Positions 1-38,335 of a stretch of DNA of 38,335 nucleotides are shown piece after piece. The position numbers and the translations under genes were made by a program. The notes under the pieces were generated by a model. The model was not told the origin of the DNA. It saw nothing but the letters and a program-made list of their open reading frames with translations, and did not search any database. The first letter of the stretch is position 1; each line of letters begins with the position of its first letter. The DNA is from a virus, in IMG/VR virus record IMGVR_UViG_3300036799_000279, positions 1 through 38,335 of that record; one strand, written 5' to 3'.

Positions 1-26
1 TCAGGATGGAGAGCCGAGGTGAGAAA

Positions 27-245
27 TCACTTCGGCTTTTTCTTTTTCTGCCAGCGGGACCGAGCAGCTTTGATCGCCCTGGCCCTCCGTTGCTTCGCCG
101 TCATTCCCTTCGCAGCAGCGCGACCGCCGAGGTGTCCGTACTTCTTGCCCTTTGCGCCGCCGACCGTTCCAGCGCAAACAGGGCATGGGACCTCCCCATG
201 TTCGGGGCAAATAAGCATGTGGATGTGGGAGTTCATGGAACTCAT
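27..245 (-). CDS. Small basic Cys/His-rich protein, function unknown
   Basis: A 72-residue protein. The N-terminal half has a possible metal-binding cluster (HIHMLICPEHG, then PCPVC). The C-terminal half is strongly basic, with the pattern GGRAAAKGMTAKQRRARAIKAARSRW before a lysine tail; the Gly-Gly-Arg then Ala-Arg-Trp style recurs in many small bacterial proteins of unknown role. I infer a small nucleic-acid-associated protein. The ATG at 245 has no convincing ribosome site; a second ATG lies three codons on. A longer ORF in another frame (1-300, minus) covers the same DNA and ends exactly at base 1, but its composition looks like a shadow. The gene is divergent from the one at 416, with about 170 bases of palindrome-bearing DNA between. 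Confidence 0.5.
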   Translation of the reverse strand: MSSMNSHIHMLICPEHGEVPCPVCAGTVGGAKGKKYGHLGGRAAAKGMTAKQRRARAIKAARSRWQKKKKPK

Positions 246-300
246 TGTAACGCCAATGCTTACGGGGTGGGGTTAGAAGAAGATAACCATCTATATCCAT

Positions 301-322
301 TGCTTACCCCCTATGGTAAGCA
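301..322. promoter_or_regulatory. Inverted repeat, possible operator
   Basis: TGCTTACC and GGTAAGCA form perfect 8-bp arms around a 6-bp spacer. A third half-site, TGCTTAC, lies at 257-263 in direct orientation. The element sits between two divergent genes, so it may be a regulator-binding site for either. No regulator can be assigned. Confidence 0.4.
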
Positions 323-377
323 TATGATTTAACAGTAGTTAGGTTCATAAGGTACGCGACCACCTCACGGCGCAGAG

Positions 378-403
378 CTACTTGTCCAATCTTGGACAAG
401 TAG
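378..403. promoter_or_regulatory. Perfect 26-bp palindrome before the 416 gene, probable operator
   Basis: Arms CTACTTGTCCAA and TTGGACAAGTAG are perfectly complementary over 12 bp, with only TC between them. The right arm ends at the GGGAG ribosome site (403-407) of the plus-strand gene starting at 416. A two-base centre suits a protein dimer site better than an RNA hairpin. I saw no second copy in the window, which fits a dedicated, perhaps autoregulatory, operator. Confidence 0.6.
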
Positions 404-415
404 GGAGCACCACAT

Positions 416-1231
416 ATGTCGAAAGTTCATTACAAAATAAAGAAGCTGGAGAACCACAAATCACTTCGCCAGGCGAGGGTGAAGTTTACAGAAAAAGAAC
501 AAGGCTTCCTTGACAACTACAAAATCAAGGCGGCGACCGAGGATGCTGCGAAATCGTGGGCCAGTCTCAAGAAAGATGGCCGCGCATTCGCCAGCAAACT
601 TGAGCGGGTTCGGAAAGCGATGGTGGCTGGCAATTCGCCCACGAGCCTATTCAGCAATTGGCTGAAGTCTGTGGGCATTCCACGAGCGACCGCTTATTGG
701 ACCTTGAAACGGTACGGCAAGAGCACCAAGGGGAGAACAACGCCTTTGATAAAGCAGCTTCTCAAAGATCGGGACAAGCTGGCAGCGAAGCTGGCCATTA
801 CGGCAGCCAAGCTGAAAGCAGAACGTAGCAAGGACAAAAGAAAGGATCTGACTGCCGAAATGAAAGAAACTCAAGCGAAGATCACCACCAAGAGCGAGCA
901 GATCAAGACGCAGCGCGAATCTCTTGAAGATCAAATTGAGTCCGCATTCAAGAATGTTCGTGAGAAGGTAAGCCGCATCGCCTGGTTCAGCAAGCACAGT
1001 GACGATCAAGCCCCACTGCTAAAAACGGTCGCATCAGAAACGCAGTCGATTGTTGAGGAGCTAAAAGAACTCAATCTTGACTGGAAACAAAGCGGCGATC
1101 TGCTGGTCAAAGTTCTGTCAGCAATCAGCACAGGACGTGACCCTTTCGACGTGGTTCGCCCGATGGTCGGAAAGAAACCCGCTGCCAGCATTCGCCCGAC
1201 GGCGCATCCTGCGGCACAACCCCAAGGCTAA
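416..1231 (+). CDS. Coiled-coil protein with a possible helix-turn-helix, function unknown
   Basis: A 271-residue, Lys/Glu-rich protein and one of only three plus-strand genes in the window. Residues about 79-103 (SLFSNWLKSVGIPRATAYWTLK and on) read like a helix-turn-helix. Residues about 110-185 are a long charged heptad-like coiled coil. The C-terminal ~40 residues are Pro/Ala-rich and probably disordered. I do not recognise the family; the combination suggests a DNA-binding or partition/replication-accessory protein, which is inference. The ATG at 416 has GGGAG eight bases upstream. A perfect 26-bp palindrome (378-403) touches the ribosome site, so repression at this promoter is likely. 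Its transcript can end at the terminator near 1358-1396. Confidence 0.8.
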   Translation: MSKVHYKIKKLENHKSLRQARVKFTEKEQGFLDNYKIKAATEDAAKSWASLKKDGRAFASKLERVRKAMVAGNSPTSLFSNWLKSVGIPRATAYWTLKRYGKSTKGRTTPLIKQLLKDRDKLAAKLAITAAKLKAERSKDKRKDLTAEMKETQAKITTKSEQIKTQRESLEDQIESAFKNVREKVSRIAWFSKHSDDQAPLLKTVASETQSIVEELKELNLDWKQSGDLLVKVLSAISTGRDPFDVVRPMVGKKPAASIRPTAHPAAQPQG

Positions 1232-1239
1232 CAACGAAC

Positions 1240-1275
1240 GGCTAGGAAGGGCTGCTCGATACAGCCCTTCCAGCC
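1240..1275 (+). other. Strong RNA hairpin after the 416 gene
   Basis: GGAAGGGCTG (1245-1254) pairs perfectly with CAGCCCTTCC (1262-1271) across a 7-nt loop; GGCT/AGCC extend the stem past one bulged A. No U-tract follows, so this is not a simple terminator. It could protect the mRNA 3' end, or act with the two-codon reading frame ATG GAT TGA at about 1317-1325, which has an AGGAG upstream. Confidence 0.4.
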
Positions 1276-1357
1276 TCACCATTCAAACCAAAATCCCACT
1301 TCAATAGGAGATTCAAATGGATTGAATCAAGTCTATGGGCACTAACGAAATAAGAAG

Positions 1358-1396
1358 AAGCCCATCAGAGACTCACATCTCTGATGGGCTTTTTTC
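1358..1396 (+). terminator. Rho-independent terminator, probably bidirectional
   Basis: A perfect 13-bp stem: AAGCCCATCAGAG (1358-1370) pairs with CTCTGATGGGCTT (1379-1391) around an 8-nt loop, and a T-run follows on the plus strand. It lies between two convergent genes (416-1231 plus, 1408-1875 minus). The minus-strand side is only moderately U-rich, so termination is best supported for the plus-strand transcript. Confidence 0.8.
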
Positions 1397-1407
1397 TTTT
1401 CGTCTGT

Positions 1408-1875
1408 TTAGAAGGTAGAATCCTGAAACTTCGATAATGCCTCTGCACCAATTTCTTCGCTGGTCTTTGCCTTGTGATAAGGCGTCTCGAAGTGCGCCGA
1501 TCCATCATCGGCAATCTTCAAGTTAAAATTCGCTTGTCCCGCGCCACACTCGTAGTGAATTATGCCCGTAGTCGCGTTGAAGGTGATCCTGAGAGGCCCC
1601 TTTCTTCCATCCTTACGACCGACGATAATCCGCTCGGAAAAAAGTGGTTGCGGTTGACTCTCCTTGTTGAAGGCAATACTGAGAGCGTCTGCTGGTGGGA
1701 CTAGGCCGTTGTATTTCTCTATTTCTTTTGTAATCCAGTCCTGGAGTTCCTTGAAGATCTTGGCTCCTACCTCAGTCTTGATCTTGGCTTCTCGGTTTGC
1801 TTTATCAACGTTGTGATCACGGATTGCGTCTTGCTGAAGTGTCTTGCGCGCTGCATCTTCTGCCCAATCGGTCAT
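1408..1875 (-). CDS. Hypothetical protein, 155 residues
   Basis: An unrecognised soluble protein. The N-terminal ~60 residues are charged and helical; the C-terminal ~95 look beta-rich, with many alternating hydrophobic residues (for example ITFNATTGIIHYECG). There is no signal peptide, membrane segment or known motif. No clear ribosome site precedes the ATG at 1875. It is the last minus-strand gene before the shared terminator at 1358-1396. It lies downstream of the DUF262 nuclease, separated by about 127 bases. It may be a phage cargo gene; no function is assigned. Confidence 0.65.
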   Translation of the reverse strand: MTDWAEDAARKTLQQDAIRDHNVDKANREAKIKTEVGAKIFKELQDWITKEIEKYNGLVPPADALSIAFNKESQPQPLFSERIIVGRKDGRKGPLRITFNATTGIIHYECGAGQANFNLKIADDGSAHFETPYHKAKTSEEIGAEALSKFQDSTF

Positions 1876-2002
1876 ACATCAATTGTAATTCAGGCTCGCC
1901 GATGCCTGAGGGCGCACCAGTGAGGATGCCGTAGCCATGTAACAAGTTTTGCATTAGAAAGTCCACGCTATCGAGCATAGGATTATTGAAAGTGGCCTTC
2001 AG

Positions 2003-3751
2003 TCAGGATCGTCGGCTTTTGTCCTTGTCATGGTTTCCTTCTCGAATTGGCCACACCTCAACTGCGAGTTTTGCAAGGCGGACTTGTCGGGCTGTAATTT
2101 CGTCAGCTCCCCAATTCTTCTTACCGCCAGCCTCTCGCGTAAGCAAGAAGTCGGATTTAAGAAGTTCGGGGCTTTTTACGGTAGCGTAGTCGCCAGAACC
2201 CATTTCAGCGTTCTTATTAGCTTGCATCAAAGCTAGATTGCCGAGACGAAAAATATACTCACCAAGAGACTGGTTGGTTGCTTTTACGGATTTAGGAAGA
2301 ATGTGCTCCACATTCAATCCGCCTTTCTTCGAGACGTCCCAATGCGGAAAATTCCTTTCTTGGCTATCGGTGGCCTTAACGTGCTCTTCCAGCGTTCGCA
2401 AGTAATATCTTGCGAGATATCCCTTCGATACATCAGCCGTTGAGAATGCTGCCTCAAATTGAGCATCGGTAGGAACGGACGAAACAAACATATCGGTGAT
2501 TTGAGTAAGAGTTTTGGCTGAATCCGTCATCACGGCCCGTGCCACTTCTCCGTATTTTTCTTCCAGTGATCCGCTGCCCAACTTTCCCGAGATTAGAAGT
2601 CTCACGGACCAATTCACGATTGCTTTAAAAATCTTTTCAAGCTGTTGGGGATTGCTCTGGAATTTCGCGATCGCTGCAAGCAACAGGGGACGCCCTTGGC
2701 TGACCCTGATGTAATTGAGAACTTCTATTTGGTACTTTATCGACTCTGGAAACCTGTTCCACAATTCGTCGCTTGGGTTGAGAATAGCGGCATATCGGGA
2801 TGAACTGGCGGTTAGGTCGTCAAGGAGCTCAAGGGCTTTCCTTTCTGAATTGACCTTGCGCTTGATGTTTGCATATAGCTCATCTTTGGTGGAGTGATCT
2901 TTAGCGGAAAGCCAATATTGCCTGATGAAGGTGACTAGCGCATGCTTGTCTTCGTCAACCCCTTCAATGGCGCCTTGCATCGTGAACCATTTCTGATGTG
3001 CTTCGTCTTTTCGTCCTTCGTGCGATTGAGCAAAAAGATAATTCTTCAGAAGATCCGATGCGGATAGACCCAGCCCACGATCATTCATCGTTTCAAAGAT
3101 TCTGAATGCTGTGCTATCGTCCGCAACTTGCACCCAAATAACACGCGCCCTGTCTTCAATGAAATCCTTCCAAGGCTTTAACCGAGAGTATGAATTCCCC
3201 GCCCGCGCAGTTGACGCCTCCCGTGCGACCCATTCTGCCGCAACTCTAGCCGCCGTTTCGATTCGATAGTGCGAGCGCTGATTTGGCTGCACATTTCTTT
3301 CCTTGCTGTCTGGCCGCGACAAAATACGCTTGCGAAAGAATTCATTATCGGCACCATTCAGTTGAAGGTGTGGCTCTGTATCTAAGGTGTCGGGATCTGG
3401 GGTAATCAGGTAAGTCTGCTCCAAAATCTTGGCGCGTTCGGCATCGTCATGCGTGTAAAGATAATCTCGGATTGCAGCCAAAAAAATCAGGCAAGTCGCG
3501 AGACGCTGCTGGCCATCAACAATCTTTGGCCGTTTGGCAATGTCTTGCGTTACTACGATGGAGCCTAAAAAATGCTCTGCTCCAGCTACGCCACTGGTGA
3601 TTACGTCTGAAAAATCTTGGTACAGCTCAAGGATATGATCTTCTTCCCACGCGTACTCCCGCTGATGCGTATCTACCCTTAGCCTCTTTTCGCGTAGAGC
3701 TTTTCCTATCGTTTCACGGTCAATTTGTATTTGCTCAAAATTTGCCGCCAT
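2003..3751 (-). CDS. DUF262/DUF1524 (GmrSD-like) nuclease, probable phage-defence protein
   Basis: A single-chain protein of about 582 residues. The N-terminal DUF262 domain carries DGQQR (about residues 79-83) and the family motif FETMNDRGLGLSASDLLKNYL (about 219-239). The C-terminal DUF1524 domain has the His-Me finger signature NVEHILPKS (about 480-488), followed by RLGNLAL and NKN. GmrSD and related proteins are type IV restriction enzymes: DUF262 uses nucleotide hydrolysis and DUF1524 cuts DNA, usually modified phage DNA. That role is inferred from the family. I chose the ATG at 3751 because GGGAGG lies 11 bases upstream; a GTG at 3787 would add 12 residues but its GGAGG overlaps the codon. 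It sits just beyond the tail genes, a usual place for prophage cargo. Confidence 0.85.
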   Translation of the reverse strand: MAANFEQIQIDRETIGKALREKRLRVDTHQREYAWEEDHILELYQDFSDVITSGVAGAEHFLGSIVVTQDIAKRPKIVDGQQRLATCLIFLAAIRDYLYTHDDAERAKILEQTYLITPDPDTLDTEPHLQLNGADNEFFRKRILSRPDSKERNVQPNQRSHYRIETAARVAAEWVAREASTARAGNSYSRLKPWKDFIEDRARVIWVQVADDSTAFRIFETMNDRGLGLSASDLLKNYLFAQSHEGRKDEAHQKWFTMQGAIEGVDEDKHALVTFIRQYWLSAKDHSTKDELYANIKRKVNSERKALELLDDLTASSSRYAAILNPSDELWNRFPESIKYQIEVLNYIRVSQGRPLLLAAIAKFQSNPQQLEKIFKAIVNWSVRLLISGKLGSGSLEEKYGEVARAVMTDSAKTLTQITDMFVSSVPTDAQFEAAFSTADVSKGYLARYYLRTLEEHVKATDSQERNFPHWDVSKKGGLNVEHILPKSVKATNQSLGEYIFRLGNLALMQANKNAEMGSGDYATVKSPELLKSDFLLTREAGGKKNWGADEITARQVRLAKLAVEVWPIREGNHDKDKSRRS

Positions 3752-3823
3752 CTTCCTGCGCGCCTCCCTGTCGAGGTCATAGTACACCTCCGAGGGCAGA
3801 CTGCTTTCCTCAGGGAAAGTTTT

Positions 3824-4114
3824 CTACATGGCAGGGTACTGCTGTTTTGCCATCTCTCGCACCTCTGCAGTCGTGTTCGCTATCGTTACTGCCAGCCCAA
3901 TAGCTGTAATCGTAATCGCTTGATCTTCGCTAATTGTCCCTGTATTTGGGAGAGCCTCAACACCAGCAAGTGATTCAAAGCTCGCTTGATCGTCATCGCT
4001 ATGAAAACGAACGGAGAGCAATGAAATTCCATTTGGCCCGTCGAGAGCGGCCCAATTGCGAAACATGCTGTGACAGCCGAATGTCTGCGTGTCTGTTTGA
4101 ACAAGGTAGTACAT
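3824..4114 (-). CDS. Small protein following the tail-tip gene, unknown
   Basis: A 96-residue protein that I do not recognise. It starts 12 bases after the stop of the giant tail-tip gene and has a strong AAGGAG six to seven bases before its ATG, so translation is well supported. The sequence is mixed alpha/beta, with TFGCHSMFRNW near the start and VEALPNTGTISEDQAITITAIGLAV in the C-terminal half, and has no signal peptide. By position it could be a tail-tip accessory, a chaperone, or a partner of the Hint domain; this is inference. It is the last gene of the structural cluster. Confidence 0.7.
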   Translation of the reverse strand: MYYLVQTDTQTFGCHSMFRNWAALDGPNGISLLSVRFHSDDDQASFESLAGVEALPNTGTISEDQAITITAIGLAVTIANTTAEVREMAKQQYPAM

Positions 4115-4126
4115 GCTATCTCCTTC

Positions 4127-7100
4127 TTATTTCGGCAACATGATGGCATTATGAGCCACGATGCCAGATTCCAGCGTGTAGCTGTGCTCCGTCATCGGTG
4201 ATAATGCCTCGGTTTCCGTTTCGTTCACATCGAGCACAATGAGGTCATAGACGTGGTTCTCATGGATGAGTGTCTGTATGTCGCGATAAGCAACATGTGC
4301 TCTCATCCAGCCGCCATTCTCTAAGACCCAATGCTGAATCGTGACCAACTCACCATTGCCAATCGGGTCAATCATCTTCCACTGCATGATTTCGTGACAC
4401 AGCAGACGTGCTGGCCTCCAAGTCCCTCGTGCCGTCAGCACTTCAGTTCCGTCTAGCCATTCGTCTATGCGCACAGCTCTATGCTGAGTCCTAATGAGCG
4501 TGTTTCCGCTCCAGCATCCACCCTGTCCACCGCCGCCGATTCCACCACCGCCACCTGGAACTGAACCGCTGGCTGGGGTGCTGGGATTTAAGCTCCCAGC
4601 AGACAGAGGAATTCGGGACTGTAGTGATTGTGCCTGTGAGCACAAGTAGTTTTTGTACGGCCACATGTATGCTGGGCTTCCGCTCGGCACCACGACTGGA
4701 GCCTGTTGATTCAATGTTGGTGATCCCACGTAGGTTCCTGTATTGGAAGCTATGGATTCAGCAGCGGATGTGCCCACCATTTCGTTCAGCTTCCAGTAAT
4801 ACGTCGGAGTGTCAGCAGCCACGGTGTTCGCATATCCATTTGTCACAGTGAAGCCGACATTGATACCAGTGATGAAGTGATTTGATACTTGAGTCGAGGT
4901 CAGTGGTGTGCCAGTGTAGAGTGCAACTTGACTGAGAGAACCGTTAAAGAAACTGTTAACAGTGGTCAAGAAACTCGCATTTGCGGGGCCAAATCCAATT
5001 CGATACCAAAGAGCGAAGCCCGCATTTCTCGGAGCACCAAGTGCGCTTGCAGTTCCTTTGCTCACTCCATCCACATAGATCGTGATCGTTCCACCCGTGG
5101 CAAAAGCAATGACAATGTGATGCCACGCGCCGTCACTTACCTGTGCACCAGTTGTCGTAGCGTTCACAACGGAGCCGCTACCATTCACGTACTGGAAGTT
5201 TATGTTTCCTGCTGGCCCAACTGTCCATATCATGTCTTCGTGGGTTGGAGCACCCGTACCCGTCTGCGGTGCAGCCAAGGACATAATCACTTGCTGACCG
5301 CTCGATGCCGTGGTCTTAATCCAAGCTTCAAGTGTGAACTGCGTAGGCAAAGAGTTCGCGGACGTAGTGGTGGTGAGGTACTGAGTGCTTCCATTCAGCC
5401 CGACGCTAGTCATCGTTGGGAATACAAGTTCGCTGCCCACCCACTTCATCGTGCTGGAAGTCTCGTCCCAATACGGATATGCCGTGTAGCTCTGGCTTGG
5501 CAGCAGACCCGTGACGCTCAGCGTTCCACCTGCAATGAAGCCCGAGATGGTTCCATCAGCACGGAAGATTGGTGTCTGTGTCCAAGATGGCTGCCAACTG
5601 TTGCTAGTAACGTTCCACGTCATCCCTCCCAGAACGATGCCGTTCTGACTTGTCGGAGTGCTGCCCTTTGCTAGAACGCCGCCTTTGGAGGGATCAATAT
5701 TGTTTCCTGTCAACGCCGTCTGGTTCACCTTGCCGTAAGTCGAGCCATCCGCAACTTCGGTGTCCAGATTTCTGACGCAACGAATGTAATGTTCGTCGAA
5801 CTCAACGGTGGTGTTCGCAGCATTTGCATAAATCTCGAACGTGGCATACACCGTTCCTGCTGGTGCAGTCTGAGTGTTGGTAAGGAGTGTCCAGGAGCTA
5901 GATGAAGTGGTTACGTCAGAACCACCGATGCCCGTGCCACTGGCATTTCGGAAACTTATAGATAGATCAGCGGCACCCGACCCGCTGATCCATTTCGCAC
6001 GAGCACTAGCGAAGAACACGTCGCCAGCACGACACATGACCTTTTTTATCGGTAATATGCCAGCGCCACCCGCGCTTGGACTCGTGATCTTGATACTCTG
6101 TGCGCCACTGAATTGAGTGGTCGTGTCGTAAGCCAGCGTTGCGGTATTGGCATAAGGCGTGTAGCCAGGTGGTGGAAGGATTGAGCTGCTGGCTTCGAAG
6201 TTGCCATTATCCAGCAGCGCGTCACCTGCGATATAGCTGGTGCGCAGATAAACGCCGCCATCTGCGATATTGTCGAGACTGCTCGGCCCTGCGACCTGCC
6301 AATTAGCATTCGAGGTGCTTGGAGCAGAGTTTGTGTTGCCTGTGACGCAGACCCAATAGTTGCCGCTGAAAGTGACTTCCGCGCCAGCGATGTATGCGGT
6401 CGAGCTAGACCATGCGCCCTGAAAGCCGCTGTAGCTGCCAACAACTTGCCAGTTTGAGTTCCCTGTGTTGGGAGAGGAATTCAAGCTTCCAGCGAGAGCA
6501 ACCCAATAGCTCTGACCAAAGATCACCTCATCACCCTGAAAATACGTGGTGCCTGATGTCCAAATTCCTCTGAAGTTGTATGCGACGTTGTTGACTGCAT
6601 GTGAAGCCAACAGCTTGACGAAGTTGCTTCCATCGCTGACTTCATTGTCGAGCGATGACACACGGACTAATTGGAACTTATCAATCTCCCAAGTTGTCGT
6701 GCTTGCGCTGGTGATGTACTCGCAGTCGCTAACGATGTAGAAGAACGTCGCACCAGCGGGAACAGTTCCGCTGACGGACAACGCCGTCCAACTTCCAGAA
6801 GTGATATTGGCAACGACAGCAGAAACAAAACCGCTGGCATTCTCGAACCATAATCCCGCACGTGGTTGCATTCCACCCGACACCAGCTTTCCAGCAAATG
6901 TCAGTTTGTATTGATCGCCTGGAGTGCAGGAATATTTCTGCTGATTCTGAACACCACGATACCGATCTGCTGCTACCAGCTTGAGCGATTGTGAGCCGTC
7001 ATACGGGGTAGCAGTGTCGTAGGTTATGGTCGCTGCGGTACCTTCAGGCATCCATCCTGCAGGAGCGCCGTTCTGACTCATGACGGTTGCCGCTTCAAAG

Positions 7101-10030
7101 TTGGCGTTCTGAATCGTTACACCAGTGTCCTGAGAATACGGAATGATGAGGCCGCTGGCGGCGTCAATTGCGCCAGGGTGTTGTCCAAGCACAGTGAATG
7201 CCTGAGAACCCAAGCTCGCCAATGGCGTTGCAGAATTTCCAAAAGCGTTTACTGGCTGGAATTTGAAATAAAGCGTCTGTCCTGCCCATGTCGGATCGTA
7301 CTGATATTTGAATATGCTCTGATCTAGTCGCATGAACAGCGAACCCGCTGCATGGCTACTGATTGCGGTGCCGAATAGTCCACGGCGGATATAACCGTTC
7401 ATCGTATATTGCTGTTGACCACTGAGAGCAGCCGCACTGGACGCGATGTATTCGCCGTCCACGAAGCAGAGCGTGACATTATTGTCGGCATCTGCGGTGC
7501 TTCCTGCCGCCAGTGCTCCGCAGTTCTCCGCGAGATCAATCACCAGCGAGTTCACGGTGTCGGGGTCGCTGCCTGATGCGAAGGTGCTGTCCAATACTCC
7601 CAAACGTGCTGGGGCTTGAATCGTTCCCACTTGCTCGAAGTTGGTGTTGTCTCTCGACACCCAGATGTTCGTGCTTCCGTAATTGCTGCTGGTGCCGCAG
7701 GCACCTATATAAATGGTGTTGCCTGCGTATCCCGTAAGACGAGATGTTGCCTCGAACATCACAACTTCAACGTTGCCAGGATTGGCGTAAGCATTCGACA
7801 CAACGCTGGCGGTGCTGATCGCCTTGTTATAAATCGTCGGAAGATGAGCGCCCCACGGATAATCCTCGCAAGTGATCGCCAAGCCAGTCAGTGGATCGTC
7901 CACGATCTTGGTGATGCGAGCTGGCTGATTCACCAGTCCGAGATTTGCGTTGTTGAGACCGACGGCCCATGTGCTCGTGGTGCTGAGGGAGATAATGTCC
8001 ATCGGCTCCAGATATGAGTAGGTGAATGGCAGCGTGAATTCGTAAGTGTTGCGGATGTAGACGTTGTGCTTCACACGCATATTGGCAGCAAACGTTGCGG
8101 CCGTCAGCGTGTGAATGAAATCCCAGTTCTGCGGGTCTTCCCTTCTCTCTCCCCACTTGTTGATTGAAGCCTGATCGGATTCCTGCGTGATCTCAGGTGA
8201 ATACTGATTGCTGCGGTTGTTCCACTGCACCTGGACCGCGTTCATCGCATCCTGAGGAGCACTGCGCGTGATCTTGACTGGATCTTCGCCTTCTTTGCCG
8301 AGATAACATGTATCGTCCAATGCGACTGCATAAGCGGTTGGCGCAGTCCAAGTGCAGCCACTGCCAGCGGTCGTCGTATCGCCATATGGAACGAGTTTCA
8401 GCAGACCTTCGCTGTAGAACGCGGAGCACATTCCTGCTTCCAGCCACTTGCCTAACGTGCTGGCTGCGGTGTCTTGTGAATCGAGCACAGGCGAGATGAA
8501 GAAGCCGTTAGCCGCGAACCAGTTCCATGCCGTGCTTCCCGTCAAGCTGGTGCCTGGAGTAGAAGGTGCGCCTCCCCACGTGCCGTTCGGCCCGTTATCA
8601 ATCACGCTGGTTGGGAATGCAACGAGACCAACTCCCAAGCCGCACTGCTGATTAGTGAGCACCTGCCCAATGCACTGGATTGGATTGCAGTCCTTTATTC
8701 CGCCTCCATAAATGTCAGGCGTCACGACCTCAAATGTGTTGTTAGAAATCTGACCAGATGTTCCAAGAGCCATCGGGTGATATGCGACATACGCCTTGGA
8801 CGAATAACCCAACGCTGCGCCTGGATATTTTGAAGTGAGAACACTCCATGTGCTCTGACCTTGTGTGCCCTCGAACAATTGAAAGTTGAGCGAGCTAGGT
8901 GCGCCCTGAGGCACGATGCTGAGATCTTGTGTGATCCACGTGATCCGCACCTGTGCGCTAATGTCACCAGTGGCGAACTTGTACGTTCCGCCGTGACCGC
9001 TCGGGATGCATTGATAAGTTCCTGTCACTGTCGGCGTGGCGTTCACCTTGGTGAGCCTCGTGCCGTTATTCGGTCCTGCCGTATACACCACGCCCAAGTC
9101 CGTTAGGAACTGGAGCGATCCACCGACGACGATCTGCTTGCCTGCTGGAACGATGTCGGTCTCAGTTTCCGTGATGTTCGGCAGATAGAAGCTGTACGAC
9201 AGCGTCAGGGTCTTGCCTGCATCATGCGTGGCATCGAAGTGATATGTGTTTCCTGGCTCTGTCGCCGTGGCTGCATGAGTCTGTGCAACGCCGCTGGCGT
9301 TCTGTAATGTTAATGTCGTGGCTGTAGATGAAGCGCAGACGAACGAGCCGTTGTTCGCAGCGTTGGTGAACCCAGCAATCGTGAATGTGTATCCAGCGAA
9401 AGCATTCGAACCACCTCCTGTGATCGTGCCTGTGTAGGCGGTGTTGCCGCCTGAGGCATTCGCAACAGAAGTCAGCGTGAATGTTCCGATTGAATTCGGA
9501 TTGATGCTGTAAGTTCCGCTAGTGAGAGTTGTCCCGAACGGCACCTTTATGAACGACGCCAAATACGAGCCGCTCAGAACTGTTGCAGCAGGAGCACCAA
9601 GATCGTGGAATGTGCCGCTGTAGGCGATGCTGCGGCCAACGCCAACATCAATTAGTTGGTTGTTGCTGCTCGTGACAATTGCTGGCGCATTGGTGGGCGT
9701 GTAGATGCCTGGTGCTGCGATTGTGTAGCTTTCCGTCGCATTCGGCAGACCAAGCCAGCTTTGCCCTGACCACACATCTCCGATGCCAAGGATTGGCCCA
9801 TTGCAAAGAGCAGCGATGCAATCGACAAAATAAAGATATTCAGTGCCGCCCTTGCCGCCTCCTTTGCCGCCTTGGATATTAACGGTCTGTGCTCCGAACC
9901 CATCTTCCCAGAGAAGAGACTGCTGAATACGAGCTGTTCCCATGACCCAAGGCAGTGGGTATCCATAGGCAGACTGGTTGATCTGCGCTTGATTAAGTTT
10001 CGTCGGCTGCTGCTGTTGTCCGAATCCCAT
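4127..10030 (-). CDS. Giant tail-tip / host-specificity protein with C-terminal Hint domain
   Basis: A 1967-residue central tail-fibre protein of the lambda gpJ / gene-transfer-agent tail-tip type; it should recognise the host surface at the tail tip. The N-terminal ~950 residues contain the typical start (GGKGGGKGG, then YLYFVDCIAALCNGPI, 54-80). Next come a jelly-roll-like domain (~974-1136), two tandem CBM5/12-like carbohydrate-binding repeats (1153-1199 and 1203-1247), a second jelly-roll-like domain (~1274-1430), a LamG-like domain (~1540-1720), a Gly-rich linker (1826-1838), and a Hint domain (1839-1961) with Cys1839, T1897-x-x-H1900 and H1960-N1961. The ATG overlaps the NlpC/P60 stop codon (TAATG), as expected for the tail operon. 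Domain limits are estimates by eye. Confidence 0.93.
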   Translation of the reverse strand: MGFGQQQQPTKLNQAQINQSAYGYPLPWVMGTARIQQSLLWEDGFGAQTVNIQGGKGGGKGGTEYLYFVDCIAALCNGPILGIGDVWSGQSWLGLPNATESYTIAAPGIYTPTNAPAIVTSSNNQLIDVGVGRSIAYSGTFHDLGAPAATVLSGSYLASFIKVPFGTTLTSGTYSINPNSIGTFTLTSVANASGGNTAYTGTITGGGSNAFAGYTFTIAGFTNAANNGSFVCASSTATTLTLQNASGVAQTHAATATEPGNTYHFDATHDAGKTLTLSYSFYLPNITETETDIVPAGKQIVVGGSLQFLTDLGVVYTAGPNNGTRLTKVNATPTVTGTYQCIPSGHGGTYKFATGDISAQVRITWITQDLSIVPQGAPSSLNFQLFEGTQGQSTWSVLTSKYPGAALGYSSKAYVAYHPMALGTSGQISNNTFEVVTPDIYGGGIKDCNPIQCIGQVLTNQQCGLGVGLVAFPTSVIDNGPNGTWGGAPSTPGTSLTGSTAWNWFAANGFFISPVLDSQDTAASTLGKWLEAGMCSAFYSEGLLKLVPYGDTTTAGSGCTWTAPTAYAVALDDTCYLGKEGEDPVKITRSAPQDAMNAVQVQWNNRSNQYSPEITQESDQASINKWGERREDPQNWDFIHTLTAATFAANMRVKHNVYIRNTYEFTLPFTYSYLEPMDIISLSTTSTWAVGLNNANLGLVNQPARITKIVDDPLTGLAITCEDYPWGAHLPTIYNKAISTASVVSNAYANPGNVEVVMFEATSRLTGYAGNTIYIGACGTSSNYGSTNIWVSRDNTNFEQVGTIQAPARLGVLDSTFASGSDPDTVNSLVIDLAENCGALAAGSTADADNNVTLCFVDGEYIASSAAALSGQQQYTMNGYIRRGLFGTAISSHAAGSLFMRLDQSIFKYQYDPTWAGQTLYFKFQPVNAFGNSATPLASLGSQAFTVLGQHPGAIDAASGLIIPYSQDTGVTIQNANFEAATVMSQNGAPAGWMPEGTAATITYDTATPYDGSQSLKLVAADRYRGVQNQQKYSCTPGDQYKLTFAGKLVSGGMQPRAGLWFENASGFVSAVVANITSGSWTALSVSGTVPAGATFFYIVSDCEYITSASTTTWEIDKFQLVRVSSLDNEVSDGSNFVKLLASHAVNNVAYNFRGIWTSGTTYFQGDEVIFGQSYWVALAGSLNSSPNTGNSNWQVVGSYSGFQGAWSSSTAYIAGAEVTFSGNYWVCVTGNTNSAPSTSNANWQVAGPSSLDNIADGGVYLRTSYIAGDALLDNGNFEASSSILPPPGYTPYANTATLAYDTTTQFSGAQSIKITSPSAGGAGILPIKKVMCRAGDVFFASARAKWISGSGAADLSISFRNASGTGIGGSDVTTSSSSWTLLTNTQTAPAGTVYATFEIYANAANTTVEFDEHYIRCVRNLDTEVADGSTYGKVNQTALTGNNIDPSKGGVLAKGSTPTSQNGIVLGGMTWNVTSNSWQPSWTQTPIFRADGTISGFIAGGTLSVTGLLPSQSYTAYPYWDETSSTMKWVGSELVFPTMTSVGLNGSTQYLTTTTSANSLPTQFTLEAWIKTTASSGQQVIMSLAAPQTGTGAPTHEDMIWTVGPAGNINFQYVNGSGSVVNATTTGAQVSDGAWHHIVIAFATGGTITIYVDGVSKGTASALGAPRNAGFALWYRIGFGPANASFLTTVNSFFNGSLSQVALYTGTPLTSTQVSNHFITGINVGFTVTNGYANTVAADTPTYYWKLNEMVGTSAAESIASNTGTYVGSPTLNQQAPVVVPSGSPAYMWPYKNYLCSQAQSLQSRIPLSAGSLNPSTPASGSVPGGGGGIGGGGQGGCWSGNTLIRTQHRAVRIDEWLDGTEVLTARGTWRPARLLCHEIMQWKMIDPIGNGELVTIQHWVLENGGWMRAHVAYRDIQTLIHENHVYDLIVLDVNETETEALSPMTEHSYTLESGIVAHNAIMLPK
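4130..4516 (-). other. Hint (intein-like/BIL) domain coding segment inside the tail-tip gene
   Basis: This segment encodes the last 129 residues of the tail-tip protein. It begins with Cys1839 (CWSGNTLI) after a Gly-rich linker, carries block-B TIQH about 58 residues later, and ends HSYTLESGIVAHN followed by AIMLPK and the stop. Cys at position 1, TxxH, and a C-terminal His-Asn about 123 residues from the Cys are the hallmarks of self-processing Hint domains. The residue after Asn is Ala, not Cys/Ser/Thr, which resembles bacterial intein-like domains rather than classical inteins. Splicing into a downstream extein is impossible because only six residues follow, so cleavage or cross-linking is likelier. 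Confidence 0.8.
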
Positions 10031-10506
10031 TACTTCTCTTCCTTGCAGTGCTCATCAAGCGGCGTGAAAAACTTGCGCTGGCATTTCTGAAATCGTGGTT
10101 CCTTCGTCCCGTGTCCGCCGATTACTCCATGACGCCCGATGGCGTGAATGATGTAGTCAGGCCAACTGACAATGATTCCCGCATGTGCGAATGCGTGATC
10201 GAGCTTGTACACAACCGTGTCTCCTGGCTTCGCTTCCAACTCAGAAATCTCTCTCATGTAACGCATAACGGTGTTGATATATTCAGGGTCTTCTCTGTGC
10301 TGACAGACTTGCAGAGAATAATCCGTAGGTAGCGGCACACCATCTCCTGGACGATGCCCTGCTTCTAAATAAACCGCTTTGAGTAACTGACCGCAATCCA
10401 CGCCGCCCTTCGAGCCTTTGATCGCGGACCAACCCCGATACGGCGTCCCAAGCCAACTCTTCGCCACTTCCACAATGTTGTTTCTCTGTACGTCTGATAA
10501 AGGCAT
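10030..10506 (-). CDS. NlpC/P60 cell-wall peptidase, tail-associated
   Basis: A 158-residue NlpC/P60 cysteine peptidase of the lambda gpK / gene-transfer-agent gp14 type. These proteins sit at the tail tip and cut peptidoglycan stem peptides during DNA entry. The catalytic Cys is in GGVDCGQL (Cys38), and the His candidates are His108 (FAHAGIIV) and His121 (YIIHA), in the expected order. It lies between the hub gene and the tail-tip gene, which is the family's usual position. It starts three bases after the hub stop, and its own stop overlaps the next ATG. It is unlikely to be the host-lysis enzyme. Confidence 0.93.
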   Translation of the reverse strand: MPLSDVQRNNIVEVAKSWLGTPYRGWSAIKGSKGGVDCGQLLKAVYLEAGHRPGDGVPLPTDYSLQVCQHREDPEYINTVMRYMREISELEAKPGDTVVYKLDHAFAHAGIIVSWPDYIIHAIGRHGVIGGHGTKEPRFQKCQRKFFTPLDEHCKEEK

Positions 10507-10508
10507 CG

Positions 10509-11426
10509 CTATACCGCCTGAGTCGGTGGTGGTATGAATGGATCGCCACCGAAGTGAACTTGATTGGCAAATTTGCTGATGCAGGTCGGAAGCGTTTTAT
10601 CGCAGCCAGCCGTGACCACGAACGTGTCTCCCACGTTCGGTGTGAGCAGCCAGGGAAATGACATCTCAAGATTGCCCGAAGCATCATGCAGCTTTACGGT
10701 CTGGCTCAGTCCTGAATTAGTGCCAGCCGTACACTTGACCACGCCCTGACTGAAATATCCGAATGCCTGAGAGAAAGCTGAAGACGGAATCAACGTCCAC
10801 ACGCTGCTTCCAGAAGCAGCGGTGAAGCTTTGGGTCTGAATGCCGCCCACAGGATTGCAGTTGCTGTCGCCGTAGCTCCAAGGACAATTCGACTGAAATA
10901 CTCGTGTTGGCACCTTGAGGTTCAACGCATAAAGAGGATCGGCGCACTCGAACGTGACCTTCAGCCTATTGATCTCGGTAATCTTTTCCAGAGTGCCGTA
11001 GAACTTCGTCTCGATCCCATTGCTGAGGTTGCCGTATGCGTTGCTTGGCATGTATGCGGTGTAAACCGTCACATGTGCAGGCTCAAATAATCCGTTGAAC
11101 GCTGCGTTCAGAATTCCGACATTCATGCCTGGGTAGCTGGTTCCCTGTTGGGGAACGCAACTTAGCGACATGGTGTTCGACTGAAGACCAAATCCTGCCT
11201 CGCTCGTGATTGCACCACGAGACCAGCGTCCGTACTGACTTGAAGAGAAGGTCGTAGTGCTTCCAGTCCATCCATTCGTGCCGCTCGGCACGGTGATGTC
11301 GAACTGACCCTCTGTTACATAAATCGTCGTGCCTGTCGGAAGCGTGATAGCGAACAAGTCCGCCTTGAGACAGTTGGGATTCGTCTGCAAGAACGATACG
11401 AGCGAAATCGGCATGAGGCGTTTCAT
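10509..11426 (-). CDS. Baseplate hub protein, DUF2163 / BR0599 family
   Basis: A 305-residue tail hub protein like gene-transfer-agent gp13 and functionally like lambda gpL. The N-terminal ~160 residues are DUF2163. The C-terminal part shows the BR0599 pattern, with Cys181 and Cys190 (SNCPWSYGDSNC) and then Cys275 and Cys282 (GCDKTLPTC), ending FGGDPFIPPP. Four conserved Cys in this domain suggest an iron-sulfur cluster, by analogy with lambda gpL. The start codon overlaps the stop of the DUF2460 gene (TAATG), so the two are translationally coupled. The order DUF2460, DUF2163, NlpC/P60, tail tip is the standard one for this tail type. Confidence 0.92.
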   Translation of the reverse strand: MKRLMPISLVSFLQTNPNCLKADLFAITLPTGTTIYVTEGQFDITVPSGTNGWTGSTTTFSSSQYGRWSRGAITSEAGFGLQSNTMSLSCVPQQGTSYPGMNVGILNAAFNGLFEPAHVTVYTAYMPSNAYGNLSNGIETKFYGTLEKITEINRLKVTFECADPLYALNLKVPTRVFQSNCPWSYGDSNCNPVGGIQTQSFTAASGSSVWTLIPSSAFSQAFGYFSQGVVKCTAGTNSGLSQTVKLHDASGNLEMSFPWLLTPNVGDTFVVTAGCDKTLPTCISKFANQVHFGGDPFIPPPTQAV

Positions 11427-13045
11427 TAGTTCACCGACTCGACTAGAAAGAGAAATGGTGTGTAGACATCCGTTGTGCTGGTCACTGTGACGGTGAACTT
11501 AATCGTGATCGAGGCTGCCGTATTTTCTGCAGGAGTCGCTGCGCTGTAGATGGGAACAGTCGCCGAGCCGCCCGCTGACCAACTGATGAGTCTGCTCAAG
11601 ACTTGAGAATTGGCGGTCACAGGGTCGTTCATGACAAGCAAGTTCCACTGCATTTGCGGGACACCTGTCGCTGCACTCGCAACAACGAAGGATGTGGCCC
11701 CAAAGTAGACCTTAAATGTTGAAGCCGTGGCACCAGTGGAGTGCTGGAATATGCTGGTGATTCGCACACCTGTGCCTAGCCCAATCGTGTTCGCAGGCAT
11801 CGTGTAAGTGAATAAAGTGGTCTCCACGTTTGAAGCTGGTGTGATAGGAGACTGTTGATCCTGGAAGTTCAGGGTCTTCGACGGCACTTGCGCTGCCGTA
11901 GCCACGCCACTAATGTCCGAGAACGCAGGTTGAGTCAGCGTCGGAGTGCCGCTCGTGCTGATGCTGTTGACCCATTTGCTCGCTACTGCAGTGATTGCTT
12001 TGACGCCGCCGATCAGAGATGTAGTCGGATTTGGTAATTGCGACGAGGTTGCAGTTCCTGAAAGTTGCGAAAAACTGTAATCGTTAGTAGCCGAGACCAC
12101 TACTCCAGTGCGACCGAATACGGAGGAAACAGCTCCACCGCCACCGCCTACAGTAGAACCATTGAACGTAAGCTGGTCGCTGGCGTTTACACCGAGAGGC
12201 AAATCAGCCGAGTTTGCATTGTTGCGCCATGCGAGGGTGTCAGCATGGGCCAAGCTAAGGAAACCCGATGCAGCTTGATTAGGCGTGGAGGAATCAAGGC
12301 CCACGAGAGCCAGCGGATAAACGCTGATCGTCTGAGGACCGCTTGGGTTCAACTGAACCGCTTGCGGCGTAGCTGTTAATCCTCCACCGCCTGTCCCTCC
12401 ACCAGCGAATACGATGCCACTGGTACCCGCAGCTACGAACTCGCTGCTGAACTTCACACTGCTGATGTCCCACTGATCCACACCACTATTCGTGGTGAAG
12501 CTACGAACGCTGTCCACGGTGTCGGCGGAGAAGCGACACAGAAAACAGAAGCTACCTGTCCACGTGAGCACAGCGTTTAATACAGGAGCACTGCTAAATG
12601 TCACCACGCCTGTGCTACTGAGGCTCACGCTGGTCAGAATACTATTGACGAACACTTGAATGCTCCCAACCACGTTCTGAATGATGTCGGTTGCACCGCC
12701 AATACCTCGACTCAATTGAAACTTGGTCGTCGTGCCATCTCCAACGCCAAATTGCATGTTGGCGACGGAATTGTCTTGCGGATCAGAAAACTGAAATAGA
12801 TTGTTGCGTCCCTGACATGCCATGTACACGCCTATGAACTGAGCCATGACACTGCTGGCCAAAGACTCGTGCCCTGTGATGTGATCCATGTCCCATTCAA
12901 AATCCCAAGTTGCATAGGGTTTTATGGCCACGGAGCTCGTGCCCACGCCAGCAGCATTGGGCTGGATGACGGTGTTGAAGTTCGGGTTTTTCTTTAATCC
13001 CTTCGCCATGCTCAATGGCATCTGGGGCATCACTGGATAGGCCAT
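11426..13045 (-). CDS. DUF2460 distal tail protein fused to a fibre-like extension
   Basis: A 539-residue protein. Residues 1 to about 205 match DUF2460, the distal tail protein (gp12) of gene-transfer-agent-type tails, including the W-D-F-E-W and F-R-F/D-x-V segments. DUF2460 proteins are normally only about 200-220 residues. Here a Gly-rich linker leads to ~330 extra residues with the tail-fibre motif SSVFGRTGVVV (about 307-317) and YSFSQLSG, plus beta-rich low-complexity sequence ending in a probable globular tip (about 395-539). I infer that fibres radiate from the distal tail ring. The ATG follows the tape measure stop directly (TAAATG). Confidence 0.88.
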   Translation of the reverse strand: MAYPVMPQMPLSMAKGLKKNPNFNTVIQPNAAGVGTSSVAIKPYATWDFEWDMDHITGHESLASSVMAQFIGVYMACQGRNNLFQFSDPQDNSVANMQFGVGDGTTTKFQLSRGIGGATDIIQNVVGSIQVFVNSILTSVSLSSTGVVTFSSAPVLNAVLTWTGSFCFLCRFSADTVDSVRSFTTNSGVDQWDISSVKFSSEFVAAGTSGIVFAGGGTGGGGLTATPQAVQLNPSGPQTISVYPLALVGLDSSTPNQAASGFLSLAHADTLAWRNNANSADLPLGVNASDQLTFNGSTVGGGGGAVSSVFGRTGVVVSATNDYSFSQLSGTATSSQLPNPTTSLIGGVKAITAVASKWVNSISTSGTPTLTQPAFSDISGVATAAQVPSKTLNFQDQQSPITPASNVETTLFTYTMPANTIGLGTGVRITSIFQHSTGATASTFKVYFGATSFVVASAATGVPQMQWNLLVMNDPVTANSQVLSRLISWSAGGSATVPIYSAATPAENTAASITIKFTVTVTSTTDVYTPFLFLVESVN

Positions 13046-15112
13046 TTACTTGTTCATCCTTCTCATCACTGAAGTCATGTGGCGTTTGAATGTATCGCCG
13101 TGCTTTGTCAGCATTCGATCTACGCCCTCGGCATCCATCGCGTGAATAGTTGGCGCAAACGATGCGTGAACATGCGTGTCACCGTACGAATTGCCGTTAC
13201 GGCCTTCATTGGCTTCTACTCTGTCCGTCAGTGCCTTGGTGACAACTGTTTCACCGCCGTGACCGATGATTGGGACCGCACCCTGGCCTGGGATTTTTCC
13301 GCCGATCTCAAAGCTCATGGCCGTGGCCATCATGGTTGCTCCGAATGCTGGCGCACCCGTATCAATCGGCCAGGGAGCAAGAGAGAACGAAGCCACAGCA
13401 TTTGCACCTGCGACTTGCGCCGCCAACGTTTTCAGGATCGCAGCCGTAGCTGTTGCTTGAGCGATGGTCATGGCATTGGTGCTCGCATCCACCGCTTTCA
13501 TAATTGTGTGAGTAATCACCCACTGCATTCCCCACTTGATAATGGAGCTGAGCATAGATTCGAGCATCTGGCTCGCGACTTGGCGCACAGCTTGTCCTAA
13601 GCTTCGACTCTCCACGATGCTTCGGGCCATTCCCTGACTGAACCCGTTTACGAATTGGGTGACGCTGCTCTGCAACGTCATGCGGATGGTCGTGCTCAAA
13701 TCCAAAGTCTCGGACTTCATACGAGCGAAGTAGGTGCCCCACGAGGAGTTCAACTTCGCCATCGCAGTGTCGGTCTTGCTGATCTCGCTGTTGAACTTGA
13801 TCTGCTCCTGCGTCTGTTGCTGGATTAGGTGGAGCTTTTTATCAGGATCTTGGGTCTGATCTATTTCATTCAGCAAAGCCCTCATCTTGGCTTCGTGTTC
13901 CTGCTCATAGACCTTCTTGACCTGTTCGTAGTAGTTTTTTTCAGAAATCAGACCGAGCGCATGATTCTGTTCCAGCGCATCCTGCTGCATACCGAGATAC
14001 TCTCGGTACTTGCTGATGATCTGACCCTGGTTGAGTAGATTGCCCTGTTCACCGAGCTTGGCGACAGCTTCAGTGGCTTTGACTTGAGCGGCAGCGATCT
14101 CATCCGATGCCTTCTGTGCATCATCGTGAGCTTTAGCAACGCGCTGGCTAAGACTTGCGAAAGCTTTATTCCACGCAGACTCGGTCTTCTGAGCATCTGC
14201 AGTAATTTCGTTGGTCGCCTTACCTGAAGAAATGGCCACCCGCTCACGGGCTTCGATTGTTTGCTCCCGCAATGCGGTAGTAACGTCCTGCCACGCCTTC
14301 TCTTGATCCGTAAGGTGCTGAGCAAGAAAGTTATCCTGTGGCGAGTCCTTAATCACACCCGCAGCTTGACGCTGCTTTTCGCGCAGCGTGTCAAAGTGAC
14401 CCTGGGCCTCCTGCATAGCGGCATTCAGCGCAACTACAGCCTGCTTAGGATCGTTCCCATGCTCACGAATGTCCTCAAGTTTTTCTCGAACAGCTAACAG
14501 AGCCTTCTGCGCTGGTTCGGTGTCTACCGAACCGAACAGCTTCATGAACCAATTGCTGTCCATCTTCTGAAGAAGTTTGTCAGCTTCAGTTTCCATTTTC
14601 TTGAACTCGCCAATGATGGAGTTCAAGGTTTGCTCGTTTAGCAATTTGATTTTGCCTTGCAATGCAGCAACCGAGTGGTTGCCGAGTTCATCGGCTTTGA
14701 TTTGGACCTGGAGCAACTCTTCGCCCAGAGTTGCCATTGTGTCGTGGAACGTGCTGTCAACAGACTTCCACCCATCGGCGATTTCCTTGGCTGCTTTCTT
14801 GTGTTCCTCTACGAACTTGCTGATGAAGCCGATTGCGAACACTGCGCCCATGACTGGAAGCAACAACTCGAATGCCGCGCCAATGCCTGGAATAGTTGCA
14901 ATGAGTGAATTGATATGACGAGGCAGACGAATACCGAGGGACTCTTCCAAGACCATCATGGAGCCACGGGCTTCCATCATGTTGAAAGAGCCATCAAATT
15001 CTTTGGACTTACCTTTCAGTCCGTCAAGGTCAGCCTTGACCTTGCCCATGTCCTCGCGGAATTGAGCGGTCTCAGCCTGCAACCGAATGATGAGTGCGCC
15101 TATTTCGGACAT
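13046..15112 (-). CDS. Tape measure protein
   Basis: About 688 residues. It sets tail length and is ejected during infection. Near residues 70-110 are hydrophobic segments (HINSLIATIPGIGAAFELLL, then VMGAVFAIGFI). The middle, from about 120 to 470, is long helical coiled coil. The C-terminal part has the typical SSVTQFVNGFSQGMARSIVES, an Ala-rich hydrophobic stretch, and the GGxIPGxG and HGGE elements of lambda-type tape measures. I chose the ATG at 15112 because AAGGAA lies six bases upstream; an upstream start at 15145 would add 11 residues. It overlaps the end of the chaperone frame by 13 bases. At roughly 1.5 angstroms per residue, the tail would be about 100 nm, which is a rough estimate. 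Confidence 0.93.
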   Translation of the reverse strand: MSEIGALIIRLQAETAQFREDMGKVKADLDGLKGKSKEFDGSFNMMEARGSMMVLEESLGIRLPRHINSLIATIPGIGAAFELLLPVMGAVFAIGFISKFVEEHKKAAKEIADGWKSVDSTFHDTMATLGEELLQVQIKADELGNHSVAALQGKIKLLNEQTLNSIIGEFKKMETEADKLLQKMDSNWFMKLFGSVDTEPAQKALLAVREKLEDIREHGNDPKQAVVALNAAMQEAQGHFDTLREKQRQAAGVIKDSPQDNFLAQHLTDQEKAWQDVTTALREQTIEARERVAISSGKATNEITADAQKTESAWNKAFASLSQRVAKAHDDAQKASDEIAAAQVKATEAVAKLGEQGNLLNQGQIISKYREYLGMQQDALEQNHALGLISEKNYYEQVKKVYEQEHEAKMRALLNEIDQTQDPDKKLHLIQQQTQEQIKFNSEISKTDTAMAKLNSSWGTYFARMKSETLDLSTTIRMTLQSSVTQFVNGFSQGMARSIVESRSLGQAVRQVASQMLESMLSSIIKWGMQWVITHTIMKAVDASTNAMTIAQATATAAILKTLAAQVAGANAVASFSLAPWPIDTGAPAFGATMMATAMSFEIGGKIPGQGAVPIIGHGGETVVTKALTDRVEANEGRNGNSYGDTHVHASFAPTIHAMDAEGVDRMLTKHGDTFKRHMTSVMRRMNK

Positions 15113-15968
15113 TCGTGTTCCTTTGGTTTCAGCGACGGCCAGCATTCATTGACCAGTTGCTCGGCGTCGTCACGGCCCGACGCTCGAACATCGCTGATGA
15201 CCTTCAGTCTGATTTCCAGCAACTTCTCGCGCGGTGTGCTCATCGGCTGATTGCCGAGAGCTTTCTTGATGAACCGCTTCGCGTTCTGCAACTCTTCGTG
15301 CTTGCGGCTGCTCTCTTCGTCTCTGACGAAGTCGTAAGGCGTGAGCATTGGATCTTCTGCCTTGCCACGGTTGACGTTGTACACAGCTGCTGCGGTCATC
15401 GCATGTGCGAACCGCTCGTATCTGATCCTGACGTTGCGACGTTTACAGAGGGCTTGAAACATGCCAGGTGTCAGCTCTTCAAACTCATCCCAGCTCAAGC
15501 CGAGGTCATATCGAGCGATTGACCACAGCTCTAACCATGTTTCGGGGCGGACGGACTCTAGGAACTCGTCGTCGCCGTCTGGACGTTTGGGTCGGCAGTT
15601 GCACCCGTGACCTTTTCTTTCTCAAACTTTTCCCATGCTTCTTTCACGCCTGGGAATAGCAGGTCGAAGATTTCATCAGACAAGAGCCTCTGCGCCTCTG
15701 GGTTCAATACATCCAGCACCTGTTCAAGCGTGATCTCTGGGTTGTAGCGATTGAGAAGACCCCACACGATGGTTGGGAAATGTTTGCCCGAGGAGAGGTC
15801 TTTCCAGTCCTCGATTTTCTTTAGGTCCTTGCCGATGGCCTCTTCGATCTTTGCGATGGCTCTGTAATCGGGGCACAGCTTCCACACTTGTGGTGCGGAG
15901 CCGTCTTCTTTGTCTAAGAGAAGGGAGAAGTGCGGCGTGGTACGTGTCTTGATTTGCTTTTCAGCCAT
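15100..15968 (-). CDS. Tail assembly chaperone fusion, gpGT-like, made by -1 frameshift
   Basis: The minus strand reads zero frame from 15968 to the AAC codon at 15587-15585, slips back one base on C CCA AAC, and continues from 15585 to the stop at 15100. This gives about 289 residues: 128 shared with the gpG-like protein plus 161 more. The second frame is open well upstream of any start codon and keeps protein-like sequence through the overlap (RPETWLELWSIARYDLG), then LSWDEFEELTPGMFQALCKRR, as in gpT-type domains. The first start-like codon in that frame is a TTG at 15498, which would drop these residues, so independent initiation is less likely. It sits between the gpG-like frame and the tape measure, as in lambda. 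Confidence 0.85.
15558..15968 (-). CDS. Tail assembly chaperone, gpG-like (zero-frame product)
   Basis: A 136-residue protein with the tail-chaperone pattern: a short beta N-terminus, then YRAIAKIEEAIGKDL, IVWGLLNRYNPEITLEQVLDVL and a C-terminal charged helix. In lambda, gpG binds the tape measure and a frameshifted gpGT recruits tube subunits. I chose the ATG at 15968, with AGGTG seven bases upstream; a GTG at 15977 would add three residues. It follows the tail tube gene after a strong hairpin (16000-16019). The last ten codons overlap the second chaperone frame and include the slippery heptamer at 15585-15591. Confidence 0.88.
   Translation of the reverse strand: MAEKQIKTRTTPHFSLLLDKEDGSAPQVWKLCPDYRAIAKIEEAIGKDLKKIEDWKDLSSGKHFPTIVWGLLNRYNPEITLEQVLDVLNPEAQRLLSDEIFDLLFPGVKEAWEKFEKEKVTGATADPNVQTATTSS
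15585..15591 (-). promoter_or_regulatory. Slippery heptamer C CCA AAC, programmed -1 frameshift site
   Basis: The minus-strand sequence CCCAAAC is split C CCA AAC in the zero frame, a full match to the X XXY YYZ rule. Both tRNAs can re-pair after a one-base slip (CCA to CCC, AAC to AAA). It lies 25 bases before the zero-frame stop. A 5-bp stem, GACGG with CCGTC, is possible just downstream and could stimulate slipping. The -1 frame has a TGA further upstream (within AAGTTTGAG), so the slip must occur in this short window. Confidence 0.85.
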
Positions 15969-15999
15969 GAGGCACACCTATGGTGTTGAGGGAGTGAAC

Positions 16000-16019
16000 G
16001 GGGCGACAAGGGTCGCCCC
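16000..16019 (-). other. Perfect hairpin between tail tube and chaperone genes
   Basis: GGGGCGAC (16000-16007) and GTCGCCCC (16012-16019) form an 8-bp GC-rich stem with a 4-nt loop. No U-tract follows on the transcribed minus strand. Placed after the highly expressed tail tube gene and before the low-copy chaperones, it may act as a partial terminator or mRNA stabiliser to set their ratio. That role is inference. Confidence 0.55.
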
Positions 16020-16034
16020 AACTAGAGGGAAGGA

Positions 16035-16451
16035 TTAGGCGATAGTCCAAGGGCCAGTGATCTTGACCTTGACGTCAAGAGTGGCAGGCTTATCCAACGG
16101 GAATGCACGAGTCAGGGACTCAACAATGCCGCTGAACGTCGTGCTATTGGACGTTCCGTAGAGGGCCTTCATCTGTACCGCTTGGCCAGCGAGACGAATT
16201 GCTTCAAGAGCAATCTGGGTCGCGTCACCTGGCTCGTACAAGCACTTCACGTCAACGCTACCAGTGTCCTGCGTGGATGCGATGAAAGTGTCCACACCAT
16301 TGGCGGTTGCCATCGTTGTGGTTTTTTCGACTTGTACCTTGTCGCCTGAAAAGCTAATGGACTGTACGCCTGCGAGTATGGTGAATGTAGTTGGAGATGC
16401 GACAGTTGCAAATTCAAACGCGTCGCCGATTCCTACAATTGGATTAGACAT
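16035..16451 (-). CDS. Major tail tube protein
   Basis: A 138-residue, beta-rich protein of the phage tail tube type: SFSGDKVQVEKTTTMATANG, then a central GSVDVKCLYEPGD strand pair, a short helix (ATQIALEAIRLAG) and closing strands SGIVESLTRAFPLDKPATLDVKVKITG. It should form the hexameric rings of the tail tube. The ATG at 16451 has a strong AAAGGAG about seven bases upstream, in keeping with high expression, and overlaps the glycosyltransferase stop by eight bases. The stop codon region (16033-16049) resembles the repeated motif found before the portal, capsid and tail genes, but lacks three central bases. Confidence 0.88.
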   Translation of the reverse strand: MSNPIVGIGDAFEFATVASPTTFTILAGVQSISFSGDKVQVEKTTTMATANGVDTFIASTQDTGSVDVKCLYEPGDATQIALEAIRLAGQAVQMKALYGTSNSTTFSGIVESLTRAFPLDKPATLDVKVKITGPWTIA

Positions 16452-17172
16452 GTATTACTCCTTTGGGTCCGCCATCGGCGGTGTTTCTTGCTGCTTCTCG
16501 CCTGATGGCGTCGAAGAACTCTTGCGGGAACGTGCTGCGCTTTACCTCTGGGAACTGCCTGTGCCCGAACTGTGGCGGACACTTTGAATCGCTGTGTGCT
16601 CGTACCACGCACAGTTGCGCTGCATCACACGAGTCCAGCTCATTAGCGTCTCGGGCTACTTGCGTGAAGGGCCAATCCTCTACACCGTTGACATCCCGAA
16701 ATGGGTGTTTCTTCCACCACGACTTGAGATAGCACTGGCTAGTGCCGCAAGCGTACGGAGGATGTTGTCCGCCGCTCGGCTCATAGAAGTATCTGTACGT
16801 GCGACCGTCGGCTTCGTCATAGAACAAGATGTTGTGCCAGCCCGTTACTGCTTTGCCTGAGTCTTGAAGGCGCCTCACCTGCGCGGCCACGCGGTCAGGA
16901 TGAGACCAGTCATCTTCGTCCCACGTGATACAGATCTCGCCAATGGCATTCTGCGTTCCGAGGTTGCGCAGATCGGCTACTGTCGTTCTCTCACTGCGTA
17001 TGTACTTCACAGCAGGCAATGCCGTCGCCCATGTGAGGGGTTCGTCGTTGTTATCGACGATTACGAGCTCCAGGGAACCTGCGTAGTCTTGGTCGTAGAA
17101 GCAATCAATCGCGGTCTCGACATACCTATCGCCATAGCCAGTCGGCAAAATACAAGAGACAGATGGGAGCAT
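16444..17172 (-). CDS. Glycosyltransferase, GT-A fold (family 2-like), inside the tail operon
   Basis: A 242-residue GT-A glycosyltransferase. The N-terminal nucleotide-sugar site reads VSCILPTGYGDRYVETAIDC and LELVIVDNN (7-42). The metal/DXD-type motif is WDEDDW (84-89). Family members move a sugar from a nucleotide donor to an acceptor. It starts three bases after the HK97-gp10-like gene and overlaps the tail tube gene by eight bases, so it belongs to the morphogenesis operon rather than being later cargo. I infer that it may decorate a virion protein such as the tube or capsid. The C-terminal third (TYRYFYEPSGGQHPPYACGTSQCYLKSWW) probably forms the acceptor site. It has no membrane segment. 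Confidence 0.85.
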   Translation of the reverse strand: MLPSVSCILPTGYGDRYVETAIDCFYDQDYAGSLELVIVDNNDEPLTWATALPAVKYIRSERTTVADLRNLGTQNAIGEICITWDEDDWSHPDRVAAQVRRLQDSGKAVTGWHNILFYDEADGRTYRYFYEPSGGQHPPYACGTSQCYLKSWWKKHPFRDVNGVEDWPFTQVARDANELDSCDAAQLCVVRAHSDSKCPPQFGHRQFPEVKRSTFPQEFFDAIRREAARNTADGGPKGVIHV

Positions 17173-17174
17173 TG

Positions 17175-17612
17175 TTAGCCTTTATTTTCGAGGTCCTGAA
17201 GAATTCCGATTGCCTCGGTTGCGAATGCGTCTAGTGCTTCCTCTTTGCAGCCTTCCCAAGCGCGTCCCATCCAATGCTGGGCGGGTTGCGCGGCGTGATG
17301 GAACGGCTCGCCGTTCTTATCGACACCTGAAACTTCTTGAGTTCCGAATTCTTGAAAGCTGCCCCAGAAAGCCTGCTTGCTAGGCCCCACACTGATTTCC
17401 ATTACGGTCTCGTCTCCGTCTAGCCACTCTTTTTTCGAGACGATTGATTCTTCGAGGATGCCGACTTGGACTGGCGCAGATTGTTTTAGTGCTTCTGCAA
17501 CGACGGTAGCTGCGGCTTCGCCAGCACGAGACAAATATCTCTTGGCAGCTTTTGCAGGCATTGAAGCGAGTCTGTCAGACAGTTCTTTAAGACCGTCGAT
17601 TTCTATTTCCAT
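17175..17612 (-). CDS. HK97 gp10-like tail/neck completion protein
   Basis: About 145 residues with the HK97-gp10 family layout: EIEIDGLKELSDRLASMPAKA, a long helix with LSRAGEAAATVVAEALKQSAPV, a G-I-L-E-S strand, then VEF-like SFQEFGTQEVSG and a C-terminal helix. These proteins sit at the neck or tail terminator. I chose the ATG at 17612 because the family begins at this point; a longer reading from 17711 would use TTG and adds an unlikely Cys-rich peptide. It is the first gene after the capsid terminator and follows the structured 17640-17759 element. Confidence 0.8.
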   Translation of the reverse strand: MEIEIDGLKELSDRLASMPAKAAKRYLSRAGEAAATVVAEALKQSAPVQVGILEESIVSKKEWLDGDETVMEISVGPSKQAFWGSFQEFGTQEVSGVDKNGEPFHHAAQPAQHWMGRAWEGCKEEALDAFATEAIGILQDLENKG

Positions 17613-17639
17613 TTGAGTTGTCTTTGGGAGAAAGGCGGG

Positions 17640-17759
17640 AAGTGAACACCGTGTGAGCAGGCACAATCGAACGCAGGGATGCGTCATAAGCTCAACAGGT
17701 CTAATGGACAAATAAACTGCTGTCTCACGAGTGAGAAGCTCGTCAAACGGTGTTCACTT
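17640..17759 (-). ncRNA. Cloverleaf-like structured RNA or leader element (candidate)
   Basis: AAGTGAACACCGT (17640-17652) and ACGGTGTTCACTT (17747-17759) are perfect 13-bp inverted repeats closing a 120-nt element. Read on the minus strand, the inside can form GAGC/GCUC, a UCUCA-CUCG-UGAGA hairpin, a CAGCAG/CUGUUG stem, and an ACGCA-UCCC-UGCGU hairpin, together a four-way junction. It lies between the capsid terminator and the first tail gene, ending 28 bases before that gene's start codon. It could be a cis-acting leader, a processed small RNA, or a mobile miniature element with terminal repeats; no flanking target duplication is visible. Confidence 0.45.
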
Positions 17760-17782
17760 GCAGTATTAACTTTCTCTCTCAA

Positions 17783-17803
17783 TTAGGGCTAGATAGTCTT
17801 AAT
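17783..17803 (-). repeat. Conserved palindromic motif, copy 3 (before tail module)
   Basis: The minus strand reads ATTAAGACTATCTAGCCCTAAT. The GACTATCTAGCCCT core is identical to copies near 19215 and 24662. It lies between the capsid terminator and the first tail gene, so it is well placed to be a promoter or operator for the tail genes. Confidence 0.65.
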
Positions 17804-17814
17804 CCCAAAGCAAA

Positions 17815-17836
17815 AGCCCCGCCTATTAAGCGGGGC
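17815..17836 (-). terminator. Rho-independent terminator after the major capsid gene
   Basis: On the minus strand, GCCCCGC (17836-17830) pairs with GCGGGGC (17822-17816) around a 7-nt loop and is followed by TTTTGCTTT. It begins 25 bases after the capsid stop codon. It should separate capsid from tail expression, which makes a new promoter just downstream likely. Confidence 0.85.
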
Positions 17837-17860
17837 GTTTTGCCATCTTCTTCGAGAGAA

Positions 17861-19111
17861 TTAAGCATTCGTGTTCAACTGAATGACAGCTTCTTGCAGG
17901 ATCACTCGCTGGTCAACACGGCGGTATCCGAGGATAACCGTCTGACCGTTGAGTGCGGCCACCTGATCCAGCACCTTAATCTTGATGCTAGAGTCGCCAC
18001 GGTCGCCGATTACAGCGTAGGAAGAGAAGTCACCGAACAACCATGCTCCAGTAACAAGTGGAGATGCGTTGAATACAGGCAGTGCTGCCGAGAACTCCAT
18101 CGGGAAGCCAAGCAGACGCCACGCGCCGTTGGTATCGAACGTGAAGTAAGTCTGGAACTGCGAAGCTGCCAATTGCGCCTTGAACAGACGAACTGCTTCC
18201 TGACGATTGACGAGCCACGTTGCGTTGCTGTAATACGCACGATTTAGCGTAGCCATCGTGTCGAGAATGTTGTTCGTGCTGAGTGCTCCTGCGCCAGCGG
18301 TGATAGTTGCACCGACTGCGGCAGTAGCATTGCCGAGATAGCCCTGTGGCTGTCCACTACCTGTACCGCTAATGAACGCAGACTCTTCAGCTACACGAAT
18401 GGCACGGGCCAAATCGGCGGTAATGAACTGGCCTGCGGCCTTGGCATCCTGTAGAAGTTCCCAGGACGCAAAGACGCTATCGCCGAGCATATAAGCCGAC
18501 AGCTTCGTGGTTGCGAAAGTCGGAACGCTCGTGGCGAATGCGTTGGTGCTGGAGTTGTTTGATTCAGCCTTCTGTGAGGCTACGGTCTTGCCTGACTGGT
18601 ACGGGACGTTCAAGTCCATCTCAGTCGTGATGACAGTAGACAAACTACGGGCCGAACATTCCACCATCTGCAGGTTCGGAATGGATGGATCGGTCTGGAT
18701 TGGTACAAGTGCCGAACCATCAGCAGCGGTTCCACCCTCGCCTAATGCGGCGTTAGTGAACAGATACTGATCGAACGCGGACTTGGACTTCAGTGAGGCC
18801 CAGAATGCCTTGGTGTCGATCTTGGTTGCGTCGAGTGGAGTACGGCTACCGAACGCATAGAACTTGGACTTGGTGCCGCTTTCGGCGATAACGCCTGCGG
18901 TATTCGGCAGTGCAATCTCGCTCTTGCTCTTAGCAATCGCGTCGAAACGAACGATGCTCTTGTTGATCTCGTCTAGTTCCTTGTTGCAAGCCTCGAAGCG
19001 GGTCTCCTGATCGGCAGTCAGCTTGCTGTGAGCTTCAGTTGCCGCCTTGAGCATTAGTTCCTGCTCGTCAAGTAGAGCGTTCTTGCGCTTATTTAGTTCG
19101 ATGGAATTCAT
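17861..19111 (-). CDS. Major capsid protein, HK97 fold
   Basis: A 416-residue HK97-type major capsid protein. Residues 1-65 form a charged coiled-coil scaffold (delta domain: MNSIELNKRKNALLDEQELM, then EACNKELDEINKSIVRFDAI) that the ClpP-like protease should remove. The mature part shows typical elements: SVPTFATTKLSAYMLGDSVF, ASWELLQDAKAAG, EESAFISGTGSGQPQGYLGN, and the closing FGDFSSYAVIGDRGDSSIKI and LGYRRVDQRVILQEAVIQL. The ATG has AGGA eight bases upstream. It carries its own upstream motif (copy 2) and its own terminator. It is placed unusually far, about 3 kb, from portal and protease. Confidence 0.95.
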   Translation of the reverse strand: MNSIELNKRKNALLDEQELMLKAATEAHSKLTADQETRFEACNKELDEINKSIVRFDAIAKSKSEIALPNTAGVIAESGTKSKFYAFGSRTPLDATKIDTKAFWASLKSKSAFDQYLFTNAALGEGGTAADGSALVPIQTDPSIPNLQMVECSARSLSTVITTEMDLNVPYQSGKTVASQKAESNNSSTNAFATSVPTFATTKLSAYMLGDSVFASWELLQDAKAAGQFITADLARAIRVAEESAFISGTGSGQPQGYLGNATAAVGATITAGAGALSTNNILDTMATLNRAYYSNATWLVNRQEAVRLFKAQLAASQFQTYFTFDTNGAWRLLGFPMEFSAALPVFNASPLVTGAWLFGDFSSYAVIGDRGDSSIKIKVLDQVAALNGQTVILGYRRVDQRVILQEAVIQLNTNA

Positions 19112-19212
19112 TTAGATGTCCTGAATGTGTGGTGTTGTCCCAAGGCGTTCAGCGGAACGAGAACGGACACAAGGCTCTGGCGGACTCGATGGAGCCGCAG
19201 ATGAGAGCTTTC

Positions 19213-19234
19213 ACTTAGGGCTAGATAGTCCTAA
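19213..19234 (-). repeat. Conserved palindromic motif, copy 2 (before major capsid gene)
   Basis: The minus strand reads ATTAGGACTATCTAGCCCTAAG. The arms TTAGGaCTA and TAGcCCTAA are complementary except at one position, with TC at the centre. It lies about 100 bases upstream of the capsid start in a 134-base gene-free stretch. Confidence 0.7.
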
Positions 19235-19245
19235 TTCAGGAGTGG

Positions 19246-19632
19246 CTATTGCCGTTGCAGGAAGATCTGAAGCGAGGAGTCTTTCGGAGCGTCAATCGTG
19301 ACTCTTGAGCGGTCGGCAGGATTCATAGCGAACTTCGACCCGAGCGTAATCAACATGCTCATTTCGCTTGCCATCATGTCTTTATTACCGAGGAGTTTAG
19401 TTGCAAGCCTGACCATGAGTGAAAACAACATGCGATCTGACTCGAATAGCACTCCAGGCAGGGCTTCGCTTGCTAATTGCTCCCACACTCGCTTCTGTTC
19501 GGGAGTCATCCAGTCGGGCGGAGGTCCAAGCAGACGATCCGTCGTCGGTTCATCTGGGCGTTCACGCTCAGGATGGCGAATAAACGAGCCTTTGGCCTCT
19601 AGTACAGCAGTCGGAGTCTTATTTCGTCCCAT
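19246..19632 (-). CDS. Second small-terminase-like protein (P27-like), uncertain
   Basis: About 128 residues. It starts MGRNKTPTAVLEAKGSF, continues PPPDWMTPEQKRVWEQLASE, then LFESDRMLFSLMVRLATKLLG, and ends FAMNPADRSRVTI. This is the layout of P27-family small terminase subunits, which bind phage DNA for packaging. Another P27-like gene lies next to the large terminase at 26909-27232, so this copy is either redundant or repurposed. I chose the ATG at 19632 because the family starts there; an ATG at 19719 would add 29 unlikely residues. It follows an HNH gene, and the HNH plus small-terminase pairing is common at phage packaging ends, but here it sits before the capsid gene. Confidence 0.55.
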   Translation of the reverse strand: MGRNKTPTAVLEAKGSFIRHPERERPDEPTTDRLLGPPPDWMTPEQKRVWEQLASEALPGVLFESDRMLFSLMVRLATKLLGNKDMMASEMSMLITLGSKFAMNPADRSRVTIDAPKDSSLQIFLQRQ

Positions 19633-19725
19633 AAAGTCGAACTCAAATAGTGGAGATGTGTGCAAAAACCGCGGGCGACGGGCAGCTTTGGAAATGAGTC
19701 CAGAGGATCTGACCGGCATACGGGT

Positions 19726-20139
19726 CTATGCTCGATGACCCCGCACGGCTCCTGCAAAGCTAGATTCTTGCGTTGCTGTATGTCTGTCATGGTGAGGCTT
19801 GCACAGGCCACGACAGCGATTGGGATCATAGAAGGCATCCTTGCCCAGCGTGGCGACTATCACCCTGGCCCTGAGCGGATGGTGGTCCACTACTGTTGCG
19901 GCGTGTGGGCATCCTTCCGGGTCCTGACAGAGAATATCCCTGCGAAGCACGATCCTTCTTGTGCATTGCCATCGTCTATTGCGGTACAGCTGCCTGATGG
20001 GATCGTCTGCTCGATACGTGTCATAGAGACGACGATGTTCGATTGATCTGTTCATCGCTTGATGCGCGACACAATACTTGGTTCCGTCCGTCGCCCTTGA
20101 TGAACAGTCGAGGCATAATGATGTTGGACTACTTGGCAT
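19726..20139 (-). CDS. HNH endonuclease
   Basis: A 137-residue HNH nuclease. The N-terminal zinc knuckle is CLDCSSRATDGTKYC. The catalytic region has CQDPEGCPHAATVVDHHPL (about 71-89, with DHH 85-87), then CRGLCKPHHDRH (109-120). HNH proteins of this size accompany terminases in HK97-like phages and are needed for packaging cleavage in some. It overlaps the end of the preceding small gene by 11 bases, so it is co-translated with it. Here it is remote from the large terminase but next to a small-terminase-like gene. The homing type is an alternative. Confidence 0.88.
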   Translation of the reverse strand: MPSSPTSLCLDCSSRATDGTKYCVAHQAMNRSIEHRRLYDTYRADDPIRQLYRNRRWQCTRRIVLRRDILCQDPEGCPHAATVVDHHPLRARVIVATLGKDAFYDPNRCRGLCKPHHDRHTATQESSFAGAVRGHRA

Positions 20140-20389
20140 CAGCGTCTACCGTTGGACAATCCAATACTTTCTCCAGCCGCTCCAGATCTCTTAATATCGC
20201 GTGGCCTCGATCAAGCGTCCGATGTGCCTGCTGCAATTTGTAGCGCACCACCATCAGCCCATGAGTGCGTTTCTTTCGCTGATCGCTGGACTGTATCTGC
20301 TGCTCGATGTCAGCCAGAGTGTCTGTGATCGTGCCGTTTAGCTTCTCCACGTATTCACGAGCGGAAGCGATTGTGGCGAAGTGATTCAT
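20129..20389 (-). CDS. Small helical protein, unknown
   Basis: An 86-residue, almost fully helical protein with heptad-like spacing (REYVEKLNGTITDTLADIEQQIQ, then LQQAHRTLDRGHAILRDLERLEKVL). I do not recognise a family. It starts two bases after the stop of the membrane-anchored coiled-coil gene, with AGG five bases before the ATG. It overlaps the HNH gene by 11 bases. By position it could be a head accessory or packaging helper; this is inference. Confidence 0.7.
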   Translation of the reverse strand: MNHFATIASAREYVEKLNGTITDTLADIEQQIQSSDQRKKRTHGLMVVRYKLQQAHRTLDRGHAILRDLERLEKVLDCPTVDADAK

Positions 20390-20391
20390 GG

Positions 20392-20730
20392 CTACCTGTC
20401 TTTCAGGACTTCGATTCCCGTCAGAATGGCGCCTTGCACTCGAATGTTTTCAGCTTGCGATTCCTGAAAGTCTTCTCTCATCTCACGCATCGCAACAGCA
20501 AAGTCTTGATTCGCTTCAGCGATGGATTTCAGAGAGTCGGAAGCGTCTTCCGCAGCCTTCTGAATGTGCGCCATGTGGTTGTCGAGAAGAGTATTCGCCC
20601 AAGTACCGATTCCATCCTGAGCGTTCCTGACAACGGAGCGGGTGTAAAAGAATCCCTTCACGCAAAGGCTTGTTGCGGTAGCAAGCGGCAGCCAGAATTT
20701 GATGAATGCGTATATTGCGAGCAGCGTCAT
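20392..20730 (-). CDS. Membrane-anchored coiled-coil protein
   Basis: A 112-residue protein with one hydrophobic segment near the N-terminus (LLAIYAFIKFWLPLATATSL, about 3-23), followed by a long helical region (about 50-112) with heptad character. The ATG has AGGG about eight bases upstream. One membrane span plus a soluble coil could fit a class III-type holin or spanin-like protein, but no lysis enzyme is nearby, and the location within head genes argues for an accessory. The function is unknown. Confidence 0.7.
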   Translation of the reverse strand: MTLLAIYAFIKFWLPLATATSLCVKGFFYTRSVVRNAQDGIGTWANTLLDNHMAHIQKAAEDASDSLKSIAEANQDFAVAMREMREDFQESQAENIRVQGAILTGIEVLKDR

Positions 20731-20742
20731 GATTAAACCCTG

Positions 20743-21165
20743 TTAAGCGTTGTCAACGTACCAGATGCGGAATTCCAACATGGCTCGAAACACAAAGCCT
20801 TTACTTCCCTCTTCGTATTCCAGGTCCCAATCCTTTTCTGTTAGCACGGCTAGCACCTGGGTTGAATCGGGCAGAGTGCCTTTATATGACTGGAGCACTT
20901 CCCTTACCGCCGCCGCGATGCTGCGGCTGGCGTAATAAGAGGTTGCATAGCAATCCACCTGAAACAATGCGTCACGAACTCCAGCAAAGCCATTCATGCT
21001 GTAAAGGTCGCTCGTTGCTGTGCGCTGGAACACGAGATACGGTACGGATGCTCCCTTTTGCGCGAGAATCCAGAACGCTTTCGTTGTTCCGCTGGTATCC
21101 CCACCGACAAGAGATTTGACGGCCGCATTCTGCGTAACGAGTTGGAACAGTCCTTGCTCAATCAT
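20743..21165 (-). CDS. Tail completion protein, DUF3168-like (gp17 family)
   Basis: A 140-residue protein with the DUF3168 pattern: MIEQGLFQLVTQNAAVKSLVG, PYLVFQRTATSDLYSMNGFAGVRDALFQVDCYA, a Ser/Tyr-rich turn and helix, and a C-terminal strand pair RAMLEFRIWYVD. These proteins close the head end of the tail. The start codon overlaps the stop of the head-tail adaptor gene (TAATG). In most HK97-like phages this gene lies after the capsid gene; here it precedes it. Confidence 0.85.
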   Translation of the reverse strand: MIEQGLFQLVTQNAAVKSLVGGDTSGTTKAFWILAQKGASVPYLVFQRTATSDLYSMNGFAGVRDALFQVDCYATSYYASRSIAAAVREVLQSYKGTLPDSTQVLAVLTEKDWDLEYEEGSKGFVFRAMLEFRIWYVDNA

Positions 21166-21539
21166 TAGTTGCCCACTGTGTCGTTCGTGACCAGCGTGTA
21201 AATGTGCAGTTCCACCTGTTGCCCGTCTGGGTCGTAGAAGCTGTCAATGTTGTGAAGTTGATTGCGAAGCAGAATCTGCATCCCGCCATCGAGCGAATAA
21301 ATCTTCGGGTAACGGATAACAATCTTGTACGACGCGATGCCGACACGGGTTTGCGTTTTATCGACTTCCTTGCTGCGCCAAATCGAGACGTTCGCATGTA
21401 TGCCGCTCGCTACCGTCGTTGGTGCGTTCGGCGTTCCATCGGCTGCTTGCCCAGCATTCGGATTAAGGATCGTGACGTACGTGTTGAACGCGCTGGACGG
21501 CAAATAGCGAATTCCACTCGATCTTCTTGGTAGCGGCAT
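21165..21539 (-). CDS. Head-tail adaptor (joining) protein
   Basis: A 124-residue protein of the phage head-tail joining family. It starts at MPLPRRSSGIRYLP and runs through YVTILNPN, a turn rich in Thr/Pro/Gly, IHANVSIWRSKEVDKTQTRVG, YKIVIRYPKIYSLDGGMQIL and the closing IDSFYDPDGQQVELHIYTL. It forms the ring between portal connector and tail. I chose the ATG at 21539, right after the connector stop; the same frame stays open further upstream, but that part is a shadow of the connector gene. Confidence 0.85.
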   Translation of the reverse strand: MPLPRRSSGIRYLPSSAFNTYVTILNPNAGQAADGTPNAPTTVASGIHANVSIWRSKEVDKTQTRVGIASYKIVIRYPKIYSLDGGMQILLRNQLHNIDSFYDPDGQQVELHIYTLVTNDTVGN

Positions 21540-21541
21540 GA

Positions 21542-22258
21542 TTATCTCGGTATGCGATAAGTCTTGTAGCTGCTCAACATCGTGCAGAGGGTTCCCCAGA
21601 CTTCGCTTGAAGGGTCCACAGAAATGATGGTGCGGTTTTCCCAGAAGTGATTTGCGAGAAACATTATTGCCATCTGCAGGCGAGCATCCACACTCGTTGG
21701 AGTGCTGGTATTGCCAGCCCAATATGTAATCTGAATGCAGTCCTGACGGCGATCTGTCAGTGGCCACCAGTTGCCGACGGTGAGAGTGAGCTTGTTGTCT
21801 TGAATGTAGTAGTTTGATGAATTCCAAGTCTGAGACACGCCGTTCTGATCGAAGTAGGTGACGACTACAGGATTCGTCACAGGCGATACGCCTGGAACCA
21901 GAACAGGGCGGCGCACGAACTCGACGCTGTCCCTTGTCGGAAATCCCCACCACCACCAAGGAGTGATAGCAAAGCTGTAGCTCAACTCGTACTGAAGAAA
22001 GTTGCGCGGATCTTGCGTATTCGGGAAGAAATCGAGCGTGAAGTAGACCTGCTCGGCCATGCAAGCCCATTGCGCCATTGTTTCGACTTGGTCGGTCGCG
22101 GCGTCGATGAATACCTGAAGCAGCGTGTAGTCGTCTGTCTGGATCGCGGGAGACGAACCCGTGACGTACTTTTGGGGTACGTCAAAGCGTCCGAACGCAG
22201 CAAGGCGTTCAGGCGTGATGACTGGTGCTGTCCGAGGTGTGATGATCTTCTGAATCAT
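21542..22258 (-). CDS. Head-tail connector protein (phiE125 gp8 / gp6-like)
   Basis: A 238-residue protein: a helical N-terminus with DDYTLLQVFIDAATDQVETMAQ, then the family core RRPVLVPGVSPVTNPVVVTYFDQNGVSQTW, SSNYYIQDNKLTL, WPLTDRRQDCIQITYWAG and ARLQMAIMFLANHFWENR. It is long for this family, which is often nearer 180-200 residues, with an unusual WWWWGF stretch in the middle. It should bind the portal from below. The start overlaps the protease stop (TAATG), tying it to the portal-protease operon. Confidence 0.85.
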   Translation of the reverse strand: MIQKIITPRTAPVITPERLAAFGRFDVPQKYVTGSSPAIQTDDYTLLQVFIDAATDQVETMAQWACMAEQVYFTLDFFPNTQDPRNFLQYELSYSFAITPWWWWGFPTRDSVEFVRRPVLVPGVSPVTNPVVVTYFDQNGVSQTWNSSNYYIQDNKLTLTVGNWWPLTDRRQDCIQITYWAGNTSTPTSVDARLQMAIMFLANHFWENRTIISVDPSSEVWGTLCTMLSSYKTYRIPR

Positions 22259-22962
22259 TACTTTCTCTTTTCAACCTCAATCCGCTTCAAACGAAGAGAT
22301 ATTGTGTAGTCTTCTTCAGCGTTCTCCTGTTTGGTCAATTCTGCTGGAGTGTTCTTGAATACCGACAGGTTGAAAGAGTTCTTGACGTCAGACTTCTTCT
22401 CTGAAATCGCCGTTGCGAATCCGTTGGCTTTTGCCTGCTCGGGATTCATCCACGTTTCGTCTTTCAGCATGGACAGGATTTTGTCTTTCGACAGACCGGT
22501 GCGGGCTACATAGATGTCCGCTGCTGATGCCGTCACACTTTCAAGCGTGTCAGCCATCTTTCGCATATCGTCAGCGTGGCCGATTGCGAGAGCTAATCCC
22601 TCATGGATCATCATTTGAGTGCCGAGCTGCATAGTGATCGAAGTGCCGGCCATCGCAATAAGCGAGGCCGCACTAGCAGCGAGACCCAGAACATTCACAT
22701 TCACAGGCTTGCCAGCCGATTTGAGCAGGTTGTATATCGCCACTCCCTCAAACAAATCACCGCCAGGAGAGTTCAGATTGAGTTCAATGTCGGAGTAATC
22801 GTCCTGACTATCTCCAAGGGCATTCTTGACGCTGGACGCAGTGATGCCTTCGCCAAAGAAATCCTCGCCGATTGCGTCGAAGATATTAAGCTGCAAGGTC
22901 TTGCCGCTTGCCTTCGCGCTGAATGCCGTGGTGCGTGGTTTGTCTTTTCTTAAACTGAACAT
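22258..22962 (-). CDS. ClpP-like prohead protease
   Basis: A 234-residue S14-type protease that should mature the prohead by removing the capsid scaffold region. SPGGDLFEG (65-73) forms the oxyanion strand. The catalytic Ser97 is in GLAASAASLIAMAG and His120 in MMIHEG; the acid is probably Asp168 in LKDETWM. The C-terminal ~45 residues are charged and may anchor or be self-cleaved. It overlaps the portal gene by 13 bases and has GGGAAG before its ATG. A Clp-type protease next to a portal is typical of HK97-like phages. Confidence 0.93.
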   Translation of the reverse strand: MFSLRKDKPRTTAFSAKASGKTLQLNIFDAIGEDFFGEGITASSVKNALGDSQDDYSDIELNLNSPGGDLFEGVAIYNLLKSAGKPVNVNVLGLAASAASLIAMAGTSITMQLGTQMMIHEGLALAIGHADDMRKMADTLESVTASAADIYVARTGLSKDKILSMLKDETWMNPEQAKANGFATAISEKKSDVKNSFNLSVFKNTPAELTKQENAEEDYTISLRLKRIEVEKRK

Positions 22963-24593
22963 AGTTCTTCCCCTTGTGCGATTGCGACGAGAGCCGCACG
23001 TTGCTCGTCTGTTGTCATGTCCTTGTACCTGTGGCAGAACTCAGCAGCGGCGTTTGGAGTGCAAGCCAGAACGTCGACAACAAACTTCTCGTCAAGATCT
23101 GATTTCGCCGCTTTCCTCATCACTCGTTCCGCGAGTGAATTTGAAATCACTTGCAAACGAGCTGTCGCCTTCTTGGCAGGCGCGTTATCGCCATCGCCGC
23201 CCGTACCTTGTGCGTCGGATTCTGGTTCTGTCGTATCGGTCTGCGGAGTGTCTGCATTTCCGCTCGGCGCAGGAGGTAGCTGCCCAGGAATGAAGAACTC
23301 TTGCTTCGCAATGTCGAAAATTACTGGTGTTCCAGTTCCGCCGACGAGAAAATCCCCGCCCTCTACCGAATCCATATCTTCGATAGCTCGTGCCTCGTTC
23401 GGTGTCATCTGAAACGAGTTGATCTTGATTTGATTGGTCTCGGCCCGTTCTTTTGGAGATCCACGAAGAATGATGTCGGCGTTATGCTTCGCATACAGCC
23501 TGCCTCTATCTTCAGGAGCAATTAGGTCTCGGGTAATCGTCTGTTCGATTGCGGTGGTATATGGCAGGAGCGCCGTGTTGAAGTATTCGTCAAGGAATGC
23601 GGAGCTTGAGGCGTAGGTACTATTCTGCTGTCCGAGTCCTAGCTTTACGACTAGCGGAGCACCGCCGAATAGACGAGCGATGGTCTCTTCGTTCCATTTT
23701 CGAGACTCGATTAGCTGAGACTCTTGTGCGCTGAACGTCATCTGCTCCCACTTTCCACCGCCTGGGAGAATGGAGAACTTGCCAGCGTTCTGGGACCCGC
23801 TGAAGTCTTTCTTCAAACGATCTACAACACCCTGCGCTTGTTCTTCAGTAACGCCCGATTCAATAGGAAACGAGATAAACCCGCCCATGCCGAGGCCATT
23901 TGCGAAATTACGTCCTGCTGTTTCTTCGGCGGCGATTAGAACGCTGATTGCTTCCTTCGCGAGAGCGATCGTTGCTGCGCCCTCAATGCCGATGCCTTCG
24001 AGGTTGTGAGCAGACACATGCCAGATGTCCTCTTGATAGAACTCGCGCACAACTCCATTCCCACACTCATAAAGCCACTTGAGCACAGGAGTCTTGGTGC
24101 CATCACGAGCCACTTGTGCTTTTGAATCGCTGTAGTCCCATTTAACGGCCATGCTCCAGGCATTCATGGGAACCAGTTCCAGCAGATCGCCAGCCTGGTT
24201 CACAATCTTCTGGCAGAAGCAATTGCCGTTCATTACGAGCTGTGAGGCGAGGAACCAGCGAAGCTGATATGACGTCTGCCAGCGATTAGGACAATCACGT
24301 AAAAGCGAATAGAGGGGTTTATCAATTGCAGGCTGCGTTCGCTGCCTTTTATTTGCAATCTGCGTCTCGCGCAGGATCAATGGCATCTTTGCGATGTCAT
24401 TGGCCAGCATCTTTACGGACGACAGCACTGCCGCAACACGAATAGCCGTAGCCCTAGTCACTGGCTTACCAGCAGCCGCTGGAAATCCGATGAGTGCCTG
24501 TACGAGGTCAGCAGATGGCGCAGCTAGAGTGGAAGACCCGCCGTCCATTCTGAAACTTGGAGGGTCGGGCAAATTAAGGGAAATCAAGGGCAT
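22950..24593 (-). CDS. Portal protein, HK97 family
   Basis: About 547 residues. It forms the dodecameric DNA portal at the capsid vertex. Typical elements are ATAIRVAAVLSSVKMLANDIAKMPL, PLYSLLRDCPNRWQTSYQLRWFLASQLVMNGN, EDIWHVSAHNLEGIGIEG, a long segment with KWEQMTFSAQESQLIESRKWNEETIARLFGGAPLVV, and NSTYASSSAFLDEYFNTALLPY. A disordered Pro/Asp/Thr-rich linker and a ~60-residue C-terminal domain follow. I chose the ATG at 24593, with AAAAGG just upstream; a TTG at 24614 would add seven residues. Motif copy 1 lies about 70 bases before it. Confidence 0.93.
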   Translation of the reverse strand: MPLISLNLPDPPSFRMDGGSSTLAAPSADLVQALIGFPAAAGKPVTRATAIRVAAVLSSVKMLANDIAKMPLILRETQIANKRQRTQPAIDKPLYSLLRDCPNRWQTSYQLRWFLASQLVMNGNCFCQKIVNQAGDLLELVPMNAWSMAVKWDYSDSKAQVARDGTKTPVLKWLYECGNGVVREFYQEDIWHVSAHNLEGIGIEGAATIALAKEAISVLIAAEETAGRNFANGLGMGGFISFPIESGVTEEQAQGVVDRLKKDFSGSQNAGKFSILPGGGKWEQMTFSAQESQLIESRKWNEETIARLFGGAPLVVKLGLGQQNSTYASSSAFLDEYFNTALLPYTTAIEQTITRDLIAPEDRGRLYAKHNADIILRGSPKERAETNQIKINSFQMTPNEARAIEDMDSVEGGDFLVGGTGTPVIFDIAKQEFFIPGQLPPAPSGNADTPQTDTTEPESDAQGTGGDGDNAPAKKATARLQVISNSLAERVMRKAAKSDLDEKFVVDVLACTPNAAAEFCHRYKDMTTDEQRAALVAIAQGEELCSV

Positions 24594-24660
24594 GTAAGCC
24601 TTTTCAGGAATCAATGGATTCTGTGTGCGGGCAGGGACACGAATACCAGCGGGTATCTAC

Positions 24661-24680
24661 TAAGGGCTAGATAGTCGAAT
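24661..24680 (-). repeat. Conserved palindromic motif, copy 1 (before portal gene, overlapping HTH stop)
   Basis: The minus strand reads TTCGACTATCTAGCCCTTAG. The core GACTATCTAGCCCT matches copies 2 and 3 exactly. The TAG inside the core is the stop codon of the HTH gene (24667-24669). The portal start is about 68 bases downstream. Confidence 0.7.
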
Positions 24681-25047
24681 CGTCGTCGCTGATGGGGAGC
24701 TTCTCTTTGAGAGGGTCTTCCCCGTAATGGATATGCTTGCCGCCTATGCGCGTTCCGCGCCCTAGCCCAAGTCCTTCTCGTACGAGCAGCGATTCCCAGT
24801 CGAAACGCTCTTTGGCCAGTTGTCCTGCTCTCAGAGTGGGAATACCGTCATGCCATCGTGTTCTGCGCTTAAGAGGACGCCGCCCTTTTACACAGTGGCT
24901 GACAATCCCGTTTTGACGCAGAATGCGACTGACCTGCTTTTGACTTATGCGGAAGTAGTCAGCAATCGCCGCTTGGTAGTGGTGAGGGTGTGCCCTCTTA
25001 TAGTCGACAACAGCTTCGTAAGATACGGTGCGCTTGCGTCCTATCAT
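24667..25047 (-). CDS. Helix-turn-helix protein between terminase and portal
   Basis: A 126-residue basic protein. Residues about 8-48 form a helix-turn-helix: YEAVVDYKRAHPHHYQAAIADYF, then RISQKQVSRILRQNGIV, a recognition-helix-like pattern also seen in transposase and regulator N-termini. The rest is Arg/Lys-rich with no known domain. GGAG lies six bases before the ATG, and the gene starts four bases after the large terminase stop. Its stop codon falls inside motif copy 1. I infer that it may be a transcription factor for the late operons and may bind the repeated motif; an accessory small terminase-like DNA-binding role is an alternative. Confidence 0.75.
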   Translation of the reverse strand: MIGRKRTVSYEAVVDYKRAHPHHYQAAIADYFRISQKQVSRILRQNGIVSHCVKGRRPLKRRTRWHDGIPTLRAGQLAKERFDWESLLVREGLGLGRGTRIGGKHIHYGEDPLKEKLPISDDDSTI

Positions 25048-25050
25048 CCA

Positions 25051-26835
25051 TTACTCCAATACAATTCCGAATTGTTTTTCTAAGTCAGACATTGGAGAGG
25101 GGCTGATCGAGGACTGAACGACCCAGAATGATTTCTTCGGCTTGGCAATGTTTTCTGGTGCCGTCGCACGAGCGAGTGCCATGATGAGAGACGCTGGGCC
25201 GTCAATCTTCTCCCGCTTGCGGTCGCGAGATGGCTTGATAAAGCTCGTTGCCTTTTGTGTGTTCCAGCGGAGGCTTGCCATTTGCCAGCGCATCACAGGG
25301 TTACGATCGTGAGTGAAGTCCCTCCGCAATACTTTCCGCATGAATTCCTGGCATGGGCCGTTCATCCGAATGTGCGACTGTGGGAACGCAACGAACTTCT
25401 GCATTGGGAAGCCGCTTTCTTCAAGCATTCGGACTAGCTCCGACGACCAGGCATCGTCATAAGCGATTTCCTTCAGATCAAACTGCTTGTTGATTTCAGC
25501 GATCTGTTCGGCAATGAAGCGAACATCGGTCAGATTTCCAGGCGTCAATGTGATAAAGCCCTGATCTGACCAGGTGTCGTACGGAACGTGGTCGCGCCTA
25601 ACGCGAGCAGTGACGTTATCTTTCGGGCACCAGAAATACTCGACTACGCGCCACTGGTCGGGAAATAACAGAACGAGAGATGAAGTGTCGTTCTTCGGAG
25701 CAAGGTCCAGGGCGGCATAGCACTCTTTGCCTGCTAATTCCTTGAGCGATTCGGCACGAAGGCGGCGAGGATCTGGATGATTTGCAAGCGGCGCACGAGT
25801 ACAAGCGTCCCACTTGTCTATTTCAATCGCAGGATTCTCAGACTCGGATGACCAGATGTTGAGAGAAAACCGTTTGAATTCGCCGAGGCTGGTAGGCTTC
25901 CCTTCCGTCTCTTTGAATTCCCTGCGGATCGTGTCAATTTCGAAGAGATAGCCGAGTGCGGGATTTGATTTGACCCATAGCTTCTCGTCCTTGTAATCAT
26001 CGTCGTCATCGAGAGTAAACAGCATGGGCATGATTTCGTCATCGACTACATGCCTGTCGAGAATCTTGCAGCAATACTCGTACTCATTCCAGCAGACAGA
26101 TGTTCCTCCCGCCGAGGCGCCTGCTGTAGAAATGCAAATCATCATCGGCTGCTTTCGGGTACGCCCACCAAGTTTTAGGACTGTCCATAGCTCCTCGCTT
26201 TTCCAGCGATGGATTTCGTCACAAATAGCGGCAGAGACGACTGCGCCGTCTTCCGTGTCGGCGGATCGCGCCATCGGTGAAAGGCGTGATCCTGAGGACG
26301 GAATGTGTAGAGCGATGACTGGCTCATTGCCTGCTTGCTGAACTGCTGTTTTTAGATCAGGATGACGCTCTCGCATCAGTACCGCTTCTTTGAAAACGGT
26401 ACGAGCCTGTTTCATGGTCGTTGCCGCGCAATACACGCGAGCCGACTGCTCGCCATCGGCAACCAGGTGATAAAGGGCCAGCGCAGCACTCACGCCGCTC
26501 TTGCCGTTCTTCTTGGCGACCAGGAACAACGTGCGGCGAAAACGGCGAGTTCCGTCTGTTCGTTTCCATCCGTACAAAATCGCAAGCCACGCTTGCTCGG
26601 CTGGGTACAGCCTCATGGGGTGCGAATCATTTGGAGGAATGCAGAACGTCTGGCAGAAGTCGATTACGTAATTAGCGGCCCTTGGGTCGAACCACAATTC
26701 ACGCTCGTGGCCGTTCTCCAAATCACGAACGTGCCGCTGCATCGCCTTGCGAATCCACTTGCAGGCGACAATGGTGCCGTCGATAACACCTGCAATGTAG
26801 GCGTCGACAATCGGGTTTACTGGAACATTGGACAT
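25051..26835 (-). CDS. Terminase large subunit (Terminase_1 type)
   Basis: About 594 residues. It is the packaging motor ATPase and nuclease. The start region (NPIVDAYIAGVIDGTIVACKWIRKAMQRHVRDLE) is the normal family N-terminus. The Walker A variant VAKKNGKS lies at about 106-113 and Walker B AICDEIHRW at about 204-212. The C-terminal nuclease has ALDLAPKNDTSSLVLLF, EIAYDDAWSS and DGPASLIMALARA, which supply the Asp residues. I prefer the ATG at 26835 because the family begins there; a TTG at 26895 is also possible, and neither has a clear ribosome site. The small terminase lies immediately upstream. Confidence 0.93.
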   Translation of the reverse strand: MSNVPVNPIVDAYIAGVIDGTIVACKWIRKAMQRHVRDLENGHERELWFDPRAANYVIDFCQTFCIPPNDSHPMRLYPAEQAWLAILYGWKRTDGTRRFRRTLFLVAKKNGKSGVSAALALYHLVADGEQSARVYCAATTMKQARTVFKEAVLMRERHPDLKTAVQQAGNEPVIALHIPSSGSRLSPMARSADTEDGAVVSAAICDEIHRWKSEELWTVLKLGGRTRKQPMMICISTAGASAGGTSVCWNEYEYCCKILDRHVVDDEIMPMLFTLDDDDDYKDEKLWVKSNPALGYLFEIDTIRREFKETEGKPTSLGEFKRFSLNIWSSESENPAIEIDKWDACTRAPLANHPDPRRLRAESLKELAGKECYAALDLAPKNDTSSLVLLFPDQWRVVEYFWCPKDNVTARVRRDHVPYDTWSDQGFITLTPGNLTDVRFIAEQIAEINKQFDLKEIAYDDAWSSELVRMLEESGFPMQKFVAFPQSHIRMNGPCQEFMRKVLRRDFTHDRNPVMRWQMASLRWNTQKATSFIKPSRDRKREKIDGPASLIMALARATAPENIAKPKKSFWVVQSSISPSPMSDLEKQFGIVLE

Positions 26836-26908
26836 AGCGATACACAGGAGGTGCGCAAGCTGCGGATCGAATGTCCGTCGGCGGGATTGAAGCAACTCTA
26901 GGTTGCGA

Positions 26909-27232
26909 TTAGGGTGACAGTTGCTTGTTGTTCTGTTTGTGCTGTAGGAGGCTGAGGAATTTGTGCATTATCGACAGGGATTGCTGTGCTACAGCCACGT
27001 AAGGGTTCTGAATAGGATTCTTTGATTTGTTCTGTATCACTACTCCGAACTCCTGAATCTTTCCCTCAGCATCAGCCCATCGACCGTATGCCGCGCAATA
27101 GGCTGCAAGTGCAGGTGCATCCTCTGGCGTGATCTCTTCGACAGACACCATCCGATTCCATTCAGCGCGGGCCGATTGGGAGAGATGATCTGGGCATACC
27201 AGGGTGCTAATTATTGTGTGATCGTTGTTCAT
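26909..27232 (-). CDS. Terminase small subunit, P27 family
   Basis: A 107-residue protein with the P27 pattern: LSQSARAEWNRMVS, EDAPALAAYCAAYGRWADAEGKIQEFGVVIQ, NPYVAVAQQSLSIMHKFLSLL. It should recognise the packaging start and load the large subunit. It overlaps the preceding small gene by 26 bases and sits directly upstream of the large terminase, the canonical arrangement. It lacks the usual C-terminal LGLSP-type end and finishes with a Gln/Asn/Lys tail. A second P27-like gene at 19246-19632 is noted separately. Confidence 0.85.
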   Translation of the reverse strand: MNNDHTIISTLVCPDHLSQSARAEWNRMVSVEEITPEDAPALAAYCAAYGRWADAEGKIQEFGVVIQNKSKNPIQNPYVAVAQQSLSIMHKFLSLLQHKQNNKQLSP

Positions 27233-27356
27233 CTGCCGTCTTGTGTCCTTCGACTAGGTTCTGCTCCAGAAGCTCTATCAATCGCTTCTGATAATCAGTT
27301 GGGTCTGACAATGCCCTGAGCTCACGGAGACTGAATGATGCGTTTATGTCTTGCAT
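27207..27356 (-). CDS. Very small protein overlapping methyltransferase and terminase genes
   Basis: A 49-residue acidic helical protein (MQDINASFSLRELRALSDP, then DYQKRLIELLEQNLVEGHK). The ATG at 27356 has GAGG about nine bases upstream. It overlaps the end of the ParB-methyltransferase by 13 bases and the start of the small terminase by 26 bases, a chain typical of a phage operon. A longer reading from 27443 is out of keeping with this signal. The family is unknown. Confidence 0.65.
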   Translation of the reverse strand: MQDINASFSLRELRALSDPTDYQKRLIELLEQNLVEGHKTADEQRSHNN

Positions 27357-28600
27357 TCGCTTAACCTCGGAGCCAGTCCCATGTCTTTCATTCGTTCTAG
27401 AGCGACGGCAATGTACTTCGGCTCTATTTCCATTCCGTAGCAACGGCGTCCTTCCTGCTCAGCGGCACAGAATTGGGTCCCGCTGCCACTGAACGGCTCG
27501 TAGCATATCTCTCCTGGCAATGTGTTGAATCGCATCGGTCGAGCGAATAGCTCAACAGGCTTCTCGGTCGGGTGAGCGATGGCAGCGTTAGGTCTGTCTA
27601 CTTCCCACACCGTATCCTGTGCCCTATCGCCGAAGAATCTTGCTCTGTTGCCTTTCCGCCAGCCATAGAAGCAAAGCTCGTGACGCCAGTGATAATCGCC
27701 GTGTCCTAAGATGAAGCGGTTCTTCGCCCAAATGATCTGTCGATGAATTAGCAGATCGGCAGCAGCCGCAGCAGCGGCAGCAAAGAATGCTTGGGTTAGC
27801 TGAGCGTGCCAGATGTACCAAGCGGCGTCATCCCTCAGGAACGGAAGCGATGTAGAGAAAACAGATTCCAAGAACGCCTGTAGCTTTTCTCCATCTGCCT
27901 CGTCGCCTTGGATTGCCGAAAATCTTTGGGCTGAATCCGCGCCAGAGTCCACTCCATATGCCACTCCATAGGGAGGGTCGGTTGCGAGTAGGGATGCCTT
28001 CTCACCACCCCTAAATAATTTGGCGACGTCTTCAGTATCCGAAGAGTCGCCGCACATTATGCGGTGAACTTTTCCCGATACGGTTTTGCTTGGGATTTCC
28101 CATACCTGGCCTCGCTGGATGTTCCACTGCGTCAGTAGCTTCTCGGCCAGATCTGCTTTAGGAGCGGGCGGTTCAGGCGTGACAACCCTCCCTGCCTCAA
28201 CGGTTAATTCTTTGAGTTCCTCACCATTGAAGTAAGGGAACATGTCGATCACGCCAGAGAGATCTTTCAACGCATCAGGATTCCACTCGAGTCCAAGCTG
28301 GCCAGCACGATTGTCGGCCAGTGCAAGTTCTTTTGCTTTGGCATCCGTGTCGAGGTCAAGATCTGTTCTTTTTACAACGACCAGCTTCGTGCCGTCGGAT
28401 TCAACAACGATAACGTCGTCCATGCCTATGTCAGCCGCAGCTTCAGCGGTTTTGTTTCCTGCTATCAGCTTTCCATTGCGGTCGATAAGAACGCTGCGAC
28501 CAGCGCCCAGCTCTCGGATCGAGCGGGACAACACTTGCTTGCCTCGGAAAGTACCGCTGTTTAGGTTTTTATCATCCTGCCGAAGTTCTGAGATCTTCAT
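27344..28600 (-). CDS. ParB-domain / DNA methyltransferase fusion
   Basis: A 418-residue fusion. The N-terminal ~120 residues are a ParB/sulfiredoxin-like domain (RQDDKNLNSGTFRGKQVLSRSIRELGAGRSVLIDRNGKLIAGN). The C-terminal part is a DNA adenine/N4-cytosine methyltransferase with DPPYG (~208-212) and AHPTEKPVEL, YEPFSGSGTQ (~367-376), so the catalytic motif precedes the SAM-binding motif. Such fusions are common in phages and may protect DNA from restriction or mark packaging sites. The start at 28600 overlaps the HNH stop (ATGA) with GGAG ten bases upstream. It contains eight successive alanines (~274-281). No partner nuclease adjoins it, so it is probably an orphan methyltransferase. Confidence 0.9.
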   Translation of the reverse strand: MKISELRQDDKNLNSGTFRGKQVLSRSIRELGAGRSVLIDRNGKLIAGNKTAEAAADIGMDDVIVVESDGTKLVVVKRTDLDLDTDAKAKELALADNRAGQLGLEWNPDALKDLSGVIDMFPYFNGEELKELTVEAGRVVTPEPPAPKADLAEKLLTQWNIQRGQVWEIPSKTVSGKVHRIMCGDSSDTEDVAKLFRGGEKASLLATDPPYGVAYGVDSGADSAQRFSAIQGDEADGEKLQAFLESVFSTSLPFLRDDAAWYIWHAQLTQAFFAAAAAAAADLLIHRQIIWAKNRFILGHGDYHWRHELCFYGWRKGNRARFFGDRAQDTVWEVDRPNAAIAHPTEKPVELFARPMRFNTLPGEICYEPFSGSGTQFCAAEQEGRRCYGMEIEPKYIAVALERMKDMGLAPRLSECKT

Positions 28601-28920
28601 TTGTAACGGCTCCATTTGTAATTGAATCGCCCTGGCCGCGCACCTTTTCGCACCCAACAGGCTTTTTGATAATTGTGATTCCAGCAAAGCGTCTGATAAG
28701 ACCGTGGAAAGTCGTTAGCGATTAGCCAGCGGTAGAAATCAAGGCCAGTCTTGACGTGCATGTCCCTGACAGTTCGACCGTGTATGTGATCTATTGTGAG
28801 TTGATCTATCTCATCCACTTCACAGCCAGGAAAACAGCACCCGCCAGCAATCCCGTAATACTCGATGACCTTCTGTTTTATTCGGTCATCGTGATACTTG
28901 CGTTTCTTCTTCTCGTCCAT
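28597..28920 (-). CDS. HNH-type nuclease
   Basis: A 107-residue basic protein with a His-Me finger layout: GGCCFPGCEVDEIDQLTIDHIHG (27-49) gives the zinc Cys and the D-H-I-H catalytic site, and TLCWNHNYQKA (77-87) gives the second Cys, His and Asn. It may nick or cut DNA during recombination or packaging, or act as a homing nuclease. The ATG at 28920 has CGGAAG about nine bases upstream. Its stop overlaps the start of the ParB-methyltransferase, so the two are expressed together. Confidence 0.8.
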   Translation of the reverse strand: MDEKKKRKYHDDRIKQKVIEYYGIAGGCCFPGCEVDEIDQLTIDHIHGRTVRDMHVKTGLDFYRWLIANDFPRSYQTLCWNHNYQKACWVRKGARPGRFNYKWSRYK

Positions 28921-29029
28921 TCAGCGCGCTTCCGAGGTCGGTGCCTCGAAGGGCGTTGAGTTGCCGTCCATCCCAGACGGCTTCATAACGTATTGGAGGA
29001 CTGAGTCGCTATAGCTCAGAACTGAGATT

Positions 29030-29070
29030 GATGCTGGAGTTTGATAGACAACTCCCTGACCTCCAGCATC
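29030..29070 (-). other. Mutually exclusive hairpins in a gene-free stretch
   Basis: GATGCTGGAG (29030-29039) pairs with CTCCAGCATC (29061-29070) over 10 bp. An alternative stem pairs GGAGTT (29036-29041) with AACTCC (29050-29055). The two share bases and cannot coexist. The region (28921-29107) lies between two minus-strand genes and has no U-tract, so an attenuator-like or processed RNA is possible. I see no tRNA fold. Confidence 0.4.
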
Positions 29071-29107
29071 CCGTCAGTGGCGGTTGTAATGACTGCCAGG
29101 GGTAGAA

Positions 29108-29527
29108 CTAGTGCTTCAATGCGGAGCGGAGTTCACGCACATACGCTTCTTCATTTTTTCCGTCGCCTATATGTTTACGAACGATGCGCGTCAGTTTGTT
29201 CTTCAGATTCGTCTTGCGACGGGCCGAGGCGTTTGGAATTGTGAACTCTACAGCAAGCTCCTCGAACGTTGCTTTAGGGCCGACCAGCTTCGAGGCACTG
29301 AGCATACGGTTCACAACATCATCAGTTACTTTGGCCCAATCCGCTGCTACTCTTTGTTCCCTGATTTGTCTCTGCTGCTTCCAGAAAGCCGCCGCAGTCT
29401 CTCGGAACTTTTCTGCGCGTCGCCGCTTCTGCTCCCGTCGACGCCTTTCAGGGTCTAGCTCGGCTTCTCTGATCAAGCAGCGATAGAAGGCCAACATTAT
29501 CCAATCGAGTTTTTCTTGAGATTGCAT
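29108..29527 (-). CDS. Hypothetical charged helical protein
   Basis: A 139-residue protein that is strongly Arg/Lys/Glu-rich in the first half (PERRRREQKRRRAEKFRETAA) and has a second helical half (KATFEELAVEFTIPNASARRKTNLKNKLTRIVRKHI). No family is recognised; the composition suggests nucleic-acid binding. The ATG at 29527 has only a weak AAGAA upstream. It overlaps the preceding HNH-like gene by 31 bases, which supports a shared operon. Confidence 0.7.
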   Translation of the reverse strand: MQSQEKLDWIMLAFYRCLIREAELDPERRRREQKRRRAEKFRETAAAFWKQQRQIREQRVAADWAKVTDDVVNRMLSASKLVGPKATFEELAVEFTIPNASARRKTNLKNKLTRIVRKHIGDGKNEEAYVRELRSALKH

Positions 29528-29997
29528 TTCTTGAAAGACCGCGCCTTCGCCATTCTCGCTTTCCGCTTTTCTTCAGATATTCGTCCCAGATTGATCTCGC
29601 GAGTTTCAGTCTTGACATGCGCACTATTCGCGCAACGACTGCCTAGTCCTTTGTCCTCGCATTGATGACTGAGTTCCAATCCCGACCCGCGCGTCGGTGG
29701 CTCCTGACCTCGAATGTGCTTGTAGGCCCATGCGACGGCGTGACCACACCGACCGTTATCCAACGGCATCATGGGATACGCCCCTTGCGATGCTGGCTTG
29801 GAATTTCCTGTCCAGCTAAAACAACCGTTGGGGAGTTCAACGACGTGCGCATAGTAGAAAGCCAAATGTTGGCTGTTTGTGAAACGTTTACGCCGCAGGT
29901 TAGAGAGTTGTCGGGGAGTTAGGGTATTGAGTTCATCCAGCTTGCGTTCTGTCTGCGCTCGGCGAGTGGCTTTGAGAGACGTGATGTCGAATGGCAT
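29497..29997 (-). CDS. HNH endonuclease (homing-type zinc-binding)
   Basis: A 166-residue protein. The C-terminal half follows the phage HNH pattern of C-x2-W-x-G (CFSWTG), a Gly-rich turn, CGHAVAWAYKHIRG, then LSHQCEDKGLGSRCANSAHV and TETREIN, giving the zinc Cys/His and catalytic His-Asn. The N-terminal part is helical and basic. I chose the ATG at 29997 because GGAGG lies nine bases upstream; a start at 30030 has its purine run touching the codon. It is one of three stand-alone HNH-type genes in the window. Confidence 0.8.
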   Translation of the reverse strand: MPFDITSLKATRRAQTERKLDELNTLTPRQLSNLRRKRFTNSQHLAFYYAHVVELPNGCFSWTGNSKPASQGAYPMMPLDNGRCGHAVAWAYKHIRGQEPPTRGSGLELSHQCEDKGLGSRCANSAHVKTETREINLGRISEEKRKARMAKARSFKKCNLKKNSIG

Positions 29998-30133
29998 TGA
30001 GGTAATCCTCCAGAGATTTCTGTTGCTCATCCCTCTCTAGTATGTAGTTTTGCGGAAACTTTTCTGGGCCGCGATAACTCTCTGCTAAATCAATGCGCTG
30101 CGGGGAATTTATGTTTCGAGTTCTGCTGGTGGG

Positions 30134-30568
30134 CTAGTAATAATCAGGGTTGCGGTCCAAACTCTTGTCGAGCTTCCCGCTTGCCTTGGCTAATCTCCTG
30201 CATCTCTCTGAAAACTTCACAGGCTTACTTGAATAGGGCTGCCGTTCAACTGTGTGTTGCCGTTTCTGCTGCATCAAATTGCCGTGCAGCCAGAAATCAT
30301 CTTCCGTCGTCGGAATAAAATCAGCATCTCCAGGCTTCGGGAATTGACTGTCATCGAATACAAATCCACCGTGTCGTTTAGCATTGTCTAATCCTCCTAC
30401 TTCAATCGTACTCAGCATCTCATCGCTACCAATGGCCACAATAGACTGCATCTGCGGATGCACAATCAAACATACAGCCAGCGGAACATCAGCACGTCTA
30501 CTCATAGCCGCTCGGCGCACACGCCGACGGCGATTATCAATAAACAACTCATGGGTCGTGTCAATCAT
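30134..30568 (-). CDS. Hypothetical protein, 144 residues
   Basis: An unrecognised protein. The start is basic (DNRRRRVRRAAMSRR), followed by a beta-like core (PLAVCLIVHPQMQSIVAIGSDEM) and a C-terminal region rich in Lys and Arg. It may bind nucleic acid. The ATG at 30568 has AAGGG very close to it, and an internal ATG 21 codons in is an alternative start. A perfect 20-bp palindrome (30586-30605) lies just upstream, so this gene may be under its own repressor control. Confidence 0.6.
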   Translation of the reverse strand: MIDTTHELFIDNRRRRVRRAAMSRRADVPLAVCLIVHPQMQSIVAIGSDEMLSTIEVGGLDNAKRHGGFVFDDSQFPKPGDADFIPTTEDDFWLHGNLMQQKRQHTVERQPYSSKPVKFSERCRRLAKASGKLDKSLDRNPDYY

Positions 30569-30585
30569 TCCCTTACATGCAGGGT

Positions 30586-30605
30586 CTTGAGTTTAGAAAC
30601 TCAAG
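30586..30605. promoter_or_regulatory. Perfect 20-bp palindrome upstream of the 30568 gene, possible operator
   Basis: CTTGAGTTT and AAACTCAAG form perfect 9-bp arms around AG, 18 bases before the start codon at 30568. A two-base centre fits a dimeric repressor site. The rest of the gene-free stretch up to 30878 shows no start-bearing gene, only an open frame without a start codon (see rejected items). Confidence 0.5.
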
Positions 30606-30878
30606 TGAGCAGAGGAACCTAAGCAACACATACACGCCCGAATGTGAGGCGCAGATAAACGAACGGGTGCGAGAGCCTCAGGGAGGACTCGCTGCTCATC
30701 TAACAGGCTTGATACCACCCGTTGCCTCGCGGCGAACTCAGTCGGTGTAAGTTTCGGCTTTGCCTGGGTACGTCACGCGCCAGGGTTTGGACGATGGCCT
30801 ATTTTCTAGCCTTCGGCGGTCGCTGGCTCACAAGTTCAGCAACCACCTCACTCGCCGCTATCTCCGACTCAGATGCTC

Positions 30879-31136
30879 TTAAAAAGTGCTTTCGGACTCT
30901 ACCGCTGAAATGATTGCCTGACGGATTTCCCTGCCGTCTTTCCGCCTCCGCAGTGATAAACGGTTCACACGAACGGCGTGTATGTATCCCAGCGGGTCCC
31001 TATCGTTAGACCTGTTGTCGCCCAGAAACGGCCTGTAATGAACCCATTTGTAAACAATGATCGGATCTTCAGAAAAGCTGATGGTGCCGTGAGACGCCTT
31101 GCCTGCGGCACCAGTGACCTTGACGATGTAGCTCAT
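30879..31136 (-). CDS. Small hypothetical protein
   Basis: An 85-residue protein (MSYIVKVTGAAGKASHGTISF, IVYKWVHYRPFLGDN, then a basic C-terminal half). It looks like a small beta-sheet domain followed by a charged tail; the family is unknown. I chose the ATG at 31136, with GGGGAG eight bases upstream; an earlier ATG at 31178 lacks such a site. A TATACT box at 31164-31169 may be its promoter, giving a leader of roughly 20 bases. In the -1 frame, protein-like sequence continues past its stop (to 30799), so a frameshifted longer form is possible but unsupported. Confidence 0.65.
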   Translation of the reverse strand: MSYIVKVTGAAGKASHGTISFSEDPIIVYKWVHYRPFLGDNRSNDRDPLGYIHAVRVNRLSLRRRKDGREIRQAIISAVESESTF

Positions 31137-31163
31137 GCGTAATCTCCCCTGCTGTTTATGGCT

Positions 31164-31195
31164 AGTATAGGAATTCACTCGAAAATCGTCCGTTT
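31164..31195 (-). promoter_or_regulatory. Possible promoter for early genes
   Basis: The minus strand carries TATACT (31169-31164), a good -10 box, about 28 bases before the start at 31136. I could not find a convincing -35 at 17 bases. The surrounding 31137-31329 stretch has no gene. Confidence 0.35.
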
Positions 31196-31329
31196 TACTT
31201 TGCTGGTTGAGGGACTGGAAACATTCGAGCGGGAGGATATGAGGGATAGTGGCCTATCACCCAGGCCAGGGGATGGCCTACAAAGGCAACGTGGCGCGAT
31301 GTACTAGGGTCACAGGCCCAAGATGTAAC

Positions 31330-35573
<4,244 letters not shown>

Positions 35574-35698
35574 GCTAGGCGGGTTCCTTCATACACTAAT
35601 CTGGTAGGAGCTTCATGCCATTCTGCCACAAATCCGCTCGCGGCATTCTTCCACAGATTGGGTAGTGAACAAAAGGCGAAGATGTTACACTGTGGAAC

Positions 35699-35899
35699 GT
35701 GGACGAAGGACGCAAGCGAGTTCTGTTGATTGCCGCTGCGATGCTTGCCGCTCGAAAGCTCGCTCAATTCGACAATGTGAGAAGAGTTCCTGCAACGATC
35801 TGCATCATTGATGACGCAATCCGATGGGCAGAAGAGATCATGCGGGAGATCGACCGCAAGTGGCCGACTCAACGCTCAGAACGTTCCGCCAACACGTAA
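35699..35899 (+). CDS. Small conserved-looking helical protein, unknown
   Basis: A 66-residue protein starting with GTG: MDEGRKRVLLIAAAMLAARKLAQ, then VPATICIIDDAIRWAEEIMREIDRKWP. Two helices and a C-terminal Trp-Pro look like a real compact protein. It reminds me of short soil-bacterial hypothetical proteins, a memory-based impression. It lies 12 bases before the next plus-strand gene and is divergent from the helicase. No clear ribosome site is visible, so it may be leaderless. Confidence 0.55.
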   Translation: MDEGRKRVLLIAAAMLAARKLAQFDNVRRVPATICIIDDAIRWAEEIMREIDRKWPTQRSERSANT

Positions 35900-35911
35900 A
35901 CTGATTAAAGA

Positions 35912-36736
35912 ATGGACGACCAACAACAAGCTCTGGCTAAGGCTCGTCAGTTTACCGAGACTGCGTTCGGAGTAGAGGTCGGGAAAATCTCTGTCGCGTT
36001 CCAGGAAAAGCTCAGGCAATCTCGTGCTGTATCGGCACAGATGGGAACTCTGCGCTCTGGCATGACAGTTGCTGAGACTGCGAGGATCGAAGGCGAAAAG
36101 ATTACCGCCCTTCTCCAAGCCCGTCTGGATTGCCGACTGGAAGGTTTTGAGCTTCACGGTGTGACGCTTACTGATGGGATGCTGGGAGACCTTATCAAAG
36201 AGCTTACGGCCCTACGTTCAACTTGGATAACCAACTCCCGCAATGCCCGCGTTCAGGATGCGATACTCAGCAGCAGGTTAGTGTCAGAGGGGCATTACGT
36301 ACAGATGGTTGAGCAGCATGTCGGGTTACATGCGAATGAGATTAGGACACAAGTTGACCGATGGAGATTTATGCGTAAAAAAGACGAAGGCAAACCAGAA
36401 CCACAGTCCCAGGTTATCAACTTCCACGGCCCTGTCACAGGCTCAATCATCCAGCAAGGTGACCACAATACAGCAAACCTCAATTATGTAGCCGATGTAC
36501 AAAAAGTGCTTGATGAAATGCGGGAAACACTTAACGCAGTGAAGCTGACGGATGACGCTAAACGAGAGTTGAGGGCAGAGTTTGAAACTGTCGAGACACA
36601 AACGAAATCACCGCGACCGAAACACGCGATTATCAAGCAGAGTCTGGAATCGGCCAAGCACATTCTTGAACATGCGTTCGGTGCCGCACTCGCGACCTAT
36701 TATCCAGTTCTCCTTGAGTTTCTAAAGCATCATTAA
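35912..36736 (+). CDS. AbiTii-like effector or accessory protein with G-V-x-G-S beta motif
   Basis: A 274-residue protein. The first ~160 residues are helical, with no catalytic motif seen. Residues 168-190 hold VINFHGPVTGSIIQQGDHNT, a short beta motif (G-x-V-x-G-S-x-x-Q-x-G-x-x-N) that recurs between modules of bacterial defence and abortive-infection-associated proteins. The C-terminal part has KRELRAEFETVETQTKSPRPKHAIIKQSLESAKHILEHAFG, a helical tail often paired with that motif. I infer a defence-linked role. Only a weak AAAGA precedes the ATG. It is transcribed with the 66-residue gene and away from the restriction cassette, as in many defence islands. Confidence 0.7.
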   Translation: MDDQQQALAKARQFTETAFGVEVGKISVAFQEKLRQSRAVSAQMGTLRSGMTVAETARIEGEKITALLQARLDCRLEGFELHGVTLTDGMLGDLIKELTALRSTWITNSRNARVQDAILSSRLVSEGHYVQMVEQHVGLHANEIRTQVDRWRFMRKKDEGKPEPQSQVINFHGPVTGSIIQQGDHNTANLNYVADVQKVLDEMRETLNAVKLTDDAKRELRAEFETVETQTKSPRPKHAIIKQSLESAKHILEHAFGAALATYYPVLLEFLKHH

Positions 36737-36747
36737 GCGACCTTTGC

Positions 36748-36999
36748 CTACTCAAAGAGCCCTGATCTGACTTGGTACAGAAAATCCGCTCCAGCGACAC
36801 GACAGTTCCCTTGCCAGCCTTGCCCCATCTTTAGAACTGGATGAAAGACTTCTACATTTCTAGTCCCGTATTCAGTACGAAGAATCTCGGTAACTGCGTC
36901 TGCGATGTCTCCTGGGTCGAGATCTGTCAGAGGCTGCGGAAGGCGAGAAGGTGGAATCTCAAGGACGATCCTACGGGGAATGAGTGTGAGTTGTGGCAA
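36748..36999 (-). CDS. Small hypothetical protein, tentative
   Basis: An 83-residue protein beginning with TTG. It reads as one compact domain: VLEIPPSRLPQPLTDLDPGDIADAVTEILRTEYG, VEVFHPVLKMGQGWQGNCRVAGADFLYQVR. A stop codon immediately precedes the TTG, there is no ATG and no clear ribosome site, so the start is uncertain. The ordered secondary-structure pattern argues for a real protein. It is convergent with the 35912 gene, 11 bases apart, and downstream of the integrase after its terminator. Confidence 0.45.
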   Translation of the reverse strand: MPQLTLIPRRIVLEIPPSRLPQPLTDLDPGDIADAVTEILRTEYGTRNVEVFHPVLKMGQGWQGNCRVAGADFLYQVRSGLFE

Positions 37000-37114
37000 T
37001 CAGGTTGTCTGCCATCCATTTCGGAAAGCGGTAGCGATTGTTCTTCTGAGTTGCTGAGGAAACGACCGCCCTTTCGCCGTGAGATGCAACATGATACCAC
37101 TCACATTCGCCAAT

Positions 37115-37137
37115 AAAACGACGCTCCGAAGAGCGTC
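37115..37137 (-). terminator. Rho-independent terminator of the integrase gene
   Basis: On the minus strand, GACGCTC (37137-37131) and GAGCGTC (37126-37120) make a 7-bp stem with a UUCG tetraloop, followed by GTTTTATTGG. The hairpin begins 19 bases after the integrase stop codon. It should keep integrase transcription out of the downstream genes. Confidence 0.85.
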
Positions 37138-37156
37138 TTGGAATTTTGCACAAGTT

Positions 37157-38335
37157 TCAGTCTTTGCGTTTCTCGATGACCTTCCACGCCTTGCGAAGCT
37201 CAAGCGAGATTCTCTGCTGCGTGACTTGGGTGTGTGACTTGTAATACTTCTCCGTGGTCTTCGTGCTCGAATGCCCTAGCAGCGCGGCGACCGTTTCTAT
37301 CGGGACCCCAGCATCCAGCAAATGAATGCTAAAAGTATGGCGGAACATGTGCGAGTGGCAACGCTTCTTCGTGTTGTCGGGATGCTTGATGTCGGCCAAC
37401 TCGAATAGCCTGCGGAGAGCACGTTGCCAATCCGCTACTGCCGTCTTGGGAAGTCCGCTGCCAGACCAGAAGAAATATCTGGGATTGGGTTTCAGGCCAT
37501 TGGGAACATTCCGCAGTTCCTCGGCGACGTCATAGGGGAGCTCCACGAACACAGGCTCCGACGTCTTTGTGCGTTGGAGAATGAGGCGGTCTTGATGATC
37601 TAATTTCGACCGCTCCAGCGTCACTGCATCTCGAACGGCTAGACCAGACCATCGCATGAGCTGCACGAATGCCCGAACGCGACGCCGTTCGGTCTCGGTC
37701 TTCCCGTATATATAGGTAGCATCGAGAATCTTCTCCAGTTCCGAGTTCGTGAAATAGCTCGGCTCTTTTCTACTCAGACGGATCTTGCTGAGGCCACGAG
37801 CGGGATTCGTTGTGATCCAGCCGTTATTGTGAAGGAATAGAAAAAAGCCTCTGACCCGCTGCTGAGTCTTGCTTGCCGCCAGCGCACTCTCGGGCCATGT
37901 GCCGCGCCATTCCTGAAGCTTGGGCAGCGTCAAATGTGCCAAGTAGTGAATGCCATTGCGATTGCACCAATCAAGCAGTCGGCGTTTGAAGATCAGTTCC
38001 AGTTTCTTGATCGTGACGTCGGAGAGACGTTCGCTGCGCTTATTGGCCAGGTATCGAGTGATCGCATCGGCAATAGTCAGCCCAGCTTCGGCAGGAAGAG
38101 GTTTCCCCAGGGCGGCGTTTCTTAATTCCTGTTCTTTCTTTCGAGCCTTCTCTTCTGCCGTGCTCCAGAAGATCGTCTGGGCGGACTCACGAATGCGATC
38201 CCCGCTCTGTCTGTAATAGAGCCATTTAGGGCAGCCGCATTTCCGCCAGTGACGATATTCACGCTTTCCGCGATATTGGCACGTTCGAAGATGGCGGGTG
38301 AATACTCCAACAAATTGCGCGTCATGTACCTGCAT
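37157..38335 (-). CDS. Tyrosine integrase (site-specific recombinase)
   Basis: At least 392 residues. It integrates and excises the phage. The N-terminus has a Cys/His cluster (HLRTC, HWRKCGCPKW; 15-38), as in many soil-bacterial integrases. A SAM-like core-binding domain follows at about 85-175. The catalytic residues are visible: Arg235 (GLAVRD), Lys257 (RTKTSE), H329-x-x-R332 (HMFRHTF), His355 (LLGHSS) and Tyr365 (TTEKYYKSH). The ATG is at the last bases of the window, so a further-upstream start cannot be excluded. A strong terminator follows. The attachment site is not visible. Confidence 0.95.
   Translation of the reverse strand: MQVHDAQFVGVFTRHLRTCQYRGKREYRHWRKCGCPKWLYYRQSGDRIRESAQTIFWSTAEEKARKKEQELRNAALGKPLPAEAGLTIADAITRYLANKRSERLSDVTIKKLELIFKRRLLDWCNRNGIHYLAHLTLPKLQEWRGTWPESALAASKTQQRVRGFFLFLHNNGWITTNPARGLSKIRLSRKEPSYFTNSELEKILDATYIYGKTETERRRVRAFVQLMRWSGLAVRDAVTLERSKLDHQDRLILQRTKTSEPVFVELPYDVAEELRNVPNGLKPNPRYFFWSGSGLPKTAVADWQRALRRLFELADIKHPDNTKKRCHSHMFRHTFSIHLLDAGVPIETVAALLGHSSTKTTEKYYKSHTQVTQQRISLELRKAWKVIEKRKD

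Follow-up and report, generated by a model that had tools for sequence, protein, structure and literature searches.

A predicted Hint domain at the C-terminus of a phage tail-tip protein and its relatives in viral contigs

Results

The tail-tip gene and its neighborhood

The window, by which we mean the whole 38,335-nucleotide stretch of viral DNA analyzed, contains a phage tail module. All coordinates given for the window refer to its minus strand. A tape measure gene (13046..15145) lies upstream, an NlpC/P60 tail peptidase gene (10030..10506) starts the tail-tip module, and directly after it comes the gene for a megatron-like tail-tip/host-specificity protein of 1967 residues (4127..10030). 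The core of this protein includes a Phage-tail_3 domain (aa 517-685) and matches phrog_1101 (E 4e-55), PF13550 (E 6.5e-19) and, partially, the GTA megatron model; a PF13550/phrog_1101 core within a tail module is what marks a tail-tip (megatron/J-like) protein. Carbohydrate-binding-like and lectin domains follow the core, and domain searches found CBM_4_9-like and CBM_5_12-like domains as well as a concanavalin A-like Laminin_G_3 domain (aa 1546-1715; 4886..5395; E 9.8e-21). With these core matches, the NlpC/P60 and tape measure context, and the lectin and CBM-like domains, the predicted product of 4127-10030 is soundly labeled a tail-tip protein.

The segment at 6581-7150 (aa 961-1150, CBM_4_9-like) is only 27% identical to its counterpart in the sibling phage L001, with flanking segments at about 95-97%, and is a swapped module whose role is probably receptor binding. 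In L041 (12883-12887) and L035 (12688-13118), the tail tip is divided into at least two adjoining genes, the last of which ends in the Hint domain described below.

A Hint domain at the extreme C-terminus

The last 129 codons before the stop (aa 1839-1967; 4130..4516) encode a Hint domain of the bacterial intein-like (BIL) type, identified from its motifs, its predicted fold, PDB matches and the Pfam Hint_2 and Vint families. Translation of the gene confirmed every residue named in the initial annotation: Cys1839 (4514..4516), the first Hint residue and predicted nucleophile of the N-S acyl shift; block B T1897-I-Q-H1900 (4331..4342); block G H1960-N1961 (4148..4153), the predicted site of Asn cyclization; a Gly-rich linker before the cysteine; and AIMLPK (4130..4147) followed by the stop. 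The linker, SGSVPGGGGGIGGGGQGG (4517..4570), comprises the 18 residues preceding C1839 and is the predicted mature end after self-removal. Block F (E-H-S-Y-T-L) was also found, so the domain is complete rather than a matter of a few matching residues.

Searches with the single sequence against Pfam, NCBIfam, PHROGs and the PDB gave no Hint match above cut-off. Pfam Hint_2 matched the whole protein at E 0.17 and the domain alone at E 0.003. In the Hint HMM search proposed at the outset, the window domain scored 18.4 bits against the Hint_2 cut-off of 28.4, and the relative in L097 scored 31.8. The best E-value of any member was 1.7e-6 for Hint_2 and 4.6e-6 for Vint, which matched six of the seven members tested, and a profile search by sequence against solved structures placed Vint first (E 1.2e-4).

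The fold was predicted with AF2 from an alignment of 13 sequences of phage relatives, giving a pLDDT of 94.5 and a pTM of 0.87; an earlier model from two sequences was poor (pLDDT 50). Foldseek returned 26 PDB matches at E<=0.001, all of them Hint, BIL, Vint or intein structures. The best E-value belonged to Tetrahymena BUBL1 BIL2 (PDB 6y75/6tmm), with Vint and (mini-)inteins also among the best matches. Among the listed PDB matches, Vint (PDB 8r2c) had the lowest rmsd (2.2 A) and the highest query-normalized TM-score (0.70), and the type A BIL domain of C. thermocellum (PDB 2lwy, E 1.1e-3) fell just below the E<=0.001 group. At the level of prediction, the Hint (horseshoe beta) fold of aa 1839-1967 is settled, and the comparison with BIL structures agrees with the original suggestion that a genuine Hint/BIL-like domain ends this receptor-binding protein.

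Relatives, conservation and selection

Relatives were collected by gathering tail tips from viral contigs first and then reading their C-termini; a direct scan of viral sequences with the window domain had found one. About 40 viral contigs, mostly from soil or peat metagenomes, probably, to go by their sample identifiers, encode a tail protein that ends in a Hint domain, and these domains form three diverged subfamilies. Subfamily I comprises the window, L001, L009, L024, L026, L035, L041, L092, L093 and L095-L097; subfamily II, L101-L116 (6001-6375); and subfamily III, L055, L059, L060, L118, L124-L126, L147, L171, L172 and L180. In profile comparisons subfamily II was strongly linked to subfamily I (95%, E 2e-8), and the link between I and III was moderate (63%, E 7e-5). 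A 986-residue protein on L096, a 463-kb viral contig, ends in two complete tandem Hint domains (7653-8372) with KAAV between them.

No relatives were found in two scans of contigs from GTDB species genomes. In the INPHARED phage collection, neither the window domain nor the subfamily II and III queries had a homologue; the only matches were weak ones to Hint domains in other phage proteins, such as the head protein of a Gordonia phage. Other phage Hint proteins, one labeled fibronectin type III, were among the matches in viral structure predictions.

The nearest relative is 62% identical in the Hint domain, compared with 83% over the whole protein, and keeps all motif residues, which puts the motif match beyond chance. 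All 13 aligned domains have C1 (one row being clipped by one residue); T59, H62, W70, L115 and N123 do not vary among them, and 11 have the block G His. In subfamily I, Cys1, TxxH and Asn are fixed while the remainder diverges to about 25-40% identity. Between the two closest Hint domains dN/dS is about 0.21, a sign that the domain is maintained under purifying selection.

Conservation of this kind bears on the idea that the domain is a structural end-cap or folding domain that has kept the Hint fold and lost the chemistry. C-terminal folding domains are common on tail fibers, L071 looks degenerate, and in subfamily II, where Cys1 and HN are invariant, the block B TxxH is replaced by an invariant SPCE. 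The fixed Cys1, TxxH and Asn of subfamily I, retained despite divergence, argue against an inert cap, as does the fact that the Asn is never terminal, and we consider this explanation unlikely. The SPCE of subfamily II, together with tails ending in Ser or Cys, possibly reflects a different catalytic arrangement. Since two subfamily I members also have TN or SN in place of HN, some members may react slowly, by a different chemistry or not at all.

A short peptide follows the asparagine

In 34 distinct tails, 3-8 residues follow the Asn, which is never the last residue. The residue after the Asn is C, S or T in just one of the 34 and is Ala1962 in the window, in line with the earlier remark that this position is non-nucleophilic. 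Ordinary splicing through a +1 nucleophile is therefore not expected, and the domain is not a standard intein.

The shared fold and the frequency of inteins in phages might suggest a selfish intein that has degenerated, or one that was inserted and then lost its C-extein to truncation. This origin is disfavored and very improbable. Class 1 inteins lie within conserved host proteins and have a +1 nucleophile and a substantial C-extein, and here the stop comes six residues after the Asn; a homing endonuclease is absent; and the insertion follows a non-conserved Gly linker instead of lying at an active site. The stop recurs 3-8 residues past the Asn in many lineages, and in the window the Shine-Dalgarno sequence AAGAAGGAG for the downstream gene lies right against the tail gene's stop codon. 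The same recurrence and abutting Shine-Dalgarno led us to reject a truncation or frameshift artefact.

Also disfavored, and hardly credible, is a polymorphic-toxin origin, in which the domain would be the pretoxin-Hint left behind when a phage-borne toxin lost its toxin domain. In many polymorphic toxins HINT lies just before the C-terminal toxin, some of them on tail-fiber stalks (PMC3482391). The window gave no match to PT-HINT (PF07591), however, and a toxin domain follows the Hint in none of about 40 contigs; the six residues of the window, and 3-8 elsewhere, occupy that place.

At least one K, S, T or C occurs within the peptide in all 34 tails. The last residue is one of these four in 27 of the 34, compared with 19.9% of 860 control ORF ends, a count over related sequences in which the use of C-terminal residues is biased anyway. 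The pattern was first noticed post hoc, and the prediction was then fixed ahead of the final scan, in which five of six new tails ended in K, S, T or C (p 0.0016), or three of four when close relatives of a known tail were set aside (p 0.027). At a single site Ser alternates with Cys (L117 has GNILPRS, L118 GNILPRC), and Cys ends seven subfamily II or III tails, against a background of 1.4%. Terminal Lys, Ser or Thr may have reasons other than acyl acceptance. Judged from these tails, the nucleophile most consistently present is the protein's own last residue.

The Hint domain as a module within a putatively exchanged block

Hint-less sister tails end at a similar Gly-rich stretch plus about four residues (GGGGRQVY in L017, GGGGGHNIL in L051, GGGGRNIY in L139, GGGGRQFF in L162), so the Hint is an add-on placed behind a natural tail end. 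By its presence and absence among the tails, the Hint behaves like a C-terminal module that can be removed. The residue preceding Cys1 is Gly in some relatives and S, K, T or A in others.

Compared with L001, the window has 93% identical DNA over the tail body and 96% outside the tail module, but only 77% over the stretch that runs from the small downstream gene across the Hint up to and including the lectin. Estimates of dS are 0.22-0.5 over the first 960 residues and 1.38 in the Hint. The block from small gene to lectin looks to have been exchanged as a unit. The small gene (3824..4114) lies directly downstream of the tail gene, within the same diverged DNA as the Hint, and encodes 96 residues. 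Small genes of 75-140 aa directly follow most Hint tails, for example in the window, L041, L024, L026, L093, L012, L055 and L060, and L051, with a Hint-less, Gly-ended tail, has one as well. Two groups of these small genes are related by profile (P 92%), the others weakly, and L009 and L095 have a different neighbor. Given that only some families are linked and that one stands beside a Hint-less tail, we rejected the small gene as an obligatory partner.

A GmrSD-like/HEC-06 candidate defense gene (2003-3787; PADLOC HEC-06 E 2e-157; Pfam GmrSD_N and GmrSD_C) and a 155-aa ORF (1408-1875) lie between the small gene and a 271-aa gene. L001 has neither, and its DNA is 96% identical beside that site. 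The pair looks like phage-borne defense cargo.

The small gene also bears on Hedgehog- or BUBL-like conjugation in trans, in which an amine or hydroxyl on another molecule would take over the Gly-terminated tail protein from the Cys1 thioester, attaching the tip covalently to another virion protein, such as the 96-aa neighbor, or to the host surface. The best PDB match, BUBL1 BIL2, reportedly joins a ubiquitin-like domain to a lysine through an isopeptide bond (PMC8616854), and the small gene follows most Hint tails and shares one diverged block with the Hint in the window. However, Hedgehog-type chemistry goes no further than the first acyl shift and has no need of the conserved Asn. That the Asn is conserved yet never terminal points to peptide-bond chemistry there, against a pure Hedgehog-type reaction, and an invariant Asn with just 3-8 residues after the Hint is not what a Hedgehog Hog domain has. 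The protein is also without a sterol-recognition or acceptor-binding domain, and the downstream proteins are only partly one family, with the exceptions of L051, L009 and L095 already described. Conjugation in trans is, in our estimate, distinctly unlikely.

Discussion

The BIL-type Hint domain at the extreme C-terminus of this tail-tip protein is probably functional and removes itself after synthesis. Cys1839, aided by T1897-x-x-H1900, would convert the Gly1838-Cys1839 peptide bond to a thioester, and Asn1961, aided by His1960, would cyclize, severing the six-residue tail. Water, a small thiol or the terminal nucleophile of the protein itself could resolve the thioester. The mature virion protein would then end in a flexible Gly-rich linker, perhaps with the short peptide still on. 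Self-cleaving chaperone domains at the C-termini of tail fibers offer an analogy: the Hint may serve as a provisional end-cap, released when folding and assembly of the tip are complete. The sequences establish the domain, its predicted fold, its place at the terminus, the conserved motifs and its modular distribution, and from there we infer catalysis, timing and purpose. In favor of self-removal are the motifs of 13 diverged domains, the fold and Pfam matches, purifying selection, the shared terminal architecture, the 3-8 residues that always follow the Asn, the Gly-rich ends of Hint-less sisters and the tandem Hint of L096. BIL domains that lack a +1 nucleophile yield mainly cleaved products (PMC7664689), which also favors self-removal. 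Against it, Gly does not precede Cys1 in every relative, and the sequence gives no reason for a tail tip to need a removable Hint.

The initial annotation had proposed that the phage may sever the tip of its own receptor-binding protein, which is only partly right. Since the Hint is the last domain, cleavage at Cys1839 or Asn1961 would take away the Hint, the six residues or both and nothing more, and the lectin and carbohydrate-binding domains would stay attached. The other proposal of that annotation, a link to another molecule through the Cys1 thioester, is the conjugation in trans weighed above.

One sub-case of self-processing gives the last residue a role. The Cys1 thioester of the Gly linker would pass to whichever of Lys, Ser, Thr and Cys ends the tail of 3-8 residues (in the window Lys1967, the candidate acyl acceptor), and Asn cyclization would then free the Hint, which amounts to splicing onto a micro-extein whose nucleophile is displaced. 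We hold this transfer to be rather doubtful. If it is true, a short peptide would be attached to the Gly-rich end through an ester, thioester or isopeptide bond, possibly making a reactive end for attachment.

Type A BIL domains were described in Amitai 2003 and Dassa 2004, as cited in PMC7765530 and PMC7664689. The window domain shares with them Cys1, TxxH, the terminal HN, a length of about 130 aa and a +1 position that need not be Cys, Ser or Thr; for both, cleavage rather than splicing would be expected. Type A BIL domains sit in variable regions of bacterial proteins, whereas the window Hint is the last domain of a phage tail tip, and it and its relatives have just 3-8 residues after the Hint, often ending in K, S, T or C. 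BUBL1 BIL2 is eukaryotic and flanked by ubiquitin-like domains, and its resemblance to the window domain lies in the fold. Vint (Pfam PF14623) is known from eukaryotic VWA proteins, in contrast to a domain on a phage tail. Peptidase_S74, the intramolecular chaperone of tail fibers and endosialidases, is a self-removing C-terminal domain of phage receptor-binding proteins (PMC7824862), but it is unrelated, uses Ser/Lys chemistry and gave no match in the window tail tip.

GTA megatron and tail-tip host-specificity proteins (phrog_1101, NF048004, PF13550) share with the window protein its core and the gene order of tape measure, NlpC/P60 and tip. Tail-tip relatives in named phages (Acinetobacter, Brevundimonas, Pseudomonas KT1) are without a Hint and end in other sequence. 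In the literature, with subscription journals thinly covered, phage Hint domains and inteins are reported in terminase, RNR, polymerase and helicase, and we found no report of a Hint ending a phage tail tip. Hint and BIL domains are already known; what appears new, with no earlier report found, is a Hint that terminates phage tail tips and is without an INPHARED homologue.

If active, the domain would bring a self-excising step of protein chemistry into the maturation of a receptor-binding tip of a phage, by a mechanism other than the known one of S74 chaperones. The recurring terminal nucleophile offers a testable idea of how a Hint without a +1 nucleophile could still transfer an acyl group. 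Small natural Hints at Gly-rich junctions, if active, would also be practical for protein ligation.
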